A stretch of 64,000 nucleotides of DNA from Cenococcum geophilum 1.58 (Eukaryota; Ascomycota; Dothideomycetes; Gloniales; Gloniaceae), in contig KV748280.1 in assembly GCA_001692895.1 (NCBI GenBank), positions 222,597 to 286,596 on the forward strand, read 5' to 3'. Positions 1 to 64,000 of this stretch are shown here, piece after piece (positions within the stretch are counted from its first letter, which is position 1; each line of letters starts with the position of its first letter). The position numbers were made by a program, and so were the translations under genes. The notes beneath the pieces are model-generated. The model saw nothing but the letters and a program-made list of their open reading frames with translations. It searched no databases and had not been told where the DNA came from.

Positions 1-500
1 AAGCTCTATGTATAGAGGCTCTGTATAAAGCTCTGCGTATAGAGGCTCTGTATAAAGCTCTGTATAAAGCTTTATATAAGGCTTTATACGAGGCTCTATA
101 CAAAGCTTTGCGTATAAAGGCTCTACACAAAGCTCTACACAAAGCTCTATGTATAGAGGCTCTGTATAAAGCTCTGCGTATAGAGGCTCTGTATAAAGCT
201 CTGTATAAAGCTTTGTATAAGGCTTTATACAAGGCTCTACACGAAGCTCTGCGTATAGAGGCTCTATATAAAGCTCTGCACGAAGCTCTGTACGAGGCTC
301 TGCGCGAAGCTCTGTACGAAGCTCTGCGCGAGGGTCTGCGCGAAGCTCTGCATATAGAGGCTCTGCATGAGGCTCTGCGAGAAGCTCTGCGTATAGAGGC
401 TCTGCACGAGGCTTTGCGCGAAGCTCTGCGTATAAAGGCTCTGTATGAGGCTCTGCGCGAAGCTCTGTGTATAGAGGCTCTATATGAAGTTTTGCATCGG
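1..500. repeat. 12-bp minisatellite (AAAGCTCTGTAT type)
   Basis: Tandem array with a mainly 12-bp unit of the form AAAGCTCTGTAT and occasional 14-bp variants. Because the period is a multiple of three and the unit lacks stops, long open frames of Ala-Leu-Tyr-Lys repeats arise; I do not regard them as genes. The same array recurs at 11584-11905. Positions about 500-608 hold the non-repetitive tail of the module, also seen downstream of the second array. Confidence 0.9.
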
Positions 501-608
501 GTCCCTGTTATATTTCCAATAGCCTCTATACGTGCCTCTACCCTATATAGCTACCTTATTTTTTACCCTTCCTTCCTTCTTTATATCCTCCCTACCTAGA
601 GAGGCATC

Positions 609-781
609 TGTTAGATAATCTGTATTCTCTAGAGGCGTAGACCGTGTACGAGTCACGTGTATTGTAAACCTCTTCATCTTAGCCCAAGGGCCCTAGGTTT
701 AAGGTCAATCAACCTGAAGATAAGATTATCAATCAATTAACCCATTTTATCAATGAATAGCTTAATACGAGTTTTGTGATA
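609..781 (+). repeat. copia 5' LTR
   Basis: 173 bp, alignable along its whole length with 6125-6297; differences are mostly transitions (for example TTAGATAATC here against TTAAATAATC). It begins TGTTAG and ends at GTGATA. Confidence 0.92.
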
Positions 782-797
782 GTTATAAGCCTGGTCC
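782..797 (+). other. Putative primer-binding site (half-tRNA type)
   Basis: Directly after the 5' LTR lies GTTATAAGCCTGGTCC. Allowing RIP changes it resembles GTTATGAGCCCGG, the complement of the initiator-Met tRNA anticodon arm. Known copia and Ty5 elements prime from an internally cleaved initiator tRNA in this way. The assignment rests on position and partial complementarity only. Confidence 0.5.
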
Positions 798-1065
798 GCC
801 GACTTAAGAAGCTATTCAGTCATTACTTAATTATTTGAAGAAATTCTACCTTATCGTTAGACTCTGATACCTCATTGTTAAGACGCAGACTCTGATAGAA
901 ATCCTACCTCAATCGTTACAGGACGATTCTTCCACGAGATTCTATGAGATTCTATAAGATTCTACCTTAATCGTCAAAGGACGATTTTGATGATAAGGAC
1001 GATCCTGATAAGGATGATCCCGACGACAAAATTCTATCTCAATTCCTCCTTTGCCTATCAGTCAA

Positions 1066-2250
1066 ATGACTCCACCGACGAGTTTGTCGACGACGATCAT
1101 TCTCAATAAGTCAGAAGACTGGGAGCAATGGATCTGGCAACTATAAGCCCTTATGGATCAGTAAATTTGGGCCCACGTTGACCCAGCCACAGAAGCACCT
1201 TAAGAAGGTCTACTTGAAAAACCACCTTATCTAAAGGTCACAGATTTCAATGAGAATGCAACCTTATATGCACAGCTCTTGACGAATCAACAGAGAGCGT
1301 ACGAGAATAGTAGACGATACTACGACTAAGACATAAAGTACTTCCTGAAACAGGAAGAGCATCTGCAATAGATACGCACCTAGATCACGTCTACAGTATT
1401 GATTTAGAAAAAGCTACTACTTAACCCTTCCTTAACAGTTAAAGAATGGCTATCTTAACTAAAGGAGAACATAGAACCTACCTCGTCGTTTATTAGGAAA
1501 AAGGTATAATACTAGTATACGGAAGCCCTTAAGGGGTGTAAATAGTTGTCAAAATTAAACTAATGGCTAGATTAATGGGAACACGTAATATCCCTAGGAG
1601 AGAAGTATAAGATACCTTAAATATCCGAAGGAATCTGGCTTTAAGATTTAGCAGACGTTATTTAACCTTTTAGCGACGCTTACTATATAAAGTACACTAT
1701 CGAGTTAAATAACCCTTAGAAGTTAAGATCTTCTAAATATTATAGAGTAGTAAAGGAGCTGCAAGAAGGACTTATAAGACCCTTAAAGAAAGCCAATGCT
1801 ACTATAAGAGGAAGTACCTTTAATGCAGACTTTGTAGAGTAAGCGATTAAGGATTACTTTAATACTACTAAAGGTTTACGAAGAGGAGAGGCCTTAGTAC
1901 GTAATAGATGCTTAAAGAGAGCCGGGATACTAGTGGATAAGAAGACGTTTTATAAGAAGCTAACACCTAAGTGCTTAGCGTGCGGAATATAAGGATATTC
2001 CCTATAGGATTATTAGTGTTTATTTAAAGATAAGAGACCTATAGGAGTTATAATTAAAGATGCTCGTATTAAAAGGGCACTAAAGAAGGTAGAAAAGAAT
2101 AAGGAGCTCACTAACTAAGTTATAAAGATTAGACTTAAAGAATAAGAAGATAAGGCTTAATAATAATAGGATAAGAGTTAGGAAGTTAAGATTAAGGGAG
2201 AAGCTAATGCAATATTCCTAGAATCGTATTATACTGGTTAACTCCATTTA
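1066..2250 (+). pseudogene. copia gag relic
   Basis: The frame starts at ATG 1066 and reads through a typical fungal copia Gag N-terminus (ILNKSEDWEQWIWQL, then an ALMDQ segment) with in-frame TAA/TAG at expected Gln codons. A zinc-knuckle-like stretch is centred on 1972-2019: Cys-x2-Cys-Gly, then a Tyr where the His is expected, then Cys. Gag would package element RNA in cytoplasmic virus-like particles. The many stops rule out a functional product. The boundary with pol is approximate. Confidence 0.85.
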
Positions 2251-5200
2251 CTAAAGCTATTAACTATTCTTAACTTAGGAACCACTCTCCATATCTTTAA
2301 TAACCTCTTTTGTTTCTATAACTTTAGGAAAGCTCTAAGATATAAATATATTATCGCCGGCAGCTCAGAAGTGCCTATACTAAGCTACGGCAATGTCACT
2401 ATCTAAGTTATAAAACTAGATAAAAGTAAGGGAAACCTATATCTTAAGGACGTTGCCTTTTATACGGACTTTAATACGAATCTAGTATTATTCCGTCTAC
2501 TTTAAAAATAAGGGTACTACTAGGATAATAAAGGAGATAATAATCTTCTAGTTCGGAAGGATAATATAATCCTATGTTAAATAGAAGAACGTTATAGATA
2601 ATAGACTATTAAATACGTCTAATTAGGAAGCTTAAAATCCGCATTTAATATTAGCCGTCTGCCGCGCTACTAATGGAAGTATAGAGTATTGTTAAGAGAC
2701 GTTTGTCTAGATTTAAAAGGTAATGTATATTTATAGCATCTGCGTTTAGGTTATCTAGGACCTATAAGCCTTCATTATTTAGGTATTAACGCCTTAGGAG
2801 TTAAGCTTTAAGGCCTAAAGACAACGGAATGTTAATATTGCAGTCTCGCTAAAATTAAGCGTTAGGTCTTAAGAAGGTTCTTAAAACAGAATATTAATAA
2901 ACCTTATCTTAACCTCCATATTAACTAAACTAACCTTAAGGAAGTACATACTAGCTTCGTATAAGTTATACTTATCTATAATACCTTCTTAGGAAGAACC
3001 TTTTTGTATTTTATGATAACGCATAATAAGGAGAAGGAGATACTACAAGTACTTAAAGATTTTATCCAATGGATTTGTCTAAGGTATAACCTTAAAGTTA
3101 ACACTATTAGATTAAACAACGAGCTTAGGAGAAGGAGAACTCTTAAATAGCTACGGGCCTAAGGGATTATATTTAAGCCTTTAGCGCTATATACCTAAGC
3201 ATAAAACGGTACCGCCGAACGTTTAGGGGGTATAATTATTAAGAGAGCACGTATAATAAGAATTGCTACTAATCTACCACACAACCTATAGAACGAGATA
3301 GTTAACTACGCAGTCTACCTTTAAGATTGAACGCTACGGGAAAGCAATGGATAGAAATCGCTATATAAGAGGTTCTATACCTTCCTAGCTAATAGAAGAT
3401 TAAGAAAGCCGTAACTGGCGCATCTAAAAGCCTACGGCTGTAGAGCGTACGCAATAACGTCGGACGCCTAGCTGAAGAAGAAAAGGCTAAGTAAGCTAGA
3501 TCCGCGAGCCTATATTGGCTACCTCGTTGGCTATAACTCTACCAATATTTATAGGATCTGGATCTTATATAAAGGTATCGTCATCTCTACTAGGGACGTT
3601 ATCTTCAATAAAAAGACGTTCTTTAACGGTAAGCGAACGGATATCTTAAAGGACCTACATGCTAAATTAGACACGCTAATTGAGAAGATTTAACTCCCTA
3701 ATACCCTGACTAAGAATAAGGTCCTTCTAGAAGATAATGAAGAAGTATTTAAACCGTTAATTTAAGAGGAAGACGATGACATTGATGAGCCAGTTCGAAC
3801 CTTTGATGAGTTAGCAGATCTTAAGCTTGTAAGAGCTCTTAAAGATGTATACTATACGCTACCTCTAATAGAAGAAGATAAAGAATCTCTATGTTCCTTT
3901 TATATTGAGTATCCTATAAAGTTAGATATATAAGGTACTGATTAAGACGTCGCCTATTAAGTAGGAGACGGGTTTTATACTTAGGGGGTGTTTAACGACT
4001 TAGTTAAAGACTTATTTAAGGAAGCCTGTGATAATAGGTTTAAAGACTTTGTTACTAAAAGGATTACGTTAGCCTATTACGGCGCCTTTTTAGTAGGAAG
4101 GAAGTTTAACCTTAATAGTTGACTTAACGATAGTAAGCTGAAATTAGGTAGAATACGTAATGTTAGATTATATAGGAAGAACTTAACTCCGCTACCTTAG
4201 TCGATCCGCGACCTTAATACGCATCCTCTTCAAGATCAGTTCTAAGAAGCTTAATGAGCTTACCTGTAATTTTATTATTAAATAAGGTTGTTTTAAGAAA
4301 CAGATAAGAAGTACGCAAAGGGTTAGTAGGTCCTTAGCTTAATGTAGGTATTTGTTTACAAGACGGATAAGTACGGATTTCTCCAGAAATATAAGGCACG
4401 CTTAGTAGTTTGCGGAAATTAATAGGCCCTAGGAGACCTACCTATGAGAGCTACTATATTAGCTAGTACAACCTTCCGAACCCTTATAGCGATTACCGTA
4501 AAATTTAACCTAGAGACGATATAGATAGATATAGTTAATGTGTTTGTCTATTGCGATCTTAATAAGGTTATCTATATAAAGCTACTACTAGGGTTTAATA
4601 AAGGAAAGACAGATAAAGTACTGCGCTTAAGAAAAGCCCTTTATAGATTATAACGATTACTACTATTATAGCAGAAGAATTTCACAAGCTCGCTAATAGA
4701 ATTAGGTTTTAAAGAGGTACCCTAAAAGCCGTGCGTTATGCTAAAAGGTAAAATAGTTATCTTCTTTTATGTTAATAATATTGTCTTCTGCTACTAAAAG
4801 ATAGATAAGAAGAAAGCTTAAGAAGCAATTAAGGAGCTGAGTAAGGAATACTAGATAAGTACCCTTAGCAAACTAAAATAGTTCCTAGGAATCTATATGC
4901 TACGCAATTATAGCTAGAGGCTCCTATAGCTATCCTAGGAAGCCTATATTAAGAAGATAGCTAATTAGTATAAGATAGATCTTAAAGGGTGTCTTCTAGA
5001 TACTTCTATGGCAGAATTAGAACTTCTCCCTACTAATTACCAATTAATCCGTCTAACGCGTCCGTCCCCTAATACAGACCTATTAGTCCGTCCTATATCC
5101 CTACTAGCCTCTATAATACTATATTAGAGAAAATTAGGTTTAGTACTCTATATAGCTACTATAACGCGTCCAGATATTGCCTTCGCAGTATTACGGCTAG

Positions 5201-5955
5201 TAAGGTTTAATTAAAACTTAAGCTAAGAGCATTATTAAGCGGTATATAGAGTTATCCAGTATCTATATAGCACGAGAAGCAGAGAAATCCACTATAGAGG
5301 AGATAAGGAAGGAATAAACGGTAGAGGGAGAGATAAAGGAATACGCGATAAAGGACAAGATAATAGAAGAGACGGTAGAAGCAAAGCGTAATTATTTATC
5401 TGTGCTAGCGATGCATTATTTACGGACAACTTTGTTAATAGAAAGAGCTTATAAGGATATATTATAAAGCTATTTAGGGGGCTAATCGCCTAGAGAGCAA
5501 ATAAGCAGGGTATAGTTATAACGTTAAGCACAGAAGCCGAGTTGCTAGCCCTATTGTAGATAGCAAAGGAAGCTATCTTTATTAGTAGGCTGTTTAAAGT
5601 AATAACACTACGCCTAAATAAGCCCTTAATTATTAAATGCGATAATACCTAGACGCTCTAACTAATTATAAAAGATACGGTAAAGCTAATTACAAAGCTT
5701 TAATACGTTAACATCTATTAATACTGGCTACGTTAGGAATACGTAATAAGACAAGTACGATTTTAATAGACAGCGATGAAGGAGATGATTGCTAATAGAC
5801 TTACAAAGGCCCTACCTAAGTAGAGGTTTTAAAGCTTCGTTAATATAATTAGAATAGTAGATATTAAGGAGCGGCTAAACAAGGAGAAGCAATTAGAGGA
5901 CCTAAGGGATAGTATTAGAGCAAGACGGAAGGATTTAGATAAGATTACAGTTTAA
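2251..5955 (+). pseudogene. copia pol relic (PR-INT-RT-RNaseH)
   Basis: A continuous but stop-riddled pol. The integrase core lies at about 2900-3500 (an RLNNELR segment at about 3110-3130 fits the D-N-G-E catalytic neighbourhood with Asp changed to Asn). Reverse transcriptase follows at about 4300-5000; the YVDD box reads YVNN at 4768-4779 because both GAT codons became AAT. RNase H at about 5390-5830 retains ASDALFTDN and a TEAELLAL-like motif, and the C-terminus has the typical copia ending with LTKALP near 5810. Integrase before reverse transcriptase identifies copia. It is non-functional. Confidence 0.9.
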
Positions 5956-6124
5956 TTAACGCATTAACGAGTATAAAAAGGGTCGCTAAGGCGCTAGCCG
6001 TAAGCGAGCTAATAGCGATTTTCTATACCGGGCATGGAAAATCCTAATTAGTTGGCAGAAGTTGGCAGAATTTAGTAGGAAGATGGTTAGCTTTAACCTT
6101 AAAGAGCTTGAAGCTAAGGGGGTG

Positions 6125-6297
6125 TGTTAAATAATCTGTATTCTCTAGAGGCGTAGACCGTACACAAGTCACGTGCATTGTAAACCTCTTTATCTTAGCC
6201 TAAGGGCCCTAGGTCTAAGGTCAATCAACCTAAAGATAAGATTATTAATTAATTAACCTATTTTATTAATAAATAGCTTAATATGAGTTTCGTAACA
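6125..6297 (+). repeat. copia 3' LTR
   Basis: 173 bp partner of 609-781, ending CGTAACA at 6297. It is preceded by a short G-rich polypurine run and followed immediately by satellite DNA. Confidence 0.92.
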
Positions 6298-7215
6298 GTA
6301 CCAGAACGGCAGCTAGTAGAGGACCGTTGCTAGAACTAGACGACCGTCGCTAGCTAAACAACTATCGCTAGAACTAGATAACTGTTGCCAAAGCTAGACG
6401 ATCGTCGCTAGAACTAGACGACCGTCGCTAGCTAGACAACCGTTACTAGAACTAGACGACCGTCGCTAGCTAGACAACCGTTACTAGAACTAGACGACTG
6501 TCGCTAGAACTAGATAACCGTCGCTAGCTAGACGACCATTACTAGAACTAGATAACCGTTGCCAGAACTAGACAACTATTGCTAGCTAGACGACTGTTAC
6601 TAGAACTAGATAACTGTTACTAAAGCTAGATAACCGTACTAGAACTAGACGACTGTTACTAAAACTAGATAACCGTCGCTAGAACTAGACGACTATTACT
6701 AAAACTAGACAACCGTTACTAGAACTAGATAACCGTTGCTAAAGCTAGATAACCGTCGCTAGAACTAGACAACTATTGCTAGAGCTAGACGACCGTCGCT
6801 AGAACTAGATAACCGTCGCTAGCCAGACGACCGTTACTAGAACTAGACGACCGTTATTAAAGCTAGACAATCGTCGCTAAAACTAGACAACCGTCGCTAG
6901 CTAGACGACCGTTACTAGAACCAGATAACCGTTGCTAGAGCTAAACAATTATTGCTAGAACTAAACGACTATCGCTAGCTAGACGACCGTTACTAGAACT
7001 AGATAACCGTCGCCAGAACTAGACAACTGTCGCTAAAACTAAATAACCGTCGCTAGCTAGATAACCGTTACTAGAACTAGATAACCGTTGCTAGAACTAG
7101 ATAACCGTTACTAAAACTAGATAACTGTTGCTAGAGCTAGACGACCGTCGCTAGAACTAGATAACCGTTGCTAGAACTAGATAACCGTCGCTAAAGCTAG
7201 ACGATAATAACTAGC
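6298..7215. repeat. 18-20-bp minisatellite (CTAGAACTAGATAACCGTCG type)
   Basis: About 0.9 kb of tandem units close to CTAGAACTAGATAACCGTCG, alternating with shorter CTAGCTAGACGACCGTTA variants. Differences between units are largely C/T and G/A, as expected of RIP on tandem copies. Shorter stretches of the same unit recur at 12085-12190 and 12435-12530, so it belongs to a dispersed composite module. Confidence 0.9.
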
Positions 7216-7625
7216 TAGCCAATACTATAAACGATTTAATTAATTAATTAAATTAAGGTAGCATAGACAGGTAGGTATAAATAGGTAGATACTAATAGGT
7301 AGGTAGATATAGATAGGTAGGTAGATATAGATAGGTAAGTAGATACAGATAGGCAAGTAGATATAAATAGGTAGGTAGATACTAATAGGTAGGTAAATAT
7401 AAATAGGTAGATAGATGCAGATAAGTAAATATAAATAGGTAGGTAGATATAGATAGGTAAGTAGATATAGATAGGTAGGTAAATACTAACGGGTAGGTAA
7501 ATATAGATAGGTAGGTAGATATAGATAGGTAGGTAAATATAAATAGGTAGATATAAATAGGTAGGCGATACAAATAGGTAGGCGATGTAGGTAGGTAGGT
7601 AAGTTAATAGATAGATAGGTAGAAG
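7216..7625. repeat. Module spacer and GGTA/GATA microsatellite
   Basis: A short conserved spacer with TTAATTAATTAA is followed by a purine-biased array of GGTAGGTAGATATAGATA-like units (7258-7620). The antisense open frame of Tyr-Leu-Ser/Ile-rich repeats is a by-product of the array. Confidence 0.9.
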
Positions 7626-7952
7626 AGAACTATCGCTGTATTATATTAAATTATCTAAAATAATAATATTTATTTTACTAGCCTTATAAATAGCTTTAAA
7701 ATAGCTTTTATTTATTTAAAATATATTATTAGTATAAAAGAGGTAAATATAATTATGGTTACTAAATGTGTAGATTGCTAGTAGGTTGCGCGTAGGTTGT
7801 GCGCAGGTTGCGCGTAGGCTACGCGTAGGCTGCGTGTTAAAAAAACACGACATAGGCTAGTTAGTCGAGTTGCCAAATGCCCTTAACTGCGCGCTAATTG
7901 CGTCAACCACTAACCATTAAGGCCATTTAAAGGGTATTATATTTTGCCGATA
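7626..7952. repeat. AT-rich spacer with an 11-bp GC-rich repeat
   Basis: No gene is visible. About five tandem 11-bp units of the form GCGCGTAGGTT lie at 7780-7835, which stand out as CpG-rich in an otherwise AT-rich stretch. The rest is unassigned. Confidence 0.6.
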
Positions 7953-7975
7953 AATATACTAAATCTCTTATCTAG

Positions 7976-10160
7976 TTTCTGTTCTTATTATAAGGTAATT
8001 CTTACTCTAAATTCCTTTATAGTTTCTTTCTTTTTATATCTTACGAGTGGATTTTTAAAGTCTTCTTGCTTCTTAATCTTAGTATTAAACTCTTAATCTT
8101 TAGTCTAAATATCTTATTTAACTAGTAAGTCCTTTAGGTCTATGTATCTGTCTCCTAATTTAACTACTGTTTATATTACAGATTCTCTAATCTATAGTAA
8201 AGCCGCTTACTTCTTACTTATAGGTATTCTTATTTATACTCTAAACTCTTAACCCCTTAGATTCTTTAATCCTAAGCTTGCCTCTTTCTTAAGCTACGCT
8301 TTAGCCTTAGTTTAACTAGGCTTTACTAGTATTTTTATCTCATCTTAAGAGTCTTAAATCTTACTTATCTTATCTTAAGAATCTTATACTATTAGGAACA
8401 CTTATCCTGAGCTTATTTATATATTCTTAAACTAAGCCGCTGCTCTACTTTATTAGTTATCGTCTATTATAGGTCCTTAAGCATGCCTTATCTCTTCTTA
8501 AGAATTTTAGTCGTTTTTTATCTCGTCTTAAAAATCTTAAGCCTTTGGCCTTTTACCTTTATCGAGTAGTAAGCTAGCACTAGCAGTTATCTACTTACTT
8601 AATTGTCTTTAGATATTGCTCCTTTTATCTTATAAAGCGATAGATGCCGTATTTAACGGTGTTATAATACCTATTACTAAACCTTGCTCTATAGCGGTTT
8701 CAGTCTCTGCTTCTATTATATTATTAAGGTTTAGATACCCCTAGTTAGTTCCTTTACTATCCTTATCGCTGTTAATTAATAAGTACTCTAACTCTATTAT
8801 TATTGTTATTAATTATTATCCGCACGTTACTATAATATCTTAATTTAGCTTATAGAGTCGATCTTATTCTTTATCTAACTCTTTAGTTCCTTTAAGTCCT
8901 CTTAACTTTAGCTCTTATGGCTAATAGCTTATACCGTACTTAGCGTCTTTATAAATTTGGTATACGTTATTATAATAAAACGCAAAACTTCTAATTAAAC
9001 ACTCTTTTGTTCCTTATAGTGCACTATTATCCCTCTATATATATATGTCACATACTATTAGTCTAGTTCCCTTTATTACGTAATAACTCTAACTACTTCT
9101 ATAGTCTTTAGCGAAATAACCCTATTTTCTATAATTTATATAAGCTCCGTTTTTAAACTATTACTTTTGCTATAGAGTCTGCTTAAACGTCTTCTGCTAC
9201 TAAGATCCTTAGTTTAGCCTATGCTCCTTAGTCCTATAATTACTTAATCCTTAACTTCTAGGTTTCTATAGTTATTTTCCCTATCTCTTATAGGTTTCTT
9301 TAGTACCGCTTAGGTCTATTAGCTCTGCGCTATACTATAGTTTCTAATTTAGCTTTAGTTATTATATACTCTACGTTTTATATAACTATGGAACTTTATC
9401 CTAGCCTTTCTTAGCCTATTCCCTTTGGAAGATCCTATTGTCGATCTTAATTACTTAATCTATTAATTCCCTTAGGGTATCCGCATCTTCTATTAGAATA
9501 ATTACGTCCTAGACTTTAGCCTTAAGTCTCTATTTATACTGTGCTATAAGTGCCTTATTGTTCTATTTAACCTATATAGCAAGTATTTAAAACTATATTA
9601 TATACTTAATTGCTAAAGTTTACTATATTAGGTCCTAAAGCTTTTTTTTTACTATAGTTATTATTTCTAAGTCCCTAAATATCTATATTAATTATTCCGC
9701 GAATCCTACCCAGCTAGAAAATATAAATTATACCTCTTAATTAGTAGTAGTTATTCCGTTAGTCTGTATTTCCGTTAAGTAGGGTTTAAACTATTTAAGT
9801 GCCTATCCCGTTAGGAATAGTCCTACATAGGCTATCTAATCTATTATTATAGCTAACTTAGCCCCTTCTTATATGACTTTAAAATGTATTTACGTTAGGA
9901 ATCCTTTAAGCTTTAATCTCTCCCCTAAGAATTATTTAATTAAAGGTAACTTAACCTTTACTACTCTGATCCTATTAAGTCTTTCTTTAAGTATTTAGTT
10001 GTTTTTATTTAACCTATTAATGATTTCCTATAACTACCCAACCATAACTGGTTGTGAGTTAGTATCTTGTATACTTATATCTCCACTTAACCTTAAAGTG
10101 GTTACTGCCGTTAACGGCGTTGTAGTAGCTGCTTTTAGTAGCATATTATTTAACTTCTTA
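7976..10160 (-). pseudogene. Gypsy gag and spacer relic (copy A)
   Basis: The antisense strand encodes the RIP-degraded Gag of the family seen more clearly in copy C (47.29-48.38 kb): the MPLKAATITP-like start lies near 10130 and the capsid-like GxxLxWFxPYL region near 9790. Downstream (8-8.9 kb) is the acidic/Gln-rich spacer before pol. Stops are frequent. No intact product. Confidence 0.75.
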
Positions 10161-10184
10161 AAACCATAACTGTAATAGTAATTA

Positions 10185-10604
10185 TATAATAGAGCCTTAT
10201 AGTAAGAACTACGGTGGACTTGTTAATGGGCTAGGTATATAGGTATTGCTAGAAGTCAACAACGTAATAATAACTAGTAGAGTGGTTGCCTAACAGATTA
10301 ACTCTAATTATATTCTAAGAATTACTATAAGGAAGGAACTATCTAGGTAAGGACTAAGGGTCCTTAAATATATAACCGTACTCCTATAAAATCCTCCTTA
10401 TACGTAATATACGTGTTATACGTATTATACGTATCGTACACCGCGTATACTGCGTATACTGCGTATAATATTATATAACTCGCTTACCACTCTTTATTAT
10501 ATAGTTCTACGGGTTCTATCCTGGACCGTGCCTATATTAACTAACTAGCTTCTTCCGACTCTTCTCCAAGTAGTTATAATATTGTACTTAAAGCGTTTGT
10601 AATA
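10185..10604 (-). repeat. Gypsy family 1 LTR (copy A)
   Basis: 420 bp. It runs from RIP-altered TGTAAC (TATAAT, 10185) to GTAATA (10604) and aligns with the LTRs at 35472-35891, 46816-47241 and 59852-60277. The central part differs from the other copies and holds short tandem TACGTATTATACG-like and GCGTATACT-like runs (10400-10470). Confidence 0.85.
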
Positions 10605-11583
10605 AAATAGTCTTAATTAATGCGGAGTTTTCCTCGCACTTAGATTCTCTAGTTCTTAAAGGTTAGGTCTATACCGTCTAATAATAGTAAGGGGTTAAGG
10701 AGCTTAACGGACTTTAATTACTTTGTTATTATATCCGTATTCTTGGGTATATTATATTTAGTTAAGCAAATAGGTTAACTAAGGCTTTGTAAAGGGGAGG
10801 CTAAACTATTTTATAAGGTAGTAAGGCTTTCCAGAATCTCCTTTAGAGTCTCTTATATGCTCTAGGCTTAAAGACAATTAACCTTCTAATTGGCTGTAAG
10901 GGTATAAATCTACTCGCGTATATCTATAACGTTGTTATTGTCTTTAATTTCTAATCCTAGCTAGATCTCGTGTTCCTCTTAAGTAGAGGTAGGTCTTTTA
11001 AATAAGCTTGCTTCAGGTGCTATTATTAGCTTCTTAAGGATTATTGGAATTATATAGTTTGGTTTTAATTCTGGGGTTCTTTTAGGGATATAGATTAAGT
11101 ACAGTCTGGCCTATAAAAGTGGGATATTATTAGGGCCTTCCTAGGCATAGTAGTATAAGTTTTTTTGGTGTCTAAGTATAACGTATTAACGCGTCGTTAT
11201 AAATGGAGGTCTTTTTTTTAGGGTAGGATATTATTAAGGCCTCCCCAGGCAATATAGGGGGAGCTTAGTATAATATAACGGGCTTGTATAATCGCTTCTA
11301 AGCCAAAGCTTATAAATTACTACTATATAAGAATACTAAGCTAAGGAGAAAAAGAAGACTAGTAAGATATAAAGGGGTTGTTAAGGCGCTAGTAGTAAGT
11401 GAGCTAATAGCAACTTGGCAGAATATGGTAGAATTTGGCAGATTACCTAGAAAACGGCAAATTGCCTAGGAAACGGCAAAGTAGTAGGTGACGTGCTCTA
11501 GTACTGTCACAATTAGGTTCCTGGCAGAATACCCCCTAAGTAATACCCCTTTTAACACCCTCCCTTAAAGCAACACCCTATAT
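10605..11583. other. Unassigned AT-rich relic DNA
   Basis: No gene recognised. Two imperfect copies of an approximately 40-bp segment (GGGATATTATTAGGGCCTTC-like) occur at about 11123 and 11226. The stretch 11376-11416 resembles the 3' non-coding part of the copia element (5985-6025, AAGGCGCTAG...GTGAGCTAATAGC), so part of this may be another degraded retroelement. Confidence 0.45.
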
Positions 11584-11910
11584 ATACCTCTTAAGCAATA
11601 CTACTAAGGCTCTATATAAGGCTCTATATAAAGCCCTATATAAAGCTCTGCATAAAGCCCTATATAAAGCTCTATATAAAGCTTTATACAAAACTCTATA
11701 CAAAACTCTATATAAAGCTCTATATAAAGTTCTATATAAAGCTTTATATATAAAGGCTCTGCACAAAGCTCTATATAAAGCTCTATATAAAGCTCTGCGT
11801 AAAACTCTATACGAAGCTTTATATAAAGCTCTATGTATATATAAAAGCTCTGCATAAGGCTCTGCGCAAAGCTCTGCGTATAGAGGCTCTATATAAAGCT
11901 CCATATAACA
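11584..11910. repeat. 12-bp minisatellite, second copy
   Basis: Same AAAGCTCTATAT-type 12-bp unit as at 1-500, here more uniformly TpA-rich. Overlapping antisense open frames of (LYRA)n and (ELYI)n type reflect the period and are not genes. Confidence 0.9.
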
Positions 11911-12779
11911 TATATTACTATTAGGTCCCTATTATATTCCTAATAGGCTCTATATATACCTTTATATACCCCTTATATACCTTTATATATCCCTTATATA
12001 CTTAAATACCACTTTATTTTTTACCCTTTCTTTTTTATATGCTCCCTACTTAGGGAGCCACTAGAATAGCAGCCACTAAATAATCGTAGCTAAAACTAGA
12101 CGACTATTGCTAGAACTAGATAACCATTTAAAAGCTAGATAACTATTACCAGAACTAAATAACCTTTACTAGAACTAGATAATAACCTTTTAAATAACTA
12201 GCCAGTAAATACTATAAACGATTTAATTAATTAATTAATTAAATTTAATATTGGCCTATTACTAAATTAAATTAAGGCCTTCTAGGGAAGCACCTTAAAT
12301 AATTACCGTTTAAATATATAGCTAGTAAACGGCTATAGAGAATAGTCTAAATTAATTAGAGCCTTTAATTGGGCCGACCCCTCCCCTAAATTAAATTAGA
12401 TACTAATATAGGTAGGTAGATAGGTAGGTAAAAGAGAACTATTACTAGAACTAGATAACTATTAGATAACCATTACCAGAACTAGATAACTATTACTAGA
12501 ACTAAACGGCCGTTGCCAAAGCTAGATAATAATTATTTAAATAACTAGCTAGCAAACACTACGATTAATTTAATTAATTGATTAAATCGAACTGGAGCCT
12601 TAATATTAGCCTATTACTAAATTAAATTAAATTAAGGCCTCCTAGGGAGGCACCCTAAATAACTACTGTTTAAATATATAGCTAGCGAACGCCTATAGAG
12701 AACAATTTAAATTAATATAATTAATTGCAATTAAATTAAGCAGAGCCTTTAATTAGGCCAACCTCTCCCCTAAATTATA
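11911..12779. repeat. Composite satellite modules, second and third copies
   Basis: The tail after the minisatellite (pyrimidine-rich, ending in TCCCTACTTAGGGAG) matches 540-605. It is followed by the CTAGAACTAGATAAC unit (12085-12190), a TTAATTAATTAATTAA spacer and GGTAGGTAGATA. A further partial module repeats this order at 12430-12780. The same order of blocks flanks the copia element, so the whole module is a dispersed repeat. Confidence 0.75.
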
Positions 12780-13098
12780 GATATAGATAGGTAGGTATAG
12801 ATAGGTAGGCATAAATAGGTAGGGCGGTAAGATAGGTAGGATAGGTAGGATAGGTAGGATAGGTAGGATAGGTAGGATAGGTAGGATAGGTAGGATAGGT
12901 AGGATAGGTAGGATAGGTAGGATAGGTAGGATAGGTAGGATAGGTAGGATAGGTAGGATAGGTAGGATAGGTAGGATAGGTAGATAGGTAGGATAGGTAG
13001 GATAGGTAGGATAGGTAGGATAGGTAGGATAGGTAGGATAGGTAGGATAGGTAGGATAGGTAGAATAGGTAGGATAGGTAGGATAGGTAGGCAGTCAC
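12780..13098. repeat. 9-bp tandem array (GGTAGGATA)
   Basis: A very regular array of the 9-bp unit GGTAGGATA, about 30 copies, with one 8-bp variant near 12981. It is the most homogeneous repeat in the window. The antisense Tyr-Leu-Ser/Tyr-Pro-Thr open frame is a consequence of the period. Confidence 0.95.
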
Positions 13099-13395
13099 TA
13101 GACCTAATTAGGAAATTAGTATACGGCTAGTAGATTATTAGGAACACCGCTAATTAACGGTTTAGAGCCTCTGCGAGAGCCTTACCCCTTATCTTCTTAA
13201 TTAATGCTTAACGCCTAAGTAGATATAGATATAGACACGGATACGGACATAGGGGTAGGTAGGAAGGATCGATTTAAATTATTTAGATAGCTTAAAGTAT
13301 CCTATATATAGAATAGGGCCTAAAATTAAACTAATTTTTATATTTTAACTGCTATAAATACTAGGGTATTAATACACCTTATTTTAAAATCTAGA
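13099..13395. other. AT-rich spacer, no gene seen
   Basis: Unique-looking AT-rich DNA. A short run of alternating GATATAGA/GATACGGACA lies at 13221-13260. No coding signal or transposon motif recognised. Confidence 0.4.
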
Positions 13396-13404
13396 ATTTT
13401 TATT

Positions 13405-13538
13405 TTAATTATTGTCCTAATTGTCCTAATTGTTCTAATTTTCCTAATTTTCCTAATGGTCCTAATGGTCCTAATGGTCCTAGAGGTCCTAGAGGTCCTA
13501 AAGGTCCTAAAGGTCCTAGAGGTCCGTATAGTCCGGGC
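13405..13538 (+). repeat. 9-bp repeat reading as Gly-Pro-X
   Basis: Tandem 9-bp units shift from GTCCTAATT to GGTCCTAAT, GGTCCTAGA and GGTCCTAAA. In one plus-strand frame 13459-13536 reads as about eight consecutive Gly-Pro-Asn/Arg/Lys triplets, a collagen-like pattern. No start codon or longer open frame surrounds it, so a chance product of a 9-bp repeat is the simpler reading. Confidence 0.6.
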
Positions 13539-13539
13539 G

Positions 13540-13643
13540 ACCTCCTAATAGGTTCCTAATAGAAAGCCGAGTGTAAGTGTTTTCTAAAGCTCCTAATAGC
13601 CCTAACAGGAGCTATTAGGAACCTATTAGTACTATTAGGAGGT
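13540..13643. repeat. Foldback inverted repeat
   Basis: Left arm 13540-13562 pairs with right arm 13612-13643 (core CCTCCTAAT ... GGTTCCTAATAG). The right arm has a 9-bp insertion relative to the left, and a smaller inverted pair (CTCCTAATAGC / GCTATTAGGA-like) lies inside. It could be a MITE-like foldback remnant. About 13644-13900 shows nothing recognisable. Confidence 0.65.
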
Positions 13644-13919
13644 ATAAACATTTTCCTAATATAGCGGGGTAGTAAGACATAGGGTTCTAGTCTTAAAGAT
13701 AGTAGTAAGATGGTAGTAAGGAAATCCGATTTAGTTTAATATACCCCTAGCTATATAGAGCCTTCTAGGCTGCTATAGAGTATCAAAAAGTTATAATAGC
13801 AATTTAGCGTTAAGTATAAGAGCCTAATTATAAACTTTGATAATTTATTATTAAGCCGTTGTTGAAATATTAAAGAACGATTTTTAGATTTTTTTGGTAG
13901 GGTAGCGACTTGCTTATAC

Positions 13920-15190
13920 TGGCCACTTGCTTATAAATTACGTTATTATCTAATTCTTATATACTTTAGAGTTCCCTTAACTTAGGCTCCTATAGCCAAT
14001 AGCTTGCGCCTTATTTAACGTCCTTATAAATTAAATATGCGTTATTATAATAAAACGTAAAGTATTAAATCAAACACTCCTTTATCCCTTATAGTACACC
14101 AGCATCTTTTTATACCCCTATATCTTAAACTAATCCAGTACCCTTTACTACGTTAGTACTCTAACAGTTTCTACAGTTTAGCGTAATAGCCCTATTTTCC
14201 GCAATTTATATAAGCTCCTTTTTTAAACTACCTATCTTACTATAAAGTTTACCTAAACGTCTTTTACTACTAAGATCCCTAGTTTAGCCTCTGCTCCTTA
14301 GTTCTTTAATTACTTAATCCTTAACCTTTAGGTTTCCATAGTTTTCCATTTCCTCTTTAGGTTTCTTTAGTACCGCTTAAGTTTATTACCTCTACGCTAT
14401 ACCATAGTTTAGACACCTATTATGCCTTCTTTATATATATTAGTCCTTATTACCCTTTACTTATTTTATCGCTTTAGTGTAGCCGGTTATAAATCTTAAT
14501 AGCTTATTTAATTAACTCCCTTATATTACTTAAGTCGTTTATTAGTATTATTATATTTTAGACTTTAGCTTTTAACCCTTGTCGGTATTATACCATTAGC
14601 ACCCGTTAGTTCCATTTATTTTATACTGCTAAGGTCTATAACTATATCATATAGTCTATTACTAATCCCTTTTATATAGGTAGATAAATCTCTCCTTTTA
14701 CCGTTACTATTAATTCTAGATCTCCGTAGGCCTACTAATAAATCTATTCTAGTTTAAGAATATATACCGCACTTCTAAATTAGTAGTTATTAACCTATTA
14801 GCTTATATATTTATAAAATAGGGTTTAAACCACTCTAATACCTAACCTGTTAAGAATAGTCCTATATACGCTACTTGGATAATTAGTTCCGCTAGTTTGG
14901 TTTCTTTATATTAGATCTTTAGCCGTATCTATATAAGGAATCCATTTAGCTTATACTTTGCTCCTATAAATCTTTTAATTAATAGCATTTTAATCTTTTC
15001 TCTCTTTATATCTTATAACTACTTAACTAATACTAGTTAGTTATGATTTACTTAAGCTATAAAGTCTTTAAGTTATGCCACTATAACCATTTATAAGTCA
15101 TTATCTTATATACTAGTATCTCCTCCTAACCCTAAGATTGTTACTACCATAGATAGCGTTATAACTAGTGCTTTAGGTAGCATCTTATTC
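13920..15190 (-). pseudogene. Gypsy gag relic (fragment F)
   Basis: Recognised by block-by-block similarity to the antisense gag of copy A and the sense gag of copy C, including the N-terminal region near 15180 and the region before the pol spacer. Full of stops, with small indels. Confidence 0.65.
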
Positions 15191-15223
15191 AATATCGTTT
15201 TACTATAACTATGGTAGTAAATA

Positions 15224-15646
15224 TATAATAAAGACTTATAGGAGATACTACAGTAGACTTATTAATGGGCTAGGTATATAGGTAAACATAATAATAAGAT
15301 CTAATTATAGAGTAAGTGCCTAATAGATTAACTCTAATTATATTCTAAGATTTACTATAAAGAGAGAACTATCTAAGGTAGGGACTGTGGTCCTTTAAAT
15401 ATACAATACTGCGCCTAAGAAATATACTAAGTACGTTGGTATATTAGTACATTAGTACGTTAGTACGTCCTACGTTTCTATATTCTTACATTTCTATATT
15501 TTAAACTAGTCCCGTAGCATATTATATAACTTAACTACCCCTTGTCCTATAGTTTAACTAGTTTTAGCGCCTTCCGTGTTTCCACCACTAGTCCGTTTAT
15601 ATCCTCCCTAAGTAGTCGTACTACTACTAATATAAGGTCTGTAACA
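15224..15646 (-). repeat. Gypsy family 1-related LTR (F)
   Basis: About 423 bp, from TATAAT (15224) to GTAACA (15646). The conserved blocks near both ends (AGATTAACTCTAATTATATT, CCTCCCTAAGTAGTCGTA) match the family 1 LTRs; the middle is divergent. Confidence 0.75.
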
Positions 15647-16217
15647 TTAAACGTAAGGTAGTTAGATTTAAGATTAAGGACTAACTCCCATTTAGAAGAA
15701 TAAGTAAAAATATACTATTATAAATAGTATTAGATAGTAAGAAATACTAGAAGGAAAGAGTATAATAGATATATAATAAGAATGGATACTATAAAAAGGA
15801 AGGAACGTATGTAAAGGTATTAGCATAATATTAGTGGCCAAACTTTATAAAACTATTAAGAGATATACGGGAGAATATTTTAGGTACTAGAAATATTTAC
15901 CTAAGCAAGAAAAGGAATCCTTATATTTAACTTAAATAGCTACCCTTTAGGAATAGGTCTTAATATATTATTTATATACTAATAGCTAAATCGGGAAAGC
16001 AGTATCTGTTAGCGACTTAGTCAATTAAGGCATGGATATGGCAAGAGAGACGCGTAAGCTTATACAATTAGATTATCTATAAACAAGAATTTAAAGCTAG
16101 AGAAAAGGAAAGGAAATAGATAAGCAGCGCCCCGTAAAGTTTTATACAATCATTTAATTACATAATTACAGCTATCTGCTAAGTTCTGCTAAGTTCTACC
16201 AAGTTCTGCCAGTACTA
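15647..16217. other. Unassigned, probably the LTR of gypsy fragment G
   Basis: No gene. The right end reads ...CTATAATATT followed by ACCCCCCCTC, the same arrangement as the 3' LTR/polypurine-complement junction of element E (29933/29934), so part of this stretch is probably the 3' LTR of fragment G. Its left limit could not be fixed. Confidence 0.4.
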
Positions 16218-17845
16218 TAATATTACCCCCCCTCTAAAAAAGCCTGCCCTTGGGCTTTATAGTCCATATTATACCTATAGGGCGTTCTTATCTTTATACT
16301 CTTCTAGCAACTTACTATCTTTATTATACTAGTATTCCATCTATTTGTCTAGGTATTTTAGCGGTTTAGGTTTATTAGGGTAACAGCTATAGAACTTCTA
16401 AAGCTTATGGGGATTACCTATAAAGTTCTATATAGGGTACTAAGTGGGGTCCGGGTTATATCCTTTTTAATTAATATAATACTTTAGCGTTTCCCTTGCA
16501 AGTTTATAGGCCAGTATTTCTTTAATTTTCTATTTATTATTGCTATTAACTTAAATCGACAGGGGCGGTTTATTCTTTTATTTAGGTAATAGGTTATTTA
16601 TAGTTTTCTATAGCTTATCCGGCGAGAAAATAAAATAGACCTTAATTAAATCTAGGAGCTTTACTTTATATAAGTTACCTATCTTCTTAAGGACTTTATA
16701 TAGTCCTACTATCTAATAGTCTAGCTTACGGCTAGGCCGTTCTATCTTTTAGTTCTTTATTATAACCTAGACTATATCGCCTATAGTAAAGTTAGGCTCG
16801 CGCCTATGCTCATTCGCCTACTATTTATTAATTTTTAGGCTTTTTCTATATTTATATAGGCTACCGTCTAGGCTTCTTCTAAGTTCTTAACGTACTGCTA
16901 GGCTTCCCTACAGAATAGTTTTTTGCATACAGTCTGTGGTTCTTTTAGTCTTTCCTAGTTAAAGCTTATATAGGGTAAGTAGCCTATATCTAGCTAAATA
17001 GGGGCAAATCTAGTAGAGTTATAGGGTAGGGTTGCTTGGACATAGTCTATTAGGGGTAATAGCTTAGCCTAGTTATCTTAGAAGTAGTTAATAAAAGGCT
17101 GGAGTCTCTGGTCTAAATATTAATTTATAGTCTCTATCTAGCCGTCTATTTAGGGGTAGTATACTATAGAAAGCTTTAGCCTAATATCTAAAATCTAGGT
17201 AAACTTGTTCTAAAAGATTAATATAAACCACGGCCCGTAGTTAGACACAATAGTATTTAATAGTCCGTAAATTTGGTAGACGTAGTGGATATATAGTCAA
17301 GCCGCCTTTTTAGTATTAATATTCTTATAATAGGGGATTAAGAACGGGCGCTTACTAAAGTAGTTAACTAAAATTATAACTATATTGTATCTATTACGGT
17401 CTATAGGTAGCTTATAGAAATTTATAAAGATATACTACTAGGGGCGTTCTAGTATTAGAAGTGTTTTTAATAGTCCTAGGGTTTTATTTTAGGGAATTAT
17501 AGATCTACGGTAGCTGTCGCAGTTCCGTACGTAACAGTTAATATCTATAACTATTCTAGGCCAGTAGTAACGGTTACTAATAATCTTGCAAGTCTTATTC
17601 TTTTTAGGGTAGGCTATAGAGACTTAGGTATATACTTTAGCGATAATCTAAGTCCGTAAGTTCTGTTTCTCTACTACTACTATATCGTTTTAGGCCACCG
17701 TTAAGGGGGCTATTAAGTATAGCGACGATTGAATAAGGCCTACGTACGTAGCTGCGTACGTAGCTACGTATAAGAGCGGTAGAAGGGGTACTCCAAGTTT
17801 ATGTTTTGGGGTTGCTTTATATACGACTTTAAAGGCCCTTACTAT
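16218..17845 (-). pseudogene. Gypsy pol 3' fragment (integrase), G
   Basis: On the minus strand a Ty3/gypsy integrase is recognisable: near 17230-17260 the frame reads LLNTIVSNYGPWF, corresponding to the conserved TIVSDRGPQF core with Asp changed to Asn. The plus-strand run of C at 16218-16225 is the complement of a polypurine tract, so the element's 3' end is on the left. RT and gag are missing; it ends near 17845 against a Tc1 relic. Confidence 0.75.
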
Positions 17846-17849
17846 ATTT

Positions 17850-18704
17850 AGAAGCCCCAAATAACAAAGAAATTTAATAAATTAAAATCTATTATTAAGA
17901 TCTGGAATTAAGCTCTAGAGCTAAGGGTATATAAGGCCTAGAAAAAGAATTAAGCTGCTAAAAGGACCCTATATAAACTATGTTATAAGAGGCAAATAGG
18001 CGGCGCTCTTGCTAAATGGAAGTTTACGGCGTTATATAGAGCTTTAACTCATTTAAATAGAGGTAGAATTAACTAGTGGCGATATTTAACGAATATTTTA
18101 ATACCAAAACTTCTTCCGTTTGCCTAGAGTTTTATATAACAGTTACTTAAATCCTAATACAATTATATAGGAAGATAAGGCTACTTCTTATATTGCAAAG
18201 ATTCACTAAACCTACTTTAACGCTTGCGAGATCTAACGTCTTTTTTGGCTAGGTAATTTGCCTAATCTAAATATAATTAAGCCCTGTTGGGGCTACCTAA
18301 AACGGATTACTATAAAAAGAGGCCTACTTACCTCCCGCGCAGCTACGGAGAAGGCTTAGCTTAGAGCTTAGCAAGATCTTAAGTAGTGGCGAATTTAGTA
18401 GTGGATTGAGAGGATCCCTTCCTATATTAAGAAGGTTATAGAACTTAAAGGAGGCAACAATTATAGAGAGGGAGCAGATAAAAAGCAGCGAAGCTGGAAG
18501 TAGCTCCGTGAGGAAGCCAATTGTAAGCTCTCTATAATTGTTAAGGTGCTTAAAACGGGCTACAAGATATTGCGCAATTACTATAGTCTACCTAACGCCT
18601 ATTTATAATTCTTCCTACCTACGCAGAGCTGTGAGGAAATTAAAGAGATTACTAAGGAAGAGTGGCAAAAAGTAGCTAATTTGGTGGTTCCAAATCGACG
18701 TTAA
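17850..18704 (+). pseudogene. Tc1/mariner (DD34E) transposase relic H
   Basis: C-terminal two thirds of a fungal Tc1/mariner transposase. Upstream reads RINQWRYLTNILIPKLLPFAQ-like (stops restored to Gln in my reading); a frameshift follows near 18150. The second catalytic Asp is in QEDKA (GAT 18174-18176). Exactly 34 residues later, in LPNLNIIKPCW, the expected catalytic Glu is Lys (AAG 18279-18281), a G-to-A change after T. The frame ends at TAA 18702-18704. Cut-and-paste transposase, dead. Terminal repeats were not delimited. Confidence 0.85.
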
Positions 18705-19065
18705 AATACTTAAGGCTCTGGCTTAATTGTAGATCGACAGCTCTATAACCAGAGACTCTAAAGAAACGATCGCAATTAGGTAATTAAACGGGTAGAGAGC
18801 CAGGTAGAGAGCTAGGTAGAGAGCCAAGAACAATAGAGGCAATTAAGGCCTCGAAAACCTCGAAAGCCTGTAGAATATAAGGTGCGGTGGAACGAGGTTA
18901 ATTAGGTAAATGCTAGACACTAAAACACCACGTTTTGGAAGCTATATAGACAATATACTGGTATCAAAAGCTTAAATCAAGCTGATCGAGTTGATTTTGG
19001 TGAGGTCTTGGCGCTTAAAACCACGCTTTTCCTAAATAGGAAGGAGAAATCTCTTTCTGGGCCGT
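18705..19065. other. Less-mutated spacer with a short 12-bp repeat
   Basis: No gene recognised. Three units of GGTAGAGAGCCA-type repeat lie at 18790-18826. The 3' end of the Tc1 relic is presumably here. Composition becomes more balanced towards 19000. Confidence 0.45.
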
Positions 19066-19074
19066 CCTCCGTAC

Positions 19075-19116
19075 GAGTCTAAAGGTCGGAGAGTGTAGCC
19101 GAAAGCTCCGGGAGTG
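19075..19116 (+). repeat. Left terminal inverted repeat
   Basis: 42-bp end starting GAGTC directly after the left CCTCCGTAC. It contains AGTGTAGCCGAAAGCTCCG, matched by AGTGTTGCCGAAAGCTCCG at the opposite end. Confidence 0.75.
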
Positions 19117-19309
19117 TTCAAATACGCCACGTCGCAAAATCTTACACTTAATGAACTTTAGCCCCGTGCGCGCACACCTAATGAGCTTTTAATACAAAAT
19201 TCTTTAAAATTATCGCGATTAATATATTAAAGCTATATATTATTATATAATATTACAACCATACCCTATCTTTAGCGTATTTAAGATCGTGCAAATCTTA
19301 GCATTAAAA

Positions 19310-22300
19310 ATGGCCAATAATACGCAAGCATCCTAAAGTGCGCAAAGATGTATCTAGGATAGATTAATAATATATCCAGGATATAATCCAGATACCCTTA
19401 CGCACCTGCCTATCTTAAGTAGTTCTTCTATACTACTGCCAATAGAAGAAACTTAGCCTTTAATTAAAGACTTAGAACAATTACGGAAGGACTTCTTCTA
19501 TAAAGGGCAACGGGTGCAGAAGGAACGCATATGTGTAAACATTAAAGATAGTAATTAGGATATATCCGGCTTATATTGGGAGTACCACCAAGATATTTAA
19601 TCCCAAATACCCATACTATAACGATCTGCTAATGCCTCTTCTTTAACGATAGTAGTAAGTAGAATTATATAACGCGAGCTATATATAATATATAAACTAA
19701 TTATCTCTATAATATAGCCAGGCTTAATATTAATTACATAAACTAGATCGCTTGTAGTAGAAAGACTTATATTTAGTTAAGAGATACCGGAATATCCTAT
19801 ATCCTCTAAGCACGGGATTAGATATATTATAGATTTGTCTGGCCTATAGCTAAATAATAAGAATATTATAAAGATATACAAAAATGTAAGACACTATATC
19901 CTAGATAGATCTTATATATAACTTGGTTCTAATATAGATAGATGCAATACTCATATATATTAAAGAATAAAATAAGTATAATATACCCTCTTCTTGGCCT
20001 CCAAAAGTGTTTTAAAAGACAGATACCCTATTTAGGCGTGTTTTGTTACGAATATTTAGACCCTTAACTATAAAACTTTCATCACAAGTAAATTACAGTG
20101 GAGGACTGGGAAAGAATACGTAAATTGTGAGAAAAAGTATAATATATCTATAATATTATGCTACTATATCTAAGTTATAATATAGACGTCGCGAACTCTT
20201 ATATATTTCCTTGGCGATTTAATAGAATTAAATTAAGATAACATTAAACGAAGAGACATAAACACGTAAGACATTTATTTATATTATCTATTTTTATTAA
20301 CATATATATAGGCTTTATAATAGTATTTGTTATGCATTTTAGCACTAGATTGCCTGTATAGAGTAGAGTGCTAGTTGCAAGCCATATCTTTATATTGTAA
20401 AGTACACGGTTAGTGTCTAATAGATTCTAAATATATTACTACTATAACTAAGCTATAACTAGTCACTTATAGATAGACCTGTGGTAAGTATATACTATAC
20501 TAAGGGAAGTCAAATATAGAACCATGAAAAACACTACCAAAAGTCTCTTTCTTTAGTTTCAAAATACTTATTAAAATATTTAAGAGATTTACTTAACTAA
20601 GGCTATTAGGGTACCCTAGAAACCTATGCAGCGGTAGAGCATAGGAAGAAAAGATCAGATGATTGCGGTAAGTTATTATAATATGTATATAACTATGATA
20701 TAACTATAATATAATACTAATATATCTAGGTTGTAACCACGCCCAAGGGCCTAGAAAATGGGTACTAGCCCTATATAACGTGGAGTTTAATTATATATAG
20801 CCAGATAATATTAAGGATTGCCCTTATATTATTTTAACTTCTTACGGCAAATATATGCATCCTCTAGCGCCTCCGTCGAAGGTTCTAATACAGCTTATTA
20901 AAGAACTTTAATAATAAATCCAGCGACAGTTGGGGCTAGGGCTTACTCTAAGTATATTATATCCAAGCTATATTAATACTCTATCCTTACTCTATTAGGC
21001 TCTTTTACATATAGCCCTTTAATAAAAAAGTTTTGCGAAAAATATGATGTTACTAGCCTTCTAAGCCTTTATTAAAGCCTAGCAAATCTTAATAAGATTC
21101 GATACATAATTAAAAAGTAACAGCTTTTATTATTTCTACAAGGTTAAGATATACAAGGGGTAATATTTAAAAAGCATCTATATTATAAAACTGGTCCTAA
21201 ATATATATAAGATATATTCCACGAAAATAGTAAGCTAATAATTACATACTTTCAAAAAGGCTAGGCAGAAATACTATTAACGTTAAAAACGTTTAAAATT
21301 AATATGTCGTTTAAACGAGTTGGTACAGCTAGGCTAGATAAGGTTGTAATTGCTGTAAATATCCCTAGAATTAATAAAGGTATTATATAACCTAGTTATA
21401 TCACGGTTATATCTTTATTCTAATAAGGCTATAGTTATTACACTAATAAGAGTTTTTATAAACCAAGCCATGGGCCGATTAGCAGAGATATATTAACAAC
21501 TTTTCCATACTATATTCCGCTTATATAAGAATTACGGCTATCTAACTTATTGGAGTTATATCCATAAACGTGGATTTTATATAGCTCTTATGGATATAGA
21601 TAGGGCGCAGGCAAAAGGTATTTTATAATGCGTATGTGTTAAAGATATTACTGAAATATATTAGGGCTTGGCCTTTACCTAGTAGATATTAACCCCTCGC
21701 AGACCTAGCAGGGCTATATAAAGTCTGCAATTATATATTACCAAATCCACATTCTTCGCAGTATTTATTAGGTTATTAGAGCCGGAAATATAGGCTAAGA
21801 TAGTGTTAGGCAACACATGGCTTCGATTATAGAGGCTATAAGCCGTAAGCAATACTACAAAATTTTGGACGCGATTAAAGGTATAAAGATATTATATCCC
21901 TAATTAATCTATACTATATCTATATTCTAACATTTACGGTTATAGAAAAGTACAGCAATAACCATAAAATTGTAAACTAGTGTTAACATAAGCGATATAT
22001 ATATATTGCATCTGGAATAAATCTATATTATAGTAAAATGGACAGTAATATATTCTCTATAATTATAAAGAATACAAACGCTATTAAATGCTCCTATTTT
22101 TAAGCGAATAATCTTGGGCGTCGATTAAGCCTTTTAGCTACTATTTTAATGTTAGTATATCTTATATATCCGTAATATAGTATTATAATAACAATTATAG
22201 TGGACAAAGAATTGATGTTTTTAATTTTAAAGCGTGGAAGGCGTATTATTAGCATGGGATTTTATATATATCGCGAACTATATCTATTACCGAAAGAATA

Positions 22301-22979
22301 GCTCTAGTAAAGAAGCGTAAATATATAGATTTATTATGGCTCTAATATAGATATATCGCTAATATAATCTGCTATAATTCTATGAGTTTTAAAAGAGCTA
22401 GAAAAATTAAGAAAACAGGCCTGTACTGGCAAAGGAAAAGCTAATGCTATATCTATAAGTATTAAAGAGGATAAAGATTTTGATTTTAATAATATTATAT
22501 TAGATATATTATCTTCCAGAACTAATATACGCCCATAGTTGTAATTATGAAGTTCGCGAGGCGCACGATTAAAATCTCGCTCATAATCTCTTGCCTCTGT
22601 TTGCTCCGGTATATTATATTCTAGATCTTACCAAATTCTATAAAGCTAATATTTTTTAGTATCCTCTATTATAATATTAAATGATAGACAGGTTTCGCTC
22701 TCTTTTAGGCCTATTTCACCGTTAGGTAGGATTATCTAGATATATCCTTAATATATCTAGCTTATAAGCTAACTGTATCTAAGATATAAGAGTAGCTTAT
22801 AGTCCTTACTTTGTACAACTGTTACTTAATAAGCTTAATTCTCACAACAGTTAATGCTATAGCAATCCTAATTAAATATTCATAAGCAAGAAGCCCGGGT
22901 TTTACGTATGGAAGCTAAAGCAAAAGTAATTAAACTATAAAATCGGAAGATGGAATTGGAGCTTAGAAAATTAGAATGA
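19310..22979 (+). pseudogene. Intron-containing transposase-like gene P1, RIP-mutated
   Basis: Starts at ATG 19310 (MANNTQAS). Intron 1 (19350-19391, GTATCT...CCAG) joins in phase to a frame of about 80 codons whose only stops are TAA/TAG at expected Gln positions (PLIKDLEQLRKDFFYKGQR within it). Further stretches include a Pro-rich HPLAPPSK segment (about 20860), DIDRAQAKG (about 21595) and YYQIHILRSI (about 21736-21765). The last fits the C-x2-H motif of Mutator-type transposases with Cys changed to Tyr (TAC 21739-21741; His 21748-21750). Other probable introns: 20139-20188, 20683-20746, 21380-21427. A basic/acidic coiled-coil-like tail (KLQNRKMELELRKLE) precedes TGA 22977-22979. Role as transposase is inferred. 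Confidence 0.65.
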
Positions 22980-23212
22980 GAACTTGGTTAATATAAATTT
23001 TTATATTTATAAGCATAAAGGGCAGAGGTTATATTAAGGTAATTACCTAGATAGAGTAACATTATAATGTCTAAGAGAAAGCCTAACCTAAATTCTCTGC
23101 GCTATGCCTATGCTCCGCGCAATGTTCTATGGCCTATGTATAATGCTTTATAGTGTCCACGATATAACTAGGATATAACTAGTATATATCTAAGATGTAT
23201 AAACGCCTTAAC

Positions 23213-25200
23213 CTATTTAACCCACACGGTGTAGTCCTCCTTAGCATTAAACGACTCCCCATTATTAAAGTCATCTATAACCTTTGGCAGCATTGTATTA
23301 GGTAAAATAAAGTTCTATTTATAATTAGATTATAGATATATTAGTAATATAATTAAAAACTATAAGCATACCTTGTTAAACCAGATATACGTACCCCAGT
23401 TAAATAAGCATACTATTTGCGTTAGATCTAAGATATAACAGAAATATAACTAGCAAACTTACTCTTACTACTAGTTCTACATAAAAAATATTTCTGATTC
23501 TTAGGCTTGCCAATAACCTTAAACATCGCGACGCGATTAGGCTATATTAAAGTTAGATTATAGTTATATAGTAATTATAACTGCCTAAACTTACCTTGCC
23601 CTTAGAGGTTAATGGAATTCTAGAATGGAATATAATACGTATCTGCTTAACTAGCTCCTCTATATAATCCGGTTAGATCTATAATATAATAAGATTATAA
23701 ATAATAACATACCTAGATCTGCTGAAGTTGCTTTGCGTTTTCTATAACCTTTGGCCGTTAAGGGTGCATTTTTAGTTAGGGGGGCTAAAATATATTAGCA
23801 ATATATCCTAGATAGAAGAACATTAGTTCAAACCATTATAATATATTCTAGCCTTTCTTACTACTTTACTAATAGGGCATATGACCTGTAGTTCCTCCTT
23901 CGTATAAATAGCTCTATAAAGTGTCTTTTAAGCCGCTAAAATAAGTTAGATCTAGGATATAATATAGATATATGGATAAACATACTATCTAAATTATCCA
24001 ATTCCAGTTCTTTTTAACCTCTAGGCTTTATACTCCTAATTATATAGCCTCCACCTTTCTTTATTTTAAGGTTAGAAGGAGCTTATAATGTGGACACATC
24101 TAGGATTTTACTGGAAAATGCGACTTAATATGCTTAATTAATCCTCCATAACTATTTACGAATTTTTTTTCCTAAGCGCAAACAGTGTGCTCGGCATTTA
24201 GATCCTATTATAGTTAGATTTAGGATATAATAAAGATATATAGCACTTATAACTTACAGTCTTCCTAATAGCACAATCCTATCTATAGAAAATCTCCTCT
24301 GGTAGAATATGGATGAGGAAATGTTTGCTGTGGGGCTATATTTAGGTTACATCTTGGATATAAGCTAGATATATACTAGATATTACCTTAATATAAAAGA
24401 ATAGAATCTACCCTGGGCGCTTATTAAGTCTAAGATACTATACCTTAGTATATTAAGCGGGGGCACCAGAAATGCGCCTCTTTATAGTATTTGGCTGAAG
24501 AGTAGCATTATAAGTGCTAGAACCCTCGCCCTCACTACCATCCGAGTCTAGATTAGAATATGGCCTAGAAGCTACTACCCTATTCGCCGGAGTGCTATAT
24601 ATAGCTATTATAGTGGCGTTTGGATCTTGTATAGAGTCGCTAGGGCTACTAAGGACTTCGTTAATAATCTATTAAGGTTAGATTATAGATATAACGTGGT
24701 TTTATCTAAAATATAACTTATATCTTTTACGACCTCCATCCCAGTAAAAGTATTCACCTTCCTATTTTACAGAAAATTCTCGGTCTATATCCTAATTAGA
24801 TCCTTCTTATAACCACCAGAAGTTACTTTACCTTATTATGAAATTGCGTATTTAGACTATCGAGTGGTGTCTATTTTATGTTAGATTATGGATATAACCT
24901 AAATATATACCTACGCTACTTATATAGGAGTTATCGCAGTTGTTCTCTAGAGGCTAAAAGGGATTTGGTGGCAACTAATATGGTTAGGTTAGATTATAAT
25001 AATAATAGGGATAGAATATTAATAAATACCTCTCCTACTCCAGATTGCTGGTTCTCTAGGCTCTATAGCTACATTAGATCCTTAATAAAACCTTAATATA
25101 ACCTTAACATAACCTCCCAAAACTTACCTCATCTATATTATTACTAAGCTCTTTTAAAATCGTGTTGGATAATAGGAAGTATTTAATTAAAGCTTGCAAA
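23213..25200 (-). pseudogene. Second gene P2 of the transposon; 13 exons, unknown function
   Basis: Introns with GT...AG ends at 25127-25069, 25029-24975, 24910-24871, 24730-24669, 24386-24336, 24257-24205, 23985-23925, 23869-23785, 23712-23660, 23594-23542, 23462-23413 and 23371-23315 (40-85 bp). All exons join in phase into about 437 codons ending at TAG 23213-23215. In-frame stops are almost all TAA/TAG at Gln codons, six of them in 23986-24204; the last five exons (23784-23213) have none. Visible: a Ser/Asp/Glu-rich segment (DSDGSEGEGS), a possible zinc-finger-like F-x6-L-x2-H-x3-H (about 24150), a basic GYRKRK and a C-terminal NWGTYIWFNKNF. No start codon found. Family not recognised; an accessory protein like MuDR mudrB is an analogy only. 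Confidence 0.7.
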
Positions 25201-25341
25201 CAGCTATAACGACGTTATAATCGAAATATAATCGCGTTATCGACTCTAAACGTGATGCGATGAGAATTCAATTGTGTACTAAGTGAAGCTGTGTCGGAGT
25301 CAAAATATCAACACTAGCCGAGGTTTTAGTGCCTTGGCGGG

Positions 25342-25383
25342 CACTAACGGAGCTTTCGGCAACACTGGCCGAGCTGTATGCTC
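25342..25383 (-). repeat. Right terminal inverted repeat
   Basis: Reverse-complement partner of 19075-19116, ending directly before the right CCTCCGTAC. A 14-bp near-duplicate (CAACACTAGCCGAG at 25300 against CAACACTGGCCGAG at 25360) suggests an internal duplication in this end. Confidence 0.75.
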
Positions 25384-25392
25384 CCTCCGTAC

Positions 25393-25840
25393 AGTGATGT
25401 CAAAATTATAAATTCGCTACGCGCATCCAATCTCGCTTGGTTGCCACCAACTGTACATAGTAATTGTAGCGAAGCCGTATACTTGGCTGCAAGAACCTTC
25501 GCGATCCCGCAGTGTCGTAATCTTCATTAAATATCGTAAGGTTTCCACCCGTATTATTAATATTGCTAAATTTCATCGACCTCTCTGCAAAGAGAGCGTT
25601 GTATTTGCATTTTTGGCGGTCATAAGAGAGGTGTAGTTACGGGGGAGAAGGGGGAGAAGAGGAAGCGTATATCTTCAATTTAGTTCTCCTGGCCAACCAA
25701 AGCGAATCTCCAGGGCAACCAAGGCGATTCTCCAGGGCAACCAAAAAGGTTCTTGCGCGTAGCCACAACCGTTCGCTTCAATTACAAGCGAGACTAGATG
25801 CGGGTACCAAATTTAAAATTTCGCAGCGCCGCTAAAGGGG
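25393..25840. other. Left part of the normal-composition island; 22-bp repeat
   Basis: Balanced base composition, little RIP. About two and a half copies of a 22-bp unit (CCAGGGCAACCAAGGCGATT...) lie at 25690-25745. A G-rich purine tract GGGGGAGAAGGGGGAGAAG is at 25640-25660. No convincing gene. Confidence 0.55.
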
Positions 25841-25926
25841 GGGGTGCAGTGCCAAGCTGCACCGTGCATGAACACCGTACCGAGCTGTATGGTGTCCATG
25901 CACGGTGCAGCTTGGCATTGCACCCC
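25841..25926. repeat. Long hairpin (38-bp arms, 10-bp loop)
   Basis: 25841-25878 is the reverse complement of 25889-25926 except at three positions, all G/A transitions; the loop is ACCGAGCTGT. Arms start GGGGTGCA. The loop motif CGAGCTGTAT also occurs at the right transposon end (25370-25379). It could be a MITE-like foldback or a small palindromic duplication; overlapping open frames on both strands are artefacts of the palindrome. Confidence 0.85.
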
Positions 25927-25965
25927 AGCGGGTTAAAGGATAGAGAACTAACAGAATGCAGCAGC

Positions 25966-26121
25966 TTAGCGATCCTCGTGCCCGTTCTCGGCCGCCAGCG
26001 ACAGCGCTGTCCATCCGCGTCTGTTCAAGTCGACGTTGGTAAGCTCAGTCGACTTCTCTTCAAACAACTCTAATGCCCCGCCATCTGGGAATAGAATTGA
26101 GGTCTTCTTGAGAGCCTTTGT
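25966..26121 (-). pseudogene. Ankyrin-repeat gene fragment
   Basis: The minus-strand frame bounded by TGA upstream and TAA 25966-25968 gives 51 codons ending VDLNRRGWTALSLAAENGHED-R. The GWTALSLAAENGHED segment fits the ankyrin consensus (G-x-T-x-L-x-x-A-A-x-x-G-H). There is no start codon, and a full 33-residue repeat is not completed, so this is a remnant. It has balanced composition and lies 139 bp downstream of the HET gene on the same strand. Ankyrin and HET domains often occur in one incompatibility or NLR-like protein, but whether this piece came from the same gene cannot be told. Confidence 0.7.
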
Positions 26122-26260
26122 TCAAAGTAGGATAATGTGATATTCTGTCTCAGTTCTAATCTGCAGGTTTCGGCTCAAATATGTATGGGATCACCTAATT
26201 ATGCCTTAATTTGCCTAAGGCACCTAGAACGCGACACATTCTTGGCATCATATCACATAA

Positions 26261-28282
26261 CTAGACGAGAACAATGTCTTCCAGATCCTCAAAGTCATCC
26301 GGCCATAGCTCTCCGTTCATGATCCCATGCACATAGCAATGTGTGACCAGCCGATAGCCACCTTCCACCGGTTTCAAGACGAGCGGCTGTTCCAGCCCGC
26401 TCACAATTGCAATCTTGTCTCCCGTCCCCAACGATTCTGGAAGAGGATCCGCGGCAGTGCCGAACCGGTTGTTCTCCGTGTAGAAGAAGCACTTGTCCTG
26501 ACAAAAGCCAATCGCCAGTCCATGGAACCTCAATCCTGCTTCTCCTAAAGCACCACCCCGAAGTCGCGCTATAGAAGTTTCAGGTGGAAGTGTTTGACGA
26601 ATCTGCTGGAGATAGTCTTCGCGTTCGGATTGTCCACGGGGGATGGTTCCTCCTTGGCCCATCGACTCGAGAAGCCTCTCAAGCAGGCCAATTTCCCCCA
26701 ACCGCATGGTATTAAACCACGTTTCGAATGCCCCGCCTAACAGGTTGGCTTCGGGGCTGTCATTAACAAGCGTCCGCCGAAGAGCTTCCCCGGAATCAAT
26801 ACCGCCAGAATAATCCGCCCACTGACTCATATCCACCCAAGACTCCATCACCAGATAGCTAGGCTCCAAGGTAGCCAGGTCCATCCGAGGTCTGGGTTGA
26901 TCCGAAGTCGCGCGATTGCCGTTGTTTATCAAGAGAGGATCAGCCTTGAAAATCACAGTATCCACGATTTTGCCTTTCAAGATCAGTGCTTTCCTATCGT
27001 CCGAAAAATCCCAAAGCGCAATTGAATCTCGGTCTGAGGCTGCAAATCTACCCCGCGTCACGGCGTATCTGGAATCGGTGTTGGCCCAGCCATTCTCCGA
27101 AAAGTCGGGTACCCACGATGGAAGATCATCCTGACGGCGTGCAGACGGAACGTGATATAGAATCTGAAGGTACTCGTCAGCCTGGATACAGGAGATGACA
27201 GCTTCTCTAAAGACATCTTCGATAGGCTTCCTATAATCTGGCAAATCAAACGCGATTTCTAGTTCCTGAAAGATACCGAATAAGCTGAAGATCCTGTCTT
27301 TCGGCTCCGTCGCGCCTTTCCGTCGGATATTCTCGAGAATCGCAAAGACCAAAGGATCATTTTCCGGGTTGGGGAGGAATCTGGCGGCATTTTCTTCTAC
27401 CGTGGCCCTCATTTCTGGCATGCGGCGGAGGGATATGTTCATAGTTAGTCGTTTCTGCAGTGCCACAGCTTTAGTCCAGTTTCCCGGTGGGCATCGAGCA
27501 GCTTGCATGCCATCGATAAGGGCTACAATAATCATCCAGGAGAACTCCTCGCAGCCGCATCGTATGTAGACGCGATCAGGCGCGGGAAGAACTACTTCTT
27601 GAATTGTCCACACCCGCTGGAACCAGGCTCGTTCGAAAAGCGGATGAAAGGGCTGTCTCATCGGCTCTCTCTCATCTATGGCCAAGTTAGCAAAGGACTC
27701 AAACGCACGAAGCGGGAGGTGCTTACATCCATCATGGAGCTGTCTCAGCGCTTCGTGGTACCCTCGAAGAAATTCCGCGCGGTTGGCAACCTGGTTCGCC
27801 ATCGCCGGATCCAACAGGGCCCTGACGTCCGAAATGTGTTGAATAACTCTTTGCATCTCGTCGTCCATCTTCCCCAGCCAGACGACGACTCTTGCAGCGG
27901 TCTTGTACACGTCACCCATCATAGCTACCTGACAATTCCGTTCCAAGATGGCTTCTGGTACACCTCGTCGCTGATCAATACAGATGCTATCGATCCAAAG
28001 CCTCCGCTCCCCGGTCCTATCTCGCAGCTCCCGAATTGCATCCTCGCAATTCGGCGTAATGAGTAGTGATTGAGTATCGCATGTGATCTCAACACTCGGT
28101 GTTTGCCCATCCCACGTGTATGACAGCGCTGTGTAGTCGCCATTATAAGAAGGGTAGTCGTCCAGGGAAACCGCCGCAAGGCTGCATTGTATGGGATCAT
28201 CATTGTTTTCGGCCGGCTGGAGGAGAATGATGCGAATATGCCTCGGCCCCAAGGGCGTAGGGTGAACAAAGGTTTGTGCCAT
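26261..28282 (-). CDS. HET-domain (heterokaryon incompatibility) protein, 673 aa
   Basis: Single uninterrupted frame from ATG 28282 to TAG 26261. The HET domain spans about residues 50-230: YTALSYTWD (50-58), the LLITPNCEDAIRELR region (73-87), RRLWIDSICIDQ (93-104), ERNCQVAMMGDVYKTAARVV (114-133), WLG (135-137) and RAWFQRVWTIQE (218-229). The C-terminus has the familiar tail: FFYTE (599-603), GDKIAIVSG (621-629), PLVLKP (633-638), YVHGIMNGELW (650-660). HET proteins trigger cell death when genetically different hyphae fuse; the partner is unknown. Cytosolic by absence of a signal or membrane segment. Length is normal for the family. It is free of RIP stops and sits in balanced-composition DNA between transposons. 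Assignment to the family is secure; allelic specificity is not inferable. Confidence 0.96.
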   Translation of the reverse strand: MAQTFVHPTPLGPRHIRIILLQPAENNDDPIQCSLAAVSLDDYPSYNGDYTALSYTWDGQTPSVEITCDTQSLLITPNCEDAIRELRDRTGERRLWIDSICIDQRRGVPEAILERNCQVAMMGDVYKTAARVVVWLGKMDDEMQRVIQHISDVRALLDPAMANQVANRAEFLRGYHEALRQLHDGCKHLPLRAFESFANLAIDEREPMRQPFHPLFERAWFQRVWTIQEVVLPAPDRVYIRCGCEEFSWMIIVALIDGMQAARCPPGNWTKAVALQKRLTMNISLRRMPEMRATVEENAARFLPNPENDPLVFAILENIRRKGATEPKDRIFSLFGIFQELEIAFDLPDYRKPIEDVFREAVISCIQADEYLQILYHVPSARRQDDLPSWVPDFSENGWANTDSRYAVTRGRFAASDRDSIALWDFSDDRKALILKGKIVDTVIFKADPLLINNGNRATSDQPRPRMDLATLEPSYLVMESWVDMSQWADYSGGIDSGEALRRTLVNDSPEANLLGGAFETWFNTMRLGEIGLLERLLESMGQGGTIPRGQSEREDYLQQIRQTLPPETSIARLRGGALGEAGLRFHGLAIGFCQDKCFFYTENNRFGTAADPLPESLGTGDKIAIVSGLEQPLVLKPVEGGYRLVTHCYVHGIMNGELWPDDFEDLEDIVLV

Positions 28283-28796
28283 GGAGGACTTTCGGACCTA
28301 TCTTACAGGCGCGTAGTCAGTGGCGGTCGAGCTTAATTATAGCATTCGATGTGGGAAGAAGCAATGCCAGGGGCTGTGTAAATATGTTTGTAAGCGCCGC
28401 GAGGCGACCTCATCACCAGAGGCGCGAAGGAGATTGGCATTGCCACATCGCACCGCGGAATTAGAATCCGGGAATCTAAATTATGTGGTGTCCGCGGCTC
28501 TAAGATATTTTGATGAGGGGGACGTAGTGTAAGGTGGAAGAAGCCTCTGCATTTTAACAGGTTTACAGATTCTACACCACCTCGTCAATTCCGGTTGTTA
28601 GCGCCTACTAGTGACGCCTCTCGGGCGGAAATCCTCATATAGATTAGTATGAGTTTCCCCGTCTTGGCAGCGAGCTTTAAAAGACCTCAATATCAAAATT
28701 TATGAAGCTTTTTAAAACTAATGATTGTATGGTAGATTGCCTATATACGAATATTTCTAAAGTAGCCAAATGAGTGTCAAAATCAACGCTTAGCAA
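28283..28796. other. Upstream region of the HET gene
   Basis: About 400 bp of balanced composition before AT-rich transposon DNA resumes near 28700; it presumably holds the HET promoter. No clear TATA box or operator. A short inverted pair CACCGCGGA / TCCGCGG (28451-28497) is visible. Two short open frames here look like chance. Confidence 0.5.
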
Positions 28797-29554
28797 TTAA
28801 ATGAGTGTCCAAATGTCTCCTCCAAGCTCCTAATCGTCCTCCAAGCTTTCTACTATCCTCTACCACTTGGTAGGCTCCCCTTCTGCTTTAATTACTACCT
28901 AAAGGCGTGCAGGCATAGAAGTAACTAGATCCTTAAAGTAGCAGGCCTTTAGATTCTCCCATTTAGATATAATGGCTGCTTGTATTACTTCTTTTGTTAA
29001 TAGGCGAGGCTTCCGCTTAGCTAATTAAGTCTTTATTAAATCCTAAACGGCCTTAATTGGGTTAAGATCCGGGCTGTTTGCTGGCCACTAAAGTAACTTA
29101 ATATTGTCTTTTTGGAACTTAGCAATAGTAATACAAGCTTTATAACAGGGAGCTCCGTCTATTTATATAATTATTAGAGTGCTTCTAAATTCGTAATTAG
29201 GGAAATATATACTATACTTAGCGTTATAGAAGTTGTAGAATTCTTTAAGCTTTGGATATATATAATCTAGAAAGCCCTACGCCGTAATATTGCCCTATTC
29301 TTTCTTATTCTAAAATAGTAGAGGCCCTTTTTCTGTACTGCAGAATATAGCCTATACTATTATATAAGGTATATTAGTAAACTTAGGACGGAGGTAGTTA
29401 GGATAAAATCGTTTACTAGGTCTTCTAATAATATAGAGCCGCTGGTGCCCACTATAATATATAGCTACCTTATCTATTTATATAACTTTCTATTAATCCT
29501 CCTTTTAGAAGTAACGGTAAGCCAATATAAATGCCAACTAGGCGTAATAGTAAG
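28797..29554 (-). pseudogene. Tc1/mariner (DD34E) transposase relic I
   Basis: Minus-strand transposase lacking its N-terminus. Visible: a DGAPCYKACITIAKFQK stretch with the second catalytic Asp (GAC 29157-29159) and WPANSPDLNPI followed by Lys where the third catalytic Glu is expected (AAG 29052-29054); exactly 34 residues separate them. The frame ends ...DIWTLI at TAA 28797-28799, after which ACACTCATTT recurs, probably within the terminal repeat. The 5' half is cut off at 29554 by element E, inserted into the coding region. The missing half is not found elsewhere in the window. Confidence 0.88.
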
Positions 29555-29933
29555 TGTTACGGAGTGATTATAAGCGATAATAATATGTAGTAAAGTAGAT
29601 ATTATTAAGCTACGTATATAAACTGTATAATAAAGTTAAGACGTTACGTAAGGAAAGAAAGTAAAAAAATAGGAAGAAAGGGTATATATTGTTAGTTTAG
29701 TTGCTTAGTTAATATATGCATAGAGTAGAATAGGATTTAAGTAGCAGTCCTAGCAGAACTTAATAGGATTCGCTAGACTTAGCAGAGTATAGCAGAATGT
29801 AGTAAATTGCCGTTAGATTGCCATAAATTACCAGCAGATTACTATTAGGTTGCTATTTCGCGGTTAGTTTCTTCTTACTACATTAGTAAAAACAGGTAGA
29901 CGTATATAAGGTGTCACGGAGGTGTCCTATAAC
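29555..29933 (-). repeat. Element E 3' LTR
   Basis: 379 bp, TGTTACGGAG... to ...CCTATAACA; its first about 220 bp match 35250-35471 (shared GCGATAATAATAT, GTTAAGACGTTA, TTTAAGTAGCAGTCCTAG). Confidence 0.88.
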
Positions 29934-29949
29934 AGTACCCCCCCTTTAA

Positions 29950-32900
29950 ACTCGAGCTTCTGCAAGATAGGGCTATAGTAGTTTTAGGTAGAGTTTATAA
30001 AAGTCTTCTATAGCGTATATAAGTCCTATAGAGTTAACGGGATCCTATATAGGCTTAGTAAAGCCTCTCTATTTTATAAGGTATATATATTTACGTTTCT
30101 ATTTATTATACTTAATATTATTAATTCTTTTAATAAGGTACTTATTTTTACTATCTACTTTAACTAGTAGGGGAGGGTCTTAGATCTGTCTAGGTAAGGC
30201 ATTTAATATAGGAGCAGTAGGGCGGAGGACTGACGTATAGAATATAGGGTGGATTTTAACTGTATTAGGGAGCTTTAGTTAATAGGTATAAGAAAAGATA
30301 ACCTTTTTAACCTTATAAGGGCCAGCGTTCTTCTAATTAAGTTTTTTAGTAGGTTGTTTTATATTTAAATTTCTTATATCTAGCCAGACAAAGTTGCTAA
30401 TTTAGTAGGCTAGTATTAGGGTTTAATTCTTATTTACTGCGGCTTTATAGACAGATTAGGCCTATATTATTTTGTTAGTAAGGAACTTTTATAGTTCTTC
30501 CATCTTCTTTATAAATTTATTTACTTTTATAACTTATAGGGCGTAATAAGCTAGGCGAGGAATATTACTAAAGGGTTTAAACCCTATTTATAGATGCTAG
30601 CTATAGTTGGCCAGAAACGGGAAGACCTTTATAGTTTCTAAGACAGAGTTATTTATAGTAAACTTAATAAATATAAGCCAGTTTATCTAGTCGTCCTATA
30701 AATATAACGTGTATATCCAAATATACTATTTTATCATAGCATTTATATATTGTATTTAACCATCTGTTTCTAAGTAGTATACTATAAACAATAGTACTTT
30801 AATATAGAGTTAGGTAGTTAGTTCTTTTTAGAATATAGAAATAAACTAGCTGCCTTTATTAGAGATAATCGTTTTAGGGAGTCTATAGAGTTTCTATTAT
30901 ATAATCCAGAAATAGTTAGGTAATAGTAAGCGCTAATATATTAGGGTAGGTAATTAAGTGTTTTATCTTAGATAGTTAGTATATAACTATAATAATATTT
31001 ATATAGCCTTTACTTACAGGGAGCTTAATAATAAAGTTAATTAAGATATCCTTCTATCTTCGGTCTAGAATAGGTAGTGGCTTTAGAAAGCCGTTATATA
31101 TCTTATATAAAGCCTTAGCTTATTAGTAGGTATAGTAGTTAGAGATATACCTTTATATTATATTATATATATTTAGCTAGTAATATTTTTATTAAAGCAG
31201 TTCTAGGGTTTTCCCTTAGCCTAGGTAACTGGCTACTGGTAGGTTATATATATATTTAAGGAGCTTAAGCTTAAGTTTATTATAGTTAGGTATAACTAGG
31301 CGGTTCCTATAATATAAGCGGTCTCTATAAGCTTTATATTTACTTAAAGAAATCCTTTTAGAGCGTCTAATGCTACCTTAGATTAGCTTAAGCGTTTCTT
31401 AAATAAACTTATTATTTAGGTATTTGTTAACTATTATCTAATTAATTAATTAATTAGTCATTTTAAGGATGTATATTGTAATATCTTTAATAGGAAGGTT
31501 AAATAGCTTAGGGCGAAGCAGGGTTTAATTATAGTAGGTATACACTTCTTCTTATACTAGTATATCTTGTAAATATTAAGTTAGGGTATTAGGTTTTTAA
31601 CCTTAAATGCCTAGGCGGTATATAATTGAGAATTAGAAATAAAACAGATATTCTAACTAGTAGGCTTAACAATAACTTAGCTATTTTATAGTTATAAAGT
31701 ACTATAGATTTTTATAGTTACTAAGGACCTTAATTGGAAATCTGGCGCCTTCTAGTTTAGGTTGCTATTATTTAAAACATCTAATAATAGCTAATAATTC
31801 CTTATTATAGATTTTATAGTTATATTTAGCTAAACTTAGTTATTTTAAGAAGTATGCTATAGGGTGTAGTACTCCTTCCTTATTATACTAAAATAAAATG
31901 CCTTTAGTAATATAGTTAGATAAATCAGCTTCTATAACACTTTTTTAGTTTAGGTTAAAGTATTAGAATATAGGCGCGGTAGTAAATATAACTTTTAAAT
32001 AGGTAAAGGCCTTCTTACATTCCTTATTAATGATAAAGGCTTTATCCTTTTAGGTTAAAGCTATAAAGGGTAAAACTAAAGCAGAGAAGTTATTAATAAA
32101 CTATTAGTAAAAGTTGGTAAATCCCATAAAGGCCTTTATATTCTTAACATTCTTAAGTTCTTACTAATTTACAATTACTTTAATCTTCTTTAAGTCTATT
32201 TATATACCATTTATAGAAATAATAAGTCTAAGATATAGGATTTCCGTTTTATAGAATTTACATTTATTTATATCTAACTGTAGGCTAGCTTTACGCAAAG
32301 CTTCTAGGACAAGGTTAACATATTTCTTATATTTAGTTAGGTTATTACTATATACTAAGATGTTATTAATATAAGTAGTACAGAAAACATCCAGGTAAGG
32401 TTATAGGGTATTATTTATAAAGTGCTAGAATAAACTTAGGGTGTTTATAAGGCTAAACGGTATTACTAAGTATTTAAATAGTCTATACCTAGTGCGGAAT
32501 GCAGTAAGCTATTTATCTCCTTTTATAATATAGACGCGGTTAAATACATAGATAAGGTTAAGTTTTGTATAGTAGTAAGCCTTACTTAATTAGTTTAGTA
32601 TCTCTTAAATTAATAGAAGTGAGTACCAATTTTTAATAGTAATAGCGTTAAGAGCTTAGTAGTCTATATAGAAGCGTAGACCGCTACTAGGTTTCTTAAT
32701 AAAGATTATAGCTATAGCTATAGGCGAAGAACTTGCTCTAATAAATCCTTTACTTAGGTGTTTATCTAAGTACTTTTATAGTACTTAGAGTTTATTTTAG
32801 AACATTCTATATAGGGGTCTAAATCCTAGCTATTTTCCTTCTTTAAGTACAATTTTATAGTTGTATAGTTAGTGTTTTGCTAGTTTATTAGCTTTCTTTT

Positions 32901-35249
32901 ATAAAAATACCTCTAGGTTCTTATAGTGGTATACTAGTACTTTTATAGTAGGGTTAGTGTGTTTCTTTAGTGCTAAGGCCTTTTTAATATCAGCTATTAT
33001 AACAGCGAAGATTGTATATTTAGGTTTCTTGGCAAGTTATACTAATAGGGTAGCTCCAATTATATAGATATCTAAAGTATTAAGCGAGCTTAGATCGTCC
33101 TTAGTTTCTTATATAGTCTCTTATTTAGGTTTAGGTTTAGGTTCTTTAAGTATTTTTTTTATAGTAGAATACCAGTTCTTCTGTACCTTTATATATTAAG
33201 CTTAAGCTTCTACTTAGTTTAGGGCGGTATAGTAGTTAGGATTAGTTTATATGGTTTAGTATAATTTTTAGGTTCTTGGTAGATGTTAGTAGAATATATT
33301 GGTGGAATTTAGTAGAATTCTTAGGTTAGTGGAATTAGGTAGACTTCTTAGGTATAAAGTGGATATTAGCAGAAATTTTAAGTTTTAGTTTTAGGTCTAA
33401 GTAGTAAGTTATAAGGCACTTCTACTTATAATAAGAGGCGGTAAATAGAAGCTTAAGGTTATTCTAATTAATAGTTACCTTATATAGCTTTATCTAGGGT
33501 TATTTAAAAATTATTAAGTAACCTAGGGTAGTAACAAAAAGCCTAATTAGTTTTTTATAGTTTAGGTATTAGAGTCTTAGGAATACTATATAGGTAATAC
33601 GGCCTAAGATAGTATATTTACTATTAAATCCAAATACATTAATATACTGGTTAAGGGGGATTAAGGTAAAACTATTATCTTATATAAAGATCTTATTAAT
33701 AAATCCTATACTACTAGCACCTATATTAATTAGAACTTAAAGATAATAGTTAACTATTATACTGCAATCCTAAAAGTTAGAGTTTATAATATCTAAAGTA
33801 TTTAATAAGATCCTAAGGCAGCGCTATTTTAGAGAGCGACTTAGCTTTAAGACCTTCCTTTTAGAGGCAATTAGGGAGGAGTTCTTATAGCGCGTTAGTT
33901 GTAGCTTTATCCTTATAAGTAGTGCTTACTAGATATAGGGCTAGAACTAGGTAAAAATTAGAGGTAATAACTAAAGGATTAAGGCGGTAAATAACTAGTA
34001 GCGTTAACTATTTATAGATCTTTTTAAAAAGGGGCGGGGTAGTAGTTAGAGAGATAGGAGTTACTTCTATATTTAAAGAAGAGGCCTAGCTTAGTGCATT
34101 ATTCTTATTTAAAGGACCCTAGTAGTACATATCCTAGGGTCCTAGTGTTAATATCTATAGCATTAGGGTAATTAAGCTAAGATAATAACTTAGTAGGCAT
34201 TTATAGGGCTGTTATATTATGTTAAGGAGTGTGATGGCGCTGGAGCGCGTCACCTAGTCAGGGGTTCGCTTAAGACTTGGCGTGTGTATATAGACGTGGC
34301 CTCACCACCTTCTCTTGCTCCTTAGCTTAATATCTTCGTAATACAGCATTCGTTCGCTTGATCTTGCAAGCATTCGTTCAAGTCTCTGTTGAGACATTTG
34401 TTCGATGGTTCGAGCCGTCACAAGGAGTAGGCTTTAGTATTAGGCATAGTATATTATTATACTATTTGTTAATAACGTTTACGTAGGCATTAAGGGCTCC
34501 TAGTAGGCCTATACTAATTAGGGATTTAATAAGGCTATTAATTAGTATAGAGTTATTCCAGCCTATTTTCTTTGTATAATGGTTAAATTCAGAGAAGTAT
34601 ACTAGAAAGCTTTTTAATCTTTAAGTTATATAGTTTATCTTCCTCTAAGCAGTAGCTTAGCAGTTTAGGTTACTATATATAGCTTTAAGAAGTACAACTA
34701 GACTTTATACTAAGTTTAGTTATAGAGGTTTAATAAGGTCAGCTATATCTCCTTTTAGTTAATTTAGGGCATAGTAGAGTTAGTTAGCTTTAGTTAAATA
34801 GCAGTTAGTATTACTAGTTAGTTTATTTTTAAGCTAGCTTAGAAATAATTAGAGTTCTTATTATTTACTAGTAAATATTAAAGGGTTTAGTAGTTATTTA
34901 AATTATTATAATATAGTAGTTAGTTTAGGGTAAATAACTACTATAGGTTTAGGACTTTTGTTCCGTATATTTATCTTTAAAGATAGTATTTAGTCTTAAG
35001 GGCCTAATATAGGCATCTTAAGGGTGCGGATTTCTTCTTAGAGGCTCTTAATTATTTGCCAGTATTATACTTCTTATTTAGCTTATTATTAAGTTAAAGT
35101 GGCTTAGTTTTATATAAGGGCATCTATAAAGGACTTCTATATTTCTACTAATTATTTTTAGAGTATAGATATAATGCTAGCGGCTATTACAGGGGCTTTA
35201 GAGTTATTCTATATTTTAAAGAGTAGTATATAGGGTTAACGTAATATAG
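29950..35249 (-). pseudogene. Gypsy gag-pol relic (element E)
   Basis: Order on the minus strand is gag (about 35200-33500), protease, reverse transcriptase (about 32850-32200), RNase H (about 32060-31500) and integrase (about 31300-30500). The RT box reads YINN instead of YIDD (Asn codons at 32362-32367). Integrase reads LPKTIISNKGS with Asp changed to Asn, then YYLETDG (about 30770-30880). Numerous TAA/TAG stops. No functional product. Confidence 0.85.
34230..34422 (+). mobile_element. Solo LTR, nearly unmutated, with 5-bp target duplication
   Basis: 193 bp from TGTGATGGC to GCCGTCACA, imperfect inverted termini (one transition), flanked by perfect AGGAG duplications at 34225-34229 and 34423-34427. 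Composition is balanced and CpA/TpG are frequent, unlike element E around it. A TATATA box-like motif (near 34285) and a following pyrimidine-rich stretch suggest plus orientation. No internal region is present, so it is a recombined solo LTR. It differs from the other LTRs in this window. Confidence 0.9.
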
Positions 35250-35471
35250 TATTATAGAGTAAGTATAAGCGATAATAATATATAGCAAAGTAGATATTAT
35301 TAAGCTATATATATAAACTATATTATAAAGTTAAGACGTTATATAAGAAAAGAAAGTAAGAAAACGGAAAAAAGGGTATATATTATTAGTTTAGTTAATA
35401 TATATATAGAGTAGAATAGGATTTAAGTAGCAGTCCTAGTAGAACTTAGTAGGATTTGCTAAACTTAGCAG
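35250..35471 (-). repeat. Element E 5' LTR, interrupted by D
   Basis: 222 bp matching the left part of 29555-29933; it stops in CTTAGCAG where D begins, whereas the complete LTR continues AGTATAGCAGAATG. AGCAG (35467-35471) would be D's target site. Confidence 0.85.
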
Positions 35472-35891
35472 TGTAATGGAACCTTATAGCAGGAACTACA
35501 GTGGGTTCGTTAATAGGCTAGGTGTGTAGGTAATGCAGGAAGTTAACAACGTAATAACAACTAGTAGAGTGGTTGCCCAACAGATTAACTCTAATTATAT
35601 TCTAAGAATTACTATAAGGAAGGAACTATCTAGGTAGGGACTAAGGGTCCTTAAATACACAACCGTACTCCTATAAAAGTCGTTGCTCTATTTACTCCGT
35701 CTGCTCTATTTGCTTTATAGCAGATCTTATAAATTACCTAGATTATATAGATTACATTACGTAACTCTGCTTACTATTCCTCGTTACATGGTTCTATTGG
35801 CTCTATTCTAGACCGTGCTTATATTAACCAACTGGCTTCTTTTAATTCCTCTCTAAGTAGTCGTAATATCGTACTTAAAGCGTTCGTAACA
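35472..35891 (-). repeat. Chromovirus D 3' LTR
   Basis: 420 bp from TGTAATGG to CGTAACA. The end blocks match the LTRs of C; the centre (GTTGCTCTATTTACTCCGTC) replaces the TACGTATTATACG-like centre of other copies. Confidence 0.9.
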
Positions 35892-35899
35892 CTATCTCC

Positions 35900-38800
35900 C
35901 TCCTTTATATCTTCGTCCTTAAAGATACCTAGCATCTCTAGGTTATTTACTAGAGGTATAATATCCGTCTAATCAACTTAGTTAATATCTTTACTTATTA
36001 TACCTAAAGCGATTTCTTCTTCTTCTATAGCTCGTCGGTCTCGTACCGTTACTGCAATATTATCTTTTAGTGAGATAATACTATCTCTATGTTCTCGTTA
36101 TGTGAAAGAGGGGTTAATCTATATTATATTAGCAAGTCCTTCCTCCTAGCAACTATTCTTTTGTTTAGAGTGCACTAAAGCGAATATTTAGTTGTCCTAT
36201 AACGTTTACTTAGTCTCTAACGCTAAGTATACGCGTCTTATTACTCTAAATAGTCTTTAAGTTCCTTAAGTAATTTATTATAGGGTCTTAGGTTTAATTT
36301 ACTGCTATAAAACTCAATAATAAGCTTTTAGTAGCGCTAGCGGAACTTTATTGTTTTTGTAACGCTAAAAAAGGGGCTACTAATACTTAGCAAAGGGCTC
36401 TTAATTCTTGTCTTACTGCGTCTACTTAGTTAATCCGTCTTAAGAAGGTGCGTAAGAAGGTTTATTCTAAGAAGTGGAAACTTATAAAATAAGGTTTATA
36501 GGAACTTAGCGATAAAAAACGGATTCTCTTCTAATAGAGAGGGAAACAGCTCTAAATACCTCGGCAGGTGCTCCTCTTAGGTCCCCCTTAGGTAACTCGT
36601 TCTTTAGTAACTCTTCTTTATTAATACTACCTAACCTTTTCTCTTCCAATACTCCTGTACCTTTTCTATAGCATTTTTTAAATTTTCTAGTGGCTCCTAG
36701 GTAGTCTTATTATAGCCTATCCACTTTACCTTATACTATATTTTATCGTCTATATTCTCGTAACTAACGATCTTTAAAACTTACTATTTGTCTTCTTCTT
36801 ATCCTCTATACGTGTCTACTTTATAGGCTAGTAGCTTAATATTTCTATATACTGGCTCTAGTATCGTAATATGCTATATAGGGTAGATCTTTATTTTGGC
36901 TAGTAGGTTTAACTTAAATATAACCAGTGAAATCCTCTCTATAATTTTAAAAGGTCCTAGCCTAACATAGTCTAACTTCTTACTTGGTCGTTAACTCTTA
37001 AAATTTTTATATAGTAGCTATACTTTATCTCCCTCCTTAAGATCTAGTCCCTTAGATCTCTTAGCGTCATAGTACCTTTTTATTCTTTATTATACCACCT
37101 TTGCTATTTCTATAAGGTTTACGTAAAGATTTATTAATATCTTTATTCTTTACTTAGCTGTGCTACTTGTCTTCTTTACTTAACGTGGCGATAATAATAT
37201 CCTTAGCTCGTATCTATAATTCGCCTTAAAGGGTAATATGTCTATCCCTTCCTATAGTGTCGCGTTATATATAAACTGTATAACTGGTAATAGCAATACC
37301 TAATTATTTTATGTATAATTAATATAGTGTCTTAGATACTGCTCTAGTATCTAATTTAATCTCTCTATTTAACCGTCTGTCTACGGATAATATGCGGTAG
37401 AAGTTACTACTTAAACTTTTTATTCCGCTAAGAATACCTCCTAGAATGCTACTATAAATCTTAAATCTCTATCCAATATAATCTTACTTAGTACTCCGTA
37501 TCTTATAAATACTTCTTTAATATAGATTTTAGCAACATCTTCTACTAAGATTTCTTCTATATATGCTATAAAGTATCCCTACTTCGTTAGCTTATCTACT
37601 ATTACTAAGATTATATTATAATCTTGTCCGGTAATAGGGTCTTTTAATTTTAGCAACTTTATAATAAAGTCCTATAATATAACCTCCTATAGTCTCTCTG
37701 GTATTTTAATAGGTTGTAGCTCTCTATATAGCTTATGCCTCATCGGTTTATTTCTTTAGCAATATAAATATTCTTTTATAACTTATCTTGCTAGTCCCTA
37801 GATTCCATTAATAATATACTTTTCTTAGAGTCTTAATACTAAGCTTATAGCTCTATTATGTCCTTAAGTTAATTCCCTATAGAATAACTTAATAAACTCT
37901 TTTATAATGTTTCTTAGTATATACGTCGCTTCTCTATTTTTGTACTACTCTAAGTTTAGATCCTCTACCTATACGTTTTAGATTTTTTATAACTAGTTAC
38001 TCTTTAGTAATTTATGGGTCTAGCTAGTTTCTCTTATTACTATAATTTTTGGATAATTGTATCTAATTAATCCGTCTATATCTTTTTGTGGTAAAGCCCC
38101 TAATAGCTTATCGTCATTTTATAGTTTAGCCTTCCTACTTAAAGCGTCTACTTATGCATTATCTATACCCTTAGTATGCTAAATCTTAAAATAGTATTCT
38201 ATAAGTATTTCTACTTATCTAACCTATCTCTAATTAAGTTCTTTTATTATTAGGAACCCTATTAGGTTCTTATAATCCGTTTTAACTATAAATAGTTTCT
38301 CTATACCTTATAAGAATGCCCTCTATTCCTAAAGTGCTATAACTATACCTAATAACTCCTTGTTATAGATGTTATAGTTTAGTTCCGGTGGTGTTATTTT
38401 CTAACTATAGTATGCTACTAGGTGCTATCTATCTTCGTATTTCTATAGAAAGTATACCCCTAGTGTAAAGTCTAATGTGTTTATTTTGACCACTATTTCT
38501 AGCTTTAGTTGGTAGATTTTAAGGACTAGGTCTTAAGTAAACAACTCCTTAACCTCTTTAAATAGTTTCCTCTATTCTTCTCCCTATACCTAAGGTTCTT
38601 CTTTCTTTATTAACCTTATAAATGGCTTAATATTCTTTAACCATTAAGCTATAAACCTTCTACAGTAATTGCAAAACCCTAGAAATAACCTTAACTATAT
38701 AACGTTCTTTAGTTCTTACCAATTTACTATAGCCTTAATCTTTTTTAGATCTATACTAAGTTGGCCTAGTTTAATAATAAATTTAACAAAATCTGTCTTT

Positions 38801-41711
38801 CTAGTAAAGAATTCGTATTTCTTAATTGCTACTAGCATTTGTTCTTTATATAGTCTCTTTAAGACCTATTTAACATATTCTCCGTACTCTTCCTTACTTA
38901 TTAAGTAGATAATAATAATATTAAGGTATACCATAATAAATTTATCTAAATGTTCTCTTAATACATTGTTAATATATTTCTAAAACGTTGCTAGTGCGTT
39001 TATAAGCCTAAACTATATAACTAATAGTTTATATAGTCCTTCCTTTAACCTAAAGGCTACCTTTTATTTATTGCCTTCCTTAATCCTAATCTAATGGTAC
39101 GCCCATCTTAGATTTATTTTTATAAAAATTTGCGCATTACTAATTCTGTCTTAGATTTCGCTAATTAAGGGTAAAGGATACCTATCCTTCTTAGTAATGC
39201 TGTTTAACTGTCTATAGTTAATATATAGCCTAAGTTTTCCGTTTTTCTTAGATATAAATAATACTGGATATCCTACTAATAACTATAATGGTCTAATATA
39301 TCCCTTTTATAAGTTCTCCTAGATAAACTCTTTTAGTGCCCTCCCTTTTTCCATAATAAGCTTATAAATTGGAAAGAACCTTAGACTTATTCCTGGTTCT
39401 AATTCTATTATATAGTCCTATACTATATATTTTAACAGATTTTTACTTTCTAGTAACTATAGTTTCTTACCATACTTATAGTATATCTTTAGTATATAAC
39501 TTAGTCCTTTTTCTATTTCTTTATAAGTCGCCCTTACTTAGTACTATACCATCTTAGTTTATTATCGCGTCTTATAGTATTACGTATTTCTAATATTAAC
39601 CTAACCTATAACCTAATTAATCTTTAGATTATATTTCTGTAACTAAGGCATTCCTAATACTGCCCTATTGTTTACTAATGGTAATATATCAAAAGATATC
39701 TTGATTTATCTTCCTTTAATAGTTATCTAAATAGGTCCTATTTTAAGATTAATAATGCCTCCTCTATAGGCTATTAGGTCTCCTAAGATTGTAACTAATA
39801 GGTAAGGGTACTCCTTTTATTTATATAGTAGCCCCATCCTTTTAACTATTATTAGTAAGATATGGTTTCTTATTACTCTACTATCTATTAATACTTTAAA
39901 CTGTTAATCTTGCCACTTAATTTATAAATTTAGGTATCGTCCTTAAATTCCTTTAAGGGTTTAAGGCTCTACTACTAGCTCCCTCTAGTCCTGTAAGCCT
40001 CTACTTTTCCTAACTATTAGCTACTAGATCCTTATATACTTAGCTTATTCTTTAGCTAATACCTAGTTCGCTTTTTATTCTTAATATATTATAAACACGT
40101 ATTTTCTAGGCATTTTTACTACTATTATCCGTCTAAGCATTCTTCTATAAGGAATCTTCCTAGTTAAAGTATTAAGTCTCCTAACTCCTAAACTTCTACT
40201 AGATGCTAGCTGTGTATATACTTAGCATTCCTATACTATTGCTCCTTTAGCGCCCAATATATCCTTATAGGGTATTTCCAGTTCTTTTCTTTTAGATTTT
40301 TGTGCATTTTGCATATATTATCTATATATATAATCTATAATAGCGTATAGTGCGCTAAGTACTTTAGGTTAACTCTTGACTTATCTTTATCTTTAAATTT
40401 AAACTTTTATTATATTAATCTGAATATTACGATTTTATTTGTAGGTATTAAGATACGTCTTTTACTTCTTTAGTCCTCTAATCGTTCCTCTAAATCCTTT
40501 AATGTTATAATTAAGGCTCCCTTAATATAATTTATTACCTTTTCCGTAATTAGGTAGTCCTAGATAACTCTTTCGTCTAACTATATATAGAAATCTTCCT
40601 ACTTATCATTGTGTCTTTGTCTATACCACTTTTAGTATAGCTGTTAAAGTATATAAGGTCTATCCGTAAGAAAATATCTTCTTATTACTGCGTTATAATA
40701 GCCCTTTATATACTGTTCCTCGAACCTAGTTAAAATCCCTAGATCCTCTTTATTTTCTAGTTTAGTAAGCTACTTAGCTCTTAGCGTGCCTGCTCTTAGC
40801 CTATTAGTAATTCTTTATACCGGTGCTCTATCTTATATACGACCTAATATACTAGATTCTTTGTCTAGTTTCTACTATACTAAGATTCTTATCCTAAATT
40901 CGGTTATAGTTTCTTTGGCTGCTCGCCTTATAAGCAGATCCTTAAAGTCTTCTTGCTTCTTAATCGCAGTATTAACTTCTTAATCTTTAGTCTAAACAAC
41001 GTGTTCTACTAGTAAGTCTTCTAGGTCTATGTGTCTATCTCCTAGTCTAATTGCTACTTATACTACAGATTCTTTAATCTATAGTAAAGTCTCTTGCTTT
41101 TTGCGTGTAGGTGTCCTTATTTATACTCCGAATTCTTAGTCCCTTAGATTCTTTAATCCTAAGCTTACTTCTTTCTTAAGCTGCGCTCTAGCCTTAGTCT
41201 AACTAGGCTTTACTAGTATTCTTATCTTATTTTAAGAATCTTAAATCTCACTTATCTTGTCTTAAGAGTCTTATACCTTTAGGAAACTTTGTCTTAAGCT
41301 TATTTGTATATTACTAAACTAAGCTATTGCTCTACTCTATCGGTTATTATCTATTATAGGTCCTTAAGCGTGCCTTATCTCGTTTTAAAAATCTTAATTA
41401 TTTTTTATCTTATCTTAAAAATCTTAAGCCTTTAGCCTTTTGCCTTTATTAAGTGGTAAGCTAGCACTAGCAGTTATCTGCTTGCTTAATTATCTCTAGA
41501 TATTACTCCTTCCATCTTATAAAGCAACGGATGCCGTATCTAATGGTGTTGTAATGCCCGTTACTAAACCTTACTTTATAGCGGTTTTAGTCTCTACTTC
41601 TATTACGTTATTAAGGTTTAGATACCCCTAGTTAGTTCCTTTTTCGTCCTTATTGCTATTAATTAGTAAGTACTCTAACTCTATTATTATTATTACTAAT
41701 CTTTATCTATA
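35900..41711 (-). pseudogene. Chromovirus pol relic (copy D)
   Basis: Minus-strand order: spacer (41.7-40.0 kb), protease (about 39.9-39.6), RT (about 39.3-38.65; the box reads YLNI in place of YLDD near 38915-38925), RNase H (about 38.5-38.1), integrase (about 37.9-36.95), then a chromodomain at about 36790-36660 (YKVKWIGYNKTT, then EPLENL). Chromodomains define chromoviruses and in known members direct integration to heterochromatin marks. A tail of about 0.7 kb follows. Many RIP stops. Confidence 0.85.
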
Positions 41712-41720
41712 TATTGCCAT

Positions 41721-41913
41721 TGTCACGGGACAGGGGCAGTGGCTACAAGACGTATGTATTCGAGGAGTTTATAAGACGTTACGCGATCGATCGTAAGGGT
41801 CGAGGGCGTAAGGAGGTGATATACCTACGCGTAGCTGACATAAGCTATACGCAAGGTGTACGCGAGAGCACGGGGCTCTCCTATGGAGGCCCCTACGGTA
41901 GGGTTCCGTAACA
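41721..41913 (-). repeat. Element B 3' LTR
   Basis: 193 bp, TGTCACGGGA... to ...GTTCCGTAACA, GC-richer than its surroundings with intact CpG motifs (GCGATCGATCGT). The first 100 bp recur at 61340-61439. Short open frames on both strands across it are not genes. Confidence 0.9.
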
Positions 41914-41929
41914 CTACCCCCCCTCCTAT

Positions 41930-44900
41930 AGAGGCGGAGCTTCGGCGACGCTATAGTTACTATATACATATAGAAGGGACACTTAGGGTATAGAAAAGAA
42001 GAAAGGGGGGTATTGCTAAAGGCTTAAAACAACGTTATATAATAAGGCTTGGCATCTAAGAATCTAACCAATTAGATAACTTTAACCGCCAGTTAAAGTT
42101 CCTAGACATCTTAACGATATTCCAGTTACGTAATCGCACTTTACCGCAATCTAATGGCAATCTAACGGCAATTTACCCCTATATAGCAATATATAACGGT
42201 TTAACTCTATAAGGGCTCCTATAGAGGATTAGGTATAAAATCTCTACTTAGGCCCAGTTTCTATAGGTTCGCGTAGTAAAAGTCGCTAATTAGATCCTTT
42301 GCATTTTTAAAGTCTTCCTATAGTTGCCATTCTGGCTAATCTATGTCAAATCCTATATATATAGCTCTATAGTAGAGCCGTTGTCCTCTGCCTTTGCTAA
42401 AGTATTTAGAGTTAATAATTCGTTTAACAGTCCACTCCTTATAGTTCTCGTCTTCGTTCTTATCTCGGATTAGTACTAGTAGGGGTTTAGGCTATATCTG
42501 CCCTAGTAAGGGGTTAGGCTAGTAAAGGTATAGTAGCTATAGGTAAAATATAGGCTATATCCCGCGGGTGGCTAGGGCAGGCGAAAGCTCTAGCTCGTAT
42601 ACGGCTCCCCTATTAATAACTTATTTAATTAGGTAGGGGCTAAGGTTCTTATAATTAAGTAACTTTATAGGCCTCTACGTAGAGATATTACGTATATCTA
42701 GCTATACCTAGTCGCCAACACGCATCTCCGGCGGTGGCGTTCTATAACGGTCGGTAAAGTAGGCCTACTTTACTTAAGCCTAGGCCATTTCTCCCTTGCA
42801 GTAGTTAAGTAGATTTTTTATATAGTCTGCATACTAGTCGGTAAGTAGCATCTTAAGGCGTTTTCTATATAGCAGTTTCTTATTAATAGGTTCTAGTGGT
42901 TCTATGCCAGATTGGGGGTAATATCCCTTGTTCGCAAAGAACGGGGTAAGTCCTATAGTAGTTAAGACATAGTTATTTGCTATAAATTCACCTAATAGAA
43001 GGTAATCTACCTAGTTATCTTAACTATAGGCAACTACCTATTATAGGTACGCTTTTATGCTAGTATTAGCGTTTTCCGGTTGCCTAGCAGTTTTATAGTA
43101 AAAGGATATAGATATCTTAACGGAGATGCTAAGGCGTTAGCAGATTCGTCTCTATACATTAGAGCCGAACTATATACCTTAGTCGGACGTAATTAAGTTA
43201 GGTAACCTATATAATCGGTAGATTTCGTAAAAAAAGGCGTTAGTAACGTCGCTGACGGCTACGCCTTCGGTTAGGACGTAGTGGCGCTCTTTTATAAGTC
43301 GGCATATTATTATAAGGATGTTCTTATAGGTACGGCCATATCGCTTACAGGGTAGTAGGTTAATAACGAAATCTATGGCGATATCTGCCCATCGTTATAT
43401 AGGTACTAGTAGAGGGTGCAGTAGTCCTTAATACTTTGTATTAAAGGCCTTAGCGCGCTTATAACTATAGTAGGCGCCTATAAAGTATTTAACTAAGTCT
43501 ATCATTTTAGGCCAGAAGTAGTATCGGCTAAAAAGCTTATAGGTTCCTCCTCTACCTAGGTAGCCGCTTAATTAAAGGTTGTAGGCCATTTGGATTAGTT
43601 GCCGTTATGGATTTTCTAAGTTAGGGATAAATAGACGGCCTCTATAATAAAGCCTGTTCTCTTTTACTTTTAAGGCTACTATATTAATCTAGCCTAAGCT
43701 TTAGAGTTTAGTTAGTAGTGTACGGGCGCTAGCGGTCTTTACGGCAATAAGTTAATATAGTAATAGGTTAATAGAGGTATTATATACCGTGGTAATAAGC
43801 TTATTAATTTCGGGAGGTAATTTTAGTTCTATAGTATAGAGCTAAGGTATAGTTAGCTCTATTATAGGTAGCATACCTAGGGCCAAATTCCATGCTTTTA
43901 GGATCGTCTATTATTAGAACTAGTTATAGGGGTTATCTTTAGACTAAGGAAGGTCTTATAAGCGGCGTATTAGGCTATTAGGCTTAGTACCTTATACTCC
44001 TAGCCTATATACAATTTTAAAGTTAAAACTAGAAAGAAACTCGTTTTAGCGTACTTAGTATCAGTTTAGCTGTTTTATAGTTATAAAGTACTTAAGGTTA
44101 CAATAATCCGTAAGGACTTCAGTTAGCTAGTTAGGTTCTGCTAAGAAGAGTTCCGGTTAGAATTCCTTAAACGCTTATATAATTGCGAGAAGTTCCTTAT
44201 TATAGATCTTATAGTTACATTTTTATGGTATAAGCTTAGATAAATAAAATACGACTAGGTAGAGGAGACCATCATCGCCTATCTAAGAGAGGATACCTAC
44301 GTTAACGTGGTCTGAGGAGTTAGTCTTAAGATAGAGTTGTCGTCCTAGTATAAAGTGAGCTAGGATAGGTACTTTAGTAAAAGCATCTTTAAGGTCTTAG
44401 AACGCCTTCTTGTATTTAGGCGTCTAGATAAAATATAGATATATTTTTCTTCCTTTTATAGAAAGGCCCTTTATTCGCATTATTGCTGTAAATAATGCTA
44501 TAATACCCAAGAAGTTATATATAAATTTTTAATAGAAGTTAGCAAAACTAAGGAAAGCTTATACGTCTTTAATGTAGTTAGGGGTTTACTATTCGGTAAT
44601 TATATATACCTTCTTAGGGTCCATACAGACACCCTTAGTAGTGACAATTAGTCTAAGGTATTTTACTTCTATAACTAAGAATTTACACTTCTTTAAATTA
44701 ATATAAAGTCCTACGTCCCTAAGGCGCTATAGGACCTTTTAAACGTGCTTAGTATACTTAGAAGGGTTGTCGCTATAAATAAGTATATTGTCCAGGTACG
44801 CAGAGCAGAAGTCGTTAAAGTAGTCCCGTAAGGCGTTATTAATATAGCTTTAAAAGCTACCTAGGCCGTTATATACGCTAAAGGGTATAACGGTATATTT

Positions 44901-46815
44901 AAATTAGCTAAAGCGCGATGCGAATGCGGTTTTCCATTCGTTACCTTTTTATATTTAGAGGCGGTTAAAGGCGGCGATAATATCGAGCTTAGTATAGATT
45001 TTAGCTTGGCTAAGCCGCTTAAGAGTCTTACATATAAGCGGTACAGGGTATCGGTTCTTAATTATAATAGCGTTAAGTCCTCTATAGTTAATATAGAATT
45101 AAATACCTCCTTTTAGCTTCTTAGTAAGAAGGATAGGGGCGGCTGCTAGGGATATGCTAGGGCGAATAAACCCTTTATTAAGGTGCTCTTTAATATACTT
45201 TTTAACAACTAAAAGTTTATCTTTTAATATTAGGCAGGGTCTCTTATAGGGTGGCATTTTTCCCTATTTAATATTAATGGTATAGTCATCAGGTTAATAT
45301 AGGGGAAGTATATCTACGCTCTTTTATAAGTACATATTAATAAAGTTATAGTACCTCTTAGGGAGGAGCTTGCGGAGTTTCTTATTAGTAAGTCCTTTTT
45401 TAAGCTTTATAAACTTCTTAAAGTTTAAAGGTAAAAGTCTATAGAGTTTTACGGGGGCATTATTTTCTAGGAGGTTAATTATATCTACCCTATTACTATA
45501 AAGGACGTAGTCCTATTCTTTATTAAGCTTATATAGTTATAATTAGGAGGCTGTGGTAACGGTCTAGCCTTTCCTATATACTATACGGTAGAAGGCCGCG
45601 GCACTTACATAGTGGTAGTTAGTTATAGGTAAAGTAATAAGGGGTTCCTTAGGTTGGTATCCTAGGGAGTAAATAGAGGCGGCTAAGCTATATCCTAGGC
45701 AGGTCTCTCTACAGTATTTAGAGTTAAAGGTTACTTTTCTCTTTTTCTAGTTAATAGCGGGGTTATATTATTTAAGCCACTTTATTCTAAGGATAATAAG
45801 GTAGTTAGTAAGTAGTATAATATAGGCCTAGAGTTCTTCCTAGTGCCTATTTATATCTAGGTAGAGTTATGCTATATAGGTAATCTTCTATACGGTATAA
45901 CTATCGTCGGCGAGTTATAGGGCGTAGGCTTTAGTAAGGGGTAAGGTAGGTAGGTTATAAGTGTGTACAAATTAGGTATTTATAAATTTATTAGTAGCTC
46001 CGTAATTATTTATAGAACGGCTTTTATATTATTTTTTAGCAGTAGTTCCTATTACGGGTAAAACTATCTATTTCCGTCTATTTATCTTTACTAAGTTATC
46101 TATTAAGCAGGCCGATATATAGATCCCCTTATTATTAGGGCGTCCCAACCTATAACTTAGGGCTAGGACTTAGCGTTTTCTATTTCCGTATCTAACTCTA
46201 CCGCTATTACTACGTCTTTATCTTATACAGTAGTGGCATATAGCAATGTATTTAGTATTTAAGGTACTAGGTTAGGTATTAGGCGGCAGCTACTAAACCT
46301 AACTATTAGGCAGTTTAGGCTATAGCTATAATAGCCTTCTTAATAATATCTATAGCAACGCTTTAGCTTCTAAAGTAGCTCGCGTTCTCTATCTAGTAGC
46401 TTCTACGGGAAGGTTAGTATAGAAAAGTCAATATTAGGACCAGTAGTATTACTTAGGGTAGTAGGCGTTAGTAGTTTAGTAGGTCCGGAGGGCTTCTATA
46501 GGGAGGTCTTTAGGCGGGGGTTTGCAGTAGTAATCTAATTTAGTTATCGTTCAATCTTTTATATGGCTGCTACCATATTATAAACATCATTATAGTTATA
46601 GCTGGCGGCTGCGTAACTAAGGCAATAAGTGACTTTTTTAAGAAGATCTTTCTAGTCTTTAGTATCGTCTCAGGCGAGGGCTCTAGTATATTCCTAGAAT
46701 TTAATATAGAACTCATTAAATAATTTAGTAGGGCTTATCTTTAGGGCACGTAGTTTAGCTTAGTTAGTGGCCAGTAGGTCGTAGTTATAGTACATTAGGT
46801 TAAGATTGTTAAGGA
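41930..46815 (-). pseudogene. Gypsy pol and partial gag relic (element B)
   Basis: Minus strand: gag remainder (46.8-45.9 kb), protease region (about 45.8-45.5), RT (about 45.3-44.4, box YLDN at 44787-44798), RNase H (about 44.3-43.9), integrase (about 43.6-42.7) with LPNLITSD then GIQFGSN near 43160-43220. B is less disrupted than C or D at the active-site codons, but stops are still frequent. Confidence 0.83.
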
Positions 46816-47241
46816 TATTACAAACGCTTTAAGTACAATGTTACGACTACTTAGAGAAGAGTTGGAAGAAGCTAGTTAGTTAATACAAGCACGGTCTAGG
46901 ATGGAACCTATAGAACTATATAACGAGGAATAGTAACTAAGGTCACATAATATGCTACGTATTAAACAAGAGGAATAAGAGGAACTTACGTACCTTACGT
47001 ATAATACATATATCACGTATAAGAAGGATTTTATAGGAGTACAGTTATATATTTAAGGACCCTTAGTCCCTACCTAGATAGTTCCTTCCTTATAGTGATT
47101 CTTAGAATATAATTAGAGTTAATCTATTAGGCAACTACTCCACTAGTTGTTATTACGTTATTAACTACTATCTTTGCATTTCCTATACACCTAGCCCATT
47201 AACAGAACCTATTGTAGTTCCTGCTATAAGGTTCCGTTATA
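46816..47241 (+). repeat. Chromovirus C 5' LTR
   Basis: 426 bp, RIP-altered ends TATTAC...GTTATA. Matches 59852-60277 with mostly transition differences. A TATATTTAAGG promoter-like stretch lies at about 47050 in the conserved block. Confidence 0.92.
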
Positions 47242-47288
47242 TAATTACTACTATAGTTATAGTATTAAATATAGGGAGTTAAACAACA

Positions 47289-48380
47289 TGCCACTAAAAG
47301 CAGCTACTATAACGCCGTTAACGGCAGCAACTACTTTAAGGTTAAGTGGAGATATAAGTATATAAGATACTAACTTATAACCAGTTACGGTTGGGTAGTT
47401 ATAGGAAATTGTTAATAGGTTAAATAAGAATAATATAATACTTAAAGAAAGACTTAATGGGATTAGAGTAGTAAAGGTTAAGTTACCTTTAATTAAACGA
47501 TTCTTAGGGAAGAGATTAAAGCTTAAAGGATTCCTAACGCAAATGCATTTTAAAGTTATATAAGAAGGGGCCAAGTTAGCCACAATAATGGATTAGATAG
47601 CCTACGTAGGACTATTTCTAACGGGTTAGGTACTTAAATAGTTTAAACCCTACTTAATAGAAATATAAACTAACGGAATAACTACTACTAATTAAGAGGT
47701 ATAATTTGTGTTTTCTAGCTAAGTAGGATTCGCGAAATAATTAATATAGATATTTAGGGACCTGAAAGCAATAGTTATAGTAAAGAGAAAGCTTTAGGAC
47801 CTAGTATAGTAAACTTTAGTAATTAAGTACACAATATAGTTTTAAATACTTACTATATAGGTCGAATAGAATAATAAGGCGCTTATAGCATAGTATAAAT
47901 AGGGACTTAAGGCTAAAGTCTAGGACGTAATTATTCTAATAGAAAATACGGATACCCTAAGGGAATTAATAGATTAAGTGATTAAGATTAATAATAGGAT
48001 CTTCTAAAGGGAATAGGCTAAGAGAGGCTAGGATAGAGTTTTATAGTTATATAAGACGCAGAGTACGTAATAACTAAAGCTAAATTAGAAACTATAGTAT
48101 GGCGTAAAGCTAATAGACCTAAGTGGTACTAGAGAAACCTATAAGAGATAGAGAAAGTAACTATAGAAACCTAGAGGTTAAGGATTAAGTAATTATAGGA
48201 CTAAGAAGCATAGGCTAAACTAAGGATCTTAGTAGCAGAAGATGTTTAAGCGGACTCTATAGCAAAAGCAATGGTTTAAAGATAGAGCTTATATAAATTA
48301 TAGAAAATAGGGTTATTTTACTAAAGACTATAGAAGTAGTTAGAGTTATTACGCAGTAAAGGGAACTAGACTAGTAGTAT
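47289..48380 (+). pseudogene. Chromovirus gag relic (copy C)
   Basis: Starts MPLKAATITPLTAA at 47289 and reads through LRLSGDISI and a capsid region (LFLTG, VLK, FKPYL) with Trp/Gln codons turned to stops. The nucleocapsid zinc knuckle at 48290-48331 reads Y-x2-Y-x4-Y-x4-Y: all four CCHC ligands became Tyr (TGT to TAT, CAT to TAT). Gag would form the virus-like particle. An antisense open frame at 47257-47583 is a shadow of this region. Confidence 0.85.
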
Positions 48381-48401
48381 ATAACATATACGTATAGAGG
48401 G

Positions 48402-50485
48402 ATAATAGTATACTGCGAGGAATAAAAGAATATTTAATTAAAAGTTTTACATTTTGTTATAATAACGCATACTAAATTTATAAAGACGCTAAGTATAGTG
48501 CAAGCTATTAGCTATAAGAGCTAAAGTTAAGAGGACTTAAAGGAACTAAAGAGTTAGATAAAGAATAAGATTAACTCTATAAGCTAGATTAAGATATTAC
48601 AGCAATATATAGACAAAGATTAGTAACAATAATAATAGAGTTGGAGTACTTATTAATTAATAGCAACGAGGATAATAAAGAAACTAACTAGGGGTATTTA
48701 AACCTTAATAACGTAATAGAAGTAGAGACTAAGACCGCTATAGAGTAAGGTTTAGTAACGGGCATTATAATACCGTTAGATACGGCATCTATCGCTTTAT
48801 AAGATGGAAGGAGTAATATCTAGAGACGATTAAGTAAGTAGACGACTGCTAGTGCTAGCTTACTACTTAATAAAGGCAAAAGGCTAAAGGCTTAAGATTC
48901 TTAAGACGAGATAAGAGACGACTAAGATTCTTAAAGTGAGATAAGGTATACCTAAGGACCCATAACGGACGAAAACCGATAGAGTAGGGCAATAGCTTAG
49001 TTTAGCAACATATAAATAAGCTCGGGTTAAGAATTCCTAACGGTATAAGATTCTTAAGACGAGATAAGTAAGATTTAAGACTCTTAAAACGAGATAAGAA
49101 CACTACGGACGCCTAGTTAAACTAAGGCGGGAGCTAAGCTTAAGTTAGAAGCAAGCTTAGGGTTAAAGAATCTAAGGAACTAAGAATTCGGAGTATAAAT
49201 TAGGACACCTATAAGTAAGAGGCAAGGAGCTTCTTTATAGATTAAAGAATCTATAATATAAATAGTAGTTAGATTAGGAGACAGATATATAAACCTAGAG
49301 GACTTACTAGTTAAACAAGATGTTTAGACTAAGGATTAAGAGTTCGATACTAAGATTAAGAAGTAAGAAGACTTTAAGGATCTACTTATAAGATATGAAA
49401 AGAAAGAAACTATAGAAGAATTTAAAGCAAGAATTATTATATAGTAAGAAAAGAAACTAGATAAGAAATCTAGTATATTAGGATATATAAAGGACAGAGT
49501 ACTAGTATGAAGGATTACTAATAGGCTAAGAGTAGGTATACTAAGAGCCAAGTGGCTTACTAAACTAGAAAATAAAGAGGATTTAGGGATTCCTACTAGG
49601 TTTAAGAAATAATATATAAAAGGCTATTATAACGCAGTAATAAGAAGATACTTCCTTATAGATAGACCGTATATACTCTAATAGCTATACTAAAAGTAGT
49701 ATAGGCAACGACATAATAATAAGTAGGAAGATTTCTATATATAGTTANATNAAAAAGTTATCCAAGACCACCTAATTACGGAAAAGGCTATAACTTATAT
49801 TAAAAGAGCCTTAATTATAATATTAAAGGATTTAAAGGAATAATTAGAGGACTAGAGAAGTGAAAGACGTATCTTAGTACCTACAAATAAAGTCGCAACG
49901 TTTAGATTAGTGCGATAGAGGTTTAAACTTAAAGATAAAGACAAGTTAAGAATTAACCTAAAGCACCTAGTATACTATATACTATTATAGGTTGTATATA
50001 TAGACGATATATATAAAATGCACAAGAATCTAAAGGAAAAAAACCGGAAATACCCTATAAGGATATACTAGATAATAGATAAACAATAGTATAAGAATGC
50101 CAAATATATATACGGATGGCATCCAGCAGAAGTCTAAAAGGAAGGAAGTTTAATACTTTAACTAGAAAGGTTCCTTACGGAAGAATACTTAGATAGATAA
50201 TAATAGTAGGAATATCTAGAGAATACCTATCTATAGTATATTAAAGATAAAAAGCGAACTAAGTATTAGCCTAAGTTAGACTAAGTATAAATAGGATCTA
50301 GTAGCTAACAGGTAGGAAAAGTAGAGGCCTATAGAACTAGAGGGAGCCAGTAGTAGAGCCTTAGACCCTTAAAGAAATTTAAGGACAATACCTAAATCTA
50401 AGAATTAAATAGCAAGATTAGCAGTTTAAAGCATTAGTAGATAGTAAAGTAATAAGGAACCATATCTTACTAGCAGCAGTTAAAA
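48402..50485 (+). repeat. Assembly-duplicated block, copy 1
   Basis: Practically identical to 53860-55942 (offset 5457-5458; one single-base indel in a T run near 48436). Both copies carry ambiguous bases at the same places (49748 and 49751; 55205 and 55208), which shows a shared consensus source, not a biological duplication. The content is the gag-pol spacer. Confidence 0.93.
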
Positions 50486-50510
50486 NNNNNNNNNNNNNNN
50501 NNNNNNNNNN
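50486..50510. other. 25-N assembly gap
   Basis: A run of 25 N directly after copy 1 ends in GTTAAAA. Copy 2 continues past the same point through a single N at 55943. Confidence 0.99.
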
Positions 50511-53500
50511 CCTACTTATTTTAATATAGTTATCTTAAATACGGTTCGGCCTATTTTAAATAGTTAAATAATAGTTATCTCTTTACCAGCTCTAATCTCT
50601 ATTATCGGTAAAATATCAACACACACATTACAATAGCGTATTAAGCAGCGACCGGAATATCACCATAAATCGTTACGAATAGAAAAGGCTCATTTTTGCC
50701 TATATACTTATTATTAGGTCAACACTATTTTTAGCTGCTGCCTAGACACCAACCATATTATATCCTTAGTTATGACTTATAGCATATATGCCCTATTTCT
50801 CATTCTCTCTAAACTTGTCATACATCTTCTTACTAACATTGAGCTATTATCTCTATCTAGATCTTTTAAGTCGTATTTAGTCTATAAGTATGTTCTTTTA
50901 AGGGGCTATTATAGCTCACATACTTTAACTGCTCGCACTTCTAGATGTCGTAACTGACCAGGTCTTATACTGTGTTATCACTACCGGTTAGCGGTCTACT
51001 AACGAATCACAATCCAACCTATTAGGCTAACTTAGCTAATACTTAGGTCCGTTTAAGCTGCTTATATATGCTTATATAATATACAGAACACCTTCTTAAT
51101 AATATCTATAGCAAGCGTCTATTAATCTAAACGACTCAGAACTGCGTCTCTCTATCTAAGATAGCATCTACCATGCGATATATATAGAAGTAAACATTCC
51201 GTACAAATACCTTTCTATTGAAAATCAATGTAATAACTGTTTCCTTACCTATTATGACATTCAGGCGTTAGTAGTTTTCTAGGTCGGAGGCCTTATATGG
51301 GAGGTCTTTAAGCGGGGCTGCTGTGCAGTGAAGTTGCTCAATCTCCTAATTGTATATATAAGTTATCGTTTCCATCTTTTATATGGCTGTACCATAGGCA
51401 TTCTTATACTTAATTTAACGTTATATTCATATTATCGAAGTATATGCTCTTATAGAGGCGAGTGCGGCTGCCCGTAAGCGATAGGCATATCAGTTTCTAT
51501 TATTCTTAGAAGTATGCATCTTAGAACTATAATATACTTCGTCCTCACACGAGTGAGCTCTTAGTATATCCACACTAGTAATATGTATATATAGGAGTAC
51601 TCAGGTCAATTTATTGGAGTAGAGTCTTTATTCTTTAGGTACGTACTTTTATCTTAAGTATAACCCAGTACTATCCCTGTCTAACGATAATAGTAAACCG
51701 TTTTTCGAACATTTATTTAAAGGGATACTAAGATTTAACCGAATACGTTCATCATAGCCTAACATAAGACTCACTCTAGGACAAGAATATATAGAACCTT
51801 ATATGACTAGTATACCTAACAATTAGACAGCTGAGACTATAAGATAGAAAGCCTTCATTATGAATCAATATATAGTATCAACGCCTCAGCTCCAGAGTAT
51901 CTGAGATATAAATCTAAGATTAATCACAGAACTTTTAATTATAGACAATAAAAGTCACTATTTAAAGCAAGTAAGTAATAAGAACGACTACTAACGTATA
52001 ATTATCCTATTGTCCGTATTTAGGGAACTACTATAGTAATAAGAAGGATTTTGTAGCAGTAAACAGTTTTAAGTTATCGTAAACCTATAGATAAAGATGA
52101 GTACCCTTATAAACTACCTATAGATAAAGCGGCAACTTACCTCTAGCCTAATAGTGAAACGAAGATACATATCTTACTTAGTAACAAGTCTATGCGAGAC
52201 GGTCTAATAACTTACTCCCTACAATTTAATATTTAACTTATTAAATTACTTAACCTCATGGCAGTTATCCTAGATTAGGCCCCAAACTACACCGTTCTAC
52301 TCATCTACAAACCTATTTTGAAGGTATACACTCTAGTAAGATCGACTACTTTAGCGACTTAGTATAATTACAGAATATATAGTTAAAGTATTAGAATATA
52401 GGGAGTTAAACAACACATGCCACTAAATACGCAGCTACTATAAGACCCGAGTTAACAGCGCAACTACTATTAAGGTTAAGTGCATATATCATATAAAGTA
52501 TGGATAAGACATAAAGTACTGACTCCTACTATAAATCATGCCATATACTCGGTTCTATAAGTAGATAATCTATAGGAAATTGCGTTTAATACAGTTAATA
52601 AGAACTATTATAAATTTACATCACTTAATACTTAACAGAAGACTATAATAGGGATTAGCATGCTACTAAATTGGTGAGCTATGATAATTAACAATAGAGT
52701 CTTAGGCGATTAAATATGACAAATCTTAAAAAGATTCACTAAACGCAAAGCACTTCCTAAAGTATATAAGTCGGCCAAAAAGATTATAACACTATAACAT
52801 ATTGACTTAGAGACAGCGTTACGGTAGGACTAGTTCAACGAAAATTATGCTACATACGATAAATAGTAAAAACCCTACTTATAAGAAATTAAATAAACTA
52901 AACGGGAATTAACTACTAACACTTAATATTAACGTTAAAAAATATTTATTGTTGATTCAGCTAATAAAGTAGTGATTCCTAACGAAATACTATTAAATAG
53001 AAGGGCTCAATTTAGCCACAATAGGGATCAGATAAGCATAAGTAATATTACTAACGAATAAATAGTTCAAACCTACTAAGGACTATAAACTACGGATAGA
53101 ACTACTAACTATACTAAGACTCACACAAGTACACGAGCTTAGTTTAATATTAAATATACTATAGCGACCGTAGGTACTGATAATAAATACATAAGTTTGG
53201 ACTGAATAGATCTTATAGTCTTTAATATAAATAATTAGGGTCTTAAAGCTATACCGAAATTAAGCTAGAGAGCATAGACTAAATAATCTAATCTGACGTA
53301 ATTATTCTAATAAAAAATACGATTACCCTAAGGGAATTAATAGATTAAGTGATTAAGATTAAATAAGGATCTCTTCTAAAGGGAAAGTCAAGAGAGGTAG
53401 GTTAGAGTTTTATAGTTATATATAAGACGCAGAAGTAATAAATAACTAAAGCTAAAATTAGGAAACTATAGTATTAAGGCGTAAAGCTAATAGACCTAAG

Positions 53501-53859
53501 TGGACTAGAGAAAACCTATAAGTACTATAGAAAGTAGTAAACTATAAGAAACCTAGAGCCTAGTAAGGATTTAATTAAGTAATAGAAGGACTAAGAAGCT
53601 AGTAGGCGTAAACTAACTAAGGGATCATCTAAGTAGCAGAAGATGTTTAAGCGGACTTTATCTCATAACATAATGGAAAGCAATAGAACCAAGTGAGTAG
53701 CTTAAAGATAGAGTTTATATGATAAATTATAAGTAGAAAATAAGGTTATTATACTAAAGACTTATAGAATAGTCTTAGTTTAGAATTTATTTTACGTTAT
53801 TAACTAGTCAGTAAGGGAACTATAGACTAAGTAGATATAACACTATACGTATAGAGGGG
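50511..53859 (+). other. Noisy duplicate of the B/C junction region
   Basis: An indel-rich, low-quality version of about 46.0-48.38 kb. 51080-51370 matches B at 46318-46580; 52385-52480 matches the start of C's gag at 47260-47345; 53290-53800 matches 47930-48340. Indels occur every few bases, unlike the substitution-only differences among real copies here, as in uncorrected long-read sequence. It should not be annotated as genes; the short open frame at 50772-50957 is meaningless. Confidence 0.88.
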
Positions 53860-55942
53860 ATAATAGTATACTGCGAGGAATAAAAGAATATTTAATTAAA
53901 AGTTTACATTTTGTTATAATAACGCATACTAAATTTATAAAGACGCTAAGTATAGTGCAAGCTATTAGCTATAAGAGCTAAAGTTAAGAGGACTTAAAGG
54001 AACTAAAGAGTTAGATAAAGAATAAGATTAACTCTATAAGCTAGATTAAGATATTACAGCAATATATAGACAAAGATTAGTAACAATAATAATAGAGTTG
54101 GAGTACTTATTAATTAATAGCAACGAGGATAATAAAGAAACTAACTAGGGGTATTTAAACCTTAATAACGTAATAGAAGTAGAGACTAAGACCGCTATAG
54201 AGTAAGGTTTAGTAACGGGCATTATAATACCGTTAGATACGGCATCTATCGCTTTATAAGATGGAAGGAGTAATATCTAGAGACGATTAAGTAAGTAGAC
54301 GACTGCTAGTGCTAGCTTACTACTTAATAAAGGCAAAAGGCTAAAGGCTTAAGATTCTTAAGACGAGATAAGAGACGACTAAGATTCTTAAAGTGAGATA
54401 AGGTATACCTAAGGACCCATAACGGACGAAAACCGATAGAGTAGGGCAATAGCTTAGTTTAGCAACATATAAATAAGCTCGGGTTAAGAATTCCTAACGG
54501 TATAAGATTCTTAAGACGAGATAAGTAAGATTTAAGACTCTTAAAACGAGATAAGAACACTACGGACGCCTAGTTAAACTAAGGCGGGAGCTAAGCTTAA
54601 GTTAGAAGCAAGCTTAGGGTTAAAGAATCTAAGGAACTAAGAATTCGGAGTATAAATTAGGACACCTATAAGTAAGAGGCAAGGAGCTTCTTTATAGATT
54701 AAAGAATCTATAATATAAATAGTAGTTAGATTAGGAGACAGATATATAAACCTAGAGGACTTACTAGTTAAACAAGATGTTTAGACTAAGGATTAAGAGT
54801 TCGATACTAAGATTAAGAAGTAAGAAGACTTTAAGGATCTACTTATAAGATATGAAAAGAAAGAAACTATAGAAGAATTTAAAGCAAGAATTATTATATA
54901 GTAAGAAAAGAAACTAGATAAGAAATCTAGTATATTAGGATATATAAAGGACAGAGTACTAGTATGAAGGATTACTAATAGGCTAAGAGTAGGTATACTA
55001 AGAGCCAAGTGGCTTACTAAACTAGAAAATAAAGAGGATTTAGGGATTCCTACTAGGTTTAAGAAATAATATATAAAAGGCTATTATAACGCAGTAATAA
55101 GAAGATACTTCCTTATAGATAGACCGTATATACTCTAATAGCTATACTAAAAGTAGTATAGGCAACGACATAATAATAAGTAGGAAGATTTCTATATATA
55201 GTTANATNAAAAAGTTATCCAAGACCACCTAATTACGGAAAAGGCTATAACTTATATTAAAAGAGCCTTAATTATAATATTAAAGGATTTAAAGGAATAA
55301 TTAGAGGACTAGAGAAGTGAAAGACGTATCTTAGTACCTACAAATAAAGTCGCAACGTTTAGATTAGTGCGATAGAGGTTTAAACTTAAAGATAAAGACA
55401 AGTTAAGAATTAACCTAAAGCACCTAGTATACTATATACTATTATAGGTTGTATATATAGACGATATATATAAAATGCACAAGAATCTAAAGGAAAAAAA
55501 CCGGAAATACCCTATAAGGATATACTAGATAATAGATAAACAATAGTATAAGAATGCCAAATATATATACGGATGGCATCCAGCAGAAGTCTAAAAGGAA
55601 GGAAGTTTAATACTTTAACTAGAAAGGTTCCTTACGGAAGAATACTTAGATAGATAATAATAGTAGGAATATCTAGAGAATACCTATCTATAGTATATTA
55701 AAGATAAAAAGCGAACTAAGTATTAGCCTAAGTTAGACTAAGTATAAATAGGATCTAGTAGCTAACAGGTAGGAAAAGTAGAGGCCTATAGAACTAGAGG
55801 GAGCCAGTAGTAGAGCCTTAGACCCTTAAAGAAATTTAAGGACAATACCTAAATCTAAGAATTAAATAGCAAGATTAGCAGTTTAAAGCATTAGTAGATA
55901 GTAAAGTAATAAGGAACCATATCTTACTAGCAGCAGTTAAAA
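53860..55942 (+). repeat. Assembly-duplicated block, copy 2
   Basis: Partner of 48402-50485. This copy is contiguous with the element's pol downstream, so it is the one to keep. Antisense open frames of 71 codons occur identically in both copies and are not genes. Confidence 0.93.
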
Positions 55943-58900
55943 NAATAGGGTTACTATATAGGCAAAAAGAGCACCCTTATCTATTAGTAACGATTTTAGG
56001 AGATCTAATAGCCTATAGAGGAGGTATTATTAACCTTAAAATAGGACCAATTTAGATAACTATTAAAGGGAGATAAGTTAAGATGTCTTTTAATATATTA
56101 CCATTAGGGAATAATAAGGCAGTATTAGGAATGCCTTAGTTATAGGAATATAATCTAAAGATTAATTGGGTTACAGGTTAAGCCGATATTAGAGATATAT
56201 AATAATATAAGATGCAATAGCAAACTAAGTTAGAGCAATATATAAAGAGACTAAGTAAGGCTTAAGTTATATACTAAAGAGATACTATAAGTATAGCAAG
56301 AAACTATGGTTACTAAAAAGTAAAAAGCTGTTAGAGTATATAGTATAGGACTATAAAATAGAATTGGAACTAGGAATAAGTCTAAGGTTCTTTCCAATCT
56401 ATAAGCTTACTAAAAAAGAGGGTAGAGCATTAAAAGAGTTTATTTAAGAAAACCTATAAAAGGGATACATTAGACGATTATAGTTATTAGCGGGATATCT
56501 AGTACTATTTATACCAAAAAAAATGGAAAACTTAGGCTATATATTAACTATAGATAGTTAAACAGTATTACTTAAAAGAATAGGTATTCTTTACCCTTAA
56601 TTAGCGAAATCTAAGACAGGATTAGTAATGCGTAAATCTTTACAAAGATAGATCTAAGATGGGCGTACTATTAGATTAGAATTAAGGAAGGCGATAAATA
56701 GAAGGCAGNNTTTAGGTTAAAGGAAGGACTATATAAACCATTAGTTATACAATTTAGGCTTATAAACGCACTAGCAACGTTCTAGAAACGTATTAACAAT
56801 ATATTAAGAGAGCACTTAGATAAATTTATTATGGTATATCTTAATAATATTATTATCTACTTAATAAGCGAGGAAGAATATAGAGAACACGTTAAATAGG
56901 TCTTAAAGAGACTATANNAAGANNAGATGCTAGTAGCAATTAAAAAATACAAGTTCTTTACTAAGAAAACCAATTTTATTAGATTTATTATTAAACTAGG
57001 CTAACTTAGTATAGATCTAAAAAAGATCGAGGCTATAGTAAATTGGTAAGAACTAGAAAATATAATACAGTTAAGGTTATTTCTAGGGTTCTGCAATTAC
57101 TATAGAAGGTTTATAGCTTAATAGTTAAAGGATATTAAGCCACTTATAAGATTAATAAAGAAAAAAGAACTATAGGCATAGGGAGAGGAATAAAAGGGGC
57201 TGTTTAAGGAGGTTAAGTAGTTGTTTACCCAGGAGCCAGTTCTTAAAATCTATTAACTATAGTTAGAGATAGTAGTTAAGACGGATGCATTAAACTATAT
57301 ACTAGGAGTGTGCTTCCTATAAAAATATTAAGATAGATAGCACCTAGTGGCATACTATAGTTGAAAGATAATACTACCGGAACTAAACTATAACATCTAT
57401 AATAAGGAATTGTTAGGTATAGTTACAGCATTAAAAAAATAGAGATTATTCTTATAAGGTATAGAGAAACTATTTATAGTTAAGATAGATTATAAAAACC
57501 TAATAGGGTTCCTAATAATAAAAGAACTTAATTATAGATAGGTTAGATAGGTGGAGATGCTTATAGAATACTATTTTAAGATTTAGTATATTAAGGGTAC
57601 AGAAAATATATAAGCAGATACTCTAAGTAGAAAGGCTAAACTATAAAATAATAAAAAGCCATTAGGGGCTTTACTGCGGAAAGATATAGACAGATTAATT
57701 AGGTATAATTATCTAAAGATTATAGCAATATAGGAAAAGGAGATCTATAAATTACTAGAGAGTAATTAGATATAAAAGATCCTAAATATATAAATAAAGA
57801 ATCTAGACTTAAAGTAGTATAAAAATCGAGAAGTAATATATATGCTAAGATCTATTATAAAGGAGTTTATTAAATTATTTTATAAAGGACTAACTTAAGG
57901 ACATAACAGAGCTATAGGCTTAGTATTAAGACTTTAAGAGGAGTATATTATTAATGGAATCTAGGGACTAGCTAGGTAAGTTATAAAAGAATATCTAGAT
58001 TGCTAAAGGAACAAACTAATAAGGTATAAGCTATATAAAGGGCTATAACCTATTAAAATATTAAAGAGACTATAGGAGGTTATATTATAGGACTTTATTA
58101 TTAAGTTACTAAAGTTAAGAGATCCTATTACCAGATAAGATTATAACGCAATCTTAGTAATAGTAAATAAGCTTATAAAGTAGGGATACTTTATAGCATA
58201 TACAGAAGAAATATTAGCGAAAGATATCGCTAGAATCTATATTAAAGAAGTGTTTATAAGATATAGAGCACTAAGTAAAATTATATCGGACAGAGATCTA
58301 AGATTTATAGTAGTATTTTAAAAAGTATTCTTAGTAGAGTAAAAAGTTTAAGTAGCAACTTCTACCGCATATTATCTATAGACAGACAGTTAAATAGAAA
58401 GATTAAATTAGACACTAAAATAGTATCTAAGGTATTATATTAATTATATACAGAATAATTAGGTATTGTTATTATTAGTTATATAGTTTATATATAATAT
58501 AACACCATAAAAAGGAATAGGCATATTACTATTTAAGGCAAATTACGGATATAAGCTAAGGACCTTATTATTACTACATTAAGTAAAGAAGATAAGTAGT
58601 ATAGCTAAGTAAAGAATAAAGAGTTTAATAAATCTTTATATAGACCTTACGGAAATAGCTAAGGTGGTATAGTAAAGAATAAAAAAGTACTACGATACTA
58701 AGAGATCTAAGGGATCAAATCTTAAGGAGGGAGATAAAGTGTAGCTACTACACAAAAATTTTAAGAGTTAACGACTAAGTAAGAAGTTAGACCACGTTAG
58801 ACTAGGACCTTTTAAAATTATATAGAAAATTTTATTAGTTACATTTAAGTTAAACCTACTAGCTAGGATAAAAATCTACCCTATATAGCACATTACAATG

Positions 58901-59150
58901 CTAGAGCTAGTATATAGGAATATTAAGCCACCGGTCTATAAGGCAGACACATATAGAGGATAAAAGGAAGATAAATAGTAAGTTTTAAAGATCGTTAATT
59001 ATAAGGATATAGACAATGAAATATAGTATAAAGTAAAGTGGATAGGCTATAACGAGACTACCTAGAAGCTACTAGAAAATTTAAAAAAACGCTATAGAAA
59101 AGGTATAGAAGTATTAGAAGAGAAAAGGTTAGGCAATATTAATAAAGGAG
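55880..59150 (+). pseudogene. Chromovirus pol relic (copy C)
   Basis: Protease region about 55.9-56.2 kb. RT about 56.42-56.95, with box YLNN (56837-56848) where both GAT codons became AAT. RNase H about 57.25-57.65. Integrase about 57.7-58.6, retaining SKIISDRDLRFIVVF near 58270 and a YYLQTD-like segment near 58380. A chromodomain at about 58960-59100 reads YKVKWIGYNETT then LLENLKKRYRKG. A tail of about 0.7 kb leads to the polypurine tract. Scattered N bases at 56709-56710, 56917-56918 and 56923-56924 mark uncertain consensus. Non-functional. Confidence 0.87.
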
Positions 59151-59851
59151 AATTGCCAAAGAATAAGTCACCTAAGGGGGACCTAGGAAGAGCGACTGTC
59201 AAACTACTTAGAGTTATTTCCTTCTCTATTAGAAGAAAATCCGTTCTTTTATTACCAAGTTCCTATAAACCTTATTCTATAAGTTTCTACTCCTTAAAAT
59301 AAACCTTCTTGCGAACTTTCTTAAGACAAAGTAGATAGGTAGACGCCGTAATATAAGCATCTAAGGCCTTCTATTCCGTATCCTAAGAACACTTAAGCTC
59401 TATAAGGGCCTACGCTAGGTTACTATTAAGCTTTATAGCAGTAGATTAAACATAAAACCCTATAACAAATTACTTAGGGAACTTAGAGACTATTAAGAGT
59501 TATAGGACGCGTATACTTAGCGTTAAAAGTAGAGCGAACATCGCAAGACGATTAGACGTTTGCTTTAGTGCACTCTAAATAAAAAGAGGGTTATTAAGAC
59601 GAAGGACTTACTAGCGTAATATATACTAACCCCTCTTTTATATAACAAGAACACGGAAATGGCATTATTTTACTAAGTAATAATATTACAGCAATAGTAC
59701 GGGCACGACATTGCGCGTGTAAAGAAGAAGAGGCTTTAGGCATTATAAGTAACAATATTAACTAAATTAATTAGACGGATATTATACCTCTAGTAAACAA
59801 CTTAGAGATACTAAGTATCTTTAAGGACGAAGATGGAAAGGAGGGAAATGG

Positions 59852-60277
59852 TGTTATAAACGCTTTAAGTACAATATTATAACTACTTAGAGAAGAGTTA
59901 GAAGAAGCTAGTTAGTTAATATAAGCACGGTCTAAGATAGAACCCGTGGAACTATATAACGAGGAATAGTAACTAAGGTTATATAATATGCTACGTATTA
60001 AATAAGAGGAATAAGAGGAACTTATGTACCTTACGTATAATACGTATATTACGTATAAGAAGGATTTTATAAGAGTACAGTTGTGTATTTAAGGACCCTT
60101 AGTCCCTACCTAAATAGTTCCTTCCTTATAGTGATTCTTAGAATACAATTGGAGTTAATCTATTAGGCAACCACTCCACTAGTTGTTATTACGTTGTTAA
60201 CTACTATCTTTGCATTTCCTACACACCTAGCCTATTAATAGAACCCATCGTAGTTCCTGCTACAAGGTTCCGTTACA
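59852..60277 (+). repeat. Chromovirus C 3' LTR
   Basis: 426 bp, TGTTATAAACGC... to ...GGTTCCGTTACA, directly after the polypurine tract and followed by AAGGA. Confidence 0.93.
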
Positions 60278-61439
60278 AAGGACTTCTTAGTAAAACTACT
60301 ACTTTTAGGGGCTATTAGTCTCCTATTAGACAAAGAGTCTATTAAATAGTATACCCTTTATTCGCCTAATAATATAGCCAATCTTAGTATCTTCCGTAGG
60401 AAAAAGGTAGGCACTCTAAGTTGTTTCTCGCAGATTTACATCTTTTAGTAGCTGTATTCTTTACGGTCTCCTTAAAAAACTAGGGGATTAAGATAACATA
60501 TATTAGACCCTATAGTAGCAGCTTAGGTTTAGTTATTATAGCTTTCATCATCGCTTTAGTAGGGGTTCCCGTTAGGTAAGGCTGCTTAGCGCTAACCCTT
60601 TATTAAGCGTTAAGTAGGTGAAGTTGCTAGGGGTATAGAGACTTAAGTGGCGTTATATACAGTAAAGAGGTATCTAGCGTTGTTATAAATGTGCTCATTA
60701 AGCTAAGATTATAGGTATTTAATTATGCCTTCTCTTTTAGTAACTATAGCAATAAGTATAATCTTAGCCTTCTTTAACTATTAGACGTCGCGTTTAGACA
60801 CGCGGAGGTCATCTTTAGTTTCTTAACGCGTATTATTAGCGAGCGCCTTACGAGCTTATAGGTCTTAGATAATATCGTAATCTTAAGCAGTATATATCTT
60901 AGCTTATATAAGCTTTAGGTAATAGTTCTATAAAAGGCAATAGTATTTATTAGGTTCTTATGCTACCATTTTTATAAACATCTTAGCGTCTCATATTTTA
61001 ATTTTAATAGGTAGTAGCCCTTCCGCTTACTTATCCGTAGTTATATAGTTAATAAAAGATAAGACATTATTAGTGTCTATCTCCTTAGGGGTTAAGGCTA
61101 GGGCTAATAAATTAAATTCTCCTAGGATTAATTGGCGTCATAGGTTAAGTGTAGGTATTAGATTATTCTTTAGGTTTAATATAGTAGCTAGTAAGAAATA
61201 TTATCTTACTATCGTGGGTTCCTTAGAAGTATAAAGTGAGGTAACTCGTAGGCACGCTGCTTCTGGCAGCGCCTATAGTATTACAGAGACGTAGAATTAG
61301 TCATAGGCTAGGTATCGGTAGTAAAAAGGCGTAACGTAATGTCATGGGACGGGGGCAGTGGCTACAAGACGTATATATTCGAGGAGTCTACAAGACGTTG
61401 CGCGATCGATCGTAAGGGTCGAGGGCGTAAGGAGGTGAT
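60278..61439 (-). mobile_element. Gypsy element B, 5' part (gag and truncated LTR)
   Basis: Continuation of B across C. 60278-61335 holds the degraded gag/leader on the minus strand; 61340-61439 matches the first 100 bp of the 41721-41913 LTR (shared TACAAGACGT, GCGATCGATCGTAAGGGTCG). Similarity ends at 61439, so the outer 93 bp of the 5' LTR and everything outside it are missing. Confidence 0.85.
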
Positions 61440-61560
61440 TTGTCTCGTTCCCAGACCTTCTTGCCAAGGCTTACCTTGCCAAGACGCTAACCGCTTTTGG
61501 CAAGACCTTCGTTAGAAGGTCTGGTACACGGTTCGGATTTTTGTTAGGACATCATGCGAC
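61440..61560. repeat. Inverted-repeat segment at the stack boundary
   Basis: CCAGACCTTCT (61451-61461) and AGAAGGTCTGG (61514-61524) form a perfect 11-bp inverted pair around CTTGCCAAG-like repeats. It lies exactly between the truncated B LTR and DNA of different composition. It may be a small DNA transposon end or the junction of a rearrangement. Confidence 0.6.
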
Positions 61561-63235
61561 GCCTTAAAATGCTATGAAATGATGCGGGGGGAATCTAAAA
61601 TTATATAGAATCTTTCATATCATATAGTTCCATTCTGTATTCCTATATTTTTATAATCAATCATTTCCATTTTGGGGCATATCTTGATCGATTTTCCTTT
61701 ATAATCCAAAAAGGGGAATATCCCGATAAGGTTATATATCTTTCCATCTCATATAATCTAATTTCCTGATTGAACCGTATTATCTTAATTATAATTTATA
61801 ATATAGATTACGGATTTCGAATTAATTTCAAAAAATTTAGAGAATATGTTAATAAAATTATATTAATATAAATAACAGGATTAAGTCAGGGAATAACATC
61901 CAGAATTTCCAAAGGAAATAATATATCTTTTTCCGGATATTCCCCCTTTTGGGATTCATAAAGAAAATCGTCAAGGATATTGTCAAAATAGAAATGAATT
62001 TATTATATAAATATATAGAAACCAGATGGAATATATGATATGAAAAATTCGTATAATCTCTAGATTCCCTCCAGCTCACTTCATAGATCATTAAATGATC
62101 AGCACTATGATATCGATCCCGCCGCCATAAATCAAGATTCCCCGATTTTCCCCGTAATAGGAAATCACAAGAGTGATAATCTAGAATATTATGATAAAAT
62201 CTTAATGATTTCTTGAGGATTGGATATTCGATAAAAATTATGAATAAATATCCCGGGGATGAATATCTCCTCATATTCTAATCTATAATACGATATGGTA
62301 AATAAATATTTCCATCGATCGTGGTAATGATTCGTCCACAATCGAATATGTTTTATCATATATATCATATGAATTGCATGCTTATTCGATAGATATTCAA
62401 TATAATTCGATATCTATATATCTTATATCTATGAAATGAATCGAAGTCGATAACATCCCGAATTTTAAGAAATGATAGGCATTATCTTTTGCTCGGATAT
62501 CTAAAATGGAAATAAATCAGGTAAATAATAGTCCCCCTGCGAGTAACATATATTGATATCGCATAAGAATATATCGGATACATGAATATAATAAATAATA
62601 GGAGGAGATAATGAGCGAAGATAAATCCAAGATGGATAGAACGCGCTAATTTCATATCGATCTAGAGATAGATATGATTATCGGAGAATAGGAGATAAGA
62701 TATCATATCATGAGATGATTATGCCGCCGCGATCCAGAGATGGATCATTCGATTATAAAGATATAAAAAAGAGAGAGAGATAATGGATATCCATCTCCCG
62801 AAGGATAGATCATATGAATCCGCATAACGGAAAAATTCCCCGGGAGCAGGAATATATATAGAATAAGGAATATATGCAAATCAAAATCATATATAAAGAA
62901 AATGATCCACCGGAATATGATATTGATAAGAGATATATATTCAATATAATGTATATTCAGAGATCATTTTGATGATGAAATATAAATCATATCGCGCATC
63001 ATAAGAGGATATCCGGGGATATCAAGATATATCCATGATCAAAAATATCAAATCGATTATCGCGATCCCTCGAAAAATAATATGAAATGATGGATCAGGA
63101 TCCGGGATCTAGATCCTCGGCATATCATAATAATCGGATGATATTTATTTATATTATAGTATAATTAAAGAATATATAATAAGATATTTAAGATATTAAT
63201 AATGATCATATTTTTATATATAAGATATGCCGGAT
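61561..63235. other. AT-rich DNA with a different mutational texture; no gene
   Basis: Rich in GATATC, ATATGAT and TCATAT, keeping CpA/TpG while ApC/GpT are scarce, the opposite of the RIP relics to the left. The 138-codon antisense open frame at 61858-62274 resembles no family I know and is of a size and Ile/Phe/Tyr-rich composition expected by chance. No transposon domain seen. Confidence 0.6.
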
Positions 63236-63239
63236 ATAT

Positions 63240-63680
63240 AAATATATTTCGAGATATATTTCGAGATATATTCCGAGATATATTTCGGGGTGTATTCCGA
63301 GACATATTTCGAGACGAATTTCGAGACGTATTCCGAGACGAATTTCGAGACGTGTTCCGAGACGAGCTTCGAGACGTGCTCCGAGACGAGCTTCGAGACG
63401 TGCTCCGAGACGAGCTTCGAGACGTATTCCGAGACGTGCTCCGAGACGAGCTTCGAGACGTGCTCCGAGACGAGTTTCGAGATGTGTTTCGAGACGCGCT
63501 TCGAGACGAATTCCGAGACGAGCTTCGAGACGAGCTTCGAGACGAGCTTCGAGACGAGCTTCGAGACGAGCTTCGAGACGAGCTTCGAGACGAGTTTCGA
63601 GACGAGCTTCGAGACGTGCTCCGAGACGTGCTCCGAGACGTGCTTCGAGACGGGCTTCGAGATGATTTCGAGATGCATTT
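63240..63680. repeat. 12-bp minisatellite (CGAGACGAGCTT)
   Basis: About 36 tandem units near CGAGACGAGCTT, with CGAGACGTGCTC and TTCGAGACGAA variants. The 12-bp period without stops opens three frames (RDELRDVL and SETSFETC on plus, SKLVSEHV on minus). The plus frame 63202-63819 runs past the array into unique sequence, but nothing supports it as a gene. The array is CpG-rich, in sharp contrast to the AT-rich flank. Confidence 0.92.
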
Positions 63681-64000
63681 CGAATGGGGGAAGACGTTCC
63701 GTTTAGATATGGATGATCGTCAGGAATTCATAATAAATTTCGACCGAATAATTAAATCCATGAGATCGATGCCATTTTCTCCCGCCGCCATCAACACCCA
63801 CCCACGTCAGCGATGCTGAGACCCCGCAGCCCGCGCTATTATTCTGTTGCTTAACCTTAGCCCGTTTAGCCCTTGCATCAGAAGAAGCGGTCCAAACTAA
63901 ACCATTAAGATCGATAATCCTTATCGAACCCCTCGATATCTTCAATTCTATAAACCGAATTTCATCCACATATATCCGATTTATGGGGCGCGCCCTGATT
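63681..64000. other. Normal-composition edge; possible gene end
   Basis: Balanced composition resumes near 63760. An 88-codon minus-strand frame (63703-63969, starting MDEIRFIELK) is open but not recognised; it could be the end of a gene extending beyond the window or chance. No RIP signature. Confidence 0.35.

Follow-up and report, generated by a model that had tools for sequence, protein, structure and literature searches.

The 64-kb window, that is, the whole stretch of DNA analysed here, contains a segment delimited by a pair of inverted ends and by a direct repeat in which two genes, P1 and P2, lie tail to tail, both with predicted introns (Table 1). The sequence-only reading of this locus had described a complete and autonomous Mutator-like element (MULE) with an accessory second gene. 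The 9-bp repeat and the 42-nt inverted ends were re-found in the window where that reading had placed them, and so were the two convergent, intron-rich genes, P1 at 19310-22991 on the plus strand and P2 at 25136-23213 on the minus strand. For P1, the proposed start was retained and the proposed end, 22979, was corrected, as the stop codon in the reading derived from nine copies of the element occupies 22989-22991.

Table 1. Features of the element and their positions in the window
Feature	Position	Strand	Basis or remark
Left target duplication, 9 bp, CCTCCGTAC	19066..19074	.	direct repeat in the window and copy comparison
Left terminal inverted repeat	19075..19116	+	arm pairing; other copies start here
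P1, DDE-like transposase gene, broken in the window copy	19310..22991	+	nine-copy reading, predicted introns
P1 modelled exons	20730-20951, 20999-21379, 21435-21617, 21665-21880, 21946-22172	+	first third and tail incompletely covered
P1 exon with a C..H-x-H stretch resembling a zinc finger (nine-copy reading: HTHPPAPP)	20730..20951	+	similar in the open-frame relative (C110)
Presumed first catalytic Asp codon (FEIDMSFKR in the nine-copy reading); Asn in the window	21301..21303	+	
Cys codon of the P1 C-x2-H motif; Tyr in the window	21739..21741	+	
Presumed catalytic Glu codon (TNAVE); Lys in the window	22086..22088	+	
P2, 393 codons up to the stop, with 15 exons and 14 introns predicted	23213..25136	-	
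Region containing all 14 introns (47-65 nt) predicted in P2	23315..25127	-	each carries TTATATCnnnGATCTAAC close to its 3' splice site
Right terminal inverted repeat	25342..25383	-	arm pairing; other copies stop here
Right target duplication, CCTCCGTAC	25384..25392	.	direct repeat in the window and copy comparison

The two arms are 79% complementary over 42 nt. The AT-rich window abounds in inverted repeats (25-47 nt at 71-88%), so that the arms alone would be little proof of an element, and the proof comes from its copies. In the 177-Mb genome, at least 40 matches to the left end and at least 41 to the right end are found, the window copy included. Leaving the window aside, 26 of 39 left-end matches begin at most 2 bases from the edge (query positions 8-11), 12 begin at position 15 and one at position 1, and 17 of 40 right-end matches finish at query positions 125-127. 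Target duplications were counted at the 22 of 30 fetched left-end loci for which the right end was also fetched, with the element edge free to shift by a few bases to GAG, GCTC or ACTC. Specifically, the duplication scores 9/9 in 14 of these paired copies, 8/9 in two and 7/9 in one, with mismatches consisting of transitions only; in three others, inspection by eye shows a duplication of 8 bp, offset by a single base (one with a mismatch), and two have no target duplication. In a control of 462 wrong left/right pairings the best score was 6/9. The ends of the element are real. The opposite view, in which chance among AT-rich repeats would explain the ends and duplication, and P1 and P2 would be unrelated debris, could appeal to the abundance of inverted repeats in the window and to the fact that no stop-to-stop frame of 120 codons occurs in any of 15 loci examined, but it is refuted by the repeated co-terminal copies with their duplications and has a negligible probability. 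MULEs are characterized by target duplications of 8-11 bp and terminal inverted repeats of 14-500 bp, absent in some members, according to the part of the survey used here (PMC6446971), and the 9-bp duplications and 42-nt ends, recurring at many copies, fall within these ranges. A genome search with the joined flanks found no empty site: the matches are copies of the left-flank repeat, mostly stopping at or just past CCTCCGTAC. A longer match at C34 (45 bases) was discarded as an empty site, as it enters other sequence after CCTCCGTA; one match at C52 crosses the flank joint at 78%.

Nine copies of the same size (6286-6320 bp) can be aligned along their length and fall into two groups. Copies of one group differ from each other by 393-472 transitions and 0-9 transversions; between the groups, the figures are 476-589 and 50-56. 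In addition, 666 of 1234 variable C/T sites lie in a CpA context, versus 99 of 1516 conserved C's. The excess of transitions and the location of the variable C/T sites in CpA indicate repeat-induced point mutation (RIP). The window copy is full of changes of this type and is therefore non-autonomous, so that this attribute of the earlier description is not supported; each of the best 16 P1 matches in the genome carries 5-21 stops, and the stop-free ones are single-exon pieces, some from a distant relative. A diverged subfamily (L069-L074) retains both ends and, in 6/6 copies, DNA of the P2 region. In this subfamily, matches to the P1 core (consensus positions 1085-3432) do not exceed about 80 bp, and tblastn at E 0.01 finds no P1; at the same E 0.01, the P2 protein is recognisable in two of the six copies. 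In the light of these data, the segment 19075-25383 very probably belongs, as a complete copy inactivated by RIP, to a family of two-gene DNA transposons with a Mutator-like mode of action.

When read from the nine copies, P1 exhibits the residue order D-D-CxxH-E, with spacings of 79 (D1-D2), 33 (D2-C) and 127 (D2-E), the D and E assignments being based on two sequences, P1 itself and an open-frame relative. The C-x2-H-like motif with its Cys now changed to Tyr, noticed in the sequence-only reading, was confirmed in the window copy. A DDE triad with C/DxxH between the second D and the E is a hallmark of MULEs, and in its motif order P1 appears to resemble Mutator transposases and to be DDE-like. 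The relative, located at C110 in the same genome, is 36% identical to P1 over 412 aa (E 5e-82); the two have in common both D's, I-H and TNAVE, and the relative has RxxH, with Arg at the position of the P1 Cys. The 6.1 kb examined around it revealed no convincing inverted ends and none above 22 nt; the best candidates were either as short as 13 nt or, at 22 nt, contained several mismatches. A DNA-methylase fragment adjoins this relative. No relatives of its protein were found in IMG/VR, in a search that may have omitted records close to this genome.

Profile searches give a different picture of P1. No transposase model was matched by P1 in Pfam and NCBIfam (to E 5) or PHROGs (to E 1), nor by the C110 relative in Pfam (to E 10). 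The sub-threshold Pfam rows are zf-Mss51 for P1 (E 0.0088) and DUF3116 for the relative (E 0.076-0.14), and the zinc-finger-like exon of P1 has no Pfam name. In particular, neither protein matches PF10551, PF00872 or another transposase profile; PF10551 itself has 79 matches elsewhere in the same genome, most of them despite stops, and by-eye comparison places none within the coordinates of element copies. In full Pfam scans, where KDZ transposase and CxC models are presumably included, P1, the relative and P2 matched none of these models. A search of the sequences of solved structures gave no match for the relative, P2 or alignment A1, and one chance row for P1 (E 0.87). When compared with two MULE domains encoded elsewhere in this genome, P1 and its relative gave no match in hhalign and no useful one in BLAST, a weak test given that the two domains barely find each other (hhalign E 0.0012, BLAST 0.034). 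The alignments used were shallow, each holding two sequences (Neff about 1.5-1.6). The D1-D2/D2-C spacing is wider in P1 and its relative (79/33 and 77/34) than in the MULE domains (62/21 and 69/28).

The 9-bp duplications, the inverted ends, the two convergent genes and the DDE-like motif order of P1 are supported, and the term Mutator-like is not established by transposase homology; membership of P1 in the Mutator superfamily is not proved, the transposase lineage being so divergent. The D-D-(C/DxxH)-E plan is general and common to several superfamilies. Consequently, a possibility of some weight, although on balance a doubtful one, is that P1 represents a separate, unnamed DDE superfamily outside Mutator that also makes 9-bp duplications. 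The lack of any profile match for P1 and its relative, while PF10551 recognizes 79 other places even across stops, the undetectable similarity to the two MULE domains and the wider spacing would all agree with it; on the other hand, duplication, end length, motif order and helper gene are all MULE-like, and the alignments compared have the shallowness mentioned above. A transposase lineage with one open-frame relative in the same genome thus escapes PF10551 and similar profiles. In the Mutator-like mechanism that we favour, which would be compatible also with a separate superfamily, P1 would bind the 42-bp ends via its N-terminal zinc-finger-like region, its D-D-E core would cut and rejoin DNA, and a 9-bp staggered cut made by P1 in the target would give rise to the 9-bp duplication.

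P2, on the minus strand inside the same ends as P1, is found at further copies as well. It contains a C-C..H-H-like stretch in exons 7-8 and a C-x2-C..C..C knuckle in exons 13-14. The latter is weakly DUF3716-like (E 0.0014, below cut-off, for the C-terminal 48 aa; E 0.054 for the whole of P2), the only resemblance to a named family, and a literature search found no paper connecting DUF3716 and transposons. P2 looks like a zinc-finger-like helper: through its finger-like stretch and cysteine knuckle it may bind DNA, a role that would be comparable to that of MutB of Mutyl or of the second gene of MuDR. MULEs are prone to acquiring host gene fragments, as stated in the consulted part of PMC6446971, and the DNA-methylase fragment beside the C110 relative would fit this habit; P2 might likewise be a captured fragment of a host gene, Pack-MULE style, and no functional helper. 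This origin is improbable, as 18 of the 19 best P2 matches lie no more than 4 kb from an identified element end (the exception being C97:255940), and the P2-region DNA is retained in the diverged subfamily. Moreover, no intact host homologue of P2 was found, stop-free matches being at most 35 aa long among the 105 of 143 candidates scored.

Two-gene organization has known precedents. In MuDR of maize, mudrA and mudrB are convergent, the second gene being on the opposite strand; the present element resembles it in combining a transposase with a second gene, while the ends of MuDR are far longer than 42 nt. Hop of the filamentous ascomycete Fusarium oxysporum is a MULE with one gene and a 9-bp duplication, so that the duplication is alike and the gene number differs. 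Table 1 of PMC6446971, a source used in part, lists 9-10 bp duplications for the MuDR group and 1, 2, or '1 or 2' ORFs for subgroups of the Hop group. The same table includes Mutyl of Yarrowia lipolytica (mutA and mutB), a two-gene fungal MULE with 22-bp inverted ends, 9-10 bp duplications and a C2H2 finger, whose second protein has a DNA-binding role; mutB is antisense in the table and in the same orientation in the introduction (PMC6446971). Thus the accessory gene claimed in the sequence-only reading is present, but since Mutyl is already described in those portions of PMC6446971, a two-gene fungal MULE is not new. By its published description, Mutyl is alike in fungal two-gene layout, inverted ends and duplications in the 9-bp range; the present element differs in that its P1 is missed by MULE profiles and a common motif recurs in the 14 introns predicted for its P2. 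What is added is a fungal Mutator-like family with two genes and well-defined boundaries.

The motif TTATATCnnnGATCTAAC occurs in 14/14 predicted P2 introns, where 0-3 of 15 positions are mismatched. Of its 54 exact sites in the 177-Mb genome, 52 are in or beside the element family. Judging from exon lengths, ten of the P2 introns are in phase 0, four in phase 1 and none in phase 2. In a distant relative, another motif, AACRYGTT, is found in 8/12 introns. A literature search returned no on-topic paper on transposase-gene introns with a common branch-point motif. Fungal introners and introner-like elements are many introns of one common sequence, in the parts of the two reports drawn upon (PMC9860276, PMC4457414); whereas theirs are spread, nearly identical, across many host genes, the present motif is nearly limited to one transposon family. 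These observations raise the question of how introns can increase in number within a transposon or take on an additional function there. One tentative and rather unlikely answer is that the 14 predicted introns arose from each other within the element, as a private intron family with introner-like spread, and the distant relative may have done likewise with AACRYGTT. If the motifs instead bind the element's own zinc-finger proteins, the introns would represent a store for sites between coding exons.

Since the window is rich in inverted repeats of 25-47 nt, other copies of the element were sought in the window's own genome (177,193,698 bases in 162 contigs). At least 40 matches to the left end and at least 41 to the right end were found, the window being counted in both. 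Among the 39 non-window left-end matches, 26 begin within two bases of the proposed edge, 12 begin five bases inside it and one before it; on the right, 17 of 40 end at query positions 125-127 (the edge being 126), and the remaining ones end inside the edge or slightly outside. Thirty loci were cut per end, and 22 left ends had a right-end partner, likewise fetched, from the same contig and strand. In 14 of these pairs the outer 9 bases are identical (9/9), in two they agree at 8/9 and in one at 7/9, every difference being a transition; three show an 8-base duplication with a one-base offset (judged by eye, one with a mismatch), and in two the target duplication is gone. The best agreement among 462 mismatched end pairings was 6/9. 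Accordingly, the termini and the 9-bp duplication proposed in the sequence-only reading are confirmed by co-terminal copies in the same genome.

Features of the element and its surroundings in the window
Feature	Position	Description
9-bp target duplication, CCTCCGTAC	19066-19074 and 25384-25392	seen directly in the sequence
Inverted arms	19075-19116 / 25342-25383	42 nt long, 79% complementary
AT-rich stretches in P1	20135-20180, 20413-20458, 20691-20736	three, similar to one another, exact 278-bp spacing; probably introns
Predicted P2 introns	23315-25127	14
Left-flank repeat	18960-19074	
MITE-like repeat	25401-25849	about 450 bp, inverted ends; its start is 8 bp to the right of the target duplication; dozens of genome matches
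HET-domain gene	26261-28297	minus strand; open 678-codon frame; PF06985, E 9.2e-29
Long tandem array	6323-7202	78-bp period
Long tandem array	63308-63673	12-bp period; several frames open

Nine copies of 6286-6320 bp (the window's and L061-L068, among 15 fetched loci) can be aligned over their full length and split into two groups, with 393-472 transitions and 0-9 transversions within groups and 476-589 transitions and 50-56 transversions between them. Variable C/T sites, on either strand, lie in a CpA context in 666 of 1234 cases, as against 99 of 1516 conserved C's; this CpA-biased variation is repeat-induced point mutation. For DNA-methylase, the genome has two matches whose frames are open (1192 and 730 aa). 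Stop-to-stop frames of 120 codons are absent from all 15 loci; the best 16 of 116 genome rows for P1, the plus-strand DDE-like transposase gene, carry 5-21 stops each, and the stop-free rows are short pieces of single exons. Three P1 residues are altered in the window copy, namely the first Asp, the CxxH Cys and the presumed Glu. This copy is complete yet dead, and no intact one is present among the genome matches listed; the earlier description of the element as autonomous is not supported. A diverged subfamily (L069-L074) retains both ends and P2-region DNA in six of six copies, with no match longer than about 80 bp to positions 1085-3432 of the element consensus and no P1 match (tblastn, E 0.01). 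These copies look like deletion derivatives; the P2 protein is recognisable in two of them.

The exons of P1 were derived from a joint reading of the nine copies, with GT-AG introns picked by hand. The product contains a C..H-x-H stretch (HTHPPAPP) and the motifs FEIDMSFKR, ALMDMDGAQ, YCQIH and TNAVE and, by eye, a C-terminus with a Ser/Arg-rich tail and a charged, coiled-coil-like tail. We take its finger to resemble FLYWCH/WRKY-GCM1 fingers and its core those of Mutator-like elements (MULEs). A distant relative on contig C110 (139.9-142.6 kb) has all 11 modelled exons open, with one junction out of phase, and aligns with P1 at 36% identity across 412 aa (E 5e-82). Common to the two are the pair of D's, I-H and TNAVE, with the Cys replaced by Arg in the relative. 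The spacings in P1 and the relative are 79 and 77 for D1-D2, 33 and 34 from D2 to the Cys position, and 127 and 125 for D2-E; in two MULE domains of the same genome, the first two spacings are 62/21 and 69/28. Directly downstream of the relative (locus L079, about 1450-1650, minus strand) lies a C-terminal DNA-methylase fragment, possibly a captured sequence; part of it is tandemly duplicated internally, and a 79-aa piece matches PF00145 at E 3.9e-6.

P1 retrieved no transposase from Pfam or NCBIfam (E to 5) or from PHROGs (E to 1), nor did the relative from Pfam (E to 10); weak Pfam rows below the cut-off were zf-Mss51 (0.0088) and DUF3116 (0.076-0.14). The Pfam MULE model PF10551 matches 79 places in the genome, none within element copies. 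Comparisons with the two same-genome MULE domains by hhalign and BLAST were negative; these domains find each other only at E 0.0012 and 0.034, respectively, and therefore the negative result weighs little. With its 9-bp duplications and inverted ends the element appears to work like a MULE, of which it is a candidate member.

A two-gene fungal MULE as such is already known, because Mutyl of Yarrowia, described as a MULE with 22-bp ends and 9-10 bp duplications, shares with the window element the presence of two genes, the second, mutB, being assigned a DNA-binding role (PMC6446971; PMC9865632). The orientation of mutB is antisense in the table and the same in the introduction of one source (PMC6446971). 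As for the host, the HET-domain gene, the repeat-induced point mutation and the genome size are in keeping with Cenococcum geophilum. The largest of 172 fungal genomes is listed at 177.57 Mb (PMC4392786), and that of Cenococcum geophilum is described as 3-4 times larger than those of other Dothideomycetes, with 75% transposable elements (PMC5816826).

The convergent gene P2, on the minus strand, is predicted to comprise 15 exons; in the nine-copy reading 393 codons precede its stop, and two internal stops remain. It contains a C-x3-C..C..H-x3-H-like stretch and, at the C-terminus, a C-x2-C..C..C knuckle. DUF3716 is matched by its final 48-aa piece at E 0.0014 (18.9 bits, the cut-off being 22) and by the entire P2 at E 0.054. 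For 18 of its 19 best genome rows, an element end was found no more than 4 kb away.

All 14 P2 introns, whose borders are predicted and whose sequences come from the nine-copy reading, carry TTATATCnnnGATCTAAC in sense orientation with 0-3 mismatches of 15. The match ends 8-15 nt upstream of the intron 3' end, in 13 of 14 cases in a branch-point-like TAAC or TAAT. In 14 exon pieces the mismatches number 6-9, and the four modelled P1 introns fit poorly (3-6). Mean pairwise local score among the P2 introns is 13.5 versus 8.5 in 100 shuffles (sd 0.23). In the raw window, at up to 3 mismatches, 31 of 39 matches fall within the element, with 8.2 expected in the whole window, the count covering both strands of a nearly palindromic motif. 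The exact pattern has 54 sites in the genome, versus one for the reversed control; 52 of them are no more than 10 kb from a found end or 2 kb from a P2 match, zones that make up at most 1% of the genome, and the other two are on C27 and C157. Within this genome the exact motif is thus almost private to the transposon family. Intron multiplication and stored protein-binding sites are two candidate readings; for P2, the motif's constant position close to the branch point speaks for the former. The 12 introns of the C110 relative are also alike (11.5 versus 8.0, sd 0.23), which is partly explained by a palindrome, AACRYGTT, found in 8 of the 12 at varying positions; in 6.1 kb at C110 (loci L079/L080, positions 137474-143600), 8 of 10 such sites are intronic. 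Here the varying place favours stored protein-binding sites as a candidate reading.

Around the window copy, the left flank is part of a different repeat family; elsewhere, matches to that family mostly stop at or just past CCTCCGTAC, and a transposon copy on contig C4 is likewise inserted at AGAACCTCCGTAC. The HET-domain gene sits in a GC-richer island adjoining the transposon.
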